Positions 1 to 64,000 of a stretch of 64,000 nt of DNA are shown piece after piece. Position 1 is the stretch's first letter, and every line of letters begins with the position of its first letter. The translations under genes were made by a program, and so were the position numbers. Below the pieces are notes generated by a model. The model did no database searches. It was not told where the DNA came from and was given only the letters and a program-made list of their open reading frames with translations. Location of the stretch: the NCBI GenBank assembly GCA_002256425.1, contig NKIZ01000001.1, forward strand, positions 992,001 to 1,056,000, written 5' to 3'. This DNA is from Alphaproteobacteria bacterium PA2 (GTDB lineage Bacteria > Pseudomonadota > Alphaproteobacteria > Caulobacterales > Caulobacteraceae).

Positions 1-1036
1 GCATGGCGTTGAAGGGGGTGTAGCCCATGTAGAGCCCCGCGCCGTTCAGGATCATCCAGGCCAGGGGTGAGATCAGGTGCGCCTGGAAGGCCAGGGTCGA
101 CAGGCCGACAATGGCGCAGCCGGCCATGATGACCCCGTGCATGGCCAGCAGGGCCTTGAGGTTGTCCTTCACCGTCATCAGGGCCGCCAAAACCCCCAGG
201 GCGACCACGGCGACCGGCAGTTCGCTGGCGCTGAAGACGGACGAGGCTTCGCCGAAGCCCAGGGCCTTCCAGATCTCGGCGGCGAAATTGTCCCGGAAGT
301 CCCGGAAGGCGCTGAGCAGGACATATCCGATCACCAGCATGATGATGCCGGGGGCGAAGGTGCGGAGGAAGGCCAGGCGTTCCGGTCCCGTCATGGGCGC
401 CCGGCGGACCCGCTCGGCTTCGTCCTCGGCGGAGGGCGGCGGCATCTGTTCCAGCGCCCAGACCGACAGGAGCAGAAGTGGGATGAACAGGGCGCCCGTC
501 ACAGCCGGCATCCAGAAGACGTCCACATGCTGGACCTGCATCAGCCACTTGCCCACCGACTTCACCAGCCCCGAGGAGACGATGAAGCTGGCGCACAGAA
601 TGGCGCCCAGGGCCTCGGATACCCGACGACCTTCCATATAGCCGAAGACCAGACCCCAGATCATGCCGAGCGGCAGGCCGTTCAGGAACAGGGCGGCCAC
701 ATTCCAGGGGGCGGGGATCAGGGGGAAGATCAGCAGGGCCAGCCAGGCGACGCCGATCAGGGCTAGGATCGCCAGACCCCGTCGACCTGACCCGATCTCG
801 GAAACCACCTTGACCCCGATCAGCTTGGACAGGGCGTATCCGGCCACCTGGGCGATCACCAGGGCGACCTTGTAGTCCAGGAGGAAGGTCCAGCCGTCCA
901 CGTTCTCGAAGGTCGCCGCCGAGAACGGCTTGCGGAAGGCGTACATGGAGAAATAGGCACTGAAGCCGGCGAGACCGGCGAACAGGGTGAAGACCGCCGG
1001 GTGCGCATTGGAGAGCCTGGCTTTAAGTCCGGTCAT
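1..1036 (-). CDS. DUF5690-type MFS-like membrane protein, C-terminus outside the window
   Basis: The minus strand reads open from an ATG at 1036 to the window edge, so about 345 N-terminal residues are present and the C-terminus is missing. The product is very hydrophobic, with about ten membrane segments and the stretches 'FSAYFSMYAFRKPFSAATF' and 'YALSKLIGVKVVSEI', which I associate with the DUF5690 family of uncharacterised MFS-like proteins. It is divergent from an oxidase/PhnX pair across about 118 bp. A role in moving an aminophosphonate or its product is therefore an inference from context only. The plus-strand open frames over this stretch are shadows. Confidence 0.75.
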   Translation of the reverse strand, partial: MTGLKARLSNAHPAVFTLFAGLAGFSAYFSMYAFRKPFSAATFENVDGWTFLLDYKVALVIAQVAGYALSKLIGVKVVSEIGSGRRGLAILALIGVAWLALLIFPLIPAPWNVAALFLNGLPLGMIWGLVFGYMEGRRVSEALGAILCASFIVSSGLVKSVGKWLMQVQHVDVFWMPAVTGALFIPLLLLSVWALEQMPPPSAEDEAERVRRAPMTGPERLAFLRTFAPGIIMLVIGYVLLSAFRDFRDNFAAEIWKALGFGEASSVFSASELPVAVVALGVLAALMTVKDNLKALLAMHGVIMAGCAIVGLSTLAFQAHLISPLAWMILNGAGLYMGYTPFNAM

Positions 1037-1154
1037 GGATTTGTTGCTCTCGGCGGTTATGTTTGCGTCGTTAGCGGTCGCATGTGTCGGCGCAGTGACG
1101 ACGACTATGGCGACCCTCCCGGGTCCTGCCAATTCTGAGAGAGGAACAAGCCCC

Positions 1155-2285
1155 TTGGGTCAAGGCGCTTCGGAACGGTTTGACCTTGCAGTGGTCGGCG
1201 CCGGCATAGTTGGCCTCGGCTGCGCCCTGGCGGCCGCAAGGCGTGGCAAGCGCGTTGTGGTCATTGACCGGGACGCCCAGGCCAATGGCGCCTCGGTGCG
1301 CAATTTCGGCTTCATCACCGTGACGGGTCAGGCCGCGGGCCAAATGTGGTCCCTGGCGCGGCGTTCGGCCTTGCTCTGGGCGGAGCTTGCCGACCAGGCG
1401 TCCATTCCGGTCCTGCACCGGGGCATGGCCCTGGCCGTGCGGCGGCCGGAGTCCGTGGCGGTGCTGGAGGCCTTCCTGAAGACCGACATGGCTGACGGTT
1501 GCGAATTGCTGGGTCCGGCGCAGCTTGCAACTGCCCGGCCGGAGCTTGCAGGCGCCGGGCATCTGGCCGCCCTGAAAAGCCCCCACGAGTTGAGGGTCGA
1601 GTCCCGGCAGGCCATTCCGCGCATGGCTGAGTGGCTGGAGCAGGCCCACGGCGTGACCTTCCGGCGTCTGACCACTGTGCTGGGAGTCGAGACCGGGAAG
1701 GTCCTGACGACCGCCGGGGTCATAGAGGCAGACGCCATTGTGGTCTGCCCCGGGGATGATCTGACCAGCCTGTTTCCCGACCGACTGGCCGCCAATGGGG
1801 TGACGCGCTGCAAGCTGCAGATGCTGCGCCTGGCCTCCCCCGGCTTCACCCTGGCGGGCGGGGTGATGAGCGATCTCGGACTTGTCCGATATTCCGGTTA
1901 TGCGGACCTGCCCGAAGCCGCCGCCCTGAAGGCGCGCCTTGAGAAGGAGCAGGCAGGGCATCTGGCCAATGGCGTCCATCTCATCGTCGTCCAGAGCGCG
2001 GATGGCAGTCTGGTGGTCGGAGACAGCCACCACTATGGCGCGACGCCGGACCCCTTCTCGCACCAGGGGGTCGATGACCTGATCCTCGACGAATACGCCG
2101 CCGTGTTCGGCGGGCGTGCGCCTCCGGTTGTCGAGCGCTGGGTCGGAACCTATGCCTATGCCAAGGCCTGTGACGTGGTCATTGATGACCCGGCTCCGGG
2201 CGTTCGGCTTGTCACCGTGACCACAGGCGCCGGCGCCTCGGTCGGTCTCGCCCTTGGCGAAGACGTCATCTCAGATCTCCTCTAG
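1155..2285 (+). CDS. FAD-dependent aminophosphonate oxidase (TIGR03364 type)
   Basis: DAO-fold FAD oxidoreductase of about 376 residues. The dinucleotide-binding motif 'VVGAGIVGLG' is close to the N-terminus, followed by the Glu/Asp-type ribose contact in 'VVVIDRD' and the FAD loop 'ASVRNFGFITVTGQ'. The family is known to sit beside phosphonatase genes and is thought to deaminate 2-aminoethylphosphonate-like amines, possibly N-methylated forms, to phosphonoacetaldehyde. phnX follows after only 9 bp, which fits. I prefer the TTG start at 1155 because GAGGA lies about 9 bases upstream and the length suits the family. An ATG at 1107 is possible. The longer frame from 987 would overlap the divergent gene and adds no family-like sequence. 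Confidence 0.85.
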   Translation: MGQGASERFDLAVVGAGIVGLGCALAAARRGKRVVVIDRDAQANGASVRNFGFITVTGQAAGQMWSLARRSALLWAELADQASIPVLHRGMALAVRRPESVAVLEAFLKTDMADGCELLGPAQLATARPELAGAGHLAALKSPHELRVESRQAIPRMAEWLEQAHGVTFRRLTTVLGVETGKVLTTAGVIEADAIVVCPGDDLTSLFPDRLAANGVTRCKLQMLRLASPGFTLAGGVMSDLGLVRYSGYADLPEAAALKARLEKEQAGHLANGVHLIVVQSADGSLVVGDSHHYGATPDPFSHQGVDDLILDEYAAVFGGRAPPVVERWVGTYAYAKACDVVIDDPAPGVRLVTVTTGAGASVGLALGEDVISDLL

Positions 2286-2294
2286 GAACAGCCA

Positions 2295-3107
2295 ATGGCC
2301 CTGCCCAAGCTTTCAGACTTTGACCTGGTCATTTTCGACTGGGCGGGAACCATGGTGGACCACGGCTGCTGCGCACCCGTGGAGGCCTTGCTGGAAGCCT
2401 TTGACCGTCACGGCGTGACGATCTCCGAGGCCGCCGCCCGGGCCGACATGGGCATGGCCAAGGTCGACCATGTGCGGGCCCTGCTGGCCCGTCCTGAGGT
2501 GAATGAGGCCTGGAGCGCCGCGCGGGGCGGGGCGCCGGGCGAGGCCGACATCATCTCGATCATGGCCGACCTCACCCCCCTCATGCTCGAGGCCGCGGCA
2601 AAGGCCTCTGAATTGATCGCCGGAGCGGCGGAAACCGCGTCGGCGCTGAAGTCAGCGGGGCTGAAGGTCGCATCCTCAACCGGCTATACCCGCGAAATGA
2701 TGCAGGCCGTGGTCGCGGCGGCGGCGGCGCAGGGCTACGCCCCCGATCATCTCATGTGCTCGGGCGAAACCCCGCAGGGTCGGCCCAGCCCGCTGATGAT
2801 CTACAGGGCCTGCGCAGACCTGGGGGTCTGGCCCCTGTCCCGGGTCATCAAGGTTGATGACGCCGAAGCCGGTATCGCCGAAGGGCGAGCCGCCGGCTGT
2901 TTCACCATCGGTCTCGCGGCGTCCGGGAATGGGATGGGGCTGAGCCGGGAGGGACTGCTCGGCCTGTCGCCAGAGGCCCGTGAAGCTGGCCTCAAGCGGG
3001 TCACTGACAGTCTGTTGGCGTCCGGCGCTGACATGGTGATCGACTCGGTCGCCGACCTTCTGCCCGTCATGAACGGTCAGCTGGCCCCTCGCGCCCTCAG
3101 GGCTTGA
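2295..3107 (+). CDS. phnX: Phosphonoacetaldehyde hydrolase (phosphonatase)
   Basis: HAD-superfamily enzyme of 270 residues that cleaves the C-P bond of phosphonoacetaldehyde to acetaldehyde and phosphate. The nucleophile motif 'FDWAGTMVDHGC' places Asp15 and the PhnX-typical Ala17. The cap domain has 'MGMAKVDHVRALL', where Lys56 is the expected Schiff-base lysine. 'CSGETPQGRPSPLMIY' and 'KVDDAEAGIAEG' are the substrate-loop and acidic HAD motifs. It follows the FAD oxidase by 9 bp, so the two probably form one operon: amine oxidation, then dephosphonylation. Its last 11 bases overlap the 3' end of the convergent gene. Confidence 0.92.
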   Translation: MALPKLSDFDLVIFDWAGTMVDHGCCAPVEALLEAFDRHGVTISEAAARADMGMAKVDHVRALLARPEVNEAWSAARGGAPGEADIISIMADLTPLMLEAAAKASELIAGAAETASALKSAGLKVASSTGYTREMMQAVVAAAAAQGYAPDHLMCSGETPQGRPSPLMIYRACADLGVWPLSRVIKVDDAEAGIAEGRAAGCFTIGLAASGNGMGLSREGLLGLSPEAREAGLKRVTDSLLASGADMVIDSVADLLPVMNGQLAPRALRA

Positions 3108-3837
3108 GGTCCACCGGGATCTCGACGGTCCCGGCGTTGATGGTGGTGCGGTCCGTGGCGCTGACCCGGACCCGATAGGTCCCGGGCGTCTGGGCGGGGA
3201 ACTGTCCCGCGAACTTACTGGTCTTGCCGGTAAAGGTCAGGGGCGCTGTCGCCAGCACCTTGCCGCCGCGGATCAGGGTGGCTTCGACCGAATAGTTGGC
3301 GGCGTCCCAGATGCCGCCGGTGTCGATGGGGCAGCCACACATCAGGGTGACGCTGGCCGATATGGCCAAAGCCCCGTCAGCGGCTTTTGCCGCCCTGGGC
3401 TCGACCACAAGGCCAGGAAAGATCAGGACCCAGCCGTCCCCTGAAATGTCGCGTCCGGGATAGACCCAGGTGGCAGCGGAGACGTGGATCACGGAGTCCG
3501 GACGACCCATGGGCCCGGCAGCGTCGGCGCGGACCAGGGTGGGCGCGTTGATGTCGATGACGGCGTCGAACCCTGCGGTCTGGGCGTCCGCCAGCCCGCC
3601 GCTGCGGCTGTGGGGCGCCTTCATGATCCTGCCAGTGTCGCCGGTTCCGCCAGTTGTCCTTCCCTTGGCCAGGATCTTGCCGGTCCTGACATCGGTCAGG
3701 GTGATGTCTGCGCCGCCCGTGTGGTCGCCAATGAACTTGGCGTCGAGGGCCTGGGCCCGGACCATCACATGGGTCGGCTGGGCCAGGGCTGGGAGCCCGA
3801 TCAGGCCCAGGCAAAACGTGAAGACGGCGACTTTCAT
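3097..3837 (-). CDS. Secreted protein of unknown function
   Basis: A 246-residue product with a clear Sec signal peptide, 'MKVAVFTFCLGLIGLPALAQ', so it is exported to the periplasm or beyond. The mature part is rich in Gly, Thr and Asp. Its C-terminal third ('FTGKTSKFAGQFPAQTPGTYRVRVSATDR') looks like a beta-sandwich of bacterial Ig type. A single 'CGC' around residue 175 could form a disulfide or bind metal. I recognise no family. The gene is convergent with phnX and overlaps it by 11 bases, with no obvious functional link. Confidence 0.8.
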   Translation of the reverse strand: MKVAVFTFCLGLIGLPALAQPTHVMVRAQALDAKFIGDHTGGADITLTDVRTGKILAKGRTTGGTGDTGRIMKAPHSRSGGLADAQTAGFDAVIDINAPTLVRADAAGPMGRPDSVIHVSAATWVYPGRDISGDGWVLIFPGLVVEPRAAKAADGALAISASVTLMCGCPIDTGGIWDAANYSVEATLIRGGKVLATAPLTFTGKTSKFAGQFPAQTPGTYRVRVSATDRTTINAGTVEIPVDLKP

Positions 3838-3982
3838 GGTCCTGATCCTGTTTGCTGCAGGAGAGTCTCGCCCAGCCCGGCAATCCTGTCCATCAGGCTG
3901 TCGATTTCACGCGGGCGTCACACCGACCTCACAGATTCCGGTCTGCCGGGCATTAAACCCCTCCCGAACCAGGGGGCCAGAC

Positions 3983-4246
3983 ATGTCAGTTGTGACCATT
4001 CAGATCGCGTGTGATCGACCGTTCTTTGCGTCCATTGGCGATGTTGTCCTCGATGGCCGGTCCGGGAACCAGGCCCTGGACCTGGCGTCCGGCCCCCATG
4101 AATTGATCTGGGCTGTGGTCGGAGGAACAGGCGGCGCCTTCAAGGCCACTATCCAGGAAGGGGCAAGAACGGTGTGCTCGATTGCCGACTGGAAGATACC
4201 GGTTGGCGGTGGGTGGTGTGGCGACCTGGCGGCTTTCTGCATCTAG
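3983..4246 (+). CDS. Small protein of unknown function (87 aa)
   Basis: Starts at an ATG with a strong AGGGGG ribosome site 6-7 bases upstream and ends at the TAG at 4246. The 87 residues look like a soluble beta-rich domain ('VVTIQIACDRPFFASIGDVV', 'HELIWAVVGGTGGAFKATI') with two cysteines near the C-terminus. There is no signal peptide or membrane segment. The family is not recognised. Longer upstream extensions of this frame run antisense into the neighbouring gene and lack a good start. Confidence 0.6.
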   Translation: MSVVTIQIACDRPFFASIGDVVLDGRSGNQALDLASGPHELIWAVVGGTGGAFKATIQEGARTVCSIADWKIPVGGGWCGDLAAFCI

Positions 4247-4426
4247 TTTTCCATGGACCGACCCTGTCGAACAAAGACGGACCGGTACTCGCGTAACGGA
4301 TGGCCCACGTGAAAATTGTAACCTCAGAGGCGAGTGCGATTTACGCCTGCGACAAATGCGCGCAGCATCCCGTTAACCCTGGGCGGCGTGAATCGCTGGG
4401 GAGGAAAAGAAGCGAGCGTACCGGAT

Positions 4427-4963
4427 ATGGCGACCTCATCACCAGATACGACCCTGTGCCCGATCGCGCTCGTGCAGCGTATTCTTGGCGAGCGCTGGAC
4501 CCTGCAGATACTCAACGAGATCTTCACAGCGCGGGGCCGGTTCGACGAGATGGAAGCGCAACTTGGCGTCACCTCGATCATGCTCAATGAGCGACTTCGC
4601 AAGCTTGTGACCGAGGGCCTCGTCGAGCGGCAGCTCTATAATCCACGCCCGGCGCGCTTCGAGTTTGTCCTGACTGAAAAGGGCAGGGCCCTGTTTCCCG
4701 TCATGATCGCGATCAGGGATTGGGGTGAGACCTGGTGCAAGCCAGATCATCAGCACCAAGCTTTGGAATATCGGCATGCAGCTTGCGGCGAAGTTGCTGG
4801 CTATGGTCCAACCTGCAAGGGCTGTGGAGAAGCCTTTGACGGTCATTCGGTGAGCGTTGAGTTCCTGCCTGCCTATGCTGCGGAGCGCGCACTTCGCCAG
4901 GAGGCCTTCAAGGAAAGACGCCACGCCAAGCACCCTCTGAAGCGACCCCCAAAGGCGGTGTAA
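4427..4963 (+). CDS. HxlR-family winged-helix transcriptional regulator
   Basis: The core 'CPIALVQRILGERWTLQIL', the helix-turn-helix 'SIMLNERLRKLVTEGLVER' and the wing 'FEFVLTEKGRALFPVM' are diagnostic of HxlR/MarR-like regulators. The C-terminus adds a Cys/His cluster (HAACG ... CKGCG), seen in a subset of the family and possibly a zinc ribbon. HxlR proteins often sense redox or electrophile stress through cysteine. The ATG at 4427 gives 178 residues and a normal N-terminus. An ATG at 4334 would add 31 residues without family character. The good GGAGG at 4400-4404 is too far from 4427, so the start is uncertain. The target is unknown; the nearest downstream gene is the alpha-galactosidase. 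Confidence 0.88.
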   Translation: MATSSPDTTLCPIALVQRILGERWTLQILNEIFTARGRFDEMEAQLGVTSIMLNERLRKLVTEGLVERQLYNPRPARFEFVLTEKGRALFPVMIAIRDWGETWCKPDHQHQALEYRHAACGEVAGYGPTCKGCGEAFDGHSVSVEFLPAYAAERALRQEAFKERRHAKHPLKRPPKAV

Positions 4964-5158
4964 GCCCCAGCCTTCGCCCAACCTTGCCAGGCCCGGACAC
5001 CACGCATAGGGCTGCCCGGCGTCCGCCGCGCCCTGCAAGGCCCCGGGCCAGTAGGCGGCGCGCGACGGCCAGGTGAACCCTGCCGGGTCAAGGCTTTCCA
5101 TTGCGGGGCGCCCCTTGATGGTGTTGAGCGTGGACAGAAATCTGGATTGACGCAGGCC

Positions 5159-7306
5159 ATGACCGACCAGTCACCGCGATACGCCCATTTGATGAGCGCG
5201 AACTGTTCAGCAGTTCTCGAGCTGTCGGACACCGAGGCGCCGCTCTGGCGTTATTGGGGGCCGCGCCTGCCGGAAGATGCTGTTCCGGGTTTCGGGCTGC
5301 GGGCAGGGCGGGCGACGCCCACCTTCTCCCTGGAAAACGACTTTCCTCTCAGCCTCTTTCCGACATTCGGCGTGGGCTGGTACGGGACATCGGCCCTGCT
5401 TGCCCACCGGGACGGCCAGGATTTTGCCCAGGCGATCACGGCGTGCGAGGTCACCTGGACAGACCCGGGGTGCGCCCTGCTTGTCAGATTGACCGACAGC
5501 GTCGCCGGTCTGCTGGTCGAGATTGACCTGGCGCTGGAGTCCGCCTCCGACGTTCTCACGGTCTCCACCCGGCTGACCAATACCGGAGCTGGCGCTCTTG
5601 ATGTGCAGTGGCTGGCCGCCGCTGTTCTGCCCCTGCCGGCGCAGGTGGCGAAGGTCCGGCACTATGGGGGTCGGCACAACGCCGAATTCCTGCTGCAGGA
5701 AGAAGCCCTCGCCCGCGGGATATGGCGTCGGGAGAACCGGCGCGGCCTGACTTCACACGACGCTTTTCCGGGCGCGGTCGCCGTCACCCAAGGCGCAGGC
5801 GCCCATGCGGGGCTCGCCTTTGGCGCCCAGCTCGCCTGGTCCGGCAATCATGCCCAGGTCATTGAGTGGCTGGAGGACGGTCGCTTCCAGTGGCAACTGG
5901 GGGAATGGCTGGCGCCCGGCGAGGTGCGCCTGGCGCAAGGCGAGCAGATCGTGTCCCCGCAGGTCCTGGCGACCTGTTCCACCGGCGGACTGAACGGTGT
6001 TGCCTCTGGCTTCCACAAGGCCATTCGAGCCCGACTTTCCTGGCCGGGCGGCGTCATGAGCCCCCGCCCCGTGGGATTGAACACCTGGGAGGGGGTCTAT
6101 TTCGACCTGGTTCCAATTGCCCTTGAGGACATGGCGGAGGCTGCGGCAGGGGCTGGAATCGAGCGGTTCATCCTGGATGACGGCTGGTTCCAGGGGCGAC
6201 GGAGCGACAGGGCGGGACTGGGCGACTGGTGGACAGACGCGGAGGTCTTCCCTGAGGGACTTGGCCCCCTGGCCCGGCGGGTCAACGACCTGGGCATGTC
6301 CTTTGGTCTCTGGGTCGAGCCGGAAATGGTCAATCCTGACAGCGATCTCTTCCGCGCGAATCCTGACTGGGCGCTGCAGATCGCTGGCCGCCCCCTGCTG
6401 ACGGCGCGCAATCAGCTGGTCCTTGACCTCACACGGCCAGAGGTCGCGGACTATCTGCTTGAAAAGATCGGCGCCCTGCTGGACAGCCTGCCGATCGCCT
6501 ATCTGAAGTGGGATCACAATCGCGATCTGACCACGGCCGGATCTGCGGGGCGGGCCGCCTATCGCCGGCAGACCCTTGCCGCCTATGACCTGATGGCCAG
6601 GATCCGTGAAGGGTGGCCGCAGGTCGAGATCGAGGCCTGCGCCGGCGGTGGCGGCCGGATTGACGCCGGAGTACTGCAACATACCCACCGGGTATGGACC
6701 AGCGACTGTATTGACGCCGTATCCCGGGTCGCCATCCAGCGTGGCTTCCTGCAGTTCTTCCCGCCGGAAATCATGGGATCCCATGTGGGCGCGGCGCAGG
6801 CGCACACGACGGGGAGAAGTCAGACCCTCGATTTCCGTGCTGCTGTCGCCCTGCCGGGGCATTTCGGCGTCGAACTGGATCCGCGGCGCCTGGATGGAGC
6901 GGAGAACACCCAGCTGAAGGGGTGGATCGATCTCTACAAGTCCCTTCGCGGCCAGCTTCATCAGGGACAGGTCTGGCTGGGAGAAGGCCAGGACTCCGTG
7001 GTCTGGCAGGCTCATGGCGCGGTGGATGATCTGTTGCTGTTTGTCTATCGCATGGGCCCCATGACGCAGAAGTGGCCGACAGATCTGGCCTTGCCCATGG
7101 TCGCCCAGGATCGCGTCTACCGGATCGAGGAAGTCCGACCCCGGCCTGGTTCGGGCCAGGCCGCCGCCCCCGTCTTTCTGGAGTACCGCGGCGACGGCGT
7201 GGATATCCACGGGGCATGGCTGGCGAACCACGGAATGCCGGTCCCACCGCGCAAGGCCGAGACCTGTCTGATCTACCGGATCACAGCGGACGGCCGGGCC
7301 GGGTAG
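5159..7306 (+). CDS. Alpha-galactosidase, GH36
   Basis: A 715-residue protein with the three-part GH36 layout: an N-terminal beta-supersandwich (about 1-280), a TIM barrel (about 290-610) and a C-terminal beta domain. 'FILDDGWFQGRR' is the barrel signature. Asp452 in 'LKWDHNRDL' is the expected nucleophile and Asp516 in 'WTSDCID' the acid/base. It hydrolyses terminal alpha-1,6-galactosides such as melibiose, raffinose or galactomannan side chains. No signal peptide is visible, so it is probably cytoplasmic. It converges on a fructokinase gene and overlaps it by 34 bases, and the pair suggests use of raffinose-type sugars. A TTG at 5147 is an alternative start. Confidence 0.93.
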   Translation: MTDQSPRYAHLMSANCSAVLELSDTEAPLWRYWGPRLPEDAVPGFGLRAGRATPTFSLENDFPLSLFPTFGVGWYGTSALLAHRDGQDFAQAITACEVTWTDPGCALLVRLTDSVAGLLVEIDLALESASDVLTVSTRLTNTGAGALDVQWLAAAVLPLPAQVAKVRHYGGRHNAEFLLQEEALARGIWRRENRRGLTSHDAFPGAVAVTQGAGAHAGLAFGAQLAWSGNHAQVIEWLEDGRFQWQLGEWLAPGEVRLAQGEQIVSPQVLATCSTGGLNGVASGFHKAIRARLSWPGGVMSPRPVGLNTWEGVYFDLVPIALEDMAEAAAGAGIERFILDDGWFQGRRSDRAGLGDWWTDAEVFPEGLGPLARRVNDLGMSFGLWVEPEMVNPDSDLFRANPDWALQIAGRPLLTARNQLVLDLTRPEVADYLLEKIGALLDSLPIAYLKWDHNRDLTTAGSAGRAAYRRQTLAAYDLMARIREGWPQVEIEACAGGGGRIDAGVLQHTHRVWTSDCIDAVSRVAIQRGFLQFFPPEIMGSHVGAAQAHTTGRSQTLDFRAAVALPGHFGVELDPRRLDGAENTQLKGWIDLYKSLRGQLHQGQVWLGEGQDSVVWQAHGAVDDLLLFVYRMGPMTQKWPTDLALPMVAQDRVYRIEEVRPRPGSGQAAAPVFLEYRGDGVDIHGAWLANHGMPVPPRKAETCLIYRITADGRAG

Positions 7307-8205
7307 GGCGCCTTTTCTGCGTCCAGGGCGAGGGCGAGGCCTGCCAGCAGGCCCAGGCGCTTGCCCAGCATGGGGGGAACAATCACATCCTCTGAACGCC
7401 CCTTGAAGTACCCGCCGCCTAGTCTGGTTGCGGCCTGACGCACCTGGGCCAGGAGGCCCGGGGTTTCCATGACACCGCCACCCATGATGATCCTGCCGGG
7501 TTCCAGCATCGCCTGGAGAGCGATTGTCAGGTGGGCCAGATACCAGGCGATGATGTCGTGGGCAGGATGATCCGGCGGGAGATCTGACAACTCACAGCCC
7601 CACCTCGCCTGTATGGCCGGCCCGCTGGCCAGGCCTTCGTGGCAGTCGCCATGGAAGGGGCAGACCCCGGAAAAGTGCAGATCATCAGCGTGTCTGGGTG
7701 GTCTGAAATGGCCGATTTCAGGATGGCTCAGGCCCTGTAAGGGCGCGCCATCCACCATGACGCCACCGCCTATTCCTGTGCCAATGGTCAGATAGGCGCT
7801 GATCTTCTGATCCCGCCCGGCGCCCCAGAGCGCCTCGGCCCGTGCGGCTCCGTTTACGTCTGTGTCAAAACCAACTGGAAGGCCGAAAGCCCGGACAAAC
7901 CTCCCGGCAAGGTCAGTGTGGCTCCAGCCGTCTTTCGGGGTCGAGGTGATATATCCCCAGCTTGCTGATGCCGGATCAAGTTCAACCGGGCCAAAGCTCG
8001 CCACCCCCAGGGCCGTCAGAGGCCCAAGGCGGTCCTGCGCCCGCTCAAGCCAGTCCACACAGGCCCTGAGAGTCTCTTCAGGCGTCGTCGTTCCGATGCG
8101 CGCCTCTGCAAGGACATCGCCCTGGCCATTGACCACGCCAATGACAAACTTTGTCCCGCCCGCTTCGATGCAGCCATAGATCGGGGAGGCCTCGGCCCGC
8201 TCCAC
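7273..8205 (-). CDS. ROK-family fructokinase
   Basis: A 310-residue sugar kinase. The N-terminal ATP loop is 'GCIEAGGTKFVIGV', the middle 'FDTDVNGAARAEALWGAG' carries the catalytic Asp, and 'LTIGTGIGGGVMVDG' is the phosphate-2 region. The zinc cluster in 'HFSGVCPFHGDCHEGLASG' is the form found in bacterial fructokinases rather than glucokinases. It phosphorylates fructose to fructose-6-phosphate in the cytoplasm. Its position opposite the alpha-galactosidase suggests a raffinose/sucrose route, although no sucrose hydrolase or transporter is in view. The 3' ends of the two genes overlap. Confidence 0.9.
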   Translation of the reverse strand: MERAEASPIYGCIEAGGTKFVIGVVNGQGDVLAEARIGTTTPEETLRACVDWLERAQDRLGPLTALGVASFGPVELDPASASWGYITSTPKDGWSHTDLAGRFVRAFGLPVGFDTDVNGAARAEALWGAGRDQKISAYLTIGTGIGGGVMVDGAPLQGLSHPEIGHFRPPRHADDLHFSGVCPFHGDCHEGLASGPAIQARWGCELSDLPPDHPAHDIIAWYLAHLTIALQAMLEPGRIIMGGGVMETPGLLAQVRQAATRLGGGYFKGRSEDVIVPPMLGKRLGLLAGLALALDAEKAPYPARPSAVIR

Positions 8206-8211
8206 CTGCGG

Positions 8212-8769
8212 CTACTTGACCCGGCGGGCCCGGATTGCCCTCTGGCCGTCGAGATTGATGAAATAGCTGCCCATGGACGCCTTGCGGATATCGGCCCGCG
8301 AGCCCTTCTTCGGACCCTTCCAGACCTGTTCGTCATCGGTCTGTTCCCAGGTCGAGGCATTGTCCATTTCAAGGATCCAGCGCCCCGAGCCCGTCTGGTA
8401 GGCCCGCTCGACGACGACCGTGATCTTGTCGATCACTTCGGGCTTCTCGCCCCGGTCGAAAACTGAAAGCGCTGACAGGTCAAAGCCAAAGGCCTGGCGC
8501 TTCGCATTGCGCACCTGTTCCTTGGAAATCACGATCACATCTTCCGCCGCGCCGACAGGACTTTCCGAGCCCTTGCTGTCCGCCAGAAGGGCTGAAACCG
8601 CAGCGTCATAGCAGGCCAGCCTCGCCTGGCTGTCAGCCACCCCATGGCAGGCGATCACCTTCTGCAGGGCGGTGGTCGCCGATGTTGCGGCAGGACTGGC
8701 GGCGAAGGCCCCCAGCGAGATTGCAACGGCTGCGCCAAGGGTCAGGGCGATCTTCGGTTTGGTCGACAT
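8212..8769 (-). CDS. Secreted protein of unknown function
   Basis: The start at 8769 gives 185 residues beginning with a signal peptide ('LTLGAAVAISLGAFAASPA'). The next part, 'VIACHGVADSQARLACYDA', has two cysteines in the 'C-x(n)-D-x-x-x-RLACYD' pattern seen at the N-terminus of many small periplasmic proteins of unclear function. The rest is charged and ends in a basic tail. A longer upstream reading exists but lacks export features. The stop lies 6 bases from the fructokinase start, so the genes may be co-transcribed, though no functional link is clear. Confidence 0.75.
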   Translation of the reverse strand: MSTKPKIALTLGAAVAISLGAFAASPAATSATTALQKVIACHGVADSQARLACYDAAVSALLADSKGSESPVGAAEDVIVISKEQVRNAKRQAFGFDLSALSVFDRGEKPEVIDKITVVVERAYQTGSGRWILEMDNASTWEQTDDEQVWKGPKKGSRADIRKASMGSYFINLDGQRAIRARRVK

Positions 8770-9029
8770 GGGTTTCTCTGGCGACAGGCTTTTGTGATCC
8801 CACCTTACACCCGAAACCAGACCCCGCCAGCCGCGACCCAAATGGTGACATGTGACCAAAATGCGACAGAAAGGCGGCAACCTGCTTACGCTTCGGTAAT
8901 GATAGTTGCCCGACCCGTGTCTCTTCCCTAGACGTGATCGATCTATGTCGCGGTGCGGCATGTGACACGTTTTGGCTGCAGGGCGCGCCCCATCGGGATC
9001 TGCGCATGCTGGAGGATGAAATCTTGAAC

Positions 9030-11981
9030 ATGAATAAGACGCGTGAACGCCTTCTGGCGACGTCTGTCCTGACCGGTCTGGCGATGTTCGCCGTGATGCC
9101 GGCTACCGCTTTTGCAGCCGAAAAGGGCTCCGCTGAAGTCGAAGAAGTCATTGTTACCGGCTCGCGCATCGCCCGCCAGGACTATCGCTCCAACACCCCG
9201 ATCGTGACGGTTGGTGCTGAAGCCCTGAAGAATTCCGGCGTGGTGACGGTCGAAACCCTTCTGAACGAACTGCCCCAGTTCGTTCCGTCCGTGACCTCCA
9301 CCTCCAACAACCCCGGTGGTAACGGCCAGGCGCAAGTCGAACTGCGCGGCCTCGGCACCAACCGCACCCTGGTCCTGATGGATGGCCGCCGCATCCCGCC
9401 GTCCAACTCTGACGGCACGGTCGACCTGAACACCATTCCTCCGGGTCTGGTTGAGAGCGTCGAAGTCGTGACCGGCGGTGAATCCTCCACCTACGGTTCG
9501 GACGCCATCGCCGGCGTCGTCAACTTCCGCCTGAAGAAGCATTTCAACGGCATTGAAGTCGACACCCAGTACGGCATCACCAACCGCCACGACGGCGAGT
9601 CCGAAAACGTCAGCATCCTGATGGGCGGCGACTTCAATGAAGGCGCCGGCAATGCCGTGATGTCGCTGGGCTTCTCCAACCGCGGCAACGTGCTGAACGG
9701 CTCCCGTCCGTTCTCGGCCGTGTCTGGCCCGTCCTCGACGACGCCAATGGGCGCCTATGACACCATCGCCACCAACGCCCCGACCCAGGCCGCCATGGAC
9801 GCGGTCTTCGCGAAGTACGGCAAGGCCGCTGGTTCGGTCAGCCGCACCACCACCCGTCTCGGTTTCAACAATGACGGAAGCCTGTTCCAGAACGGCATCA
9901 ACTATAAGGGCCCGACCGGCGTCGACTTCGACACCATTCCGGTCACCGGCAACTACAACACCGGCGCCCTGAACAACCTGGTTGTGCCGCTTGAGCGTTA
10001 CAACGCCTTCGCACGGGTCGAGCATGACCTGCTCGACACCATGAAGGCCTACGCCCAGTTCAACTATGTCAGCTACCAGTCCGGCGCCCTTCTGGCTCCG
10101 TCTCCGGCAGCCGGCAACCCGGCGACCGGCAATACCGGCTTCCTGGTCCCCTACAACAACCCCTTCGTCCCGGGTGACCTGCAGACCCTGCTGGCCTCCC
10201 GTGCGAACCCGACCGCGCCCTTCCTGTTCCGGAAGCGCTTCTCGGAAGTCGGCGGCCGTCGTTCGGTCAGCGACTACACCGTCACCCAGATGTTGATTGG
10301 CGTGAGGGGCAAGATTGCCGGTGACTGGACCTGGGACGCCTACATGGCTGATGGCCGTGAGCGTCGTCTGGAAACCCAGTACGGCAACATCTCCCACGCG
10401 GCAGTCCGCACCCTGCTGGAAGCTGCTGATGGCGGTAAGTCCATCTGCGCCGGCGGTTACAACCCCTTCGGCACCAATCCGATCTCGGCCGCTTGCGCCA
10501 CCTACATCAGCCGGGTGACCAAGAACTCGACCAGCTTCAACCAGCGTCTGGCCGAAATCAGCGCCACGGGTTCGCTGTTTGAGCTTCCGGCTGGCGTCAT
10601 GAAGGCCGCCGTCGGCGCCGACTACATCCGCAACGCCTATAACTTCGTTCCGGACTCGGTCCTCTCGACCCGCGACACCGTGACCACGCCGATCGCCCAG
10701 GACTCACCGGGCGTCGTGGGCTTCAACGCCCAGAACGCCCTGCGCGGTTCAACCGACGTCTATGAAATCTTCGGCGAAGTGGACGTTCCTGTCCTGAAGG
10801 ACCTGCCGCTGATCCAGTCGGCAAGCCTGAACCTGAAGTACCGCTATTCGGACTACAACACGATTGGCGGCGTCTCGACCTTCAGCGCCAATGGCCACTG
10901 GCAGATTGTGGACGCCCTGGCGGCCCGCGGCGGCTTCTCCAAGGCCATCCGCGCCCCGAGCGTTGGCGAACTCTACGCCCCGCAGGGCCAGAGCTTCCCG
11001 ACCATCGGTCCGGCAGGCGGCGTCGGCTCCGGCGACCCCTGCGATGTCAAGGGCGCCTATCGCAAGGGCGCCAATGCGGCGGCCGTGCGGGCCCTGTGCC
11101 TGGCTCAAGGCGTGCCGTCGGTCATCATCGACAGCTTCACCTATGCCAACAACCAGGTTCAATCGACCACCGGCGGCAATCCCGACCTGATCCAGGAAAC
11201 GGCTGACTCCGTGACCTTCGGTCTGGTCTATCAGCCGCGCTTCGAGGCTCCGATCCTCGAGCGTCTGTCGGCTTCGGTGGACTACTACCACATCAAGATC
11301 CAGGACGCGGTCGGCACCATCAACGCCGCCACCTCCCTGGCCTATTGCTTCAACAACCCGCTGGGCACGGCTTCGAACCCGACTTTCTCGGCTTCGAACC
11401 TGTTCTGTCAGCTGCTGCGCCGCGACCCGGCGACTGGTGAAATTTCTGACGCCAAGTCGACCAACGCCAACCTCGGCTCCTATGAAACCGACGGCATCGA
11501 CTTCCAGATCGACTGGGGCTTCGGTCTTGGCGCCATCGGTCTCAGCGATGACTACGGCCGCATTGCGACCAATGTCTCGGGTAGCTACCTGCTGAACTTC
11601 GATGTCCAGAACATCCCCGGCGGTAACATCGACAAGCGCGCCGGCACCGTTGGTAACACCCTTGGCTCCAACTACAGCCGCTGGAAGGCGATGACCAACG
11701 TCCGTTGGTCGGTCGCAGACTACTCCTTCGGCGCGCGCTGGCGTCTGATTGGCAAGGTCGATGACTTCTTTGCCAGTGGTCAGGCTGCGCCGAACTACAG
11801 CTATTACGACATCGACGGCAGCTGGAAGATCAACGACATGTTCGAAGTCCGCGCGGGCGTGAACAATATCGGCGACAAGCTGCCTCCGATCTACACCTCG
11901 CAGATCGCAGCCAACACCGACCCGTCGACCTATGACGTGCTGGGTCGTCGTTACTTCGTGGGTCTGAAGGCCCGCTTCTAG
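9030..11981 (+). CDS. TonB-dependent outer-membrane receptor
   Basis: A 983-residue receptor: signal peptide (1-33), then a TonB-box-like segment 'EEVIVTGSRIARQDYRSNTP', a plug domain with 'RGLGTNRTLVLMDGRRIPP' and 'YGSDAIAGVVNFRLKK', and a 22-strand barrel ending in the C-terminal Phe of 'YFVGLKARF'. It imports a substrate too large or scarce for porins. The length and the plug type without a CarboxypepD domain resemble receptors thought to take up carbohydrates or aromatic compounds. Cysteine pairs in the barrel loops are common in this group. The ATG at 9030 is preferred. A TTG at 9024 has better spacing to the GGAGG at 9011-9015. A strong terminator follows. Confidence 0.95.
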   Translation: MNKTRERLLATSVLTGLAMFAVMPATAFAAEKGSAEVEEVIVTGSRIARQDYRSNTPIVTVGAEALKNSGVVTVETLLNELPQFVPSVTSTSNNPGGNGQAQVELRGLGTNRTLVLMDGRRIPPSNSDGTVDLNTIPPGLVESVEVVTGGESSTYGSDAIAGVVNFRLKKHFNGIEVDTQYGITNRHDGESENVSILMGGDFNEGAGNAVMSLGFSNRGNVLNGSRPFSAVSGPSSTTPMGAYDTIATNAPTQAAMDAVFAKYGKAAGSVSRTTTRLGFNNDGSLFQNGINYKGPTGVDFDTIPVTGNYNTGALNNLVVPLERYNAFARVEHDLLDTMKAYAQFNYVSYQSGALLAPSPAAGNPATGNTGFLVPYNNPFVPGDLQTLLASRANPTAPFLFRKRFSEVGGRRSVSDYTVTQMLIGVRGKIAGDWTWDAYMADGRERRLETQYGNISHAAVRTLLEAADGGKSICAGGYNPFGTNPISAACATYISRVTKNSTSFNQRLAEISATGSLFELPAGVMKAAVGADYIRNAYNFVPDSVLSTRDTVTTPIAQDSPGVVGFNAQNALRGSTDVYEIFGEVDVPVLKDLPLIQSASLNLKYRYSDYNTIGGVSTFSANGHWQIVDALAARGGFSKAIRAPSVGELYAPQGQSFPTIGPAGGVGSGDPCDVKGAYRKGANAAAVRALCLAQGVPSVIIDSFTYANNQVQSTTGGNPDLIQETADSVTFGLVYQPRFEAPILERLSASVDYYHIKIQDAVGTINAATSLAYCFNNPLGTASNPTFSASNLFCQLLRRDPATGEISDAKSTNANLGSYETDGIDFQIDWGFGLGAIGLSDDYGRIATNVSGSYLLNFDVQNIPGGNIDKRAGTVGNTLGSNYSRWKAMTNVRWSVADYSFGARWRLIGKVDDFFASGQAAPNYSYYDIDGSWKINDMFEVRAGVNNIGDKLPPIYTSQIAANTDPSTYDVLGRRYFVGLKARF

Positions 11982-12002
11982 GTCCCAGACCTGATCCAGA
12001 TT

Positions 12003-12046
12003 GGCCGCGGGATGCTGGACCTATCCAGTCATCCCGCGGCCTTTTT
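12003..12046 (+). terminator. Rho-independent terminator after the TonB receptor
   Basis: GGCCGCGGGATG at 12003-12014 pairs with CATCCCGCGGCC at 12030-12041, with a further CTGG/CCAG pairing inside the loop, followed directly by TTTTT at 12042-12046. It lies 22 bases beyond the receptor stop and in front of the convergent TPR gene. Confidence 0.9.
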
Positions 12047-12085
12047 GATTCCGGGTCGGTCCGTGTGATTTGAGGGCGTGACGGC

Positions 12086-13582
12086 CTAGGTGGGGACCAC
12101 GTCAAAGGCCATGGTCAGGCGCCGGTCATCTGTCTGGAACGGTATGACCCCATGCCAGGCATAGGATGGAAACAGCACCAGTCGTCCGGGCCGGGGCTCG
12201 ACATGCATCACCGCCGGGCAGGGTGGGTTCAAGGCCAGGGGCGGCTCGCCAATGGCCAGCCAGCCCTGCCGGTCCGGAGCGCCCGCTGACACGGCTGGTG
12301 TCGCCACATAGAAGACCGAGGAGATCCAGCCCTCGATGTGCATGTGGGGGGCGTGCGATCCGCCCTGGCGCAGCAGGACCGACCAGGCGCCCTGAAACTT
12401 CCAGTCCCTGGTCTTGCGCATCCTCAGGGGATCGCCGCCTGGGGGCAGGTCCTTCAGGAATGTGTTGATTGCGGTGGTGAACAGGTCGAAGGCGGCCTTG
12501 ATGGCGCGATCATCGGACCCCTTCAGGAAGTGCGATAGCTGACTACCCCCGCGGACGCTCTGGTTGGCGGGCTCCCGCTGATACTTGTGCTGAGCCGTCA
12601 GGGCCTGATCCAGGTCGGCCAGAAACGCTGCCATGTCCGGCCATCCCGGCGGCGTCTCGAAGTCGAAGACCCGGACCAGGGCGTCATAGGCGCAGATCTG
12701 GTCATACAGGGGATCCCCGATCTGGCGCGCGGCGACAGAGGCCCAGGCCCAAAGGGACTGGTTGTTCGGCGCAGCCTCCAGTCCCTTGCGAGCCCTGGCC
12801 AGTGCGTCCTGGGGCCGACCCAGGGCCAGGTCTACAATAGCGGCCTGGTTTAACACCGCCGGCGAAGCGGGCGCATGGCCCAGCGCCTGGCGGATCAATA
12901 TGTCGGCGTCGCCCAGCTTCTTGCCCTCTACTGCGGCCTGAGCCGCAGCAAGCAGGGTCTGGACATTGTCCGGCGCCATCCGCAGGGCCTGGATCAGCAG
13001 ATCCCAGGCAAGGTCGGCCCGTCCCGCAGTCCGCGCCAGGTCGGCCCGGCCCAACAGGATCGGAACCGGCTGGGCGCCTGCTTTGGCGATCTCCAGCAGC
13101 ACGGCGTCAGCCTGGGTCAGATCGCCGGTGCGCATCCAGACCAGATTGGCCGCCTCAATGCCCCAGGCCACTTCCCCTGGGCGCCTGCGGATCAATCGAA
13201 GGTAGGCCTGCTCTCCCTCATCCAGGCGGCCGGCCGCAACCAGGGCGCGGGCATAGACCAGCCAGGTTTCCGGAGCATCCAGGCCCAGTTCAAAGGCCGT
13301 CTCGGCTGCCCGCACCGCTTCGTCAGCCTTCCCCAGGTCGCCCAGGGTGGCCGCCAGATTGTGCCAGCCGATCCGCCCCATAGGAAAACGGCGGACGGCT
13401 TCCCGGTCAATCGGCAGGGCTTCATCCCGCCGCCCCATGGCCTTCAGGGCCGAGGCATGCAGGGCGAAGGCGCGAGGGTCGGCGTCCGCCCGACGAATGA
13501 GGGACCTGGTGACGGCCAGGGCGTCCTTAGCCTTCCCTGCAGCCAGAAGGCCCGCCGCCCTGTCCAGGTCCGCCTTGCTCAT
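12086..13582 (-). CDS. TPR protein with C-terminal 2OG-Fe(II) oxygenase domain
   Basis: Starting at the ATG at 13582 the protein has 498 residues. Residues 1-300 are a run of tetratricopeptide-like helices ('ALHASALKAMGRRDEALPID', 'LVYARALVAAGRLDEGEQAY'). Residues 380-498 carry a putative 2-oxoglutarate/Fe(II) oxygenase: 'HAPHMHIEGWISSVFYV' supplies an H-x-H metal motif, 'LVLFPSYAWHGVIPF' the distal His, and 'RRLTMAFDV' the oxoglutarate-binding Arg. Such TPR-oxygenases occur near TonB receptors in Caulobacterales and sphingomonads. The substrate is unknown; a peptide or protein is plausible because of the TPR part. It is divergent from a second oxygenase across 91 bp. Confidence 0.85.
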   Translation of the reverse strand: MSKADLDRAAGLLAAGKAKDALAVTRSLIRRADADPRAFALHASALKAMGRRDEALPIDREAVRRFPMGRIGWHNLAATLGDLGKADEAVRAAETAFELGLDAPETWLVYARALVAAGRLDEGEQAYLRLIRRRPGEVAWGIEAANLVWMRTGDLTQADAVLLEIAKAGAQPVPILLGRADLARTAGRADLAWDLLIQALRMAPDNVQTLLAAAQAAVEGKKLGDADILIRQALGHAPASPAVLNQAAIVDLALGRPQDALARARKGLEAAPNNQSLWAWASVAARQIGDPLYDQICAYDALVRVFDFETPPGWPDMAAFLADLDQALTAQHKYQREPANQSVRGGSQLSHFLKGSDDRAIKAAFDLFTTAINTFLKDLPPGGDPLRMRKTRDWKFQGAWSVLLRQGGSHAPHMHIEGWISSVFYVATPAVSAGAPDRQGWLAIGEPPLALNPPCPAVMHVEPRPGRLVLFPSYAWHGVIPFQTDDRRLTMAFDVVPT

Positions 13583-13673
13583 GGTCGTGATTTGGCGCCA
13601 ATAGTCATGGAGGATTTGTCGCGCCAAACACCTTCGCAGGCAATGCGGACCATGCCCAAAGTTCAGGGACACA

Positions 13674-14423
13674 ATGACTGAGCCGTCGCCCTTCTGGAGG
13701 CCTCTGGATGAGGACGCCCTGACGCGGCGATTCCAGGAGACAGGCCGCCTCCATATCCCGGACTTTCTCAAGCCGGATCTGGCCGGGGCGCTGCATGAGG
13801 TCCTTGCAGCGGACATGAGCTGGGCCAGGACCTTCACGGTCAATGGCAAGAGCTATGACATCGATCTGGCGGCGCAGGCCCAGACGCCGGACGCCGTTCT
13901 TTCCCAGGTCGCAGAGGCTGTCGCCGAGGGTGGTCGCACGGGATTTGCCTATGACTTCGAACTCTGGCGGATCAGCGATGAAGTTGAAGCCGGTCGCAGG
14001 CCGACTGACTCCCGGTCACAGCTTGCAGACCTTTATGCCCTGCTCAACAGCGAGGTCTTTCTCGCGCTCATGCGTCGGCTGACCGGCCTGGAGTCAGCCG
14101 CTTACTGCGATGCCCAGGCCACCCGCTATCGCGCCGGACACTTCCTCACCGCCCATGATGATGAGGTGGAAGGCAAGAACCGGCTGTGCGCCATGGTGCT
14201 GGGTCTGACGCCGGTATGGCGGACAGAGTGGGGCGGCCTCCTGTTGTTCCATGACCGTGCGGGTCACGTGCTGGAAGGATATACGCCCAGCTTCAACGCC
14301 CTGAACCTGTTCCGTGTTCCGCAGCTCCACAGCGTCAGCCAGGTGGCCGGTTTTGTTACCGCTGACCGGCTCTCGGTCACGGGTTGGGTCCGTTCAAGCC
14401 GTCCGGAGGGCGACCTGGCCTAG
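13674..14423 (+). CDS. 2OG-Fe(II) oxygenase, prolyl-hydroxylase-like
   Basis: A 249-residue single-domain dioxygenase. The metal triad can be read as His161 and Asp163 in 'TAHDDEVEG' and His219 in 'VPQLHSVSQV'; Arg in 'DRLSVTGWVR' should bind 2-oxoglutarate. 'WRTEWGGLLLFHD' is the typical strand before the core. It resembles the 2OG-FeII_Oxy_3 group, which hydroxylates prolines or small molecules. Divergent from the TPR-oxygenase, it makes a receptor plus two oxygenases unit. Its last bases overlap the small convergent gene by 4. Confidence 0.87.
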   Translation: MTEPSPFWRPLDEDALTRRFQETGRLHIPDFLKPDLAGALHEVLAADMSWARTFTVNGKSYDIDLAAQAQTPDAVLSQVAEAVAEGGRTGFAYDFELWRISDEVEAGRRPTDSRSQLADLYALLNSEVFLALMRRLTGLESAAYCDAQATRYRAGHFLTAHDDEVEGKNRLCAMVLGLTPVWRTEWGGLLLFHDRAGHVLEGYTPSFNALNLFRVPQLHSVSQVAGFVTADRLSVTGWVRSSRPEGDLA

Positions 14424-14668
14424 ACGCTGAGGCTGACGAGAGACCCGAGGGTCTGGGGCTGCGCAGTCCCGGGTGAGGGCTGTGGATCCTGCAGATTGCC
14501 GCCGAACCTGACCGCTGGCCCATGGGAATCCTTTGAGTTCAACCCAAACGGGCCGTCCTGGGGATGGGCCGGATCAATGTGCTTCTTGGCCATGTCGACT
14601 TCCGTACAATTGCGGCAGGAATAGCCGTTGACCGTGACCGGGTTTGCATAGTCGCTGCTGATCGCCAT
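14420..14668 (-). CDS. Small conserved-looking protein (82 aa)
   Basis: Begins at the ATG at 14668, 9 bases behind an AGGA. The product starts 'MAISSDYANPVTVNGYSC' and has a C-x-x-C pair ('CRNC') followed by 'KKHIDPAHPQDGPFG', which suggests a structural metal site. There is no signal peptide. The family is not recognised. The third codon positions are mostly G or C, and the reading frame is bounded by the convergent oxygenase gene (4-base overlap). Confidence 0.62.
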   Translation of the reverse strand: MAISSDYANPVTVNGYSCRNCTEVDMAKKHIDPAHPQDGPFGLNSKDSHGPAVRFGGNLQDPQPSPGTAQPQTLGSLVSLSV

Positions 14669-14929
14669 GGCGGGGTCCTTCACTGGTGCCTGAGGGAGTA
14701 CGGCGTCCACACCATTTTGGTTACATTGGGTTTCAATCTTGTTTCGGCTTTTGAAATTCAGCGCACGGTCACCCTTGCCGCCCCGTTAGCCATAGGCCAA
14801 GGTCACTTCGCGCGGATGTTCTTTGGGGGAACGATGCGCCGATGGAGATCGGTCCGTTTTGACCTCTCTGTTGAGTGTCACAGTCTCTGATTGTGTTAAT
14901 GGTGCGCCGTGGGGCAGGGTCAGACGAGC

Positions 14930-16642
14930 ATGGCGGGGCAAGGAGCCAGGTTCAGGCTCAGCTTATTGGGAAGCTTCGGGCTTTACGATCCTTCGGGAGC
15001 ACGGGTCGAGATCCCGAGTCGGAAGTCTGTCGCCTTGCTGGGTCTGCTGGCGACGAGCCGGGACGGCGCGAGATCGCGTACCTTCCTGCAGGACATGCTC
15101 TGGGGTTCGCGCAGTCCCGAGCAGGCTCAGGCCAGCCTTCGCCGGGAACTTTCAAACCTGAGGCAATGGGTGAACAAGCCGGGCGCGGACCTTGTCCTGA
15201 CCCAGCACAGTCGGGTGAGCCTGGCCCTGGACGCCCTGGACATAGACATCCTGAATCTCGACCAGCTTGCGGCGTCTCTCCCCAAGGATGCGGCGTTTCT
15301 GGAGGGTGTGGATCTTCACGCCGAGGATGCCTTCGAGGACTGGCTGCGTGACCAGCGCGCCCAGTACCGCGAGGCCATCGCCAATGCAAAGTCCTCGCCG
15401 CCCAGGGGTGTCGCCGAGGCTCCAAGGTCCGATGAAGGCTTCTTCGGGCGGCCCTTCCTTGCGGTCCTGCCCTTCGCCAACCTCACCGACAACCCCTCCA
15501 ATACCTATCTCGCGGAGGGCCTGGCGGAGGAGTTGATTGAACACCTGTCCCGGCTCCGGTGGATTCCGATCATCTCCAGGGCGGCCAGCTTCGCCTATTC
15601 CACAAACAACTCGACCCTTGCTGAAATCGGCGAGGCCCTTGGGGCCCGTTATGTGGTGGAAGGACGCCTGCGGTCGCAGGGCGCTTCCCTGAACCTGACC
15701 ACAAGTATTTCTGAGGCAGTCAACGGGCAGGCGATCTGGACCTGGCGGACTGACCTTCCGGCTGAACTGTCCTCGGAGGACCTGGAGCGGGTCCTCACCG
15801 CCATTGTCGGCGCCCTTTCAAGCTCCGTCGATGATGCGGAAATGACCCGGGCCGTCGCACGCCCGGAGAGCAATCCCCAGGTGACAAACCTCATCTGGCG
15901 CGCCCGTTGGCACCACAACCGCTATACCCCTGAAGACGGCGAAATCGCGGGTCGACTGCTCAACGAAGCCCTCGCCCTGGCGCCCAACTCGCCCGAGGCC
16001 ATTCTGCAGCTGGCCTTCTTCCGGCAGCGTCAGCTGTGGTTGGCGCGGGCCGATCGGACCGAAGTCATAGAACTGCGGCGTCTCGCTCAACGCGCCATTT
16101 CGGCGGACTATCTGGATGGCCGCGGCTACATGATCGCCGGCATAGCCGAGCTGTGGCTGAAGCATACCTCGGCGGCCGTAGGCCTGTTGAAACAGGCCAT
16201 CTCGCTCAATCCCAGTCTGGCCTATGCCTATTCCCAGCTGGGGGCGGCCTATTATCTGAGTGGTGATCCGGAGCAGGCTGTCGGCATGCTCTCAGAAGCC
16301 CTGCGGCTCAATATGGGCGAGGAGTATTCCTATTACCTGCTCGGCGAGCTGGCCATGTGTCACGCCATGCTCGGATCCTGGGACGCAGCCATCGATCTGG
16401 CCGAGAAGTCCTTGCTGCGACGCCCGGCCTACTGGTATGCCCACATCTCTAAAGTGCGTGCGCTAATTGGTCGCGGGGAGCGGGAGTCCGCGGCGATTGC
16501 CCTGGCTGCGCTGAAAGAGTCAAATCCGAGGTTCAAGCTCAAGCATCTGGATTGGGTGCCATTCGTAGATCAGTCATGGCCGGACCAATTGAAGCTGATC
16601 CTGGGTGAGATCGACGTAACGCTGGTGACGCCTTCTCCTTGA
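14930..16642 (+). CDS. SARP-like winged-helix regulator with TolB-like and TPR domains
   Basis: The 570-residue protein has three parts. Residues 5-95 look like the OmpR/SARP winged helix ('FRLSLLGSFGLYDPSGARV', 'SRKSVALLGLLATSRD', 'ASLRRELSNLRQWV'). Residues 180-310 carry the TolB/CadC-type block 'LAVLPFANLTDNPSNTYLAE' and 'GARYVVEGRLRSQG'. The C-terminal 250 residues are TPR repeats ('LAYAYSQLGAAYYLSGDPEQ'). Similar proteins are one-component regulators or signalling scaffolds. I see no membrane segment. The ATG at 14930 follows an AGGG by about 10 bases. The P450-DyP gene begins 47 bp downstream on the same strand, so this is the likely regulator of that gene. Confidence 0.85.
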   Translation: MAGQGARFRLSLLGSFGLYDPSGARVEIPSRKSVALLGLLATSRDGARSRTFLQDMLWGSRSPEQAQASLRRELSNLRQWVNKPGADLVLTQHSRVSLALDALDIDILNLDQLAASLPKDAAFLEGVDLHAEDAFEDWLRDQRAQYREAIANAKSSPPRGVAEAPRSDEGFFGRPFLAVLPFANLTDNPSNTYLAEGLAEELIEHLSRLRWIPIISRAASFAYSTNNSTLAEIGEALGARYVVEGRLRSQGASLNLTTSISEAVNGQAIWTWRTDLPAELSSEDLERVLTAIVGALSSSVDDAEMTRAVARPESNPQVTNLIWRARWHHNRYTPEDGEIAGRLLNEALALAPNSPEAILQLAFFRQRQLWLARADRTEVIELRRLAQRAISADYLDGRGYMIAGIAELWLKHTSAAVGLLKQAISLNPSLAYAYSQLGAAYYLSGDPEQAVGMLSEALRLNMGEEYSYYLLGELAMCHAMLGSWDAAIDLAEKSLLRRPAYWYAHISKVRALIGRGERESAAIALAALKESNPRFKLKHLDWVPFVDQSWPDQLKLILGEIDVTLVTPSP

Positions 16643-16689
16643 AGAGAGTCTGACTCATGCCAGGCTTCAAAGGAAAAGGCCTGAAATGA

Positions 16690-19600
16690 GTGGGGAAGAC
16701 TTTGGTTGCGAAATACTATGCAGGTATCCAATCTGCACAAGGTCAGGATCAATACCTGCCTGATGAGGCCTTCCCTGATTTTGATTTTGAACGCATGGCG
16801 CCAAAAGGCGTCTTCAACCAGTTCAAGTCTGACCTGATCCGCAAGGGTATCCCTCTGGTCGTTGCTGTCGGACGGCGTATCTCGCCGGTCCTGAAGATTG
16901 ACGGCATGTACTGGATCACACGCAAGGAGGATGTCCGCCAGGCCCTCGACAATCCGGATTTCCTGGAAGTGCCCTACGGCCCGGAAATGAAGGAGCTGTC
17001 CCATAGCGCAGACGGCAAGGCGGCGACCTTTGTCCTGGGACTTGAGGGGCCAGATCAGGCCCGACAGAATGCCATCATCAGACGGATTGTCCTGCGCGAG
17101 GACCTGGACCTCGCCCGACGCCAGAGCCGCGCCTTTTCAGAGTCGCTTCTGGATGGGGCGGCCGGTCGTATCGACGTCATCACGGACTTCATCTTCCGCG
17201 TGCCGACCGAGATCTGCCGCCGCTATTTCGGGTTGGAGTTTCCCAATCCCAACCGGTTCGCCGAGTGGTCTGTCGCGGTGTCCGCACTGCTCTTCGCCGA
17301 CCCGACCGGAGACCCCATCAAGCGCCAGCTGGCGCGGGCGGGCGCCTTGCGTTTGTCCCGGATCATCGACGTGGCCATCGACAAGGCCGACGATGAGATA
17401 GGGCAGGCGCCTTCGTCTGGCGAAACGCCCTTCAATGAGCTGACCCTGGTTCAGCGACTGGTCTGGCTGAGGAAGCGGGAGCCCGCTCTGGGTCTGGAGC
17501 GCGAGGAAATCCGGGCGATTATTCTGGGTCTGGTGGTGGGCTTCATCCCGACCAACGGGCTTGGCGCCGCCAACATGCTTGAGGAGGTCCTTGGCCGTTC
17601 CTCCACCACCCGGGACGCCCGCCTCGCGGCGAAGGCGCAGGATGACGGGACCCGGATGCGGGACCTGCTTCTCGAGGCCGGGCGGCGCAATCCCGCCCTT
17701 GCCCCTGGCCAGTGGCGGTATGCCCGCAAGGCGACCGTCGTCGGCAAGGGCAAATGGTACCAGAAGACCATTCCCCAGGGCGCCACGGTCATGGTCTCGA
17801 CCATGTCAGCCCTGGCGGACCGACCCTCCAGCCCCCGCAAGCCCGAGGACTTCGAACTGATCTTCGGCCACGGGGTTCACCAGTGCCTGGGCCAGCACCT
17901 GGCCATGGCCATCATCACCGAGATGTTCCTCGCCCTCTTCGCCCGGGACGGTCTGCTGCCTGCTCCCGACGGAACCGGCGCCCTGCGCAGGGTGGGCTAT
18001 TTTCCGCGGTCCATGGACATGGTCTATGCCAGTGCGCGCAGCACCCAGGACATGATCCAGGTCTGCATCCCGATCACGGCTGACCTCAAACGCAGCGATA
18101 TCGAGACCCGGCTCAAGGCTCTGGGCAACCCTGCCCGACCTGACATTGCCAGCAGCCTTGCGGCTGCCGGAATTGTCCATTTCGCCTCGGCGTCGGTTTG
18201 GGGTGAGGGTGGTGAACCGCCCCTGACCCTGCTGCTGGAATTCAATGTGGACGGTACCCGCGCTTCAGCCTTCCCGATCCTTGCGCGACATGTGGATGTC
18301 TGGCTGCAGCCCTTGCTTCAATGGCTGCGTCCAGGGGACGGGCGATCGATCGAGGATGTCCTCCGGGCCCATACGCTACAGCTGCATACCGGGCCCTGGG
18401 GCGCCACGGGCATCAACTTCATGGGTTCGCAGGAGCGCAGTGTCGCCGGAACGGCTGACCAGCAGCGGTTGAGGGCGGCGGCTGAGGCGGCCCTTGATCG
18501 ACTGGGCGACAGGTTTGGCGCCAGGCCCCTGGAAGTGCTCGCCGCGGTGCGCGCCCATCTCCGGACCGATCCGGCGAATCTGGCCCTCGACGCCCTGACG
18601 GTTCAGCCCAGTCGGGGCGATCTGGCCATTTCCACCTGGCGCAAGCCCAGGACCTTCTGGGAGCCCTTGCCCAAGGTCCTGCAGGGCGGGCTTGGCCTTC
18701 AGCTGGTGACAGGATTTCTTGCAAGTTTCATCCTGGTCGCAGGCGTGCTCCATTTTGCCCTGGGGGCAGGGACCGGATCTGGCGCCCTGGCCCACTGGGC
18801 CGTCGTCACTGTCCTGGGCCTCGTCTTGACCGCTTCACTCTGGGCCGGGACAGCCTTCGCCGCCTACCGGATCTTCCTTGCTGAAGAGGACAGGGAAGAA
18901 CCCGATGATCAGGCGCCTGATCCGGAGAGGGTCAAGACGATCATCGCCCGGGAAAATGCACCGGGCTACCAGCAGAACCACATCATAGCCGTTACGCCCC
19001 TGAAGCGGGGCCTGATCCGGCGGTTCGCCTTCGCCTTCGCCATGTGGGGCATAGCCCAGAGCCTGATCTGGTTCCGACCGGGTTTTGTCCTGACCATGGG
19101 GACCATCCACTTCGCCAAATGGTTCCGCATGCCGGGCAGCCGGACCATGGTCTTCCAGTCCAATTATGATGGAAGCTGGGAAAGTTATCTCGAGGACTTC
19201 ATCACCCGCGCCCACGCCGGCCAGACCGCGGCCTGGAGCAATGGCGTAGGCTTCCCCAGGTCCAAGGGCCTGATCGGAGACGGCGCCGCCGACGGTGAGC
19301 GCTTCAAGCGCTGGGTGCGTCGCCAGCAGATCCCGACGGACTTCTGGTATTGCCGGTTCCCCGAACTCACCGGCGACGTCATGCGGGCCAACATGCTGAT
19401 CCAGCGGGGCCTGGCCTCGGCCTATGACGACACTGCGGCGCGTTCCTGGCTGGATCTGTTTGGTTCAGGCCAGTCACAGGTCGGAGAAATCGAGGCGCCG
19501 GAGGTTCAGTCCCTGCTGTTCCGCGGCATGCGCCGGGCCATCTTCAGCGCCTGCATTCCCTTCACCCTGCCGGCCGATCCGGCAAGGCGCGGCGCCTGGC

Positions 19601-21072
19601 TGCAATCAATCCAGTCGCAGATTTCCTATGGAAAGTTCCCCGACAAGGACAAGGCCCTGTTCATGGCCCTGTCGGCCAAGGGCCTCAAGGCCTTCGACAC
19701 CGCCTTCGGTCCGCCCATCCACCTGCTGAAGGAGTTTCCCGAGGCTTTCGTTCACGGCATGGTCAGTCGCGGGCCCATTCTCGGCGACGCTGCGCCGGCT
19801 GATCCAGCAGAGCCTTGGCTCTGGGCGGATGGCGTGTCGGAGGGTCTGAAGTCGGAGCTGGTCTGCGACGGGGTGCTGATGACCTATGCGGCGTCGCCTG
19901 AGGCCCTCGACAGCCAGATCGCCGAGCTCATGGCAGGCCTTAGCCAGGCGGATGGCAACTGTGTCCATACGCCGATCAGGACGGTTACCCTCGACGAGAA
20001 GGGCGATGTCGTCACCCTGGACAGTCCCAATGCCAATGGACCCAGCACCGGCTACGAGCACTTCGGATTTCGGGATGGCATTTCAGGTCCGACCCTCAAG
20101 GGCGTGTCGCCCTCCGCGCCGGCTTCGGATGATCTGGGCGTGGTCGAGCCCGGGGAATTCATCTTCGGCTATCCCAACAACCAGGGCCACATGCCCCCCT
20201 GCCTCAAGACGCCTGCGGAAAGCGATGTGGGCGGTAATCTGCCTGTCCCCAGCGATACCCGGGCCTTCGGCTATCCGGACATCAATCTGCCGGCCCTGCA
20301 GGGCGAGTTCCGCGACTTCGGCCGCAATGGCGCCTTCCTGGTCATCCGCCAGCTGGAGCAGGACGCCGCAGGCTTCGCCACCATGACCGCTGAGAAGGCG
20401 CAGGACCTGAATGCAAGGGTCGGTGAGGCGAAGCTTTCGCAGATTGTCGGCGACAAGGTGACCGACGAGTGGGTGGCTGCAAAGTTGATGGGGCGGTGGC
20501 GCGACGGTCGCCCCCTGATCGGCAACCCGACCTACGCCGTCACCCGGTCATCTGACGAAGCCGCCAATGACTTCCTCTATGGCCGGGATGATCCCCAGGG
20601 GCATGCCTGTCCCATGGGCGCCCATATCCGCCGGGCCAATCCCCGGGACAGTTTGACTCCCAATGATCCCATGGAGCAGGTCATCACCCGGCGGCACGCC
20701 CTCATGCGACGGGGCAGGACCTATTTCTATGACGAGGCCACCGGGACCTACCCAACTGACAAGCCGGCCGCGAAGGCGAAGAAGGGCCTGCTGTTCGTCG
20801 CCCTGTGTGTGGACCTCGAGCGGCAGTTCGAAATGATGCAGCAGACCTGGCTGGGCTTTCCGTCCTTCCACAGCCTGGTCAATGAGGTCGATCCCATCGC
20901 CACCCGGTCAGGCCGACAGCTGGCGGAGCGCAACTTCACCATTCCTACGGCCGCCGGACCCCTGACCCTGCGCAACATGCAGAGCTTCATCACCATGAAG
21001 GGCGGCGGCTACTTCTTCCTGCCCAGCAGGTCGGCAGTGGCCTATTTGCGCGATCTCTGCCGGATCAGGTAG
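16690..21072 (+). CDS. Cytochrome P450 - membrane linker - DyP-type peroxidase fusion (1460 aa)
   Basis: One open frame encodes several recognisable modules. Residues 1-440 are a P450: ExxR is Glu329-Arg332, and the heme loop 'FGHGVHQCLGQHLA' gives Cys399 as ligand. The I-helix reads 'GFIPTNGLGAAN' (284 on) instead of the usual (A/G)GxxT. Residues 495-523 contain 'IVHFA' and 'EFNVDG'. Two membrane helices lie near 672-694 and 703-727. Residues 805-830 contain 'TIHFAKWF' and 'FQSNYDGSWESYL', resembling the first block. Residues 1050-1460 are a DyP peroxidase with 'FGFRDGISGP' (Asp1129) and 'CPMGAHIRRANPR' (proximal His1312). No redox partner gene is nearby, so use of a peroxide or an internal peroxidase-P450 relay is plausible but inferred. 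The start is GTG behind AAGG. Confidence 0.9.
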   Translation: MGKTLVAKYYAGIQSAQGQDQYLPDEAFPDFDFERMAPKGVFNQFKSDLIRKGIPLVVAVGRRISPVLKIDGMYWITRKEDVRQALDNPDFLEVPYGPEMKELSHSADGKAATFVLGLEGPDQARQNAIIRRIVLREDLDLARRQSRAFSESLLDGAAGRIDVITDFIFRVPTEICRRYFGLEFPNPNRFAEWSVAVSALLFADPTGDPIKRQLARAGALRLSRIIDVAIDKADDEIGQAPSSGETPFNELTLVQRLVWLRKREPALGLEREEIRAIILGLVVGFIPTNGLGAANMLEEVLGRSSTTRDARLAAKAQDDGTRMRDLLLEAGRRNPALAPGQWRYARKATVVGKGKWYQKTIPQGATVMVSTMSALADRPSSPRKPEDFELIFGHGVHQCLGQHLAMAIITEMFLALFARDGLLPAPDGTGALRRVGYFPRSMDMVYASARSTQDMIQVCIPITADLKRSDIETRLKALGNPARPDIASSLAAAGIVHFASASVWGEGGEPPLTLLLEFNVDGTRASAFPILARHVDVWLQPLLQWLRPGDGRSIEDVLRAHTLQLHTGPWGATGINFMGSQERSVAGTADQQRLRAAAEAALDRLGDRFGARPLEVLAAVRAHLRTDPANLALDALTVQPSRGDLAISTWRKPRTFWEPLPKVLQGGLGLQLVTGFLASFILVAGVLHFALGAGTGSGALAHWAVVTVLGLVLTASLWAGTAFAAYRIFLAEEDREEPDDQAPDPERVKTIIARENAPGYQQNHIIAVTPLKRGLIRRFAFAFAMWGIAQSLIWFRPGFVLTMGTIHFAKWFRMPGSRTMVFQSNYDGSWESYLEDFITRAHAGQTAAWSNGVGFPRSKGLIGDGAADGERFKRWVRRQQIPTDFWYCRFPELTGDVMRANMLIQRGLASAYDDTAARSWLDLFGSGQSQVGEIEAPEVQSLLFRGMRRAIFSACIPFTLPADPARRGAWLQSIQSQISYGKFPDKDKALFMALSAKGLKAFDTAFGPPIHLLKEFPEAFVHGMVSRGPILGDAAPADPAEPWLWADGVSEGLKSELVCDGVLMTYAASPEALDSQIAELMAGLSQADGNCVHTPIRTVTLDEKGDVVTLDSPNANGPSTGYEHFGFRDGISGPTLKGVSPSAPASDDLGVVEPGEFIFGYPNNQGHMPPCLKTPAESDVGGNLPVPSDTRAFGYPDINLPALQGEFRDFGRNGAFLVIRQLEQDAAGFATMTAEKAQDLNARVGEAKLSQIVGDKVTDEWVAAKLMGRWRDGRPLIGNPTYAVTRSSDEAANDFLYGRDDPQGHACPMGAHIRRANPRDSLTPNDPMEQVITRRHALMRRGRTYFYDEATGTYPTDKPAAKAKKGLLFVALCVDLERQFEMMQQTWLGFPSFHSLVNEVDPIATRSGRQLAERNFTIPTAAGPLTLRNMQSFITMKGGGYFFLPSRSAVAYLRDLCRIR

Positions 21073-21932
21073 GGAACCGCGCTTGCCGGGCCGTCTGTGC
21101 GATCTGACAGTTCCAGCCACATATCGTGGGCGGCGGCAGGGGGGATCCAGAGGCTGTGGCTTCCGCAGGCCGGGGCCGTCACGACTTCCACGTGATTGGC
21201 CGTGAGCACAGCGCGGGCCGCCTGCAGATCCCGCACCGCCACCGTCAGGCCGATGATCGACCGTTCAGGCGCGCGTGATACGCCCCGCGCGACGAGGACC
21301 TGTTCACCTTCCATGGACAGCCGGAACACAGCAGCCTTCCGGTCAAAGGGCGAACAGCGGCTGAGCCCGGCTGGCCTGACGCCGAGGGTTGAAAGAAGTG
21401 TGAGGTCCGGGGCGTTTCCGGAAAGCCATACGCCTGCAAGCCGGTAGGCCGTGTTGGGATGGTTCCAGTAGATGGGGCCGTCCGTCGGCGACCTTTGGCG
21501 ACTTCCGAAAAACAGCCGACTGGCGGCAGGGCCTTGCTGGACCGTAACCACGCCGCCCTCATTTTCAGCCTTGAGCCCTTGCCCCTTGAGGATGGCGGTC
21601 AGCCCTTGCAGGTCTGGGCTGAACAGGCTCCAGAAGGCCGGACCATCCCCACCCTTAAGCCATTCGGCGTATTCCCTTGCAAGGTCGTCGCCGGGGTTTG
21701 AGGCCGTGATCAGTTCAATCCCGCCGCCATTGGGGAACTTTACATGGCGGTTCCCGAGCCCGTTGGTGTGGGGCCGTCCGGGCTTGAGAACAAAGCCGAG
21801 CCTGCCGAAGTCCGCCGCAGCCTGGTCCAGGTCAGCCACCGCCACCGGTACATGGTCCAGGCCCTGGACTGTAGGCCCCGCGACCGAGGTCGTCGCTGTG
21901 CTCATTGCCAGAACTGCAAGGATGGCGATCAT
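21042..21932 (-). CDS. Exported VOC/glyoxalase-like protein
   Basis: A 296-residue product with an N-terminal signal-like segment ('MIAILAVLAMSTATTSVAG') followed by a VOC fold of Glyoxalase_3 type: 'GLDHVPVAVADLDQAAADFG', 'FPNGGGIELITASNPGDD' and a second half-module 'IIGLTVAVRDLQAARAVL'. His and Glu in these blocks are candidates for the metal site. The reaction is unknown; VOC proteins include dioxygenases, isomerases and resistance proteins. It lies 27 bp downstream of the monooxygenase gene on the same strand and overlaps the 3' end of the P450-DyP gene by 31 bases. Confidence 0.82.
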   Translation of the reverse strand: MIAILAVLAMSTATTSVAGPTVQGLDHVPVAVADLDQAAADFGRLGFVLKPGRPHTNGLGNRHVKFPNGGGIELITASNPGDDLAREYAEWLKGGDGPAFWSLFSPDLQGLTAILKGQGLKAENEGGVVTVQQGPAASRLFFGSRQRSPTDGPIYWNHPNTAYRLAGVWLSGNAPDLTLLSTLGVRPAGLSRCSPFDRKAAVFRLSMEGEQVLVARGVSRAPERSIIGLTVAVRDLQAARAVLTANHVEVVTAPACGSHSLWIPPAAAHDMWLELSDRTDGPASAVPYLIRQRSRK

Positions 21933-21959
21933 TGTCGGCGACCTCGATGCAGGGTCGGT

Positions 21960-23774
21960 CTAGCTTATGTCCAGGCCCTCGAACCGGCCATTGTTCCGCC
22001 AGTCTTCGATGTAACGGAAATAGGCTGTGGCGCCGGCGGGATAGCCCACGGCGTATTTGGCGGCGGGGCCTGGGTCCTGGCCTTCATTGTTGTAATAGCC
22101 GGGGGTGCAGTCCGGGGCGCCTAGCATGCGGCCAGGCCCGCTGATCAGCAGCTCCACCCAGGCGTCCTGGGCCTCCTGGGTGACTTCCACAGTCTTCGCC
22201 CCCACGGCCTCGGCGTGCTTGACGATGGTGGCGATGGTCAGGCCGGAGTCCGTCAGATTGTGCGGCACATTGGAGATCAGGTTTGCACCCTGGGTCGGCT
22301 GGACGATGAAGGCATTGGGGAAGCCGTGGATGTGCAGGCCATGCTTTGTCCGCATGCCCTCCGCCCAGGCTTCCGACAGCTTCAGGCCATTGCGTCCGGT
22401 CAGGTCGAAGCCCGCCCGCCGCTTATGCTCTGTCCCGACCTCGAAGCCCGACGCGTAGATGATGCAGTCGACCTCATATTCCTGGCCGGCGACCACAAAG
22501 CCTTTTTCGGTGATCTTCTCGACGCCCTGGCCGTCCGTGTCGATCAGGTGGGTAGAGGGGGTGTTGAAGGCCTGAAGATAGGTGTCGTGGAAGCAGGGGC
22601 GCTTGCAGAGCTGGCGATACCAGGCCTTCAGCTTCTGCGCCGTCTCATGGTCGCCGACGATCTGGTCCACCCGTGACCGGATCTCCTCCATCTTTTCGAA
22701 GTCGGAGTCCTCATAGGCCGCCAGCATGTTCCGGGGCGTCATTTCGCTGGGCGGCAGCTGCATGATCTTGCTGCGTATGCGGCGGGAGAGATCGGTCCAG
22801 CCGTCCTGGACGAGGTCCTCCTCGGCCAGGTTGCCGCCAGCCTGGTTGGCGGTGAAGTTTTCCAGCCAGCGCTTCTGCCAGCCCGGGGTGGCGATGGTCG
22901 AGAACCATTCCGGATCGATGGGAACATTGGCCCTGACGTCGATGGACGAGGGTGTCCGCTGGACCACGTAGAGGGTCCCGCAGGCCTTGGCCAAGTGGGG
23001 CACGGCCTGGACCGAAGTCGCGCCAGTGCCGATGATCGCGACCCGCTTGCCGGCCAGGTTGGCCATCAGGCCACCCTTGGGATCGCCCCCCGTATAGGCG
23101 TAGTCCCAGCGGCTGGTGTGGAAGGAATGGCCCTTGAAGTCCTCAATGCCCGGAATGCCCGGCAGTTTGGGAACGTGAAGGGGGCCAGTGCCCATGCCCA
23201 GATAGTCAGCGGTGAACCGGTCGCCCCGGTCGGTTTCGATCACCCAGCATTTGCCGGCGTCGTCCCAGGTGAGGTCCTTCACCTGGGTGTGGAACAGGGC
23301 GTTGTCGTAGAGGTCGAACTGCTTGCCGATCCTCTGGCACTGCTCGAGGATTTCCGGGGCGTGGGCGTATTTCTCGGTTGGCATGTGCCCCGTCTCTTCG
23401 AGCAGGGGCATGTAGATCATCGAGGCCGTATCGCACTGGGCGCCGGGATATCGGTTCCAGTACCAGGTCCCGCCGAAGTCGCCGCCCTTCTCGATGATCC
23501 GGACGTCAGTGATCCCGGCTTCCTTCAGCCGGGCGCCTGTGACCAGGCCGGCAAAGCCGCCGCCGATGAAGGCGAACTTCACATGGTCGGTCTTCGGTTC
23601 GCGTTCGACCCGGGGGGTGTAGGGGTCTTCCAGATAGTGGGAAAGGCGGCCCTTCAGTTCCAGATACTGGTTGTTGCCGTCTGCCCGAAGTCGCTTGTCA
23701 CGCTCGGCAATATACCTGGCCAGCAGGGCCTGCTTATCGATCGGCGGCTTTGGGGCTGAAGTGGTCTGGGTCAT
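21960..23774 (-). CDS. Flavin monooxygenase of Baeyer-Villiger type
   Basis: A 604-residue two-dinucleotide-domain flavoprotein. The FAD loop is 'FIGGGFAGLVTGARLKEAG', followed by 'EKGGDFGGTWYWNRYPGAQC', characteristic of cyclohexanone-monooxygenase relatives. The BVMO fingerprint region reads 'KGHSFHTSRWDY', with Asp where the consensus has Pro. The NADPH loop is 'RVAIIGTGATSVQAVPHLAK'. It would insert oxygen into a cyclic or linear ketone using NADPH and O2 in the cytoplasm. It appears co-transcribed with the VOC gene and points towards the P450-DyP gene, suggesting a group of oxidative enzymes on one hydrophobic substrate, which is an inference. Confidence 0.92.
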   Translation of the reverse strand: MTQTTSAPKPPIDKQALLARYIAERDKRLRADGNNQYLELKGRLSHYLEDPYTPRVEREPKTDHVKFAFIGGGFAGLVTGARLKEAGITDVRIIEKGGDFGGTWYWNRYPGAQCDTASMIYMPLLEETGHMPTEKYAHAPEILEQCQRIGKQFDLYDNALFHTQVKDLTWDDAGKCWVIETDRGDRFTADYLGMGTGPLHVPKLPGIPGIEDFKGHSFHTSRWDYAYTGGDPKGGLMANLAGKRVAIIGTGATSVQAVPHLAKACGTLYVVQRTPSSIDVRANVPIDPEWFSTIATPGWQKRWLENFTANQAGGNLAEEDLVQDGWTDLSRRIRSKIMQLPPSEMTPRNMLAAYEDSDFEKMEEIRSRVDQIVGDHETAQKLKAWYRQLCKRPCFHDTYLQAFNTPSTHLIDTDGQGVEKITEKGFVVAGQEYEVDCIIYASGFEVGTEHKRRAGFDLTGRNGLKLSEAWAEGMRTKHGLHIHGFPNAFIVQPTQGANLISNVPHNLTDSGLTIATIVKHAEAVGAKTVEVTQEAQDAWVELLISGPGRMLGAPDCTPGYYNNEGQDPGPAAKYAVGYPAGATAYFRYIEDWRNNGRFEGLDIS

Positions 23775-23869
23775 GACAGGCGGCCTCTGGAATAGGGTCG
23801 TTCAAATATGACGAACCTTATGGGAAGCCCGGGCGGGGCGCTACATCCAGAGTTGGCCGCCCACATACG

Positions 23870-23895
23870 AAAACGCCCGGCCTTTCGACCGGGCG
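23870..23895 (-). terminator. Terminator of carD
   Basis: On the minus strand CGCCCGGTC, loop GAAA, then GGCCGGGCG is followed by TTTTC. It lies 28 bases beyond the carD stop and reads as a classic intrinsic terminator with a GNRA-type loop. Confidence 0.88.
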
Positions 23896-23922
23896 TCAGC
23901 AAGCTTTGGTGACGTCGCCAAC

Positions 23923-24432
23923 CTAGGCGGCGACGGCCTTGACCAGGCTCTTGTTCAGTATGGTGATGGCGGCGTCGCGGTCGATCCGCTCGATGGCGGC
24001 GACTTCGCGGGCCATGCGATCCAGGGCCGACTCGTAAAGCTGGCGTTCGGAATAGGACTGCTCCGGCTGGTTTTCAGCGCGGTGCAGGTCGCGAACGACC
24101 TCGGCGATGGAGATCAGGTCGCCGGAATTGATCTTGGCTTCGTACTCCTGGGCCCGGCGGGACCACATGGTGCGCTTCACCCGGGCGCGGCCCTTGAGGG
24201 TGGTCAGGGCCTGGGAGACCACATTGCCTTCGGCCAGTGAGCGCAGGCCCGAAACCCGCGCCTTGGCGGTAGGGACCCGCAGGGTCATTTTCTCATGGTC
24301 GAAAGTGATGACATAGACTTCCAGATCATAGCCGGCGACGGTTTGCGTTTCGACGCCTTGCACACGACCGACGCCATGGGCCGGATAGACCACGTGATCG
24401 CCAACCGAGAATTCCAGACCGCTCTTGCTCAT
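23923..24432 (-). CDS. carD: CarD/CdnL-family RNA polymerase-binding regulator
   Basis: A 169-residue protein with the N-terminal CarD/TRCF RNA-polymerase interaction domain ('FSVGDHVVYPAHGVGRVQGV', 'YVITFDHEKMTLRVPTAKA') and a C-terminal helical DNA-binding domain including 'VKRTMWSRRAQEYEAKINSG'. In Caulobacter the homologue CdnL stabilises open complexes at rRNA and housekeeping promoters. The gene lies downstream of fdxA on the same strand, an arrangement typical of the order, with about 290 bp between, so it may have its own promoter. A strong terminator follows. Confidence 0.96.
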   Translation of the reverse strand: MSKSGLEFSVGDHVVYPAHGVGRVQGVETQTVAGYDLEVYVITFDHEKMTLRVPTAKARVSGLRSLAEGNVVSQALTTLKGRARVKRTMWSRRAQEYEAKINSGDLISIAEVVRDLHRAENQPEQSYSERQLYESALDRMAREVAAIERIDRDAAITILNKSLVKAVAA

Positions 24433-24720
24433 CAGTTTCAGTCCTTTCGACCTTGCCCGACCCGACGGCAGCTTGAAGAAGAAGTTTCTGGCTACAGAGA
24501 CAGATCATCCCCACCGCAAAAACGGGCGGTTCTGAACGTCTTTGGAGCTGGCTAAACCTTCGAAGACACCCTTCGCCTTTATGAGGCGCTCATCGGCCGG
24601 TTACGGCACTTTTGCACAAACGACTCCGACCGCGTGATGGCTGTCGGCAAGTCAGGGGCGTATCTAGCATAAAATTCAGCGGAAAGAAAGGCTTGCCCCC
24701 GGAGGTTGCAGGTCTGTGCT

Positions 24721-25062
24721 CTAGCTTCCCTTGCCAGGCTTCTCGCTGAAGTACTTCTCGAACTTGCCGGTTTCACGCTCGAAGTCGGTCCGGTCTTCCG
24801 GGGGTTCGCCCTTGACCGTGATGTTGGGCCAGACCTTGGCGTAGTCGGAATTGATGCGCAGCCACTTACCGTCCGCCTCATCTTCCGTGTCAGGCTTGAT
24901 TGCGTCCACCGGGCATTCCGGCTCGCAGACGCCGCAGTCAATGCACTCATCGGGATTGATGACGAGGAAGTTTTCGCCTTCGTAGAAGCAGTCCACGGGA
25001 CACACCTCCACGCAGTCCATGAACTTACATTTGATGCAGGCGTCCATGACGATGTAGGTCAT
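24721..25062 (-). CDS. fdxA: 7Fe-8S/4Fe-4S ferredoxin FdxA
   Basis: A 113-residue ferredoxin. '[17 protein letters not shown]' and '[14 protein letters not shown]' provide ligands for a 3Fe-4S and a 4Fe-4S cluster, as in the Azotobacter FdI/FdxA group, and the C-terminus has the long charged tail '[13 protein letters not shown]'. It carries electrons in the cytoplasm. The ATG at 25062 starts '[13 protein letters not shown]', the normal family N-terminus. A candidate electron donor for the nearby P450 module would be of interest, but nothing in the sequence ties them together. Confidence 0.96.
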
Positions 25063-25180
25063 CGCGGCGTCCTCAGCCAATTCCAATCCGGGCGCGGTTT
25101 TTCGGGGTCAGGGCTGCAGTTGTCAATGCTGCGGTGCAAGGTTTGGTCCCAGCTTATCTGTAAGCCCTGATAGGTCCGCG

Positions 25181-25948
25181 ATGATTTCCGCCCTGATCCG
25201 ACGTCCCAGCACCCAGATGGAAGGTGGAGAACGGACCCACCTCGGCCGTGCCCCCATCGATCCGGACCTCGCCCGTCAACAGCATGAGGCCTACGCAGCG
25301 GCCCTTGGGGCGGCGGGTCTGAGGGTGGTTGTTCTGGAAGCCGATGACGGCCTCGCAGACTGCGCCTTCGTGGAGGACATGGCCGTGATCCTGCCCGAGG
25401 TTTCAGTCCTGCTTCGCCCCGGGGCGCCGTCGCGGCGGGGTGAGCAGGCGGCAGTGGCCGCCGCACTGCCCGATGACCGCCCTGCTTTGACCCTTCCAGC
25501 CGGCCGCATGGACGGCGGAGACGTGCTGGTGGTGGGCCGGAAGATCTTTGTGGGCCAGTCCACCCGGACTGACCGTGATGGCCTCGCGGCCCTGGACGCG
25601 CTCGTTCAGCCCTTTGGCTATCGCGTCGAGGGGGTTCCCGTGCCCGGCGCCCTGCATCTGAAGACGGCGGTCACGGCCCTGAACCAAGAGACCCTGCTGC
25701 TCAACCCGCACTGGATTGATGAGACCGCCTTTTCCGCCTTCCGCCGCCTGAAAGTCGATCCTTCCGAACCCTTCGGCGCAAACACCCTGACCCTCGCCGG
25801 ACGGACCCTGGCTCAGGCCTCGACCCCCGCGACCCGGGCCGTGCTTGAGGCCGCCGGCTTTCCGACCCTTGCCCTGGATATCAGCGAGTTCGCCAAGGCC
25901 GAGGCCGGGCTGACCTGCCTTTCGCTCATTGTCCCGGCGAGAGGCTGA
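25181..25948 (+). CDS. Dimethylarginine dimethylaminohydrolase (DDAH) family
   Basis: A 255-residue guanidino-group hydrolase with the pentein fold. 'DCAFVEDMAVILPE' holds the substrate-binding acids, His159 in 'PGALHLKTAV' and Cys246 in 'AGLTCLSLIV' match the catalytic pair. It should convert methylarginines to citrulline plus a methylamine, or act on a related guanidino compound. It stands alone on the plus strand and overlaps the 3' end of the penicillin-acylase gene by 23 bases. A related deiminase activity cannot be excluded. Confidence 0.9.
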   Translation: MISALIRRPSTQMEGGERTHLGRAPIDPDLARQQHEAYAAALGAAGLRVVVLEADDGLADCAFVEDMAVILPEVSVLLRPGAPSRRGEQAAVAAALPDDRPALTLPAGRMDGGDVLVVGRKIFVGQSTRTDRDGLAALDALVQPFGYRVEGVPVPGALHLKTAVTALNQETLLLNPHWIDETAFSAFRRLKVDPSEPFGANTLTLAGRTLAQASTPATRAVLEAAGFPTLALDISEFAKAEAGLTCLSLIVPARG

Positions 25949-28277
25949 TCACGGTCTCGGTGACCTTCTCCACGGCCTTGCGTGAATAGGTCAGCGGCAC
26001 GTACTGGCCGGTCACCCACAGGGGGAAGAGGTCGCGGAAGTGCTTGCTGTCGGGATTGCCCGATTGACCGGGGGTATTGATGGTCCGGCTCGCGTCCCAG
26101 TTCCCCACATCCAGCACCATCCGGAATGAGGCGCCCGCCGTGACCCTGAAGTCGTTGGCCCGCCATGTGGCGGCCATGGGCGAGAGGCTGGTTCCAGCCA
26201 TGGGTGATGGTCCGGCCTTGAGGGCGGCCTTCTGGTCGTCGGAGGCCAGGGGTGAAAGGGCGTGGCTGAATTCGGCCTGGTGCAGGCGTCCCCAGGCCCA
26301 GGTTTTGGGATCGGGACCCAGCTTCTGGCCCACTTCGTCTACGGCCGCCGCGAGACTTGAGAGGAGGACCTCGTCCCTGGCTTTCGGGGTCAATCCGTCG
26401 TCGGGCGTTTCGAGATACTCCATGACCGCCGCCAGATCGCCGCCACCCAACAGGGTGTGGGCGGCCTCAGGGGCCGTGGCGCGCACCAGAGCCTTGCCCA
26501 GATGCTTGCCGGTCCAGGTCTCGAAGACGGCGGCGGCGGCGCTGTCTGTCGTGGTCGCGCCCTTCCAGTCCTTCAACAGGGCCAGGCCGAGGGCTGCCTT
26601 GGCATCCTGGCTCGAGAGCGGCGCCAGCAGGGCGATCAGGCGGCGGGAGGTGACGTCTACCGGGTCGGTCTGCAGGGCCATGGCGTCGGCGACGCTGACC
26701 TTGGCCTTGCCGCCCAGGACCTCGTTGATCCGGGTGATGCGGGCATTGTTGGACCACTCGAACCCGACCTTGCGCTCGGCAACCGGATAGCCTTCCGGCA
26801 GGTTCAGGGCGTTGGCGCTGGCGATCCAGCCGGATTTCGGGTCGACGTCGCTGGGCAGTTCGTCGAGGCTGAGGGCGCCCTGCCACTCATAGCGCCCATC
26901 GCCTGGGACAGGCAGGAGGCCATCCCAGTTGGCTCGCCTTGGCACCCGCCCCGCTGCGACCCAGCCGATCTGTCCCGAGGTGTCCGCATAGACCTGATTT
27001 TCCGACGGCGCGCCCCACTTGGCCAGGGACTGCTTGAAGTCGGGCCAGTTGGTGGCGGTCATATAGCCGGTGGAGCCGAAATAGGCGCTGGTTCCCGGCT
27101 GGGACCAGACCGTGCGCACGGCGAAGGCCCGGTTCTTGTCGGCATCAGCGAAGACGACCGGTCCGTGCTTCGTGAATTTCAGGGTGACCTGACGGTCGGA
27201 CTGGCCCTTCACCGCGACCGTCTCTGTGACGGTGGTCATCCGCTCCCAGCCCTGACCATGGCGATAGAGGTCGGGGTCCTTGGGGTCGGTCTCGTAGACA
27301 TAGAGGTCTTCCTGGTCAGCCGGGAAGATGGTCAGGCCAAAGGCCGCCTTGTCATTGTGGCCGATGGAGACGCCGGGCAGGGCGGGCTCGCCGGCGCCTA
27401 TGACGGAAAGGCCCGGAGCCTCCAGGTGGACGATGTAGCGCAGGGAGGGGGCCCCATGCTCCCGGTGCGGGTCATTGGCCAGGATCGGGCGGCCTGTGGT
27501 GGTGTGGCTGGGGGCGATGGTCCAGTTGTTGGAGCCCACGGCGTCGGGCGGCACATCCAGGACGGCGAGCCCGGCGGTCTTGGGCGAGAACCTCACGCCG
27601 CTGGTGGCGAGATCATAGTCGGCCAGAACACCCGCCGGCACGTCGCAGGGATCAAGGCCTTCCGGCACCTTGGTGGTCCAGGCCGGCTCCAGCAGTTTCA
27701 ACAGGCGGGCAGCGGGCAGACCGGCCTCGCAGGCGATCCGGGCCCGGGAAACTTCCAGCCCGACATTGCGGGTCAGGCCGTGGCTGCGGATTCGCACCAC
27801 ATCGTCGGCGGTCCATTGGCCGGGCTTGCTGCCCGCCAGCTTGAACTCCGGCGGAAGGGGGCGCTTGCCGCTGTTGATCTCGGCCACATAGGCGTTGACC
27901 CCAGCCACCCAGGCTTCGGAGTTTGATTTCGCGCCGGGGCCATAGGCGCCCCATTCTGCGTCCATGTCGCCACGATAGAGGAAGAGCCGGGCCGCCCTGT
28001 CCTGGGCGGCGTAGGCGGGACCAAAATCCTCGGCCAGACGACCCAGCCCGCGCTTGCGCCAGAGGTCGATCTGCCAGAGCCGGTCCCGGGCGGCGTTGTA
28101 TCCCTGCAGGAAGAAGGCGTCGCGCACGCTGGCGGCGTAGATGTGGGGAATGCCCCACTTGTCGATGCGGATTTCGGCGGGCGCCTTGAGGCCGACGACA
28201 GTCTGGGAGACCTGGGCGGGAGCGGCCTGCGCGCTGGTCGCCGCCAGGAGGGCCAGGAGTGTGAGTCTGCGGCGCAT
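25926..28277 (-). CDS. Penicillin acylase-family N-terminal nucleophile amidase
   Basis: A 783-residue precursor with a signal peptide ('RLTLLALLAATSAQAAPA'), so it is probably periplasmic. The alpha part (about 20-248) contains 'EIRIDKWGIPHIYA' and 'RDAFFLQGYNAARDRLWQID'. The beta part starts at Ser249 in 'GSNNWTIAPSHT', which becomes the catalytic N-terminal serine after self-cleavage. Asn in 'NDPHRE' is a usual oxyanion residue. Family members cleave beta-lactam side chains, acyl-homoserine lactones or other amides; the sequence alone does not decide which. Confidence 0.93.
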   Translation of the reverse strand: MRRRLTLLALLAATSAQAAPAQVSQTVVGLKAPAEIRIDKWGIPHIYAASVRDAFFLQGYNAARDRLWQIDLWRKRGLGRLAEDFGPAYAAQDRAARLFLYRGDMDAEWGAYGPGAKSNSEAWVAGVNAYVAEINSGKRPLPPEFKLAGSKPGQWTADDVVRIRSHGLTRNVGLEVSRARIACEAGLPAARLLKLLEPAWTTKVPEGLDPCDVPAGVLADYDLATSGVRFSPKTAGLAVLDVPPDAVGSNNWTIAPSHTTTGRPILANDPHREHGAPSLRYIVHLEAPGLSVIGAGEPALPGVSIGHNDKAAFGLTIFPADQEDLYVYETDPKDPDLYRHGQGWERMTTVTETVAVKGQSDRQVTLKFTKHGPVVFADADKNRAFAVRTVWSQPGTSAYFGSTGYMTATNWPDFKQSLAKWGAPSENQVYADTSGQIGWVAAGRVPRRANWDGLLPVPGDGRYEWQGALSLDELPSDVDPKSGWIASANALNLPEGYPVAERKVGFEWSNNARITRINEVLGGKAKVSVADAMALQTDPVDVTSRRLIALLAPLSSQDAKAALGLALLKDWKGATTTDSAAAAVFETWTGKHLGKALVRATAPEAAHTLLGGGDLAAVMEYLETPDDGLTPKARDEVLLSSLAAAVDEVGQKLGPDPKTWAWGRLHQAEFSHALSPLASDDQKAALKAGPSPMAGTSLSPMAATWRANDFRVTAGASFRMVLDVGNWDASRTINTPGQSGNPDSKHFRDLFPLWVTGQYVPLTYSRKAVEKVTETVISLSPGQ

Positions 28278-28337
28278 GGGAACCTCTCGATCTGAGAGTC
28301 CACGCTAGGCCCGGATCCGGACGGCGACAACGCAGAA

Positions 28338-28363
28338 CTCCCCCGGCGTGCGCGCCGGGGGAG
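28338..28363. terminator. Perfect inverted repeat between convergent-facing transcript ends
   Basis: CTCCCCCGGCG at 28338-28348 and CGCCGGGGGAG at 28353-28363 form an 11-bp perfect GC-rich stem with a 4-base loop. It lies just beyond the DUF1993 stop. There is no T tract on either strand, so it may be a weak terminator or a transcript-stabilising hairpin. Confidence 0.5.
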
Positions 28364-28374
28364 AAGTCGGGTTC

Positions 28375-28890
28375 CTAGCGGGGCGTGGCGCCCGACAGGA
28401 AGTCCATCTTGCCAAGCGGCGCGCCCTTGGAGCGCATCAGGGCATAGGCGGTGACCACGTGGAACATGAAGTTCGGCAGGGCGAACTGCAGCAGGAAGGT
28501 CTGGCCGGTGAAGGTCAGGGTCTGGCCCGGGAACTTCAATTCGATGACGGCGTCTTCCCTGCCGTTCACCTGCTCCGGCTTGATGGTTTCCAGGAAGGCG
28601 ATGGTCTTGGCCAGGCGTTCCTTGAGCTCCGGGAAGGTGGTTTCCACATCGGGGAAGCTCGGGGCTTCGATCCCGGCCAGCCGGGCGCCGCCGCCCTTTG
28701 CGCCGTCGCTGGCGATCTGGATCTGGCGGGTGAGGGGATGCATGTCCTCGATCAGCCGGGCGTCGGTGAAGGTGGACAGGCCCATACCGTTGGCCGCTGC
28801 GTGGGCCTCGGACTTGTCGAGGAAGGTCGAGAGATTGCGCAGGAAATGCAGGAAGACGGGAATGGAAGCGTCATAAAGGGACAGGGACAC
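28375..28890 (-). CDS. DUF1993 domain protein
   Basis: Starting at the GTG at 28890, which is preceded by AAAGGAG at ideal spacing, the 171-residue product begins 'LSLYDASIPVFLHFLRNLS', the standard DUF1993 N-terminus, and contains 'MHPLTRQIQIASDGAKGG' and 'NFMFHVVTAYALMRSKG'. These small helical proteins resemble the DinB fold. Function is unknown. It follows the WYL regulator by 47 bp and is probably under its control. Confidence 0.88.
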   Translation of the reverse strand: MSLSLYDASIPVFLHFLRNLSTFLDKSEAHAAANGMGLSTFTDARLIEDMHPLTRQIQIASDGAKGGGARLAGIEAPSFPDVETTFPELKERLAKTIAFLETIKPEQVNGREDAVIELKFPGQTLTFTGQTFLLQFALPNFMFHVVTAYALMRSKGAPLGKMDFLSGATPR

Positions 28891-28937
28891 GGAAAACTCC
28901 TTTGGATGGTGCGGTCGAGATAGGCGCACCCGGCGGT

Positions 28938-29696
28938 CTACGCCATGGGTGAGTCCGCAATTCCGCCCGAACAGTCACCCTCGCCCCGCGCCGCCCGGTC
29001 ATGCCAGGCCTGGTTCCGGGCCTCGACGGTCCGCCGCCACCTGGCCCGCAGGACGGCGGGGCGTTCCGGATAGCGGTCTTCCAGGAACTCGGCGTCCTCG
29101 ACCCGGTCGGTCCGGAAGCTTCGGAAGTCGCTTCTCAGCTCGCACCAGCCCACCAGCATGCGGGTGGTGTCCTGATAGCCGATGGTGACCGGCCAGATGG
29201 TGCGCTCCGTCACCTGACCCTTTTCGTCCCGATAGGTCAGGGCGATCTTGCGGCCCGCATGGATGTGCGCCCGGGTGCAGGCCATATCCAGAGTGTCGAC
29301 AGCTGACTTCCAGGCCGGTGTGGCCCCGGAGGCGGGCTCCAGCACATAGGGGCGAAGCCGCTCGGGGACGGCGGCGCCGATCTTGGCGATCAGGTCCTTG
29401 GCGGCCCGGGCCAGGGCAGGATCGGCCCGGCTGGCCACCCACTGGGCGCCCAGGACCGCCGCCTCGATCTCGTCGGGGGTCAGCATCAGGGGCGGCAGGT
29501 CATAGCCGTTGTCGAGGATGTAGCCGATGCCAGCCTCGCCCCGGATCGGCACCCTCTGGGCCATCAGGTCGGCGATGTCGCGATAGACTGTGCGCTTGGA
29601 GGTCTCCAGCTCCAGGGCCATGGCGTCGGCCGTGATCGGCCGGCGGGATCGACGGAGGATCTGGATGATCTGGAACAGGCGGTCGGCGCGTCTCAT
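28938..29696 (-). CDS. YafY-type HTH-WYL transcriptional regulator
   Basis: A 252-residue protein with an N-terminal DeoR-like winged helix ('RADRLFQIIQILRRSRRPIT', 'ETSKRTVYRDIADLMAQ') and a C-terminal WYL ligand-sensing domain (about 135-210; 'HIHAGRKIALTYRDEKG', 'RMLVGWCELRSDFRSFRTDR'). WYL regulators respond to nucleic-acid or small ligands and often repress or activate the next gene. DUF1993 lies directly downstream, as in many YafY/DUF1993 pairs. Confidence 0.92.
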   Translation of the reverse strand: MRRADRLFQIIQILRRSRRPITADAMALELETSKRTVYRDIADLMAQRVPIRGEAGIGYILDNGYDLPPLMLTPDEIEAAVLGAQWVASRADPALARAAKDLIAKIGAAVPERLRPYVLEPASGATPAWKSAVDTLDMACTRAHIHAGRKIALTYRDEKGQVTERTIWPVTIGYQDTTRMLVGWCELRSDFRSFRTDRVEDAEFLEDRYPERPAVLRARWRRTVEARNQAWHDRAARGEGDCSGGIADSPMA

Positions 29697-29747
29697 GGCC
29701 AGACGGTATCAGAGGCCATGGCCACCGTCATGTCAGCAGTCTGGCAG

Positions 29748-30659
29748 CTAGTTCTCTTCCCTGGGCAAGGGATGCTCGGTGGTTCCGAGGGCGTCGGCCA
29801 GCCGCATCTTGGCCGAGCCGGGCCGCAGGGGCTTCTGCTGGCTCTCGTCCGGGGTCCAGCCTGTGAGAGTGAGGATCTCGAAGGTCGCCGGAATGCGGCC
29901 ATCGGCCTCGGCGAAGTTCTGGACATAGAGCTCGAAGGCCCGGCCCAGGACCTGGCGGGTCAGGGGCTTGGGATGGCGCTCGGCCAGGACGCTGGTCTCT
30001 CCCATGGCCCGCAGGTCGGCCAGCAGTTTCAGGGGATGGGCATAGCGGACCGTGACCCGGTCCACATCGGCGACAGGCAGGGCGAAGCCCGCCCTCTGCA
30101 ACAGACTGGCGGCGTCGGAAGCGTCGGCGAAGGGCGAAACCCGGGGGCCGGCCCCCCCGGTGATTTCCAGCTCGGCGTCGAACAGGCACTGGCGAAGTTC
30201 GTTCAGGGTGGCGCCGCCGAACAGGGAGCCCAGGAACAGGCCGTCGGGCTTCAGGGCCCGGCGGATCTGGATCAGGGCGCCGATCACATCATTGGTCCAG
30301 TGCAGGGCCAGGGTCGAGACCACCAAGTCCAGCTTGCCAAAGCCGAAGGGCAGCTGCTCCTCATCGGCCACCAGATGCGGCCCGGCGCGGCCCGCCAGCA
30401 TGGCGCCCGACAGGTCGGTCTCGATCAGCAAGCCCACCCGGGAGGCGGCGTCGCTCAACTTGAGGGCGGCGGCGAAGGCGCCATTCCTCGCCCCCAGGTC
30501 GACGGCGACCGGAAACTCGCGCAGTATGGCTTCCAGGCGGACCACAGCGTCCTCTGCGGCCCTGGCTTTCAGGAAATCCGCGCCGGCATAGGTCGGGGCG
30601 GCGCGATCCAGGCGGGCGCGGAGCAGCTTGCGGTCAAAGATCAGGGGCGGGGCGGACAT
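29748..30659 (-). CDS. SAM-dependent methyltransferase, NDUFAF5/BioC-like
   Basis: A 303-residue protein: 'FDRKLLRARLDRAAPTYAGA' is the N-terminal motif shared with the NDUFAF5-like group, motif I reads 'AVDLGARNGAFAAAL', and 'LDLVVSTLALHWTNDVIG' is the post-II region. In mitochondria NDUFAF5 hydroxylates a complex I subunit during assembly, and bacterial relatives may act similarly. BioC-like activity is an alternative. Motif I has Arg-Asn where GxGxG methyltransferases have Gly-x-Gly, consistent with that subgroup. It is divergent from the comF group. Confidence 0.85.
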   Translation of the reverse strand: MSAPPLIFDRKLLRARLDRAAPTYAGADFLKARAAEDAVVRLEAILREFPVAVDLGARNGAFAAALKLSDAASRVGLLIETDLSGAMLAGRAGPHLVADEEQLPFGFGKLDLVVSTLALHWTNDVIGALIQIRRALKPDGLFLGSLFGGATLNELRQCLFDAELEITGGAGPRVSPFADASDAASLLQRAGFALPVADVDRVTVRYAHPLKLLADLRAMGETSVLAERHPKPLTRQVLGRAFELYVQNFAEADGRIPATFEILTLTGWTPDESQQKPLRPGSAKMRLADALGTTEHPLPREEN

Positions 30660-30758
30660 GGGTCTGCAGGATGACGTGTTCCGGGGCGGCTGGGAAGCTG
30701 TGGGACCTGGGCCAGGAATGTATCTGTGGGCATAGCCTTGTTGAGTGAGGGTAACAGG

Positions 30759-31094
30759 ATGCAACGGAGCTCGGGCATAAAGATCAACGGATGGGTAGCG
30801 ATCCTTCTTGCGCCCGTCCTCATTCCGATCGCGCTGATTTCGAACCTTTGGCCAGGTTCAAGGAAAGCCAACCGAACCGTCGATGAAGTTGCAGGCTTCC
30901 TACGCGACTTCATCGAGGAAACAGCAGGAGATTGGGATTGGGACGAGTTTGAGTGCGTCGAGATTGCCGACCCAGAGCTGGAAAAAATCCGCAAGCGGGC
31001 TGTGCGCGCAGGGCCTCCAAATCCAGACCTCAACCAGCTTCGAGCACTGCTTGCTGAGGTCGAGGCCATCGCCAGAACTCGGCAGGACGTTTAG
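30759..31094 (+). CDS. Small single-pass membrane protein
   Basis: From the ATG at 30759 the 111-residue product has one membrane helix ('GWVAILLAPVLIPIALISNLW', residues 9-29), then an acidic soluble domain ('DWDWDEFECVEIADPELEKI') with heptad-like leucines at the end. A GTG at 30726 could add 11 residues. It ends 3 bases before the comF start, so it could be the first gene of that operon. The family is not recognised. Its sequence is less GC-rich than its neighbours. Confidence 0.7.
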   Translation: MQRSSGIKINGWVAILLAPVLIPIALISNLWPGSRKANRTVDEVAGFLRDFIEETAGDWDWDEFECVEIADPELEKIRKRAVRAGPPNPDLNQLRALLAEVEAIARTRQDV

Positions 31095-31097
31095 TCA

Positions 31098-31889
31098 GTG
31101 CGTATCGCGACAGACAATGGATCCGTTGGGCCCACTCGGGAGCAGAATTGGGCCGTAAGGCGCGTTGCGGACCACTTGCTTGATTTGATCTTCCCACCCC
31201 AAACCCTGGAAGGCGGTCCTGCAGTTCAATCCTCGGGCCTGTCTGCCGAAGCCTGGAGCCGCATCACATTCCTAGACGATCCGGTCTGTGACGGATGTGG
31301 AACGCCCTTTGAGTTCGAGGCCGGCCCCGGCATTCGCTGCGCCGCCTGTGAGGCGAAACCCCGCGCTTTCCATCGAGCCCGGGCGGCCTGCCTCTATGAC
31401 GAAAACTCCCGGGGTCCGATCCTGCAGTTCAAGCACGCCGACCGCACAGACCTTGGTCCGCTCTTCGCCCGCTGGCTGGCGCGGTCGGCCCGGGACCTGC
31501 TGGCCGAGGCCGACTGCGTGGCGCCGGTTCCCCTGCATCCGACCAGACTGTTCCGCCGCAAGTACAATCAGGCCGCCGAGATCGCCCGCCCCCTGTCGCG
31601 GCTGGCCGGTCTGACCTATCTGCCTGACGCCCTGGTCCGTCGTCGGGCCACGGAGACTCAAGGGGGCAAGTCGGGCTCCGGGCGGCGGCGCAATGTGGCC
31701 GCGGCCTTCGAGGTTCCCGCCCGCAAGGCCCGACTGGTGGCCGGACGGAAGATCGTGCTGATTGACGATGTCATGACCACAGGCGCCACTTTGGAGGGCT
31801 GCGCCCGGGCGCTCTTGAAGGCGGGAGCGGATCAGGTGAACGTGGCTGTCGTTTCGAGGGTGAAAGACGCCGCAATCGGCCCCATATAG
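31098..31889 (+). CDS. comF: ComF-family phosphoribosyltransferase-like protein
   Basis: A 263-residue protein. The N-terminal zinc ribbon is 'CDGCGTPFEFEAGPGIRCAAC' and the C-terminal type I PRTase domain has the PRPP loop 'IVLIDDVMTTGATLEGCARA'. 'PVPLHPTRLFRRKYNQAAEI' is the signature of ComF. Homologues take part in DNA uptake during competence. The GTG at 31098 follows the previous stop by 3 bases. A later internal start is possible because the first 40 residues are not conserved-looking. grxC follows after 34 bp. Confidence 0.93.
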   Translation: MRIATDNGSVGPTREQNWAVRRVADHLLDLIFPPQTLEGGPAVQSSGLSAEAWSRITFLDDPVCDGCGTPFEFEAGPGIRCAACEAKPRAFHRARAACLYDENSRGPILQFKHADRTDLGPLFARWLARSARDLLAEADCVAPVPLHPTRLFRRKYNQAAEIARPLSRLAGLTYLPDALVRRRATETQGGKSGSGRRRNVAAAFEVPARKARLVAGRKIVLIDDVMTTGATLEGCARALLKAGADQVNVAVVSRVKDAAIGPI

Positions 31890-31923
31890 GATGGGTTAAC
31901 CCGCTACAGAGTCTGAATGAGCC

Positions 31924-32181
31924 ATGGCCCAGGTCACCATCTACACCAAACCCTTCTGCCCCTTCTGCATCCGCGCCGTGTCGCTGTTGGAGAAGAAGGG
32001 CGTCGCCTTTGACGAGATCTCCGCCGCCTTTGACGCCGAAAAGAAGGCCGAGATGCTGGAGCGGTCTGGCGGCCGCGCCACCTATCCGCAGATCTTCATC
32101 GGCGAGACCCATGTGGGCGGTTGCGATGACATGATGGCCCTGGAACAGGCCGGCAAGCTCGATCCCCTGCTCGCGGCCTGA
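31924..32181 (+). CDS. grxC: Glutaredoxin 3
   Basis: An 85-residue glutaredoxin with the dithiol active site 'CPFC' at 12-15, the cis-Pro in 'RATYPQIFIG' and the glutathione-binding 'VGGCDDMMALEQAG'. It reduces disulfides in the cytoplasm with glutathione. Its TGA stop overlaps the ATG of the next gene by one base, which indicates translational coupling. Confidence 0.97.
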   Translation: MAQVTIYTKPFCPFCIRAVSLLEKKGVAFDEISAAFDAEKKAEMLERSGGRATYPQIFIGETHVGGCDDMMALEQAGKLDPLLAA

Positions 32182-33017
32182 TGACCGCCCTTCGCGTCGG
32201 CCTGGTCCAGACCCGCACGCCGTCCACGGCGGCGGCGGGGCTTGCCCACCTCGAGCCCCTGATCCGCGAGGCTGCGGGGCAGGGCGCCAGTTTCATCGTG
32301 ACGCCAGAGGGCTCGAACCTTCTGGAGAAGAACCGCGACAAGCTCCTGCCGCGGCTTTCTACCCCCGAACATGACCCTGTGGTTCAGGGCTGTCGGGCCC
32401 TGGCCCGGGAGCTGGGCGTCAGCCTGCTGATCGGCTCGGCCCTGGTCCTGCGTGAGGATGGCAAGGCCGCCAACCGCTCCTTCGTGATTTCGCCCCAGGG
32501 CGAGATCACGGCGACCTATGACAAGCTGCACATGTTCGATGTGGACCTGCCCACCGGCGAGACCGCCCGGGAGAGCGAGGCCTATGAGCCGGGCGACCGC
32601 GCCGTGACGGCGATGGCCGGCGAGGCGAAGCTTGGCTTGACCATCTGCTATGACATGCGCTTTCCGGCCGTCTATCGCGCCCTGGCCGTGGCCGGCGCCG
32701 AGGTCATGACCGTTCCCGCCGCCTTCACCCGACCCACCGGTCAGGCCCACTGGGAAATCCTCCTGCGTGCGCGGGCCATCGAGACCGGCAGCTTCGTGCT
32801 CGCCGCCGCCCAGGGCGGCTTCCACGAGGATGGCCGGGGCACCTGGGGCCACACCCTGGCCATCGGCCCCTGGGGCGAGATCCTGGGCCAGCTGGACCAT
32901 GATGAGCCCGGCGTGCTGGTGGTCGATCTGGATCTGGCCGCCGTGGCCAAGGCCCGCGCCGCCATTCCGGCCCTGGCCAACGCACGACCCTTCGCCCCGC
33001 CACAGGCCCTGGCATGA
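32181..33017 (+). CDS. Carbon-nitrogen hydrolase (Nit1 type)
   Basis: A 278-residue nitrilase-superfamily enzyme with the full catalytic triad Glu43 ('TPEGSN'), Lys115 ('YDKLHMFDV') and Cys156 ('LTICYDMRFP'). This subgroup matches the Nit1 branch, whose members repair deaminated glutathione, and the coupling to grxC on one side supports a glutathione-related role. The ATG is at 32181 (one-base overlap), and the stop overlaps the next start by 4 bases. Confidence 0.95.
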   Translation: MTALRVGLVQTRTPSTAAAGLAHLEPLIREAAGQGASFIVTPEGSNLLEKNRDKLLPRLSTPEHDPVVQGCRALARELGVSLLIGSALVLREDGKAANRSFVISPQGEITATYDKLHMFDVDLPTGETARESEAYEPGDRAVTAMAGEAKLGLTICYDMRFPAVYRALAVAGAEVMTVPAAFTRPTGQAHWEILLRARAIETGSFVLAAAQGGFHEDGRGTWGHTLAIGPWGEILGQLDHDEPGVLVVDLDLAAVAKARAAIPALANARPFAPPQALA

Positions 33018-33442
33018 TCAAATACGCCCTGGCCTGCGAGGCGGGCCATGAGTTCGAGGGCTGGTTCGGGGCCTCGGCCGACTTTGACGATCAGCAGGCG
33101 AGGGGTCTCCTCGAATGCCCCGTCTGCGCCACGAAATCCGTGCGCAAGCAGATCATGGCGCCTGCCGTGGCCGGCACGAAGAACCGCAGTCTTGAGGGCT
33201 CGCCCGAGACCCGCGCCATGCTGGCCGACGCCATGAGCCAGGTCCGCAAACACGTGGAAGACAATTTCGACTATGTGGGCGACAGCTTCGCCAGGGAGGC
33301 CCGCGCTATCCACGAGGGCAAGTCCGAAGAAAGGGCGATATACGGCGAGGCCACGCCGCAAGAGGTCAAGAAGCTGACCGATGACGGCGTGCCGGTCGCG
33401 CCCCTGCCGGGCGAACCGGGAAAGCCTGACAAGCTGAACTAG
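33014..33442 (+). CDS. DUF1178 protein
   Basis: A 142-residue protein starting 'MIKYALACEAGHEFEGWF' with a C-x-x-C pair ('CPVCATKSVRKQIMAPAV'), the usual DUF1178 zinc-ribbon-like N-terminus, and an acidic C-terminal part. Function is unknown. The gene order grxC-nitrilase-DUF1178 is conserved in alphaproteobacteria. It is coupled to the nitrilase by a 4-base overlap. Confidence 0.93.
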   Translation: MIKYALACEAGHEFEGWFGASADFDDQQARGLLECPVCATKSVRKQIMAPAVAGTKNRSLEGSPETRAMLADAMSQVRKHVEDNFDYVGDSFAREARAIHEGKSEERAIYGEATPQEVKKLTDDGVPVAPLPGEPGKPDKLN

Positions 33443-33600
33443 GCAGATGAGCCGATAGACCTGATATCGAAGTCCCGTTCGCCGCCGCTTGGCGAAAGGC
33501 TGCTTGCGGGCCTGCGGCCAGGGCGACCGTTTCCAGCCTGTTGCTGACCTGAATTTGGTCGGTGTTGGACAACCGAGAGCAGGTCCCCGGCCTCTAGAAT

Positions 33601-33627
33601 TGATTATCTCCTTCTAGACCATAATCA
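33601..33627. promoter_or_regulatory. AT-rich inverted repeat upstream of the HEPN-like gene
   Basis: TGATTAT at 33601-33607 and ATAATCA at 33621-33627 are exact inverted copies 13 bases apart, 83 bases before the start codon. The rest of 33443-33709 holds a short TTCGCC/GGCGAA hairpin near 33478-33496 and no gene. The spacing suits an operator, or autoregulation by the gene itself. Confidence 0.4.
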
Positions 33628-33709
33628 TGTCCGCTAGCTTATCGCGGAAGCCGTTGCGGTTCTGTGTTGCGGCTTTTGTGCTGCATCTAGGAAAAATTTG
33701 GGGCGTGCG

Positions 33710-34558
33710 ATGGTTCAAGATAAAGAAACCGATGAAGACAATGATGAAACTGTCGAACTTGTCCGTTCGATCAATTTAGACCCCAACCGGTTGTGTACCC
33801 ACGCTCTCTATCGTTTTGTTCACGACTACCGTGAGACTGTCCGTTTCTTTTTCTTCACTGTTACGCTAGCCACTAGATCTGACAAGATGCGTCTCATTGC
33901 CTCCAAGGCCCTTGCGGAGGTCGGAGCGAAGCCAGAGCACATTGAGGTCTATGATGAAGTGCAGGCCAACCCGTCTCCTGTTTTCGACCAGCTCAAAAAG
34001 TATGGAAGCATACAGTCTCAAAACTTAGTATTGAGAGCAACCAATGCATTTCTACTTTACTATTCTGAAATCATCCAGGCAGCTATTTTTAAAAGGCCGG
34101 AAATTCTCAAGAGTAAACAAACCATCCGCTGGGATGAATTGCTCGGCTTCACTCGCTTCGACGATGTGGTTCGCTATCTAATCGACAAGAAAGTGAATGA
34201 ACTTTCATATGCTGGTCTTGGGCAAATGGAAGAATTCATGTTTGAGCGGCTTGGCCTTGCTGGTTCCATCACAGATGAGCAGCGAGCATTAACTGCCATT
34301 CTCGTCGAAATAAGGAACATTTACACCCACAATCGGGGAGTGGTGAATGGTATATTCTTAGCTCGCGTTGAAAATCACATGGGGTTTCATTTTGTCGATG
34401 GAAAGTACTTCCATGTGGACCTCGATATGTTCTCGCGGCTGAGCGGCAACTGCCTCGAAGTAGCATACGCGATTGACGAGGCGGTCGCGAAGAAATTCGG
34501 GTTGAAGCGCAAGCGATATGTAGCGTGGCGCGGCCCCAAGAAGAAAGGCGGGAGTTGA
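33710..34558 (+). CDS. HEPN-like protein of unknown function, AT-richer than its neighbours
   Basis: A 282-residue protein, helical and charged, beginning 'MVQDKETDEDNDETVELV' and ending in the basic tail 'KRYVAWRGPKKKGGS'. Arg202-Asn203-x3-His207 in 'EIRNIYTHNRG' matches the R-N-x-x-x-H motif of HEPN RNases. There is no signal peptide or membrane segment. The gene is visibly richer in A/T (for example long runs such as 'AAAAAG', 'TTTTTCTTC') than the flanking genes, and sits alone between the DUF1178 operon and an enoyl-CoA hydratase. I infer lateral acquisition and a possible defence or toxin role. No nucleotidyltransferase partner is visible next to it. A TTG at 33698 is an alternative start. 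Confidence 0.8.
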   Translation: MVQDKETDEDNDETVELVRSINLDPNRLCTHALYRFVHDYRETVRFFFFTVTLATRSDKMRLIASKALAEVGAKPEHIEVYDEVQANPSPVFDQLKKYGSIQSQNLVLRATNAFLLYYSEIIQAAIFKRPEILKSKQTIRWDELLGFTRFDDVVRYLIDKKVNELSYAGLGQMEEFMFERLGLAGSITDEQRALTAILVEIRNIYTHNRGVVNGIFLARVENHMGFHFVDGKYFHVDLDMFSRLSGNCLEVAYAIDEAVAKKFGLKRKRYVAWRGPKKKGGS

Positions 34559-34717
34559 TCTGCTCACGCCTGAACGTACATGCGGTAGTTGCTGCTGTGG
34601 AACCAACGTCCGCCATCCCACTTCGAGGAGCCTCGGTAACTCGCCTTGCGCCCAGGGATCAGACGGCGACTCCTGGACCTGGGTGACGCTCCTGATCGGA
34701 CGGCCAAATCCCTCCCG

Positions 34718-35515
34718 CTATCGCCCCGTAAACACCGGCTCCCGCTTCTCCAGGAAGCTGCGAACCCCCTCCCGGTGATCCTCTGTGGCGAAGAGCTTGT
34801 AGATCACTTCGATCGCCCAGCCGCCCACCTCCCGCGGATCGCCATAGGCGGTCTTGCGCAGGCCTTCCTTCATATAGCGCAGGGCGAGGGGCGAGTTGAC
34901 GGCGATGCGTCGGGCCATGGCCATGGCTGTCGGCATCAGATCATCATGGGCCGTCACCTGGGTGACGAGGCCGATCCGCAGGGCCTCGGCGGCGTCTATG
35001 GCGTCGCCGGTGAAGAGCAGTTCCGCCGCCTTTGCCGGGCCGACAATGGCCGGCAGGCGCAGCAGGCCGCCGACATCGCAGATCAGGGCGCGTTTGATGA
35101 AGAGTTCGGCGAAACGGGCCCGCTCTGACGCGATCCGGATGTCGGCATAGAGGGCCAGCTCCATGCCCCAGCCGACGGCGGCGCCGTTGACCGCCGCAAT
35201 CACCGGCTTTTCGCATTCGAGGGCCGCCATGGCCGCCGGGGTCGGCGGCTGGCGCACGGCCGGCGGTCGCGGCCTGGCAGGCTCGCCGGTCATCATCTCC
35301 TTGACGTCCTCGCCCGAGCAGAAGGCCGGATCCGATCCGGTGACCACGCAGCAGCGGACCTCTGGGTCCTGACTTGCGACGCGGAAGGCCCTCTCGATCT
35401 CGGCATAGGCCAGGGGATTGAGGGCGTTGCGCCGATCGGGGCGGTTCAGGGTGATGGTGGCGATATGGTCCGCCACTTCATAGAGCAGGGTCGAAAATTC
35501 AGGCGTCTGGGTCAT
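34718..35515 (-). CDS. Enoyl-CoA hydratase/isomerase
   Basis: A 265-residue crotonase-fold protein. 'TITLNRPDRRNALNPLAYAE' and the oxyanion-hole segments 'SDPAFCSGEDVKEM' and 'AAVNGAAVGWGMELALYADI' are typical. The position of the first catalytic Glu (normally in G-G-x-E) is 'AVGWGMELALYAD', so an acid is present. It should hydrate an enoyl-CoA in fatty acid or side-chain degradation. The start at 35515 gives the family N-terminus. Substrate is undetermined. Confidence 0.92.
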   Translation of the reverse strand: MTQTPEFSTLLYEVADHIATITLNRPDRRNALNPLAYAEIERAFRVASQDPEVRCCVVTGSDPAFCSGEDVKEMMTGEPARPRPPAVRQPPTPAAMAALECEKPVIAAVNGAAVGWGMELALYADIRIASERARFAELFIKRALICDVGGLLRLPAIVGPAKAAELLFTGDAIDAAEALRIGLVTQVTAHDDLMPTAMAMARRIAVNSPLALRYMKEGLRKTAYGDPREVGGWAIEVIYKLFATEDHREGVRSFLEKREPVFTGR

Positions 35516-35642
35516 CTGAGGCTCCGCTTCAGAGGCATGTTGGGCCAAGAAATCTGCTCCCGGCAATCATCTTGTTTGCCAGCCTGTTGGGGTGGGTCTA
35601 TCCAAAACGCTCACGACCCATCCCGATCAGGATTTCAAGATC

Positions 35643-37055
35643 ATGCGCCTCCAACTGCTGGCCTCCGCTTCCATCCTTGCAGCCATGACCCTGGCGGGCG
35701 GCGCCAATGCCGAGCCGCGCCCGGACCAGCTGGCGTTCCGCGAGCTCTACAAGGAGATGGTGGAGACCAATACGACCCTGTCCGTCGGCAGCTGCACCCT
35801 GGCGGCAGAGAAGATGGCGGCGCGGCTCAAGGCCGCCGGCTATGCCGACAGCGAGGTGGAAGTGATCGTGCCGCCAGAGCATCCAAAGTGGGGCGCCCTG
35901 ATCGCCAATCTGAAAGGGTCGGACGCCAAGCTGAAGCCCATCATGCTGCTGGCCCACCTTGATGTGGTCGAAGCCAATCGCGCCGACTGGGTCCGCGATC
36001 CCTTCACCCTGATCGAGGAGGGCGGCTATTTCTACGCCCGGGGTTCCAGCGACGATAAGGGCATGGCCGCGATCTTCACGGACTCCATGATCCGCTACAA
36101 GACCGAAGGCTTCAAACCCCGCCGCGGCCTCAAGCTGGCCCTGACCTGCGGCGAGGAAACCTCCGACACCTTTGACGGCGTCGAATGGCTATTGAAGCAA
36201 CGTCCCGAGACCATGAGCGCCGAGTTCGCCCTCAATGAAGGCGCTGGCGGCCGTCTGAACGAGAAGGGCGAGCGCCAGTTCTTAGGCATTCAGGCCGGTG
36301 AGAAGGTCTATCAGGACTTCACCCTGGTCACGACCAATCCCGGTGGGCACTCCTCGCGCCCCATCAGGGACAATGCGATCTATCACCTGTCGGGCGTCAT
36401 TTCCCGTCTGGGGGCCTATGACTTCCCCATCGCCATCAATGAGGCCACCCGCAATCACTTCGCCAAGATGGGCCCGATCGAGGGCGGCGAGAGCGGCGCG
36501 GCCATGAGCGCCGTCGCCAAGGACCCGACCGATGCTGCGGCCATTGCAACCGTCGCCCGGGACGCCAGCCGCAATTCCATGATGCGCACCACCTGCGTGG
36601 CGACCATGGTCAATGCCGGACATGCGCCCAACGCCCTGCCGCAGCGGGCCCAGGCCAATGTGAACTGCCGGATCCTGCCTGGTGAAACCATCGAGTCGGT
36701 CCGCCAGCAACTGATCAAGGTCTTCGCCAATGACAAGGTCAGCGTCACCCCGGTGGGCGTGCCCAGCCCGGTCTCGCCGCCGCCGCCCCTGACCAGGACC
36801 ATTGTCGCCCCCATTGAAAAGGTGTCGGCCAAGATGTGGCCCGGGGTGCCCCTGGTGCCCGCCATGTCCACCGGCGCGACCGACGGCCGCTTCACCAACG
36901 CCGCCGGAATCCCGACCTATGGCCTTTCCGGCATCTTCGGCGATCCGGATGGCGGCGGGGTGCATGGCCTGAACGAGCGGATCCGGGTCCAGTCCCTCTA
37001 TGAGGGCCGCGATTTCCTCCACGAGGTGGTGAAGATCTACGCGACGCAGAAGTAG
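35643..37055 (+). CDS. Exported M20-family zinc peptidase
   Basis: A 470-residue protein with a signal peptide ('LQLLASASILAAMTLAGGANA'). The M20 core has metal-binding 'MLLAHLDVVEANRADW', 'YARGSSDDKGMAAIF' and 'LTCGEETSDTFDGVE', and the dimerisation-lid segment 'NPGGHSSRP'. It should remove a residue from small peptides or acylated amino acids in the periplasm. The ATG at 35643 follows an AGGA by 11 bases; a GTG at 35592 would precede the signal peptide with 17 residues. Next to a sulfatase gene but not clearly linked to it. Confidence 0.93.
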   Translation: MRLQLLASASILAAMTLAGGANAEPRPDQLAFRELYKEMVETNTTLSVGSCTLAAEKMAARLKAAGYADSEVEVIVPPEHPKWGALIANLKGSDAKLKPIMLLAHLDVVEANRADWVRDPFTLIEEGGYFYARGSSDDKGMAAIFTDSMIRYKTEGFKPRRGLKLALTCGEETSDTFDGVEWLLKQRPETMSAEFALNEGAGGRLNEKGERQFLGIQAGEKVYQDFTLVTTNPGGHSSRPIRDNAIYHLSGVISRLGAYDFPIAINEATRNHFAKMGPIEGGESGAAMSAVAKDPTDAAAIATVARDASRNSMMRTTCVATMVNAGHAPNALPQRAQANVNCRILPGETIESVRQQLIKVFANDKVSVTPVGVPSPVSPPPPLTRTIVAPIEKVSAKMWPGVPLVPAMSTGATDGRFTNAAGIPTYGLSGIFGDPDGGGVHGLNERIRVQSLYEGRDFLHEVVKIYATQK

Positions 37056-37125
37056 GAAGCGGCCGCCCTTGCGGTCCTGAAGAAAGCTGGCATTCATCTT
37101 GCCAATTGAATCAGGCGGGGCGGAC

Positions 37126-39366
37126 ATGACCAAAGGCGCGGCGAAGATCGGCAGGACCCTCGCGGACTCCACCCCCTACTGGCCTGAGCCTGTCCGGGCA
37201 CCCAAGGGTGCGCCGAACATTCTGGTGGTCCTGTTTGACGATGTCGGGTTTTCGGATTTCGGCTGTTATGGCTCGCCGATCCGGACCCCAACCATCGACG
37301 CCCTGGCTGCAGACGGTCTGCGCTATACCAGCTTCCACACCACGGCCATGTGCTCGACCACCCGAGCGGCCCTGCTGACCGGCCGCAACCACCATTCGGT
37401 GGGCATGGGCTGTCTGGCCAATTTCGACAGCGGCTTTCCCGGCTATCGCGGCAAGCTGTCCCGGGAGGCCGGGACCCTTCCGGAAATGCTCAAGCCGCAT
37501 GGCTATCGCAGTTATATGGTCGGCAAGTGGCATGCGACGCCCCTGACCGAATCCGGACCTACCGGACCCTTCGACGGCTGGCCCCTGGGGCGCGGTTTTG
37601 ACCGGTTCTACGGCTTCATGGACGCCGAGACCGACCAGTACGCCCCGGAGCTGGTGCGGGACAATACGCCCATCAACCCGCCGGGCGGCTATGGCGACGG
37701 CTATCACCTGACCGCCGATCTGGTGGACCAGTCCATCCGCTTCATCGCCGACCATACGGCCGATGCGCCCCATACGCCCTGGCTGCTCTGGCTGGCCCTG
37801 GGCGCCTGCCACGCCCCGCACCAGGCGCCCAAGGACCTGATCCACAGCTATGATGCTGTCTTCGCAAAGGGCTGGGACGCTGAGCGCGAGGCGCGGCTCG
37901 CCCGTCAGAAGGCCTTGGGCATTGTCCCGCCGGAAACCGTCCTGCCGCCGCGCAATGACGGCGTCCGCAGCTGGGATGAATACTCCCCCGATGAGCAGAG
38001 GCTCTTCACCCGTCTGCAGAGCGCCTATGCCGGCATGCTCGACCATGCCGACCAGCACATTGCCCGCCTGATCGACTTCCTCGACAGGGCCGACATCCGC
38101 GACGACACCCTGATCCTGATCCTGTCAGACAATGGCGCCAGTCAGGAGGGCGGTCCCCTGGGCATGGTCAACGCCATGGGGCCTTACAATATGAAGGCCG
38201 AGCCCATGGCTGAGAAGCTGGCGCGGATCGACGACATTGGCGGGCCAGACACCCATTCCAACTTCCCGCAGGGCTGGGCCATGGCCTCGAATACGCCCCT
38301 GCGCCGCTACAAGCAGAACACCCACGGCGGCGGCATCCGCGACCCCCTGGTGATCTCGTGGCGCAACGGGATCAAGGCCCGGGGCGAGCTGCGCCACGCC
38401 TTCGCCCACGCCACCGACTTCACCCCGACCATTCTCGACATTCTGGGTCTGGACATTCCCCAGAGCATTGGGGGCGTCCCGCAGATGCCGTTGGAGGGGC
38501 AGAGCTTCAAGGCGTCCTTCACCGACCCGGCGGCCAGCCACAGGACCCGGCCCCAGTACTTCGAAATGTTCGGCCATCGCGGCCTCTGGAAGGATGGCTG
38601 GAAAGCCGTGTCCTTCCACCCGCCGGGCCTGCCTTTCGACAAGGATGTCTGGGAACTCTACCACCTCGACGCCGACTTCTCGGAGGTCGAGAATCTGGCC
38701 GAGACCCGCAAGGACAAGCTGGATGAACTGGTGGCGGCCTGGTGGTCCGAGGCCGAGCGCTGCAATGTCCTGCCCCTGGACGACCGGTTCGGGCCCCGCT
38801 TCGCCGAGAACGCCCTGCGTTATCATGGCGACCGCAAACGCTTCGTCTTCCACAAGGGCATGGGCCACCTGCCCACTGATGTCGCCCCCGATGTCCGCAG
38901 CCGGTCCTACCGCATCGAGGCCGAGGCCTTCGTGCCGCCGGAAGGGGCTGAGGGCGTCCTGCTGTCCCATGGCGACGCCACCTGCGGCTACAGCTTCTAC
39001 CTCCAGGATGGACGGCTGAACTATACGATCAATGTAGGCGGCGCCCTGGTGACGGCGACCTCTGAGGCGCCGGTTCCGGCCGGCCATCACCGACTGTCAG
39101 TGGGTGTCCGTCAGGACAGTGATGGTCGCAGCTTCACCCTGGCCGTCGACGGGAAGAAGGCCGGTGAGGTCCGCACCCATCTGGGCTTCGCCAACTTCAT
39201 CTCCTGGTCGGGCCTGGACATTGGTCTGGACCGCGGCAGTCCGGTCGCCGGATACGAGGCGCCCTTCGTCTTCACCGGTAAGCTGTCGCGGGTCGTGGTC
39301 ACCATGGATGATGACCAGGTGCTCGATGGCGAGGGCATAGGCGCGGCGGAAATGGCCCGTCAGTAG
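37126..39366 (+). CDS. Arylsulfatase-family hydrolase
   Basis: A 746-residue protein. 'NILVVLFDDVGFSDFGCYG' supplies the metal-binding Asp pair, 'MVGKWH' the substrate Lys-His, and 'LILILSDNGASQEGG' the distal Asp-Asn. The modification site reads 'MCSTTRAALLTGRNHH': the Cys and Arg are present but the usual Pro of C-x-P-x-R is Thr, so conversion to formylglycine is uncertain. The last 170 residues form a beta-sandwich. No signal peptide is seen. An ATG at 37126 has a GGCGGGG upstream; a TTG at 37099 is possible. Confidence 0.93.
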   Translation: MTKGAAKIGRTLADSTPYWPEPVRAPKGAPNILVVLFDDVGFSDFGCYGSPIRTPTIDALAADGLRYTSFHTTAMCSTTRAALLTGRNHHSVGMGCLANFDSGFPGYRGKLSREAGTLPEMLKPHGYRSYMVGKWHATPLTESGPTGPFDGWPLGRGFDRFYGFMDAETDQYAPELVRDNTPINPPGGYGDGYHLTADLVDQSIRFIADHTADAPHTPWLLWLALGACHAPHQAPKDLIHSYDAVFAKGWDAEREARLARQKALGIVPPETVLPPRNDGVRSWDEYSPDEQRLFTRLQSAYAGMLDHADQHIARLIDFLDRADIRDDTLILILSDNGASQEGGPLGMVNAMGPYNMKAEPMAEKLARIDDIGGPDTHSNFPQGWAMASNTPLRRYKQNTHGGGIRDPLVISWRNGIKARGELRHAFAHATDFTPTILDILGLDIPQSIGGVPQMPLEGQSFKASFTDPAASHRTRPQYFEMFGHRGLWKDGWKAVSFHPPGLPFDKDVWELYHLDADFSEVENLAETRKDKLDELVAAWWSEAERCNVLPLDDRFGPRFAENALRYHGDRKRFVFHKGMGHLPTDVAPDVRSRSYRIEAEAFVPPEGAEGVLLSHGDATCGYSFYLQDGRLNYTINVGGALVTATSEAPVPAGHHRLSVGVRQDSDGRSFTLAVDGKKAGEVRTHLGFANFISWSGLDIGLDRGSPVAGYEAPFVFTGKLSRVVVTMDDDQVLDGEGIGAAEMARQ

Positions 39367-39406
39367 TGTCCCCGATCTGATCGGGAACAAGTTCTGCTCG
39401 GCGAGG

Positions 39407-39430
39407 CTTGTGTGGCGTAGGAGCCACACT
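39407..39430 (+). promoter_or_regulatory. Inverted repeat and possible heat-shock promoter before clpB
   Basis: GTGTGGC and GCCACAC are exact inverted copies around a 6-base loop at 39410-39429. A CTTGTG at 39407-39412 with 'CCACACTACAT' 11 bases on loosely resembles the alphaproteobacterial sigma-32 pattern (CTTGAA ... CCCATnT). The match is partial, so the promoter reading is weak; the inverted repeat itself is certain. It lies about 70 bases before the clpB start. Confidence 0.35.
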
Positions 39431-39497
39431 ACATCGGGGTGACGGGGATTGCGCTTTCTCAAGGCGATCTTCGAACTTCCGCCTTACGAGGGGACTC

Positions 39498-42080
39498 ATG
39501 AATATCGATCTCTATTCCGACCGCGCCAAACAGGCGGTCCAGTCGGCCCAGAGCCTTGCCCTGGCCCGTCGTCACCAACAACTGGCGCCTGAACACCTGC
39601 TCAAGGTCCTGCTTGAGGAAAAGGACGGCCTCAGCCGCACCCTGATCCAGAGCGCCGGCGGACGTCCCGCCGAGGCTGACGCCGCCGTTGACGTCCTGCT
39701 GGGCAAGCGCCCCAAGGTGGAGGGCGGCTCTGGCCAGCTCTACATGTCCGGCGAAGTAGCCCGGATTTTCGCCGAGGCCGAGAGCGGCGCCAAGGATGCC
39801 GGCGACGCCTTTGTCACCACCGAACGCCTGCTGATCGCGACGGCCAGGGAAGGCGGCGATGTCGCCAAACTGCTGAAGGACGCGGGCGTCACCGCCGAAG
39901 GTCTGGAAGAGGCCGCAAAGGCTGTGCGCAAGGGCAAGACGGCAGACACCGCCAATGCCGAAGAGGGCTATGATGCGCTCAAGCGCTATGCCCGAGACCT
40001 GACCCAGGCGGCCAGGGACGGCAAGCTCGACCCTGTCATCGGCCGGGATGAGGAAATCCGCCGGACCATCCAGGTCCTCAGCCGTCGGACCAAGAACAAT
40101 CCCGTCCTGATCGGTGAACCCGGTGTCGGCAAGACGGCGATCGTCGAGGGCCTGGCCCTGCGCATCGTCAATGGCGACGTGCCTGAAAGTCTGAAGGACA
40201 AGCAGCTCCAGGCCCTGGACATGGGCTCGCTGATCGCCGGCGCCAAGTATCGCGGAGAGTTCGAAGAGCGGCTGAAGGCCGTGCTGAACGAGGTCACCCA
40301 GGCCGAGGGCTCGATCATCCTGTTCATCGACGAGATGCACACCCTGGTGGGCGCGGGCAAGACCGAGGGGGCGATGGACGCCTCCAACCTGCTGAAACCC
40401 GCTCTGGCCCGTGGAGAGCTGCACTGCGTTGGCGCGACCACCCTGGAAGAGTACCGCAAGCACGTGGAGAAGGACGCGGCCCTGGCCCGTCGCTTCCAGC
40501 CCGTGTTTGTCAGTGAGCCCACCGTCGAGGACACGGTGTCGATCCTGCGTGGCCTGAAAGAGAAATACGAGGTGCACCACGGGGTGCGTATTCTCGACAG
40601 CGCCATTGTCGCCGCCGCCACCCTGTCGAACCGCTACATCGCCGACCGCTTCCTGCCCGACAAGGCCATCGACCTGATCGACGAGGCCGGCAGCCGGGTG
40701 CGCATGGCCGTGGATTCCAAGCCCGAGGAGCTGGACGAAATCGACCGGCGGGTCGTCCAGCTGAAGATCGAGCGCGAAGCCCTGACCCGGGAAAGCGACG
40801 CCGCCTCGAAGCAGAGGCTGGAAAAGCTGGAGGACGAACTGGCCGACCTTGAGGCCCAGTCCGAGGACATGACGGTCCGCTGGAAGGCGGAGAAGGACAA
40901 GGTCTCTTCCGCCGCCCAGGTACGCGAAGCCATTGACCGCCTGCGCGCCGAACTGGTGGCCGCCCAGCGCCGTGGGGACCTGCAGCGGGCCTCAGAGATC
41001 GCCTATGGCGAAATCCCGCCGCTGGAGAAGCAGCTGGCTGACGCCGAAGCCAAGGCGGCCGAGGACCAGGTCAGCCCTGAAGTGGTCGACGCCGAGCAGA
41101 TCGCCGCGGTGGTCTCCCGCTGGACCGGCATTCCGGTGGACAAGATGCTGGAAAGCGAGCGGGAAAAGCTGCTGGCCATGGAGGACGCCCTGCGCGGTCG
41201 CGTGGTGGGCCAGGAAGAGGCCCTTGTCGCCGTCTCCGACGCGGTTCGCCGCGCCCGGGCTGGCCTGCAGGATCCCAACCGGCCCATCGGCTCCTTCCTG
41301 TTCCTGGGCCCGACCGGTGTCGGCAAGACCGAGCTGACCAAGGCCCTGGCGGCCTTCATGTTTGACGACGAGGCCGCAATCACCCGGCTGGACATGAGCG
41401 AGTACATAGAGAAGCACTCGGTCAGCCGCATGATCGGGGCCCCCCCTGGCTATGTGGGCTATGACGAGGGCGGCGCCCTGACCGAAGCGGTTCGGCGCAG
41501 GCCCTATCAGGTGGTCCTGTTCGACGAGGTCGAGAAGGCTCACCCTGATGTGTTCAATGTCCTGCTCCAGGTGCTGGATGACGGCCGCCTGACCGACGGT
41601 CAGGGTCGGACTGTCGACTTCCGCAATACCCTGCTGATCATGACCTCGAACCTTGGGTCAGAGTTCCTGGCCAGCCAGGCCGATGGCGATGATGTGGAAG
41701 AGGTGCGCGGCGAGGTCATGGACGTGGTCCGTCGCCACTTCCGCCCGGAATTCCTGAACCGGGTGGATGAGATCATCCTCTTCAAGCGTCTGGGCCGGTC
41801 CGAAATGGACAATATCGTCGGCATCCAGCTGCAGCGGGTGGAGAAGATGCTGGCTGACCGCCGCATGGCGATCAGCCTGGATCCCGCCGCCCGCCATTGG
41901 CTGGCGGAGCGGGGTTACGACCCGGTCTATGGCGCAAGGCCGCTGAAGCGGGTGATCCAGAAGGAGCTGGTGGACCCCATCGCCAGGAAGCTTCTGGCCG
42001 GCGACCTGATGGACGGGTCGGTGATTGAGGTGTCAGCCGGCGCGGGTGGCCTGGAAATCGGCAAGGCCCTGGTTCACTAG
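39498..42080 (+). CDS. clpB: ATP-dependent disaggregase ClpB
   Basis: An 860-residue Hsp100 protein of usual length. Order: Clp N-domain (1-145), first AAA+ module with Walker A '[13 protein letters not shown]' and '[15 protein letters not shown]', coiled-coil middle domain (about 400-520, '[20 protein letters not shown]'), second AAA+ module with '[15 protein letters not shown]' and '[19 protein letters not shown]'. It pulls aggregated proteins apart with DnaK in the cytoplasm. The start at 39498 has GAGGGG upstream. It is monocistronic. Confidence 0.98.
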
Positions 42081-42086
42081 GAATGC

Positions 42087-42112
42087 AAAAGGGGGCGGGC
42101 CGGTCCCGCCCC
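42087..42112 (-). terminator. Bidirectional terminator between clpB and the lipoprotein gene
   Basis: GGGGCGGG at 42092-42099 pairs with CCCGCCCC at 42105-42112. Read on the minus strand the stem is followed by CTTTT, giving a terminator for the lipoprotein gene. On the plus strand the T tract is missing, but the hairpin may still end clpB transcripts. Confidence 0.7.
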
Positions 42113-42118
42113 TGAATC

Positions 42119-42664
42119 CTACAGTTCGACCAGAACGATCCGTCCGCCGCGGACCTCTACCCGCTTCATGATGGCCATGTCGGTTCCCTTGCCGCCCAGG
42201 GGCTTGGCCACCAGGATCACGAACCAGGCGCCATTGGGCAGGTTGGAGAATGAGAACCGGTCGGCGCCATCACAGGTCGAGCGGCGTATGAAGGCGGAAT
42301 AGTCGCCGCTGGGCGCCGTCGGCGTGCGGGCGCGAACCTGATCCACCGGCAAGGCCGAAGCCACGGGCGAATTATAGAGGATGGTCATCCTGCGGCGGGA
42401 CCACAGGGTTTCCGGGGTCAGGATGACGCCAGCGCCCTTGCAGGTATACTTCACGCCCGCTGCGCTGAACCCCACATGGCCATCTATTCCGCCCTTGCCG
42501 ACGGCTGTTGACCAGGCGAAATCCTGGGCCCGGAAGACTTCCGCCGATGGCGGTGCGCTGGCCGGATCGCGGCCTGGCGGTTGCGGGCCGAGGGTCGGTC
42601 CTGCAGCGCAGGCGGACAGCGCCAGAAGGGCGCCGGTGATCAGGAGATGGCGAAGTTTCATCAT
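42119..42664 (-). CDS. Lipoprotein of unknown function
   Basis: From the ATG at 42664 the 181-residue product starts with a lipoprotein signal ('LLITGALLALSACAAGP'); the lipobox is Leu-Ser-Ala-Cys. It would be anchored in the membrane facing the periplasm. The mature protein is rich in small residues with two cysteines ('YTCKGAG', 'STCDGADRF'). The family is not recognised. It is convergent with clpB. Confidence 0.8.
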   Translation of the reverse strand: MMKLRHLLITGALLALSACAAGPTLGPQPPGRDPASAPPSAEVFRAQDFAWSTAVGKGGIDGHVGFSAAGVKYTCKGAGVILTPETLWSRRRMTILYNSPVASALPVDQVRARTPTAPSGDYSAFIRRSTCDGADRFSFSNLPNGAWFVILVAKPLGGKGTDMAIMKRVEVRGGRIVLVEL

Positions 42665-42713
42665 GCGCACAGAATAGGCGCCGACTGCCTCATCCGCCAA
42701 GCCTTCGTTAAGG

Positions 42714-43139
42714 TTAGTCGTCGCCCCTGACCTTGCCGCGGAGGGCCTTGACCCCGCCGCGCTTGACCTTGCCTTCCAGCCTGCGGGTCTTGGAGGCCAG
42801 GGTCGGGCGGGTTCGTTTTCGGGGTGGCGGCGGTGGTTCGGCCGCCTTGCGGATCAGTTCCAGCAGGCGATCCAGGGCGTCGGCGCGATTCCGTTCCTGG
42901 GTCCTGTGGGTCATGGCGACGAGGACCAGGATTCCGTCCTGGGTCAGTCTGCGGCCCGCCAGTTTCATGAGGCGGATGGCGACATCATTGGGCAGGGACG
43001 GGGACCGCCGGACGTCAAACCGAAGCTCGACCGCTGTCGACACCTTGTTGACGTTCTGACCGCCGGGGCCAGCAGCACGTATGAACCGCTCGCTGATCTC
43101 GTCGTCTGCCAGGACAATGCCGGGAGTAACCTCGATCAT
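42714..43139 (-). CDS. arfB: Alternative ribosome-rescue factor ArfB
   Basis: A 141-residue protein with the release-factor GGQ loop at 26-28 ('RAAGPGGQNVNKVSTAVEL') and no codon-recognition domain. The basic C-terminal tail ('KRTRPTLASKTRRLEGKVK') normally threads into the empty mRNA channel. It hydrolyses peptidyl-tRNA on stalled ribosomes. Length and tail match ArfB/YaeJ well. It is not closely coupled to its neighbours. Confidence 0.96.
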   Translation of the reverse strand: MIEVTPGIVLADDEISERFIRAAGPGGQNVNKVSTAVELRFDVRRSPSLPNDVAIRLMKLAGRRLTQDGILVLVAMTHRTQERNRADALDRLLELIRKAAEPPPPPRKRTRPTLASKTRRLEGKVKRGGVKALRGKVRGDD

Positions 43140-43200
43140 GGACGACGCGGGGGCCTGAACTGCAATCGCGCCGTGAGTGTGACGCGGCCGGAGTCTCCGC

Positions 43201-43752
43201 CTATTTGGTTTCGGTGTCGAGTTTCCCGAACCGGGCCTCGAACTCGCCGATCAGTCCCTTTGCCAGCAGGCTCGCCTGATCCACCCAGGCATCCCGGTCG
43301 ATGCGGCCCCGGAAGGCGCCGAGATGATCGTCTACCCGGGCGATTTCCGCCTCACCCCAGGCCGCGATCTGGTCGAACCGCACAACACCGATATCGTTCA
43401 GGACAGCGTTCAACTTGGGGCCAATGCCCTTGATCTGCAGCAAGTCGTCGGCAGCGCCGACCGCAGCAGGGATGCCGATAGCGGTAAGCCTGGGCGCTTT
43501 CGGCTGGGGGCTCTCGACCAGCGGCGCCGCGGCTACGGGCGCGACCTCAACGGCCTTGGGAGTTTGCGCCGGCGCCGATGGTGGGGCAGACGCAAAGGCC
43601 TGTGGCGCTGCCGAATGGGATTCAGGAACGGGAGTCGACGCGTTGATTTCCGGGGCCTTCGGCTTCTGTGCCCAGACCCACCAGCCCGTGACCAACCCGA
43701 TCAGGAAGGGGAGGGTGAGCCAGAACAGGCCACCGATTGTGCAGTTCCACAT
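43201..43752 (-). CDS. Membrane-anchored protein with helix-hairpin-helix domain
   Basis: A 183-residue protein: one N-terminal membrane helix ('WLTLPFLIGLVTGWWVWAQ'), a Pro/Ala-rich linker (about 35-95) and a C-terminal helix-hairpin-helix-like module ('DDLLQIKGIGPKLNAVLNDI', 'FDQIAAWGEAEIARVDDHL'). Related modules occur in NuoE-like and 50S L21-like fusion proteins in alphaproteobacteria. Its role is unknown. It is the last of three small membrane-protein genes in a row (43201-44053). Confidence 0.82.
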   Translation of the reverse strand: MWNCTIGGLFWLTLPFLIGLVTGWWVWAQKPKAPEINASTPVPESHSAAPQAFASAPPSAPAQTPKAVEVAPVAAAPLVESPQPKAPRLTAIGIPAAVGAADDLLQIKGIGPKLNAVLNDIGVVRFDQIAAWGEAEIARVDDHLGAFRGRIDRDAWVDQASLLAKGLIGEFEARFGKLDTETK

Positions 43753-43771
43753 GGCAGGATTTCCTATCGGC

Positions 43772-43879
43772 TCAGTCTCTGCCAGCCCGGCCCCAGCCCC
43801 AGGCCAGCCAGGCGATCAGCAGCCCGGCGCCAAAGGCGAAAAGGGAAGGAATGAAGGAGGTCAGGAATGAGGTGAACAT
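43772..43879 (-). CDS. Very small membrane protein (35 aa)
   Basis: An ATG at 43879, preceded by AGGA about 9 bases upstream, opens a 35-residue frame: 'MFTSFLTSFIPSLFAFGAGL' then 'LIAWLAWGWGRAGRD', one membrane helix with a basic end. It stops 19 bases before the HhH membrane protein on the same strand. The composition and the ribosome site support a real gene. Confidence 0.6.
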   Translation of the reverse strand: MFTSFLTSFIPSLFAFGAGLLIAWLAWGWGRAGRD

Positions 43880-43897
43880 CGAGAAGGTTCCTGAGGA

Positions 43898-44053
43898 CTA
43901 GGAGTTCGACGAGGCTGCAAAGGTCGCCATGTCCTTGGCGACAGCCGTCTTGCCGATCACGCAGGCGCGGCCAAAGCCCATGGGGCCATAGAGCATCATG
44001 GCGGCGGCCAGGGTGACCCCCAGGCCGATGAAGATCTTGGAACTGGCCGTCAT
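43898..44053 (-). CDS. Small membrane protein (51 aa)
   Basis: An ATG at 44053 with AAGG about 10 bases upstream opens a 51-residue frame: 'MTASSKIFIGLGVTLAAAMM' followed by 'LYGPMGFGRACVIGKTAVAK'. One membrane helix and a small soluble tail. It ends 18 bases before the 35-residue gene, and the three may form one small operon. Confidence 0.6.
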   Translation of the reverse strand: MTASSKIFIGLGVTLAAAMMLYGPMGFGRACVIGKTAVAKDMATFAASSNS

Positions 44054-44175
44054 CTCGGTTTCAACCTTGTGTCATCCGGCGCACATTATCGCCGAAGGGT
44101 GTGAGAATGCCCAAGCTCACGGAGCTCTGCGAGCGGATTCAAGCAGGGCGCTTAAAAGTCGCAGCCCGATTCAGC

Positions 44176-44670
44176 CTAGGATGGCGCCGCCTCGCCCTGG
44201 CAGGCCGGGCACAGGCCGTGAGCTTCCAGAGTGACAGAGCGCAGGGCATAGCCGGCCATGTCTACCGATGACAGACGATCCAGCAGGTCCGGATCGAATT
44301 CCTGGGCGGCCCCGCAGCAATCGCAGATCAGAAAGGCCGCCTTGTGGCTTTGGGCATCATGCCTGCAGGGGACATAGGCGTTGAGGCTTTCGATCCTGTG
44401 GGCAAACCCCATGCGCTCAAGGAATTCCAGGGCGCGATAGACGGTAGGCGGTTTGGCGGGCTCGCCCTGCCGCCCGAACGCCGCGATCAGGTCATAGGCT
44501 TTCAGCGGGGCGTCGGACTGTAGCAGGAGTTCAAGCACACGACGCCGGGGAGGGGTCAGCCGCTCCTGGGTGGACTGGCATCTGGTTTCGGCATCGGCGA
44601 GCGCAAGACCAAGCGAGTCGCCCTCCAGGCCCGGATGGGCGCCTATGGAATGATGACAATCTGCGCTCAT
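44176..44670 (-). CDS. zur: Zinc uptake regulator Zur (Fur family)
   Basis: A 164-residue Fur-family repressor. The winged helix is 'LTPPRRRVLELLLQ' to 'KPPTVYRALEFLERMGFAHRI'. Zinc sites are 'CRHDAQSHKAAFLICDCCG' and a C-terminal 'HGLCPAC'. The zinc-type ligand set and the divergent ZnuD-like receptor with matching operators identify it as Zur rather than Fur. With zinc bound it should repress the receptor. The ATG at 44670 gives 'MSADCHHSIGAHPG'. A second copy of the box may affect its own expression. Confidence 0.93.
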   Translation of the reverse strand: MSADCHHSIGAHPGLEGDSLGLALADAETRCQSTQERLTPPRRRVLELLLQSDAPLKAYDLIAAFGRQGEPAKPPTVYRALEFLERMGFAHRIESLNAYVPCRHDAQSHKAAFLICDCCGAAQEFDPDLLDRLSSVDMAGYALRSVTLEAHGLCPACQGEAAPS

Positions 44671-44714
44671 TCTCAACAGGTAACTGTCTCCGCCTCCGAC
44701 TTCAAGGAGGCCGC

Positions 44715-44743
44715 TTGACAGCCCGTTATGTTATCTCATAACA
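44715..44743 (+). promoter_or_regulatory. Likely promoter of the ZnuD-like receptor
   Basis: TTGACA at 44715-44720 is a perfect -35. At 17 bases spacing it is followed by ATAACA (44738-44743), an imperfect -10. The first Zur box overlaps this -10, so zinc-loaded Zur would block RNA polymerase. Confidence 0.5.
44725..44742. promoter_or_regulatory. Zur box 1
   Basis: GTTATGTTATCTCATAAC: GTTATG and CATAAC are perfect inverted copies around 6 bases, matching the alphaproteobacterial Zur operator type. It lies between zur and the receptor gene, 47 bases before the receptor ATG. Confidence 0.8.
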
Positions 44744-44749
44744 GAGGAC

Positions 44750-44768
44750 GTTATATTGTAACATTAAC
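44750..44768. promoter_or_regulatory. Zur box 2 (weaker)
   Basis: GTTATATTGTAACATTAAC repeats the GTTA ... TAAC outline and the half-site GTAACATTA 8 bases after box 1. The symmetry is imperfect. It would lie just after the -10, a second repression point. Confidence 0.55.
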
Positions 44769-44788
44769 TGTGCTGACAAGGTTCTGGA

Positions 44789-46789
44789 ATGATGCGTCGT
44801 GATCTCCTGTCGGCGACGGCTGTCGTCGCGCTCCTGGCGTCCGGTTCAGCCTACGCCGCCGATGCCCCCCCTGAGGATGGCAAGGTGATCGCTGAAGTCA
44901 TCGTGACCGGTGCGCCCTATGTGATCTCCCTGGACTCCGCCACGACCAATGTCGACGTGGTCAAGCGTGAAGACCTGGACACAGCGGTTCCGGCAGGGAT
45001 CGGCGATGTGCTGAGCGGCCTGCCGGGTGTGCGGTCCAGCGCCTTCGGACCGGGCGCCAGCCGGCCTGTCATTCGTGGCCTGTCAGGTCCCCGGGTCATG
45101 GTCCTGACCAATGGCGTCGGTATGATCGACGCCTCGGCCCTGTCGCCGGACCACAGTGTCGCGACCGATCCCCAGGAAGCAGAGCGGATTGAAGTCCTGC
45201 GGGGGCCATCTGCCCTCGCCTATGGCGGATCGGCCATTGGCGGCGTGGTCAACATTACGGACAACCGGATTTCGAATGTCACGGTCGATGGCCTGCACGG
45301 CCGGGTACTGGGTTCGGTCTCCAGTGTGGATGACGGAAAAAGCGGATCTGCGGAACTGCGTTATGGCGCCGGGAACTGGGTCGTCACCCTGGATGGGCTG
45401 AAGCGGAAGAGCAGTGACTATACCATTCCAATGGAAGCCATCTCCTCGCGCCTGGCGGCGGACGAGGGACTTCCAGCTCCCCAGGCCGTAGAGAGCAAGG
45501 TCGTCAATACCGCCGTTGAACTCACATCCTATGGAGCAGGCCTGTCCTATGTCGGCGCTAACGGCTTTGTCGGCATGTCGGTCAAGAAGCTCGAGACCCT
45601 CTACGGGGTGCCCAGCGATGAACCCGATCCCATCTCCATTGACCTCAGCCAGACCCGGATCGATTTCCGCGCAGGCCTGAACGGAGATTTCGGTCCCTTT
45701 GATCGTATCAAGCTGACCGCCGGTCATGCTGACTATGAACATGTGGAGCTTGAGGCTGGGACGCCCGGCACCCGGTTCCTTTCCGATGGCTGGGAGGGCC
45801 GCGCCGAGTTTGTGCAGCCGGATCGAGACGGATGGCAGGGCGCCGTAGGCGTGCAGGCGCTCCTTCGGAACTTCGACGCCATCGGAGCGGAAGTGTTCGT
45901 CCCCAAGACCAGAATTACTGAACAGGGAATCTTCGCCCTTCAGCGGCTCGACAAGGAGGCCTGGGGTGTCGAGGGCGGACTTCGTCTGGATCGTCGCGAG
46001 CTGGACAGCGTCCCGGGCAAGCGGGACTTTACCAACGTCTCAGCCTCTGCAGCAGCCTTCATCCGTCCGGCCGATGGCTGGTTCCTCGCCCTCAGCCTGG
46101 CCCGGGCCAGTCGTGCGCCCAGCGAGCAGGAACTGTTCGCCAATGGCGCCCACCCCGCCGAAGGGGTTTTCGAAATTGGCGACGGCAAGCTGGACGCCGA
46201 GATTTCCAATTCGGTGGATGCGACAATCCATTACTCAACCGGCCCCGTCGCCATCGATCTGCATGCCTTCGTCGTGTCCTATGATGGATTCATCGACCTG
46301 AAGGGAACGGGACTTGACGATCCGGACTCCGGCTTCCCGATCTACCGGTTCACCCAGAGCAAGGCCGACTTCCACGGCGCTGAACTGGAAGCGTCCTATG
46401 AGCTGCTGGATACTGCAGACACCCACGCCGAAGTGAAGCTGTCCGGGGACACTGTCCGCGGCGAAACCGGTGGCGGTCCCGCACCCCGCACCCCGCCCTG
46501 GTCACTCGCCCTGGGTCTGGAAGGCCGTCATGGTCCATGGAGCGGAAACGTAGAAGTGCGGCAGGTCGCCAAGCAGACCCGCCTGGCCGCTTTTGAGCGC
46601 GCAACGGACGGCTACACCCTTGTGAATGCGCAGATGATCTACCGCCCGAGCGAGCTGTCAGGCTTCAAGATCTTCGTGGACGGACACAACCTGACCAATC
46701 AGGAAGTGCGCGAGCACGTATCCTTCCTGAAGGACATAGCACCGCTTCCGGGCCGCAGCCTGCGGCTCGGAATTGGATACAGCTTCTAG
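44789..46789 (+). CDS. ZnuD-like TonB-dependent zinc receptor
   Basis: A 666-residue TonB-dependent receptor with a signal peptide ('LLSATAVVALLASGSAYA'). The TonB-box-like 'AEVIVTGAP' precedes the plug ('VRSSAFGPGASRPVIRGLSG', 'ERIEVLRGPSALAYGGSAIG'), and the barrel ends in 'LRLGIGYSF'. The plug segment 'ASALSPDHSVATDP' is shared with ZnuD-type zinc receptors. Control by Zur through two upstream boxes supports zinc uptake across the outer membrane. The gene ends exactly where a repeat begins. A one-codon-later ATG is equally possible. Confidence 0.92.
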   Translation: MMRRDLLSATAVVALLASGSAYAADAPPEDGKVIAEVIVTGAPYVISLDSATTNVDVVKREDLDTAVPAGIGDVLSGLPGVRSSAFGPGASRPVIRGLSGPRVMVLTNGVGMIDASALSPDHSVATDPQEAERIEVLRGPSALAYGGSAIGGVVNITDNRISNVTVDGLHGRVLGSVSSVDDGKSGSAELRYGAGNWVVTLDGLKRKSSDYTIPMEAISSRLAADEGLPAPQAVESKVVNTAVELTSYGAGLSYVGANGFVGMSVKKLETLYGVPSDEPDPISIDLSQTRIDFRAGLNGDFGPFDRIKLTAGHADYEHVELEAGTPGTRFLSDGWEGRAEFVQPDRDGWQGAVGVQALLRNFDAIGAEVFVPKTRITEQGIFALQRLDKEAWGVEGGLRLDRRELDSVPGKRDFTNVSASAAAFIRPADGWFLALSLARASRAPSEQELFANGAHPAEGVFEIGDGKLDAEISNSVDATIHYSTGPVAIDLHAFVVSYDGFIDLKGTGLDDPDSGFPIYRFTQSKADFHGAELEASYELLDTADTHAEVKLSGDTVRGETGGGPAPRTPPWSLALGLEGRHGPWSGNVEVRQVAKQTRLAAFERATDGYTLVNAQMIYRPSELSGFKIFVDGHNLTNQEVREHVSFLKDIAPLPGRSLRLGIGYSF

Positions 46790-47012
46790 AGCCCGCCGCG
46801 ATAAGTGGGAACCGGTTATCGCGACAAGCGGGCTCTAAGCCTTTGAATCAGAGCGCAGTTTTACCCTTTAGACGATTCCGTCTAAAGGGAACGCGCTCTA
46901 GAGCCCGCCGCGATAAGTGGGAACCGGTTATCGCGACAAGCGTGCTCTAAACCTTTGAGTCAGAGCGCAGTTTTACCCTTTAGACGGTTCCGTCTAAAGG
47001 GAACGCGCTCTA
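46789..47012. repeat. Two tandem 112-bp repeats, each with two long inverted repeats
   Basis: Unit 1 spans 46789-46900 and unit 2 46901-47012. They differ at four bases only (near 46831, 46838, 46846 and 46875 in unit 1). In each unit GAGCCCGC pairs with GCGGGCTC around the inner stem CGATAA/TTATCG, and AGAGCGC pairs with GCGCTCT around TTTAGACG/CGTCTAAA. Unit 1 starts at the last base of the ZnuD stop. The pattern resembles an extragenic palindromic repeat of Caulobacterales; it could also act as a terminator for both flanking genes. Confidence 0.9.
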
Positions 47013-47018
47013 AAAGGC

Positions 47019-48059
47019 CTAGCCCTCTTCGCCGCCGCCTTCGAAGCTGCGCGGTGCGCGGCGACGACGGGCGGGCTTGGCGGCTTCTTCTCCGGCGTCA
47101 GCCACGGGGGCGGCTTCGGCCTTGGGGGCGCGGGACCGGGGCGCCTTCAGGAAGGCCGGCGCGTGGCTCTCACCGCCGTCATCGTCCCGCAGGACGGGTG
47201 AACTCTTTTCCTCAGTGGCCACCATGGGAGCGGCCTTGGGCTCGATCACCGCCAGGGGATCGCGCTCGGGGCGATCTTCACGGGGCTCGCGTTCACGCCA
47301 GCGATCACGGCGACCGCCTTCAGGGCGATCATTGCGCGGTCTGTCTTCCCGAGGCGGGCGGTCCTCACGGGGCCGTTCATCGCGGGGGCGTTCGTCACGT
47401 GGCCTGTCATCGCGTGGCCGCTCTTCACGGGGCCTGTCTTCACGGGGCCGCTCGTCGCGGGGACGGTCATCCCTCGGGCGGTCGCCGCGATCTTCGCGGG
47501 GCGGGCGGTCTTCCCGGGGGCGGTCGTCCCGCCAGCGGTCGTCACGATCGCGATAGCGCGGGCGGTCTCCACGGTCTTCCCTCGGCCGATCGTCCCTGGG
47601 ACGGTCATCGCGCCAGCCATTGCGGTCACGGGCTTCGGTTTCGCCTTCACCGGCTTCAGCTGCATCGCCATTGGCGGCGGCTTCAGCGTCAGCAAGGGCG
47701 GCAGCCTGGGCGCCGCTCTCGTCTTCGAAGTCGATGTCGAAACCGGACACGAACTGGTCGCGGCCGAGAATTTCGCTGGCCGGACGGGTGGGCTGCATGG
47801 CCCGGACCACCCGGAAATAGTGCTCGGCGTGCTGGAGGTAGTTTTCCGCCAGGACCCGGTCACCGGCCGTCGTCGCATCCCGCGCCAGCTGCTGGTACTT
47901 TTCAAAAACGTGCTGGGCGTTCCCGCGAACCTTGATGTTCTCGGGTCCGTTGGATTCAAACGCACGGTTGGCGTTTTGTTGTTGAGGCTTGCCGCCGTTG
48001 TTCGCGCCGCCGTTACGATTGCGGCCACGCTGGCGCTTCATACCTTTGAAGTCTCTCAT
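47019..48059 (-). CDS. DUF4167 protein with long Arg/Asp repeat tract
   Basis: A 346-residue protein starting 'MRDFKGMKRQRGRNRNGG'. Residues 35-95 form the conserved DUF4167 domain ('HVFEKYQQLARDATTAGDRV', 'AEHYFRVVRAMQPTRP'). Residues 140-260 consist of repeats of D-R-P-R-(D/E) type, almost certainly disordered, with another basic tail at the C-terminus. The N-terminus is RG-rich. This composition suggests RNA binding. It follows prmC on the same strand, a common alphaproteobacterial order. An ATG at 48041 is an alternative start. Confidence 0.92.
   Translation of the reverse strand: MRDFKGMKRQRGRNRNGGANNGGKPQQQNANRAFESNGPENIKVRGNAQHVFEKYQQLARDATTAGDRVLAENYLQHAEHYFRVVRAMQPTRPASEILGRDQFVSGFDIDFEDESGAQAAALADAEAAANGDAAEAGEGETEARDRNGWRDDRPRDDRPREDRGDRPRYRDRDDRWRDDRPREDRPPREDRGDRPRDDRPRDERPREDRPREERPRDDRPRDERPRDERPREDRPPREDRPRNDRPEGGRRDRWREREPREDRPERDPLAVIEPKAAPMVATEEKSSPVLRDDDGGESHAPAFLKAPRSRAPKAEAAPVADAGEEAAKPARRRRAPRSFEGGGEEG
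47300..47610. repeat. Degenerate short tandem repeats coding for RPRD/E units
   Basis: The DNA carries many variants of a roughly 12-base unit (GGACGGTCATC / GGGCCGTTCATC types) inside the DUF4167 gene. It encodes alternating Arg, Pro and Asp/Glu. Such tracts gain and lose units by slippage. It is coding low complexity and not a CRISPR array, as there are no constant repeats with unique spacers. Confidence 0.75.
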
Positions 48060-48299
48060 TCGTCCTCGCGCCGACCGTCTGGGCTCTGGGAGCCTTGATG
48101 CGGTCGGTGTATCCTTTCGCCTTGGTCCTGGGCCTGGGCCCGGAAAACTCAGTTGATGCTTAGGTGTTCCTCGTCTTCCACCCCGACTTGGGGCTCGCGC
48201 CACACGGCGCGCCTGTCGGAGCGGTCCAGGCTTTCCAGATTGGAGGCCGAACCTGAAGCACCGACGTATGAGGTGGAGACAGAACCCTGCTCTAGCGAT

Positions 48300-49169
48300 T
48301 CACCGTGAAGTTTCCAAGGCCTTTTTCATTCCGACCACCACACGGTCATGCATGGCGAGGTCAGGGATGGTCCAGACATCTTCGGCGCCTGCCGCATTGA
48401 AAAGGGCCTCGACGGCGTCCTTCTGGTCGTAACCGATCTCGACGGCGAACAGTCCGCCCGGTTTCAGCACCCTGAGGATCTCCGGGGCGAGGACGCGGTA
48501 GTGATCCAGGCCGTCCGGGCCGCCATCGAGGGCGAGACGGGGTTCGTGGTCCTTGACCTCGGGCTCGAGAGTCTCGATCACGTCGCTCGCGATATACGGC
48601 GGGTTGGAAACCACCACGTCATAATTGTTCTCGCCCAGGCCGCTGGTCCAGTCGCCACGCAGCAGGGCCACCTTGCCGGCCAGACCCAGATGGGCGGCAT
48701 TGTCACGGGCCACAGCAAGGGCTTCCTCCGAGAGGTCGACTCCAAGCCCCTTCGCCGCGGGTCGCTCGGCCAGGATGGACAGCAGGATGGCGCCGGATCC
48801 GACACCCAGATCCAGGATTGTGAAGGGCGTCCGCTCGGGCATCTTCTTCAGGACGTAGTCGACGACGACTTCGGTATCCGGACGCGGGGTCAGGACATGG
48901 GAATTCACCGACAGCATGATCTTCCAGAAGCCCTTGCGGCCCAGAATGTGGCTGACCGGCTCCCGGCGCTCCCGACGACTGAGATAGTCCTCGAGGGTCG
49001 CTTCCTGTTCGGGGGTCAGGGCGCGGTAGGGATCGCCGACAATGTCAGCCCGCGTCGCATCGGCCGCGGCCTCTACCAACAGGCGGGAGTCGATCACCGG
49101 GCCGTTCAGGCCCGCCGCCTGCAACCGCGCCTTTGCCGATTGCCAGGCGCTGAGCAGGGTGTGGGTCAT
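48300..49169 (-). CDS. prmC: Release factor glutamine methyltransferase
   Basis: A 289-residue methyltransferase. The N-terminal helical domain precedes motif I ('ILDLGVGSGAILLSIL'), and Asn189-Pro-Pro-Tyr ('VVSNPPYIAS') is the glutamine-binding motif. It methylates the Gln of the GGQ motif in release factors. prfA, its substrate's gene, is only 4 kb upstream on the same strand but is separated by other genes. It overlaps the MOSC gene by 4 bases, and DUF4167 is downstream. Confidence 0.96.
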   Translation of the reverse strand: MTHTLLSAWQSAKARLQAAGLNGPVIDSRLLVEAAADATRADIVGDPYRALTPEQEATLEDYLSRRERREPVSHILGRKGFWKIMLSVNSHVLTPRPDTEVVVDYVLKKMPERTPFTILDLGVGSGAILLSILAERPAAKGLGVDLSEEALAVARDNAAHLGLAGKVALLRGDWTSGLGENNYDVVVSNPPYIASDVIETLEPEVKDHEPRLALDGGPDGLDHYRVLAPEILRVLKPGGLFAVEIGYDQKDAVEALFNAAGAEDVWTIPDLAMHDRVVVGMKKALETSR

Positions 49170-49936
49170 TTCCGCTCCTGCGGCGCAGTACAGGCATCGC
49201 CCAGGCTGACCCGGCCGCCATCGGTGACGTGCACATAGATCCCACAGTTCATGTGGCCGTAGTTATCGAACAGGGCCTTGACCAGATCCATGTCCCGCTC
49301 GCCGGTGACTGGGTCCACGTGGGTGGCGATGCAGCGCTTGATCGGCTTGTAGACCCTTGCCCGGGCGAAGCCGACCATCAGGTCGCGGTCTTCCCAGGCG
49401 TCTTCGGCCCAGGCCGGCCAGCCCTCGACATAGATGTTGGCGCGGAACCGCAGGGGGTCGATCTCGCGGCCGAGCTTTGACTCAAGGTCCCGTACGCTGG
49501 CGAGGTTCAGGATGGAGACGTGACCCAGGGGGTGATCCATGAACCTGTGGTCGGGCGCCTGGACGACCTTCAGATCCGGATGGGCGTCGCTGCCGAGCAG
49601 GCCCTTGAGCCAGTGGGTGAAGCCTTCCTGTCCCTCTGATGCGTTCAGGTCGCCGGCAAAGTCGGGTTGCCCGGGCGCCCTGGCTGAAAGGGTTCCGCTG
49701 GCTTCGTCATAGGCCGTGGTCGCCAGGGCGACCTGGGGCAGGGCGGCCAGGACCGTAAACTTCATCTTGGTCACCCAGGCAGGCGCGGCCGGGTCAAACC
49801 CCGAGGGTCCGTTCTCCACGGCAAACATCCGGTCGCAGGGAAACTCCTTGCCCACCATCAGATCGGCATGGGTCAGGCGCTCGGGCGTGAAGCCCTTCAC
49901 GGGGTGGCGGTAGAGAGCTGCGACATGTGCATCCAT
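49166..49936 (-). CDS. MOSC-domain protein
   Basis: A 256-residue protein: MOSC N-terminal beta-barrel ('ALYRHPVKGFTPERLTHADL') and MOSC domain ('FRANIYVEGWPAWAEDAWED') with the conserved Cys in 'KRCIATHVDPVTGERD', expected to bind or transfer molybdenum-cofactor sulfur. Its substrate might be an N-hydroxylated or other molybdenum enzyme target. It is translationally coupled to prmC by a 4-base overlap. The ATG at 49936 gives 'MDAHVAALYRHPVKG'. Confidence 0.92.
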   Translation of the reverse strand: MDAHVAALYRHPVKGFTPERLTHADLMVGKEFPCDRMFAVENGPSGFDPAAPAWVTKMKFTVLAALPQVALATTAYDEASGTLSARAPGQPDFAGDLNASEGQEGFTHWLKGLLGSDAHPDLKVVQAPDHRFMDHPLGHVSILNLASVRDLESKLGREIDPLRFRANIYVEGWPAWAEDAWEDRDLMVGFARARVYKPIKRCIATHVDPVTGERDMDLVKALFDNYGHMNCGIYVHVTDGGRVSLGDACTAPQERK

Positions 49937-50022
49937 GGGCTTTGGTTGCCGCAATTGCCGCCGTCTTGCAAGGAACCGCAGGCATTAACGACGCTGTCAC
50001 CTCCGCCTCCTAACCTTGGCCC

Positions 50023-51111
50023 ATGACCGCTCCGCCCTATGTCTTCTATGACGAGCGCCGCTATCTCATGGGGCTGGACGGCCTGCGCGCCCTGTCTGTC
50101 CTGCTGGTCATAGTCGGTCATTTCGGATTTGACCGGATGGTGCCCGGCGGCCTGGGCGTCACCACCTTCTTCTTCATCAGCGGATTCCTCATCACCACCC
50201 TGCTGCGCAGCGAGCAGGCGGCGGCGGGCCAGGTCCAGCTTGGCAATTTCTATATCCGACGCTTCCTGCGCCTGGCGCCCGAGCTCTATGCCTTCCTGCT
50301 GATCACAATCCTTGCCGGACGCTTCTACGGCATGGACTCGCCCCTGCCGCAGATCGCTGCGGGCTTCGCCTTCTTCACCAACTATCTGAATATCGCCCAG
50401 GCGCCCCTGGCCATCGCCCCGCACTGGCCCCAGCTCTGGTCCCTGGCGGTGGAAGAGCACTTCTATCTGACCTTCCCCCTGCTGCTGGTCTTCTGTCGCA
50501 ATCAGCCAAACCGCCTGCTGGCGCTCCTGGGGCTGGTCTGTGTCGCCGTCCCGGCCTGGCGCATCCTCGCCTATGTCAGCGGCGCGCCGGATCTCTATGC
50601 CGATCAGGCGTCGGAGTGCAGGATCGACTCCATGGCCTGGGGCTGCCTGATGTCCATTGTCTTCGAGCGCTTTGGCCATCGCCTCAAGACTGCCCCCCGC
50701 GCCGCCGCCTTTGGTCTTGTCCTGAGCGGGGTGCTGATGCTGGCGACACTGGTCTATCGCGATCCGGCCTACCGCGAGACCATCAGGTTCTCCCTGCAGG
50801 GTATCGCCCTCGCCCTGGGCTTCTGGGGCCTGTTCTTCTGCCCCCTGGGTCAGACCCTGCGACGCCTGATGGAGTTTGCGCCTGTGCGCTGGATGGGGCG
50901 CAGATCCTATGCCGCCTACCTGTGGAACACAGAGCTGCACCATGTCTTCGCCCATCTGAACGGTGGCCCGGCCTCTGAACTGCCCCTGGCGCAAAGGGCG
51001 GTGGTCGCGCTCCTGGCCATCCCCGCCACCTTCGCCCTCTCGGAGGCCTCCCACCGCCTGTTCCTGCAGCCCCTTGGCGGGCTGAGGCGACGGTTCGAAC
51101 TCAAGGCTTAG
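50023..51111 (+). CDS. Acyltransferase-3 family membrane protein
   Basis: A 362-residue protein with about ten membrane helices, starting 'LMGLDGLRALSVLLVIVGHF' with the catalytic-type His. 'FISGFLITTLL' and 'FYIRRFLRLAPELYAF' are typical of OafA/YrhL O-acyltransferases, and 'LWSLAVEEHFYLTFPLLL' carries the second signature. It would acetylate a surface polysaccharide or other carbohydrate. No other polysaccharide gene is in the window. Confidence 0.93.
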   Translation: MTAPPYVFYDERRYLMGLDGLRALSVLLVIVGHFGFDRMVPGGLGVTTFFFISGFLITTLLRSEQAAAGQVQLGNFYIRRFLRLAPELYAFLLITILAGRFYGMDSPLPQIAAGFAFFTNYLNIAQAPLAIAPHWPQLWSLAVEEHFYLTFPLLLVFCRNQPNRLLALLGLVCVAVPAWRILAYVSGAPDLYADQASECRIDSMAWGCLMSIVFERFGHRLKTAPRAAAFGLVLSGVLMLATLVYRDPAYRETIRFSLQGIALALGFWGLFFCPLGQTLRRLMEFAPVRWMGRRSYAAYLWNTELHHVFAHLNGGPASELPLAQRAVVALLAIPATFALSEASHRLFLQPLGGLRRRFELKA

Positions 51112-51212
51112 GAGGACGGGCAGGTGAAACCCTGCTACCAACCTGACATCGTCCTGCGGACGTCAAAGGGCTGGGCCTGACCCAGAGCCGAAAGGCGCAC
51201 CAGGAGACCGGC

Positions 51213-51323
51213 ATGGCCAAGGGTCAGAAGAAGTCCAACAAGGAAGTCCGCAAGCCGAAGACGGCCAAGGTGAAGGCCACAACCGAGACCAAGTCCTTCC
51301 TGACGCCGATTACGAAGAAGTAG
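51213..51323 (+). CDS. Small basic protein (36 aa)
   Basis: An ATG at 51213, 6 bases after AGGAGA, opens a 36-residue frame starting 'MAKGQKKSNKEVRKPK' and ending in 'SFLTPITKK'. Nearly half of the residues are Lys, Arg, Thr or Ser. The same kind of short lysine-rich protein is common in proteobacteria but has no known function. The clean ribosome site makes it a likely real gene. Confidence 0.7.
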   Translation: MAKGQKKSNKEVRKPKTAKVKATTETKSFLTPITKK

Positions 51324-51485
51324 TCGGCGCCGGGCAAGCGGGCCAATGCCAGAAGCAACAGACCAATCTTCTGAGGGGTTTTCACTGCGGGGGTTGCCCA
51401 CTGTGCGAATTCCGGCGAGGTAGCTGCAACCCCTTGCTTACCACCCAGGCTGGCGCCTCCGTGGCCACTTTGATGGACTTTTGAG

Positions 51486-52286
51486 ATGGCATGGTCAGCA
51501 ACGGCGCCGCTGCTTCTTGTCTCCTGCGCCATATTCGTCCTGTTGCTCGCGGCACTTGAACTTGGCTATCGCATTCCCGTCGCAAGGCGTCGCAAGGATT
51601 CCGAGGGCCTGCAAAGCCCGGACTACCTGCTTTCAGCCGTTCTGGGTCTCCTGGCGCTTCTGCTTGGCTTCACCTTCTCACTGGCCCTTGAACGGTATGA
51701 ATCCCGCCGTGACCTGGTCATGGCTGAAGCAAACGCCATCGGCACCAGTCTTCTGCGCGCAGACCTCCTGCAGGAGCCGCTGAGGTCTGATCTCGTGACC
51801 GCTCTGGGCCAGTATGTTGAGGCGCGGATATCCTGGTCCCTGCTGGAATCCCATTCAGACAGTGTTGAGGGAACCGCGTCCCTGCAGAGGCGCATCTGGA
51901 CCATGACAGGTCAGGCCCTTCGCTCGGACCCCGAGCCCCAGATCACCCGTGGACTGATGGAGTCCCTGAACGAAAGTTTCGATCTCGCGGCGACCAGGGC
52001 GGAAACCAGACGCACCCATCTGCCCGAGCGCCTGCTGGGCATGCTCCTGCTCTACGTCGTCCTATCGGCCGTAATGCTGGGATATGTCCTGGAATCCGGC
52101 GGTCAGAGACACCGGGGGCCAGCGACCGTGCTCCTGATACTGCTGACAATTGCGATCACGCTGATACTTGACGTTGATCGGCCGCTGAGTGGCGGCATCA
52201 GGGTCTCGCAGCAACCGATGTTGGATCTCAGGGCTTCATTGCCTGCAATCGCGGCATCGACAGATCCCGCCATCACCCGGAAGTAG
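51486..52286 (+). CDS. DUF4239 (bestrophin-like) membrane protein
   Basis: A 266-residue protein with two N-terminal helices ('LLLVSCAIFVLLLAALELGY', 'LLSAVLGLLALLLGFTFSLA'), the DUF4239 hallmark 'RYESRRDLVMAEANAIGTSL', a cytoplasmic helical part, and two C-terminal helices ('LLGMLLLYVVLSAVMLGYVL', 'TVLLILLTIAITLILDVDRP'). Relatives are suspected anion channels but untested. Stands alone. Confidence 0.88.
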   Translation: MAWSATAPLLLVSCAIFVLLLAALELGYRIPVARRRKDSEGLQSPDYLLSAVLGLLALLLGFTFSLALERYESRRDLVMAEANAIGTSLLRADLLQEPLRSDLVTALGQYVEARISWSLLESHSDSVEGTASLQRRIWTMTGQALRSDPEPQITRGLMESLNESFDLAATRAETRRTHLPERLLGMLLLYVVLSAVMLGYVLESGGQRHRGPATVLLILLTIAITLILDVDRPLSGGIRVSQQPMLDLRASLPAIAASTDPAITRK

Positions 52287-53060
52287 TCAGGCCTGTCCCT
52301 GGCGTCCGGCCCGCTGGGGCAGGATGAAGAGCAGGGTGATGATGGCGAGGGCCAGGGCTGCGGAGGCTGCCGGTCGGCTGAGGGCCAGGCCGCCATGGTC
52401 CAGAGGTTTGTCCAGCCAGTCGCCGACAGCAGCGCCCAGGGGACGGGTCAGGACAAAGGCCGCCCAGAACAGGGCGATCCGACTGATCGATGTCCGGTAG
52501 TAGAGCCCCGCCACGACAGCCAGCAAGCCTGCAAACACCGCCGCTGCGCCCAGATAGCCCAGGCCGCCGGTATCGGCTGTCCAGTCGCCCAGGGCTGTGC
52601 CGAGGGTCTGGGAAAGGGTGATGGTCACCCAGTAGAACCGTTCGGCGGCTGGAGCGTGGATGTCGTCAGCGGATATCGCCCCCAGCTTCCAGCGCCAGAT
52701 CGCAAGTGAAAGCATGACGCCCGCTGCAAGGATCAGGGAGCCACCGAGATAGCCCACCCCCATCGACCGGGTGGCGAAGTCCGCCAGGGTCGTACCTGCC
52801 GTCGTCGAGGCGATGATGGTCGCCCAGTAAAGAGTCGGCCTGAACCGATCCGAGGCTATCTGCCAGAGGGCCAGGACCACCAGCAGGGACAGGAAGATCC
52901 CCGTGCTCAGCAGATAGCCAAGGTTGAGGGACATGCTGAGGGTGTCGCCCGCCGTCTCGCCCAGGGTGGTCGCCAGGACCTTGATCGCCCAGAAGCCCAG
53001 GGTGACGGCCGGGACCTTGCTGAGGGCGGAACGGGCGGCTTCGTCAGACATGGACTTCAT
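52287..53060 (-). CDS. COG4705-type membrane protein with four-fold repeat
   Basis: A 257-residue protein with about eight membrane helices. A repeated helix pair contains 'TTLGETAGDT', 'STTAGTTLADF', 'SQTLGTALGDW' and 'TRPLGAAVGDWLDKP', each followed by a (L)GYLGG-type loop in three cases. The four repeats suggest internal duplication of a two-helix unit and possibly a symmetric pore. Function is unknown; metal or proton transport is conceivable. The start could be 53051, 53060 or 53075. Confidence 0.82.
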   Translation of the reverse strand: MKSMSDEAARSALSKVPAVTLGFWAIKVLATTLGETAGDTLSMSLNLGYLLSTGIFLSLLVVLALWQIASDRFRPTLYWATIIASTTAGTTLADFATRSMGVGYLGGSLILAAGVMLSLAIWRWKLGAISADDIHAPAAERFYWVTITLSQTLGTALGDWTADTGGLGYLGAAAVFAGLLAVVAGLYYRTSISRIALFWAAFVLTRPLGAAVGDWLDKPLDHGGLALSRPAASAALALAIITLLFILPQRAGRQGQA

Positions 53061-53113
53061 CCCGGGCGTCTTCACTGAAGGAAGTTCAAATCCGTTGCGG
53101 GAGGTCAGCGACC

Positions 53114-54190
53114 CTACCCGAACTCGTCCTCGAGCGCCGAAAGCCTCGCCGCCTGATCTTCCGCGATCAGGGGGTTGATCACGTCGTCGAGGGACTCGCC
53201 CTCCATCACCTTGGCCAGGTTGTAGAGGGTCAGGTTGATGCGGTGGTCGGTGACGCGGCCCTGCGGGAAGTTGTAGGTGCGGATACGCTCTGAGCGGTCG
53301 CCGGAACCCACCTGGCTCTTGCGGGCGTCGGCGCGGGCGGTGTCGAGGGCCTCGCGCTTCTGGTCATAGAGCCTGGCCTGCAGGACCTTCATGGCGCGGG
53401 CGCGGTTCTGGTGCTGGGACTTTTCCGAGCTGGTCACCACAATGCCGGTGGGCAGGTGGGTGATGCGCACGGCGGAGTCGGTCTTGTTCACGTGCTGGCC
53501 GCCGGCGCCGGATGAGCGATAGGTGTCGATCCGCAGGTCGGAGTCATTGATGACAATGTCCACGTCCTCCACTTCGGGCAGGACAGCGACCGTGGCGGCC
53601 GAGGTGTGGATGCGGCCGCCAGCTTCGGTCTCGGGAACCCGCTGAACCCGGTGGACGCCGCTCTCGAACTTCATCCGGCCGAAGACGCCGTCGCCGGTGA
53701 TGGCGGCGATGATTTCCTTGTAGCCGCCCATTTCGCCTTCGGAGACCGAGTCGATTTCCACCCGCCAGCCGTGGGTCGAGGCATAGCGCTGGTACATGCG
53801 GAACAGGTCGCCGGCGAACAGGGCGGCTTCGTCGCCGCCGGTTCCGGCCCGCACTTCCAGAATGGCCGAGGCGTTCTCGTCCTTGTCCTTGGGCGCCAGC
53901 AGCAGGGCGACCTCGCGCTCAAGCTCGGGTAGGCGGGTGTTCAGGGCGTCGAGTTCGTCCCGTGCGAGTTCCGCCATGTCCGGGTCACCGGAGGCGAGCA
54001 TTTCCTCAAGCTCGGGCGCCTCGTCCCTGGCCCGGGCCAGAGTCAGTACAGCGTCGGCCACGGGCTTGAGCTCGGCATGTTCCTTGGAGAGGCGCACGAT
54101 CTCGGGTCCGTCTGTCGCGGCGCCCATGCGGGCTTCGATCTCGCGGAAGCGGTCGAGGACCTGATCGAGACGGGCTTGGGGCAGACGCAC
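53114..54190 (-). CDS. prfA: Peptide chain release factor 1
   Basis: A 358-residue class-I release factor. The GGQ loop is '[20 protein letters not shown]', and the N-terminal coiled coil and the motif around '[19 protein letters not shown]' are those of RF1. It recognises UAA and UAG. Normally prfA is directly followed by prmC in this order, but here four kilobases with plus-strand genes lie between them. Confidence 0.97.
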
Positions 54191-54472
54191 GGTGTGATAA
54201 CTCGTTCAAACGGGAGGCCGCCTTCTACTCCGCCCCGCCCGGTCTGCCAATGTCAGGAGGCCAGTCACCGCAATCCAGGCCAGCCAACCAGCAAGGCGCT
54301 TTAGGTCTGATCCCCCGGGTGTCGACCTACCGACCGCGCATGTCTCTTGGCATGGTTACCTCAGGGTTTACCAAACATGGGAATTTCGTTTTACAAAACA
54401 ATATGTTGACTACCTTCCGTTAAGTCGTTCGTGGTTACATGACACCAACTGCCTCCTCCCCAGGCCAGGTAA

Positions 54473-56686
54473 ATGCCGTCTAGACCGTCTGATGCAACGC
54501 TCCGGTTTCTCCTCCTCCTCCTGGTGGGGCTGGCGGGGGCTGTGCTGCTTGTGTCTTCCTTTGTGAGCATTGCCGGCCGGGCTGACCAGCAGGCCGTTGC
54601 CCGCGAAGAGCAACTGGTTTCCCACGGGATCGAAGGATGGATCCGGGACCAGGAAACCCGCATCGAAGGCCAGGTCAACTGGGACGATGCGCTCCTGAAC
54701 CTCGGGGTCCAGTATGATCCCTCCTGGGCGAGCGCCAATATCGGCCAGTTCTTCTACAACTCCCTGAAACTGGAGCGGGCAGTGATCCTGGACAGCCAGG
54801 ATCGACCGCTCTACGCCATGGTCAAGGGCCACGATGTTTCGACCCGGTTCTACAACCGGTTCGCCGGCGATATCCGGCCCCTGATCGACCATGTCCGGGC
54901 CGAAGAAGCTGCACGGCAACTGCCTCTTGCGCAGAAGCCCTACGAGCGGATCATTTCCCATCCGATCCAGCAGAGCGCCATAGCCCTGCTGGATGGCAAG
55001 CCGATCCTGGTGACCGTCAGTCTGGTGCAGCCCGACTTTGGACGGGCAACCCTAAAAGGTCCGGCGCCCATCATCGTGGCGGCCGAAGATCTCGACGAAA
55101 ATTTCATCAAGGCGTTCAGCGACCGCTTCCTGCTGACCGGACTGCACATACCGATCATCAATCTGCATCTGGACGAGCCAAAGGAAGGGCATTTCCTGCT
55201 GAAGGATGGTCATGCCCGTGATGTGGCGCGACTGGACTGGACGCCGTTGACCCCCGGCCGCCAGATGCTGGCCAATACCGTGCCGCCGGTTCTGGCTGTT
55301 CTGGTGCTTCTGGCGCTTTGCGCCATTCAGCTTCTGCTCAAGACCCACCGGGCTTCCCAGGCCCTGGTCGCTAGCGAATCCCGCGCCCTGCATATGGCCT
55401 TCCATGACGCCCTGACGGGCCTGCCGAACCGGACCATGTTCAACGACCGTGTCGCCCAGGCCCTTGCCCACCAGAGACGGGATGGCCCGATCGTTGGCGT
55501 GCTGTCCCTGGATCTTGATCGCTTCAAGGACGTCAATGACACCTTCGGTCACCAGGCCGGAGATGATCTCATCGCCGCCGTCGCCTCGCGCATCGGCCCC
55601 CTATGCCGCGTGACGGATACGGTTATCCGTCTGGGTGGAGACGAGTTTGCGATCCTGCAAGTCGGCGCCTCCGCTAACAGTATCGCCATCCTTGCCGACA
55701 GGGTCATTGACGCAATTTCGCAGCCTTTTGATCTGGATGCAGGACGCGTGTTTGTCGGCGCTTCGGTGGGGGCGACCCTGATCAGCGACCCGACCTGTGA
55801 AGTGGGTGAAATCCTGCGCCAGGCGGACCTGGCCATGTATCGCGCCAAGGCCAATGGCCGGGGCCGCTATGCCTTCTATGAGCCCGAGATGGATCAGGCG
55901 CTGAAGCAGCGCCGGGCCCTGGAAGCCGATCTGCGCGCCGCTCTGGCCAGTGAGAGCCTCACCATGGTCTACCAGCCCCAGGCTGACGGGGCCGGCCGTG
56001 TGGTCGGGGTTGAGGCCCTGGTACGCTGGACCCACCCGGAGCGGGGCCCGATCTCCCCTGGCCTGTTTGTACCCATTGCCGAGGAGTGCGGTCTCATAGA
56101 GCGCCTTGGCGATTTCACAATGCGTCAGGCCTTCGAAGACAGCCGGCGCTGGCCGGGGTTGAGTGTCGCCGTCAACGTTTCGGCCGTCCAGCTGCGGGAC
56201 CAGGCCTTCCTTGGCAAGATCACCCAGATGGTGAAGGACGCCGGGGCAAACCCCAATCAGATCGAACTGGAAATCACCGAGGGTGTCCTGCTGGTTGACG
56301 ACGAGATCGTTCACCGCACCCTTGCCGGACTGCGGGGCATGGGTTTCTCCCTGGCCCTGGATGATTTCGGCACCGGCTATTCCAGCCTTGCCTATCTGCG
56401 GCGTTATCCGATCGACAAGATCAAGATTGACCGGTCCTTCGTGATCAATCTTGGGGTTGAAAAGGACGCCGAGGCCCTGGTTGGCGCCATTGTCAAAATG
56501 GCCCGCGCCCTGGATCTCGATGTCATTGCTGAAGGCGTGGAGACCGACACCCAGCGTGATGGTCTGCGTCGCGCGGGATGCGGCAATATTCAGGGCTTCC
56601 TGTTCTCCCGCCCGATCCACTCCGACGATGTCGCCGCTCTTCTGGCCGAACGCGCGCCGACCGTGGGCTGGCGGCGCGCCGGTTAA
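54473..56686 (+). CDS. Membrane CHASE4-GGDEF-EAL protein
   Basis: A 737-residue protein: membrane helix (about 9-31), a periplasmic CHASE4-like sensor domain ('VNWDDALLNLGVQYDPSWAS') to about 260, a second helix (about 267-287), then GGDEF and EAL. Gly388-Gly-Asp-Glu-Phe392 is intact, with the inhibitory I-site Arg379-Val-Thr-Asp382 five residues before it. Glu514-Ala-Leu, 'NVSAVQLRD', 'EITEGVLL' and 'DDFGTGYSSLAYL' complete the phosphodiesterase site. It can in principle both make and break cyclic di-GMP, controlled by a periplasmic signal. Confidence 0.95.
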   Translation: MPSRPSDATLRFLLLLLVGLAGAVLLVSSFVSIAGRADQQAVAREEQLVSHGIEGWIRDQETRIEGQVNWDDALLNLGVQYDPSWASANIGQFFYNSLKLERAVILDSQDRPLYAMVKGHDVSTRFYNRFAGDIRPLIDHVRAEEAARQLPLAQKPYERIISHPIQQSAIALLDGKPILVTVSLVQPDFGRATLKGPAPIIVAAEDLDENFIKAFSDRFLLTGLHIPIINLHLDEPKEGHFLLKDGHARDVARLDWTPLTPGRQMLANTVPPVLAVLVLLALCAIQLLLKTHRASQALVASESRALHMAFHDALTGLPNRTMFNDRVAQALAHQRRDGPIVGVLSLDLDRFKDVNDTFGHQAGDDLIAAVASRIGPLCRVTDTVIRLGGDEFAILQVGASANSIAILADRVIDAISQPFDLDAGRVFVGASVGATLISDPTCEVGEILRQADLAMYRAKANGRGRYAFYEPEMDQALKQRRALEADLRAALASESLTMVYQPQADGAGRVVGVEALVRWTHPERGPISPGLFVPIAEECGLIERLGDFTMRQAFEDSRRWPGLSVAVNVSAVQLRDQAFLGKITQMVKDAGANPNQIELEITEGVLLVDDEIVHRTLAGLRGMGFSLALDDFGTGYSSLAYLRRYPIDKIKIDRSFVINLGVEKDAEALVGAIVKMARALDLDVIAEGVETDTQRDGLRRAGCGNIQGFLFSRPIHSDDVAALLAERAPTVGWRRAG

Positions 56687-56775
56687 GGTTGCTGCTTCTT
56701 TTGAGGGGTGAATCCCACTCGCGGCAGGGGCGTAGTCGGTTTTAACCTTTGATCGATGGCCCTAGGGTCCCGCCC

Positions 56776-57141
56776 ATGCCGTCGATCCTCGACCCCCAGA
56801 ACAGACGCCCGCGCCGACGTCCACAACATGTGGACCCGTTGGTGGCGGAGATTTGTGAAGTCCTGCTGCGTCTGGGCGGCAGCGCGCCCCGGGAGCAGGT
56901 CATCGCATCCCTGGGAGAGAACCGCGCCGCGCCGGTGGACAACACCCTTCGCGCCCGGGCTGTCGCTGTCTTCGACGCCCATTCCAGTCCTGAAGCCCTG
57001 ACGACCAATGTCCAGCCTCTGTTCCGCCGGCCATTTGGACCTGGCAAGCACCGCTGGGCGCTGACAGCTGAGGCGGAAGCCTTCCTGAGGGCTGGGGCAG
57101 CCCGTCGGGCGCGCCTGTCCGGCGTGGTTCTGGATTCCTGA
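56776..57141 (+). CDS. Protein of unknown function (121 aa)
   Basis: From the ATG at 56776 the product starts 'MPSILDPQNRRPRRRPQHVD' and then has a small helical domain resembling a winged helix ('LVAEICEVLLRLGGSAPREQ', 'HRWALTAEAEAFLRAG'). It is basic at both ends and soluble. I do not recognise a family, and a DNA-binding role is only suggested by the fold outline. It is followed by a terminator that serves the opposite strand. Confidence 0.72.
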   Translation: MPSILDPQNRRPRRRPQHVDPLVAEICEVLLRLGGSAPREQVIASLGENRAAPVDNTLRARAVAVFDAHSSPEALTTNVQPLFRRPFGPGKHRWALTAEAEAFLRAGAARRARLSGVVLDS

Positions 57142-57150
57142 GCCTGAAAC

Positions 57151-57187
57151 GAAAACGGCGGACCGACCCTTCCGGATCGACCCGCCG
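57151..57187 (-). terminator. Terminator of the small beta-protein gene
   Basis: On the minus strand CGGCGGGTCGATCC pairs with GGGTCGGTCCGCCG around a short loop and is followed by TTTTC. It begins 29 bases beyond the stop at 57216. Confidence 0.85.
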
Positions 57188-57215
57188 CAGATCGTAACGC
57201 TGGTGAGCGCGTGGC

Positions 57216-57509
57216 TTAGATGCGCACGCCCGAGAGCGGAGCATTGCCGAAAGCGCCCAGCTTCACATTGCCGCTGAGGGTGTCGCCGCTGACGGTCGCG
57301 GAGAATTCCAGGGTCATGGGCATGGGCGAGGTGATCGCCGCTGACCAGGTCAGGGTGTCGCCGTCGACCTTGCCTTCGACAGATTGCTCACCCATCGGAC
57401 CCTTGGTCGAACCGGTGAAGGTGTCGCCATTGGTGGTCAGGGTCGCTTCGATGGTCTGAGCGCCCATGGGGGAGTTGATGGTGATCTTCCAGTTGCCGTC
57501 TGCGGACAT
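57216..57509 (-). CDS. Small beta-rich protein (97 aa)
   Basis: From the ATG at 57509, preceded by GGAGG, the 97-residue product starts 'MSADGNWKITINSPMGAQTI' and continues with alternating strands ('EGKVDGDTLTWSAAITSPMP', 'MTLEFSATVSGDTLSGNVKL'). It appears to be a small beta-barrel without a signal peptide. Similar short proteins occur next to lipid or steroid genes in other bacteria, but here it stands alone between unrelated genes. Confidence 0.75.
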   Translation of the reverse strand: MSADGNWKITINSPMGAQTIEATLTTNGDTFTGSTKGPMGEQSVEGKVDGDTLTWSAAITSPMPMTLEFSATVSGDTLSGNVKLGAFGNAPLSGVRI

Positions 57510-57597
57510 TGTGTCCTCCGTGATTGATGCCGGCACCTAAGCAATCTCGGGGGTGTTCCGCAAGGGGTGACGCCTACGTCATTTTTGCGTCACAGGC

Positions 57598-58716
57598 CTA
57601 TGACTGGGTGGAGAGTTCCCTGGCCCTGGCTTCCACCAGTTCGACGATGTGATCGACCATGTGGTCGTTGTCCATCTTGTGGTCGGGCTTTCCGGCCATG
57701 TAGACCATTCCTGATCCCTTGCCCCCGCCCGTAAACCCGAGATCGGTCATCAGGGCTTCTCCGGGTCCATTCACCACGCACCCTATGATCGACAGGCTCA
57801 TGGGCGTGGAAATGTGCGCCAGCCTCTGCTCCAGAGCCTCGACCGTCTGGATGACATTGAAGCCCTGACGGGCGCAGGACGGGCAGGCGATGATATTGAC
57901 CCCACGGTGGCGCAGGCCCAGCGACTTCAGCATGTCGAAGCCGACCTTGATCTCTTCGACCGGGTCCGCCGCCAGGCTGACCCTGATGGTGTCGCCTATT
58001 CCGGCCCAGAGTAGATTGCCCATGCCGATGGAGGACTTCACGGTCCCGACCCGGGTTCCGCCAGCCTCGGTCACGCCCACGTGCAGGGGGCAGTCAATGG
58101 CCTCGGCCAGCATCTGATAGGCCGCCACGGTCATGAAGATGTCCGAGGCCTTCACGCTGATCTTGAACTCGTGAAAGTCGTGGTCCTGCAGGATCCGGGC
58201 ATGATCCAGAGCGCTCTCCACCATGGCCTGGGGGCAGGGCTCGCCGTACTTCTCCAGAAGGTGGGGTTCGAGGGAGCCGGCATTGACGCCGATCCGCATG
58301 GAGCAGCCATAATCCCGCGCGGCCTGGATGACATCGCGCACCCGGTCAGGGCGGCCGATATTGCCGGGATTGATCCGCAGGCAGGCCGCGCCAGCCTTGG
58401 CGGCTTCGATCCCGCGCTTGTAGTGGAAATGGATGTCCGCGACGATCGGGACCTTGGCGGCCTTCACAATGGTCGGCAGGGCTGCCGTGGAGGCCTCGTC
58501 CGGGCAGGAAACCCTGACGATGTCGGCGCCGGCCTCTTCCAGCCGGCGGACCTGGTCAATGGTCGCCCCGGCGTCAGAGGTCAGGGTATTGGTCATGGAC
58601 TGGACCGTGATCGGCGCATCGCCGCCCACCTCGACATTGCCGACGCGGATCTTGCGGGACACGCGCCGTTCGATGGCGCGCCAGGGACGAATGTGGGTGT
58701 GATCGTGTGCGGTCAT
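57598..58716 (-). CDS. ispG: 4-hydroxy-3-methylbut-2-enyl diphosphate synthase
   Basis: A 372-residue iron-sulfur enzyme of the MEP isoprenoid pathway (also gcpE). The barrel starts '[20 protein letters not shown]', and the 4Fe-4S-binding residues lie in '[13 protein letters not shown]' and '[12 protein letters not shown]'. It converts MEcPP to HMBPP in the cytoplasm. The length is normal for the bacterial form. It is transcribed with ptsP and the RodZ-like gene upstream. Confidence 0.97.
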
Positions 58717-58728
58717 GACAGGCTATAT

Positions 58729-59700
58729 CTAGGGGCTCGGCGCCAGTTGGGCCACTGAACTCTTGCCGACGGGAACGGCGCCGCGACTTTCATCGGCTAC
58801 AAATATCTGAAGTGCGCCGGCGTCGAAAGCTTCCAGGGTGAGGCCTTTGACATTGGGAACCCGATAGGCCTGCCCAACCGCCAGCTGTCTTGCGAAATAG
58901 GTTGCGCCGTCTGGCCCCCTGACAATCAGCGAGGCCGACTTTCTGGCCTGGACGATGACCCGGGATTCTGCGGCCGTCGCACCGAGTATGGGACCCTTGG
59001 CTTCGAACCGTGGATTCATCTGTGGGACTACAGGATCTGCCGGCGGTTCGCTCGCCTCAGGAGAATTCGCATCGCTCATGGCCTTTGCCAGACCCGGAGT
59101 CTCGTAGGGCGCGGGCGCCGTGGACTCCACTGGTGCGGGCAGGGGCGCCCCCAGCTCGACAAAGCCCTTGGTCACCACTGGCGTCGCTGCTGCAATAGCC
59201 CTCGCGGGCGCCGAGGGTGGAGGCGGCGCATCCTCCATGGCGGTGCGCTGGGCGATGTTCCAGGCGACAATGCCTGCGACCAGGATGATGGCGGCGACCA
59301 CAATCGCGCCGATGCGCCGGTCGGAATTGTCGACCCCGATCGGCGCCGCGAGACCTTCATTGAGCAGGGGATCGTCCGCCCGGAACCGCTCGACGGCGGC
59401 TTCGCCATCCAGTCCCAGGGCCTGGGCGTAGGCGCGGACATAGCCGACCGTAAAGGGCCGCGAGGGTAGCTGATCGAGGCGGAAGTTCTCTATGGCCGCC
59501 AGATACGCCCCCCGGACCCGGGTCGTTTCGGCCAGCTGGTCCAGGGAGAGGCCCCTGTAGAGCCGAATGGCCTTGAGCGCCGCCCCGACATTGGGGCCGG
59601 TCATCAGGGTCGGTCCCGAAGGCGTGTCTGTCCCGGCTTGGCTCGTCACGGCGGTGCTAGATGGCGAGGTAGAGTTTGCGGGCGAGGGTTTCGACCTCAT
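58729..59700 (-). CDS. RodZ-like membrane protein with N-terminal HTH domain
   Basis: Up to 323 residues: an HTH_25 domain ('ALKAIRLYRGLSLDQLAETT', 'YVRAYAQALGLDGEA'), a single membrane helix ('IGAIVVAAIILVAGIVAWNI'), a Pro/Ala-rich linker and a C-terminal DUF4115 beta domain ('SRVIVQARKSASLIVRGPDG'). RodZ connects MreB to the cell wall elongation complex. Its start is undecided: ATG 59700 (44-base overlap with ptsP), GTG 59649 or ATG 59604, none with a strong ribosome site. It lies between ptsP and ispG, the usual order in this group. Confidence 0.88.
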   Translation of the reverse strand: MRSKPSPANSTSPSSTAVTSQAGTDTPSGPTLMTGPNVGAALKAIRLYRGLSLDQLAETTRVRGAYLAAIENFRLDQLPSRPFTVGYVRAYAQALGLDGEAAVERFRADDPLLNEGLAAPIGVDNSDRRIGAIVVAAIILVAGIVAWNIAQRTAMEDAPPPPSAPARAIAAATPVVTKGFVELGAPLPAPVESTAPAPYETPGLAKAMSDANSPEASEPPADPVVPQMNPRFEAKGPILGATAAESRVIVQARKSASLIVRGPDGATYFARQLAVGQAYRVPNVKGLTLEAFDAGALQIFVADESRGAVPVGKSSVAQLAPSP

Positions 59701-61921
59701 TGCGGATCGAACCGGCCGTGCTGCGCAGCAGGGCGGTTACCCCTCGGCGTGCGGCCTCACGATCGCAGGAAAGGACCATCTGCTTGACGGGTCCAATGCC
59801 GGCGGGCGGCATGGAGAGGCCCTCGAAGCCCAGGGCGACCAGGACAAAGGCCTCCAGCGGCCGTCCGGCCATTTCCCCGCACACCGAGACCGGGGTTCCG
59901 GTTTCCGCGCAGGCCTTCTGAATCGTTTCCAGAGCCCGCAGGGCGGGGGGCGACAGGAAGTCATAACGATCCGACACCCGGGGATTACCCCGGTCCGCCG
60001 CGAACATGTACTGCATCAGGTCATTGGTCCCGACGCTGACAAAATCCGTCATCGGCAGAAGGGCGTCCAGGTGCCAGACCAGGGACGGCGCTTCGATCAT
60101 CGCGCCGACATCGAGGCGCAGGGGAGCGGGTCGCCCGCGCTTCTGGGCCCAGGCCACCTCGTGGTCAACGAGGGCCCTGGCGGCCCTGAACTCATCAACA
60201 CTGGCCACAAGCGGGAACATGATCTTCAGGGCACGGCCCTTCGAGGCGGCGATCAGCGCCCGCAACTGGAGGCGCAGGAGGGCCGGTCGATCCAGGCCCA
60301 TACGAATGGCGCGCCAGCCCAGGGCCGGGTTGTCCTCCCGCTCGGCTTCAAGATAGGGCAGCACCTTGTCGCCACCGAGGTCGAGGGTGCGGAAAGTCAC
60401 CGGGCGGTCGCCGGCGGCGTCCATGACCCGCTCATAGAGGGCGGCCTGGGCGTTGAACCTGGGCATTTCCTCGGCCACCATGAACTGGAATTCCGTGCGG
60501 AACAGGCCGATGCCCTCGGCGCCGGTCTCGTCCAGAATGTCCAGATCCACGTCGAGGCCGGCGTTCATCAACAGGCTGATCTTCGCGCCGTCGCGGGTGA
60601 AGGCCGGGGTGTCGCGCAGCTTGGCGAACTCGGCGCGTCTCTGCTGGCGGACTTCGATCCGCGCCTGCAGGGCCTTGATGACGTCCGGACGCGGCCGCAG
60701 ATAGGCTTCGCCGGTTTCGGCGTCGACAATGACAGGGTCGCCCTCCGAGACCCTGTCGCGCAGGCCGGCCAGGCGGCCGACGCAGGGAATGTCCAGGGCC
60801 CGGGCCACAATCGCCGCATGGCTGGCGGCCGAGCCTTCTTCCAGCAAGAGCCCCTTCAACCGGGTGCGGTCGTATTCCAGCAGGTCGGCAGGCCCCAGAT
60901 TGCGGGCGATCAGGATCGCGTTCTCGGGCAGGTCCCGCTTCTTGCCACCTTCGCCGGACAGGTGGCGGAGCAGTCGGTCGGCCAGATCCTCAAAGTCATG
61001 CAGGCGTTCGCGGAGATAGGGATCCCGGGCCTGGCCCAGTCGCGCCCTGTGTTCGGAGCGGACCCGCTCGACAGCCGCCTCAGCCGTCAGGCCATTGCGC
61101 ACCGCGTCCTCAAGACTGCGGTTCCAGCCGCGGTCGTGGGCGAACATGCGGTAGGTTTCCAGCACCTCGTAGCTGGCTTCCACCAGACCGTGCTGGCCTT
61201 CGAGCATGAAGTCGATCTGGGCCTGAAGCTCGGAAATGGCGGTCTTCAGGCGGGCGTCTTCCGCTCCAACATCCTCGGCCAGCAACTGGCTGGGGGCGAC
61301 AGGGGGTTCGTGCAGGACGGCGACGCCCAGGGCCAGACCATCGGCGAACCGTGCGCCCTTCAGGCGCTCAGGCTTCTGCGGAACCAGATCAATGCCGCTG
61401 AGCGGGCCGGCCTGGGCGATTTCGCCGCCCACCACCATTTCCGCCAGGACCATGGCGACGATCTGCAGATCCTCGACGTCATCGTCGGAATAGACACGCT
61501 CGGTGCGGTTCTGGACAACCAGGACGCCGATCGCCCGCCCGCCGCGCAGCAGGGGCACGCCCATGAAGGCGTGGAACGGATCTTCGCCGGTTTCCGGCCG
61601 GTAGGAGAAGGCCGGATGGTTGGGGGCGTCGGACAGGTTGAGGGGGCGACCCAGCCGCATGATTTCGCCCACAAGGCCTTCGCCGGGCTTCATCCGCGTG
61701 ACGTGGACGGCGTTGGGATCCAGACCCTGGGTGGCGAACAGTTCCATGTCGCCGATCGCCCGGCGCATGTAGAGCGAGCAGACCTCGGCCACCATGGACT
61801 GGGCGATGATCCGCACCACCATATCCAGACGCGCCTGAGCCGGCCCGCCTGAGGCCAAAGCCTCACGGATCTGTCTCAACAGGCTTCGCTGCCCGCGAAT
61901 TCCGGCTGTGGGCGACGGCAT
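59657..61921 (-). CDS. ptsP: Nitrogen-PTS enzyme I (GAF-PtsI)
   Basis: A 754-residue protein: GAF domain (about 30-165), PEP-utilising N-domain, mobile domain with His368 in 'GSAASHAAIVARALD', and the C-terminal PEP-binding barrel. It passes phosphate from PEP to NPr in the nitrogen PTS and links nitrogen and carbon state. The ATG at 61921 gives 'MPSPTAGIRGQRSLL'. Frames extending further upstream add residues without conserved character. It is divergent from a hydrolase gene across 192 bp. Confidence 0.95.
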   Translation of the reverse strand: MPSPTAGIRGQRSLLRQIREALASGGPAQARLDMVVRIIAQSMVAEVCSLYMRRAIGDMELFATQGLDPNAVHVTRMKPGEGLVGEIMRLGRPLNLSDAPNHPAFSYRPETGEDPFHAFMGVPLLRGGRAIGVLVVQNRTERVYSDDDVEDLQIVAMVLAEMVVGGEIAQAGPLSGIDLVPQKPERLKGARFADGLALGVAVLHEPPVAPSQLLAEDVGAEDARLKTAISELQAQIDFMLEGQHGLVEASYEVLETYRMFAHDRGWNRSLEDAVRNGLTAEAAVERVRSEHRARLGQARDPYLRERLHDFEDLADRLLRHLSGEGGKKRDLPENAILIARNLGPADLLEYDRTRLKGLLLEEGSAASHAAIVARALDIPCVGRLAGLRDRVSEGDPVIVDAETGEAYLRPRPDVIKALQARIEVRQQRRAEFAKLRDTPAFTRDGAKISLLMNAGLDVDLDILDETGAEGIGLFRTEFQFMVAEEMPRFNAQAALYERVMDAAGDRPVTFRTLDLGGDKVLPYLEAEREDNPALGWRAIRMGLDRPALLRLQLRALIAASKGRALKIMFPLVASVDEFRAARALVDHEVAWAQKRGRPAPLRLDVGAMIEAPSLVWHLDALLPMTDFVSVGTNDLMQYMFAADRGNPRVSDRYDFLSPPALRALETIQKACAETGTPVSVCGEMAGRPLEAFVLVALGFEGLSMPPAGIGPVKQMVLSCDREAARRGVTALLRSTAGSIRNEVETLARKLYLAI

Positions 61922-62113
61922 CAAGACCGTGGTCTCCTCTCCTTGCGGCAGGTTTAGCAGGTTTGACGGCGGAGGCGGATACGGAAAAGCAGGCCTGACC
62001 GCCAGATTTCGCAGACTGCACCCCATCGGGGCGCCTGCCCGTCTCTGAATTTCTTTGATCCCGCGCCATTCCCCCGGCCATAGTCGCTCCAATGACAAGT
62101 GGGGGAAGCTGAC

Positions 62114-63853
62114 ATGTTGCGCAGATACGGGTTGATGGGACTGGGGTTGCTGCTGGTGCTCGCCGGCTCGATCCTCGCCTGGGCCATACAAACCTCCGGC
62201 GGGGTCAAGGTTTCCGATGTCCGCTTCCCGGGGCCGAAAGGCGTGGTCATGTCGGGCCTGCTTTACACGCCGCGGGGGGTGGACGCCGCCCACCCGGCGC
62301 CGGCAGTGCTGGTCAGTCACGGCTACATCAACACCCGTGAAATGCAGAGCCCCTTCGCCATCGAGCTGTCCCGTCGCGGCTTTGTGGTTCTGGCCATGGA
62401 CATGACCGGGCACGGCTATTCCACCGGCAATGTCGGCGCCAACGGGTTTGGAGGCCCTGCGGCCCTGGCCTATCTCCAGTCGGTTCCCGGGGTGGACCGG
62501 AACAATATCGGCCTGGAAGGGCACAGCCTTGGCGGCGCCCCAGTCTACATGGCGGCCATCTCCCAACCGCAGGGTTACAAGGCCACTGTCCTTGAAGGGT
62601 CTTCACCAGGACTCCTCGGGCCCTCGGTCCCCGTAAACACGCAACTTCCCCGCAACCTCGCCCTGGTTTTCGGCCAGTTTGACGAATTTGCCGGCCTGAT
62701 GTGGAAGACCCCAAAGGGTTCGGACATCGCCGGAACGCCAGGCATCCAGAAGCTGTTCGGCACGGACAAACCCGTGATCGAGGGCAAGGTCTATGGCGAT
62801 GTCGCCGCCGGGACCGCACGCGTGCTTTACAATCCGCCGATCACCCATCCCTGGGAACACTTCTCGAAGGCGGGGGTCGGCCGGGCTGTCGACTGGTTCC
62901 AGAATACGCTATCCGGCGCGGCCTCTCCCAGGGATCCATCAGACCAGATCTGGATCTGGAAGGAGGTCGGTACCCTGACCGCTTTCGTCGGCTTCGTGAT
63001 CCTGATGCTGGGAACCTTTCAGGTCCTGTCCCAGCCTGTGGTCGAAGGCTTCAACGCTCTTGAGGAACCCGCAGGTGGAAAGCCTGGCCCCTCGCGCTGG
63101 CTGGGCCTGGCGGTCACCGCCGCCCTGCCGGCCCTGACCTTCTTCCCCTTCATGAAGCTGGGGGGGCTGTTTGTCCCCATGCGTCTGTTTCCGCAGTACA
63201 TCCATAACCAGCTGGTGGTCTGGGCCCTGCTCAATGCCGTCCTGGCGGTAGTGGTTTCCGTGGTCCTGCGGACAGGGAAGTCGAAGGCGCCTTTGGCCTG
63301 GCTGCGGGATGGCTGGTTCGCAGGCCTTACGGTTGGTGTCGGCTACCTGTCCCTCGTTCTGGCTGATCTGGTTTTCAAGGTCGACTTCCGCTTCTGGGTT
63401 CTGGGTCTCAAGCCCCTGGACGGGGCGCATTTCGGCATGTTCCTGGCTTATCTGGTCCCCTGGCTGGTCTATTTCTGGGTGACGATCCGCGCACTTACGG
63501 CAGTCCTTCCGCCCCGCTCCGAAGGCGCTGCGGCCCAGTATGGCTATGCGATTGTCGCCATGGCCGGCGGCTTCGCGGTCCTGTTGCTGATCCAGTACGG
63601 GACCCTGTTCGCCACCGGCATGCTGCTGACGCCGACCGAACCCCTCAACATCATTGTCGCCATCCAGTTCGTGCCCCTGATGACGTCCCTGGCGGTCGTC
63701 ACGGTCTTCACCTGGCGGCGGACGCGGTCCCATCTGGCCGCCACACTGATCTGCGCCCTGATTGTGTCCTGGTATGTAGCTGGCGGCACCGCGGTTCACT
63801 GGTCGAAGGACTTTCCCATGGCCATCCCCGGCGCGGCCAAGGCCAGGACCTGA
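62114..63853 (+). CDS. Alpha/beta hydrolase fused to a multi-pass membrane domain
   Basis: A 579-residue protein. After an N-terminal helix (5-25), residues 35-280 form an alpha/beta hydrolase with nucleophile elbow 'GLEGHSLGGAPVYM' and oxyanion segment 'VLVSHGYINTREMQSP'. Residues 290-570 contain about seven membrane helices ('FVGFVILMLGTFQVLSQPVV', 'LVVWALLNAVLAVVVSVVL'). The hydrolase should face the periplasm or cytoplasm depending on the first helix. The substrate is unknown. GGGGGAAG precedes the ATG by 5-12 bases. The stop overlaps the next start by one base, so an MFS transporter is co-translated. Confidence 0.87.
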   Translation: MLRRYGLMGLGLLLVLAGSILAWAIQTSGGVKVSDVRFPGPKGVVMSGLLYTPRGVDAAHPAPAVLVSHGYINTREMQSPFAIELSRRGFVVLAMDMTGHGYSTGNVGANGFGGPAALAYLQSVPGVDRNNIGLEGHSLGGAPVYMAAISQPQGYKATVLEGSSPGLLGPSVPVNTQLPRNLALVFGQFDEFAGLMWKTPKGSDIAGTPGIQKLFGTDKPVIEGKVYGDVAAGTARVLYNPPITHPWEHFSKAGVGRAVDWFQNTLSGAASPRDPSDQIWIWKEVGTLTAFVGFVILMLGTFQVLSQPVVEGFNALEEPAGGKPGPSRWLGLAVTAALPALTFFPFMKLGGLFVPMRLFPQYIHNQLVVWALLNAVLAVVVSVVLRTGKSKAPLAWLRDGWFAGLTVGVGYLSLVLADLVFKVDFRFWVLGLKPLDGAHFGMFLAYLVPWLVYFWVTIRALTAVLPPRSEGAAAQYGYAIVAMAGGFAVLLLIQYGTLFATGMLLTPTEPLNIIVAIQFVPLMTSLAVVTVFTWRRTRSHLAATLICALIVSWYVAGGTAVHWSKDFPMAIPGAAKART

Positions 63854-64000
63854 TGGCCAAGGAGGGCGGCTGGGCCGATGTCCTGGGCGAGGGGCGGCTT
63901 CCGCTCTTTGTCCTCATCTGCCTGGGGGTCTGGCTGAATGCTGCTGACAGTCTGGTCACGGCGACCATCATGCCCAGTGTTGGCAAGGCGCTTGGCGGTT
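63853..64000 (+). CDS. MFS transporter, 5' end only
   Basis: The ATG at 63853 overlaps the preceding stop by one base. The 49 codons in the window code for 'LPLFVLICLGVWLNAADSLV' followed by 'TATIMPSVGKALGG', the first helix and loop of an EmrB/QacA-like major facilitator. The rest lies outside. Coupling to the hydrolase suggests export of its product or substrate. Confidence 0.78.
   Translation, partial: MAKEGGWADVLGEGRLPLFVLICLGVWLNAADSLVTATIMPSVGKALGG

Follow-up and report, generated by a model that had tools for sequence, protein, structure and literature searches.

A single bacterial chain joining a cytochrome P450, two predicted membrane helices and a DyP-type peroxidase

Introduction

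In fungi, the Ppo/linoleate diol synthases (CYP6001-6005) are dioxygenase-P450 fusions with two heme domains per chain, a peroxide-handling domain and a P450, the former being an animal-type heme dioxygenase/peroxidase (COX-like). Oomycete CYP5619 has the P450 first. The catalase-related AOS-lipoxygenase fusions of corals also pair a hydroperoxide-converting hemoprotein with a second oxidative enzyme, in their case a lipoxygenase, and contain no P450; P450s (CYP74) and catalase-related proteins are the two types of hemoprotein for which conversion of fatty acid hydroperoxides is known (PMC5617202). Known peroxygenase P450s, among them the CYP152 enzymes OleT and P450-BS-beta, lack the acid-alcohol pair (PMC10988616, which names Arg245 of OleT). 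Our full-text searches of an open-access collection found no paper on a P450–DyP fusion.

Here we describe such a fusion from a window of 64,000 nucleotides, the whole stretch of DNA that was analysed. Its peroxidase is a DyP in place of the COX-like domain of the fungal proteins, its two heme domains are separated by two helices and two further modules (M1 and M2), and its P450 has its closest counterparts among ordinary bacterial P450s. An earlier note on this DNA had likened it to the fungal oxylipin synthases, with an unrelated peroxidase type and the reverse domain order; the analogy is a fair one in both respects, but the order by itself is not new, since oomycete CYP5619 shares it.

Results

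Gene organization and recurrence of the fusion

The reading frame encodes 1460 residues without an internal stop and is the single full-length match in the host genome, which consists of one contig of 3.47 Mb.

16690..21072, + strand: fused gene, P450–M1–membrane helices–M2–DyP, GTG start, 1460 aa

A genome scan found 235 relatives, from which 80 loci were kept for the architecture count, and in 76 of these 80 the order P450–M1–membrane helices–M2–DyP lies within one ORF. A relative with 80% identity has the identical single-frame layout, and the fusion is also present in three plasmid records and at a locus from another class (L215), its carriers including Novosphingobium aromaticivorans, Sphingomonas and Reyranella. 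The weak recognition of both halves by Pfam might speak for an assembly error or a chance joining of two genes, but this explanation is rejected by the recurrence of the fusion in 76/80 loci, the plasmid records, L215 and the 80%-identical relative, and we regard its probability as negligible. The ORF is real and not an assembly artefact. The earlier note's reading of a P450, two membrane helices and a DyP peroxidase in one chain is thus confirmed, and where it had raised the prospect of close relatives with separate P450 and DyP genes, the close relatives proved to be fused.

The P450 module

16690..18054, + strand: cytochrome P450 module, residues 1-455 (PDB profile match, E 4e-36)
17539..17556, + strand: I-helix GFIPTN, residues 284-289, Pro287 where Asp/Glu is usual, Thr288 kept
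17674..17676, + strand: Glu329, ExxR of the K helix
17683..17685, + strand: Arg332, ExxR of the K helix
17884..17886, + strand: Cys399, heme-thiolate cysteine

The P450 part matches Pfam weakly (E 0.18); against the PDB the single sequence finds 5ysm (E 1e-10) and a 24-sequence profile finds 2jjn (E 4e-36), and the nearest solved structures are those of ordinary bacterial P450s. The single-sequence structure model of this half has a pLDDT of 36. The heme-thiolate loop FGHGVHQCLG fits the FxxGxHxCxG-like pattern, and among the 80 aligned fusions Cys399, His397 and Arg332 are present in all and Glu329 in 79, bearing out the earlier claim that the key P450 residues are kept.

The I-helix acid-Thr pair is usual in O2-using P450s although it does not strictly define them. 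All 80 aligned fusions have Pro287 in place of the acid and all 80 retain Thr288. The acid is likewise replaced in 14 of 16 separate DyP-linked P450s, while an Asp or Glu occupies this position in 20 of 25 other P450s and is absent from 5 (Fisher P 2.8e-5 for acid loss, uncorrected for kinship and with two genes counted twice among the 25, L012/L128 and L013/L130, together with other near copies). The acid is thus missing here as it is in the CYP152 peroxygenases. CYP152 enzymes have Arg-Pro at the position of the pair, as against Pro-Thr in 80/80 fusions, a comparison that rests on the pair residues. A CYP152-like Pro at the Thr position was considered and rejected, as alignment with intermediates places Pro at the acid position and leaves the Thr in place; membership in CYP221 was dropped because nothing connected that family to the fused protein.

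Pfam and NCBIfam searches (E up to 1) found no flavin, NAD, Fe-S or reductase family in the fused protein, in contrast to the self-sufficient P450-reductase fusions (CYP102, CYP116, CYP505), which carry a reductase domain in the chain. The host genome holds 9 further PF00067 matches; in two other genomes (G304 and G470) the sole PF00067 match is the DyP-linked P450. The fused and the DyP-linked P450s fall in a single clade (SH-aLRT 100), in which two further P450s, with no DyP seen close by, are also placed; the P450 and DyP trees are quick searches with SH-aLRT support only.

Predicted membrane helices and modules M1 and M2

18121..18693, + strand: module M1, residues 478-668, predicted ferredoxin-like in the AlphaFold model, unnamed
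18703..18858, + strand: two predicted membrane helices, residues about 672-723 (hydropathy)
18967..19494, + strand: module M2, residues 760-935, motif SNYDGSWESYLEDF (alignment), predicted ferredoxin-like in the model, unnamed

Hydropathy places the first helix at about residues 672-690 and the second at about 699-723, and the linker has exactly two hydrophobic segments in 70 of the 80 fusions. We propose that, with these two predicted helices at the centre of the chain, the P450 at one end and the DyP at the other face the same side of the membrane, and because no signal peptide was seen in the fused protein this would be the cytoplasmic side. M1 gave no NCBIfam match and M2 no good match in Pfam, PDB or NCBIfam, and the best 50 of 335 Foldseek matches were all DyPs, none being assigned to M1 or M2. 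An M1/M2 duplication is not claimed, as profile comparison of the two modules was weak (probability 2.1%, E 0.023) and the predicted fold alone is common to both.

The DyP module

19495..21057, + strand: DyP-type peroxidase module, residues 936-1456 (NCBIfam, PDB, Foldseek)
20074..20076, + strand: Asp1129, distal Asp of GxxDG
20623..20625, + strand: His1312, proximal His
20692..20694, + strand: Arg1335, likely distal Arg, by spacing

The DyP part matches NCBIfam TIGR01413 (E 2.4e-20) at 73 bits, below the family cut-off of 100.5, and matches DyPs in the PDB, best 8re3 (E 1.2e-26). Its model (pLDDT 81.9) has a DyP fold, with a Foldseek match to 8re3 at E 2e-22 and a TM of 0.79 on the target. 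Long-type (C/D, 'V') DyPs such as this Deinococcus radiodurans enzyme are thus the best match in sequence and in fold, and they share with the fusion DyP the GxxDG Asp, the proximal His and a later Arg; those compared are stand-alone, whereas the fusion DyP follows M2 and the membrane anchor. Asp1129 and His1312, which had been read as kept from the one sequence, are present in 80/80 aligned fusions, as is Arg1335. No other peroxidase family was found in the fused protein by Pfam (E up to 1).

The upstream regulator and neighbouring genes

14909..16642, + strand: upstream regulator, weak winged-helix match and TPR repeats in Pfam, its stop 47 nt short of the fused gene
21960..23774: flavin monooxygenase-like gene (Pfam)
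24721..25086: putative ferredoxin-like ORF, called from CxxC motifs

Of the 86 loci searched, 78 have a homologue of the TPR regulator directly upstream (78 of the 79 with room to show it), and in L033 the regulator has a nucleotide-cyclase domain (Pfam). On the downstream side, 13 of 36 representative loci share a gene that in L033 carries the annotation Crp/Fnr. After these two genes the next neighbour clusters reach at most 5/36 loci, and the neighbour clusters listed for the 36 contain neither a conserved electron-transfer gene nor a recurrent catabolic gene.

Separate-gene relatives and their alternative partners

Distant relatives encode M2 and DyP in adjoining separate genes, often with a third gene that encodes either a same-clade P450 or a catalase-like protein; Skermanella rosea (L034) is an example with a stand-alone P450, and L132 one with a catalase-like partner. 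Across 41 M2+DyP loci the third gene is a P450 in 16, catalase-like in 11 and neither in 14, with no locus having both; loci L117-L130 were found by a P450-containing query, which biases their P450 count. The 19 unfused loci found from the M2 profile alone divide into 7 with a P450, 7 with a catalase-like gene, 5 with neither (three of them, L187, L197 and L199, on short contigs) and none with both, and two later loci are consistent with this (L216 neither partner, L217 catalase-like). Five long, fused-looking M2 ORFs (1410-1542 aa) were left out of the locus set. The partner changes at least 3 times on the DyP tree. The catalase assignment is remote for several partners, and L184, L189 and L191 have no Pfam match. 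In L191 one ORF joins DyP to the catalase-like part, an arrangement comparable to the coral fusions except that it has DyP where they have lipoxygenase.

Patatin genes adjoin L124, L126 and L192, an LCAT gene adjoins L122 and a Tle1-like phospholipase gene adjoins L120. Patatin neighbours occur in 4 of 28 genomes (two of one genus) against a rough expectation of 0.35, a small excess, and the phospholipase neighbours belong to the distant separate-gene relatives and not to the fusions. A katG gene lies close to the Granulicella M2+DyP pair.

Discussion

The architecture and its conservation, two conserved heme sites, a replaced I-helix acid and a linked regulator can be read directly from the aligned genes. 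As to function, we tentatively propose, with somewhat less than even confidence, a two-heme enzyme that is bound to the membrane, is driven by peroxide and acts on an amphiphile, which may be a lipid hydroperoxide. It would be anchored in the inner membrane with two catalytic heme sites. The P450 half would need no reductase and would act as a peroxygenase or a hydroperoxide isomerase, its peroxide being H2O2 or an organic hydroperoxide; the DyP half would use peroxide on the same or a sister substrate. With P450 and DyP both peroxide-dependent, two steps would therefore be held together at the membrane. The substrate would most likely be an acyl chain or its hydroperoxide, the least certain step, and the linked regulator would set expression of the fused gene. 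Peroxide-driven P450 chemistry has indirect support because the acid residue is missing and catalase-like partners replace the P450. Judging from the relatives with separate genes, P450 and DyP may cooperate in peroxide chemistry, perhaps with lipids, a lipid substrate being favoured by the neighbour genes of distant relatives only. Counting for this peroxide-driven enzyme are the 76/80 fused loci, the conserved heme sites and Pro287, the lack of a reductase family, the frequent loss of the acid in separate DyP-linked P450s as in known peroxygenases, the sole PF00067 match of G304 and G470, the common clade of fused and DyP-linked P450s, the P450/catalase-like swap with its at least 3 changes and its DyP-catalase-like ORF, the known hydroperoxide conversion by both hemoprotein types, and the patatin, LCAT and Tle1-like neighbours. 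Counting against it are the retained Thr288, working P450s without the acid (including 5/25 ordinary ones), the 9 other PF00067 matches in the host genome, which make redox partners quite plausible, the restriction of phospholipase neighbours to distant separate-gene relatives with a small patatin excess, the 14/41 loci with neither partner and the remoteness of several catalase assignments.

The conserved Thr288 and heme-thiolate site, the ordinary bacterial P450s as nearest solved structures, the other P450 matches in the genome and the putative ferredoxin-like ORF would all suit an ordinary monooxygenase, fed by free ferredoxins and hydroxylating a membrane-near substrate, with the DyP just removing leaked H2O2. 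However, the acid is replaced in every fusion, no electron-transfer gene stands among the listed conserved neighbour clusters, and in sister systems a catalase-like gene takes the place of the P450, an exchange not expected if DyP were a guard; we consider this arrangement rather unlikely.

A role in oxidative-stress or redox sensing, with the DyP removing or sensing (organic) peroxides at the membrane, the P450 half serving for ligand binding and the regulator reading the signal, draws on the upstream regulator (78/86 loci), its cyclase domain in L033, the Crp/Fnr-annotated downstream gene (13/36), the catalase-like partners and the katG near the Granulicella pair, but the conservation of the P450 Cys and ExxR signature exceeds what a ligand-binding domain would need, and we hold such a role to be quite improbable. 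DyPs oxidise aromatics, and with hosts such as Novosphingobium aromaticivorans, Sphingomonas and Reyranella and the flavin monooxygenase-like gene nearby, both domains might instead act on aromatics, terpenoids or sterols as a catabolic or tailoring oxidase; the neighbour clusters speak against this, as they show no recurrent catabolic gene next to the fusions and the remaining clusters occur in at most 5/36 loci, leaving it little likelihood.

The peroxide-driven two-heme enzyme could be extended, in a form we think unlikely as a whole, to a bacterial counterpart of the oxylipin synthases: DyP and a P450 or interchangeable catalase-related protein, joined by the M1/M2 membrane modules, would carry out two coupled heme steps on membrane acyl chains or hydroperoxides, and the linked TPR regulator, of cyclase or winged-helix type, would read the product or peroxide state as a signal. 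If the two-heme enzyme is real, heme-peroxidase-plus-P450 enzymes arose separately in bacteria with an unrelated peroxidase, a defined biochemical partner is gained for DyP, an enzyme of mostly unclear physiological role, and the fusion P450 becomes a candidate for a P450 independent of reductase. The recurrent M2-DyP pair with its exchangeable second heme enzyme offers a way towards the function of numerous 'hypothetical' genes. M1, M2 and the upstream regulator gene are additions to the first reading of the sequence.

P450-DyP fusion in a single reading frame

16690-21072 (+): fused gene, encoding P450, module M1, two membrane helices, module M2 and DyP

The reading frame of the fused gene stays open over 1460 codons, with the P450 at the N-terminus and the DyP at the C-terminus, and is the single full-length match in its own genome (one contig, 3,471,236 bases). 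Pfam matches both the P450 and the DyP weakly, and the NCBIfam match to the DyP part (E 2.4e-20) is nevertheless under the family cut-off. A search of PDB sequences with the fused protein recognised both parts; a P450-part profile (24 members) matched 665 PDB sequences at E <=0.001, the best being CYP113A1 (4e-36), while the AlphaFold model of residues 471-1460 (53 sequences; pLDDT 81.9, pTM 0.71) had D. radiodurans DyP as its top Foldseek match (E 2e-22). The PDB sequence matches and uninterrupted frame bear out the earlier note, which had proposed two different heme enzymes in one chain.

A scan of 84,980 genomes was queried with an alignment of four fusions. Among the best 80 of 235 relatives, 76 carry P450, M1, M2 and DyP in a single ORF, which rules out an assembly artefact joining two genes; nor do close relatives always encode P450 and DyP separately, a finding that the earlier note had also named as refuting. 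The four exceptions comprise two loci that start at a contig end (L106, L115), one split in frame (L109), and a Microvirga locus (L096) where the P450 ORF stops one codon before the next same-frame ORF. Mesorhizobium is abundant among the 80 loci, which also include Sphingomonas, Qipengyuania, Sphingopyxis, Reyranella, Bradyrhizobium, Rhodopseudomonas, Nitratireductor and Hyphomicrobiaceae. The fusion is also found on three plasmid records (Novosphingobium aromaticivorans, Sulfitobacter pontiacus and Pararhizobium qamdonense) and in a genome from another class of the same phylum (L215). Its distribution is patchy, with a single ORF in 3 of 35 same-genus genomes (G1089, G1105, G1110) and pieces on two contigs in a fourth (G1082).

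Heme sites and the altered I-helix

In an alignment of 80 fusions (the window, 76 loci and three plasmids) the key residues that the earlier note named are kept in both halves, as are His397 and Arg1335: Cys399, His397 and Arg332 of the P450 and Asp1129, His1312 and Arg1335 of the DyP are present in 80/80, and Glu329 in 79/80. This conservation indicates selection on the heme site of each half, and judged from sequence both may be active enzymes. The P450 I-helix reads GF[VI]PT, with Pro287 and Thr288 each in 80/80, and alignment with ordinary P450s places Pro287 at the Asp/Glu position of the acid-Thr pair. The acid is likewise replaced in 14 of 16 separate DyP-adjacent P450s (12 Pro, 1 Ala, 1 Gly), whereas 20 of 25 other P450s retain it (Fisher P 2.8e-5, kinship ignored). 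Peroxygenase P450s do without the acid-Thr pair, according to passages of PMC10988616. In the P450 tree 26 fused and 16 DyP-linked sequences form one clade (SH-aLRT 100) that also holds two P450s without a DyP nearby (four rows, each gene fetched twice); the remaining 21 rows fall outside.

Membrane segment and flanking modules

Exactly two hydrophobic helices, flanked by M1 (residues ~478-668) and M2 (~760-935), are found in 70/80 fusions. Two helices would place the N- and C-terminal ends on the same membrane side, which we infer to be the cytoplasm. M1 and M2 are each modelled as a ferredoxin-like fold; their shared ancestry is not established. M2 bears a strong motif (SNYDGSWESYLEDF), and had no good match in Pfam, NCBIfam or PDB sequences (PDB best E 0.43); a comparison of M1 by itself with NCBIfam gave no match.

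Unfused relatives and a variable partner

M2 and DyP occur as adjacent separate genes in Alphaproteobacteria, Acinetobacter and Granulicella. The partner in 41 examined M2/DyP loci is a P450 in 16 (including one fused as in the window and one reverse-order fusion, L126), a catalase-like ORF in 11, both in 0 and neither in 14, the last including L135, where one gene carries the annotation catalase family peroxidase. For the 19 unfused loci retrieved via M2 alone the counts are P450 7, catalase-like 7, both 0 and neither 5, and the DyP tree requires at least three changes of partner type. P450, M2 and DyP lie on one strand in L193 and L196, a gene order matching the fusion, while in L191 a catalase-like part, not named by Pfam, is fused after the DyP (DyP 31-494, catalase-like 573-900). 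All 13 catalase-like rows agree at one Arg and one Tyr position, but a pattern search found a distal-His motif in only 4 of them. Individual loci among these relatives show further arrangements:

L126:710-3733 (-): 1007-aa reverse-order fusion, DyP then P450 (Pfam DyP_N, Dyp_perox_C and p450 all over cut-off)
L128:7341-9341 and 9467-10699 (+): RoxA-like cytochrome c protein, then directly a same-clade P450
L125:7685-11614 (-) and L129:8926-12534 (+): very large DyP ORFs (1309 and 1202 aa), remainder without assignment, adjoining ORFs resembling nucleotide cyclases
L035:7152-10115: M1-M2-DyP without P450 on Rhizobium plasmids, adjoined by endonuclease, CHAT and Exo_endo_phos genes
L189:9581-11326 (-): GMC oxidoreductase gene adjoining an M2-DyP-catalase-like set

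Some GMC enzymes produce H2O2. RoxA-like cytochrome c proteins include oxygenases, so the L128 pairing would fit hydroperoxide chemistry.

Phospholipase-type genes adjoin unfused genes in several loci (patatin in L124, L126 and L192; LCAT in L122; a Tle1-like phospholipase in L120), a phosphoesterase gene lies ~2.7 kb away in L195, and Exo_endo_phos genes adjoin DyP in L118 and L035. Given 127 patatin matches in 28 genomes, adjacency in four loci of three genera compares with a rough expectation of 0.35 (the Poisson tail, computed with 0.33, is ~0.005 at three and ~0.0004 at four). Around the fusions no lipid-gene neighbour was seen among the neighbour-gene clusters of 36 representative loci.

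Proposed chemistry

The simplest account of the altered O2 site, absent reductase domain, peroxidase partner, membrane anchor and catalase-like exchange would be peroxide-driven chemistry on an amphiphile. Retention of Thr288 counts against this reading, as do nine other P450 matches in the window genome, given which electron donors may exist. According to passages of PMC5617202, just two kinds of hemoprotein are known that convert fatty acid hydroperoxides, CYP74-type P450s and catalase-related proteins. That both types exchange here points to hydroperoxides as the possible substrate of the peroxide-driven chemistry. DyPs are not known to form fatty acid hydroperoxides, so the DyP may reduce or activate a hydroperoxide instead.

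Fungal dioxygenase-P450 fusions, to which the earlier note had drawn an analogy, remain with an oomycete P450-first version the nearest works-like cases in the portions of PMC4486971 and PMC9579011 consulted; a P450-first order is by itself no novelty, since the oomycete version shares it. The window fusion differs in having DyP as its second domain and is thus not a member. A review of heme peroxidase superfamilies, in the sections available, mentions P450 fusion for linoleate diol synthases only (PMC4420034). No paper on a P450-DyP fusion was found in the open-access full text searched, and public records give these proteins names such as 'cytochrome P450' or 'Dyp-type peroxidase domain-containing protein'; as far as we have seen, they are undescribed.

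A conserved upstream gene

14909-16642: upstream gene, 47 nt before the fused gene, with TPR repeats; its winged-helix match is weak (E 0.0047, under cut-off)

Homologues of this gene lie immediately 5' of the fusion or its relatives in 78 of 86 loci searched, and the two form a conserved two-gene unit. The eight loci without it are unfused (L034, L035, L036), at a contig end (L090, L106, L110, L115) or L055. The Pararhizobium homologue has a nucleotide-cyclase domain instead of the winged helix (E 2.3e-10), and a gene that the same record lists as Crp/Fnr has relatives in 13/36 representative loci. Other genes near the unit in the window are:

21042-21932 (-): glyoxalase-like gene, its 3' end overlapping the fused-gene end by 31 nt, tail to tail
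12086-13849 (-) and 13674-14423 (+): 2OG-Fe(II) oxygenase-type genes, overlapping in opposite directions, one with TPR repeats; the pair adjoins a TonB-receptor-like ORF
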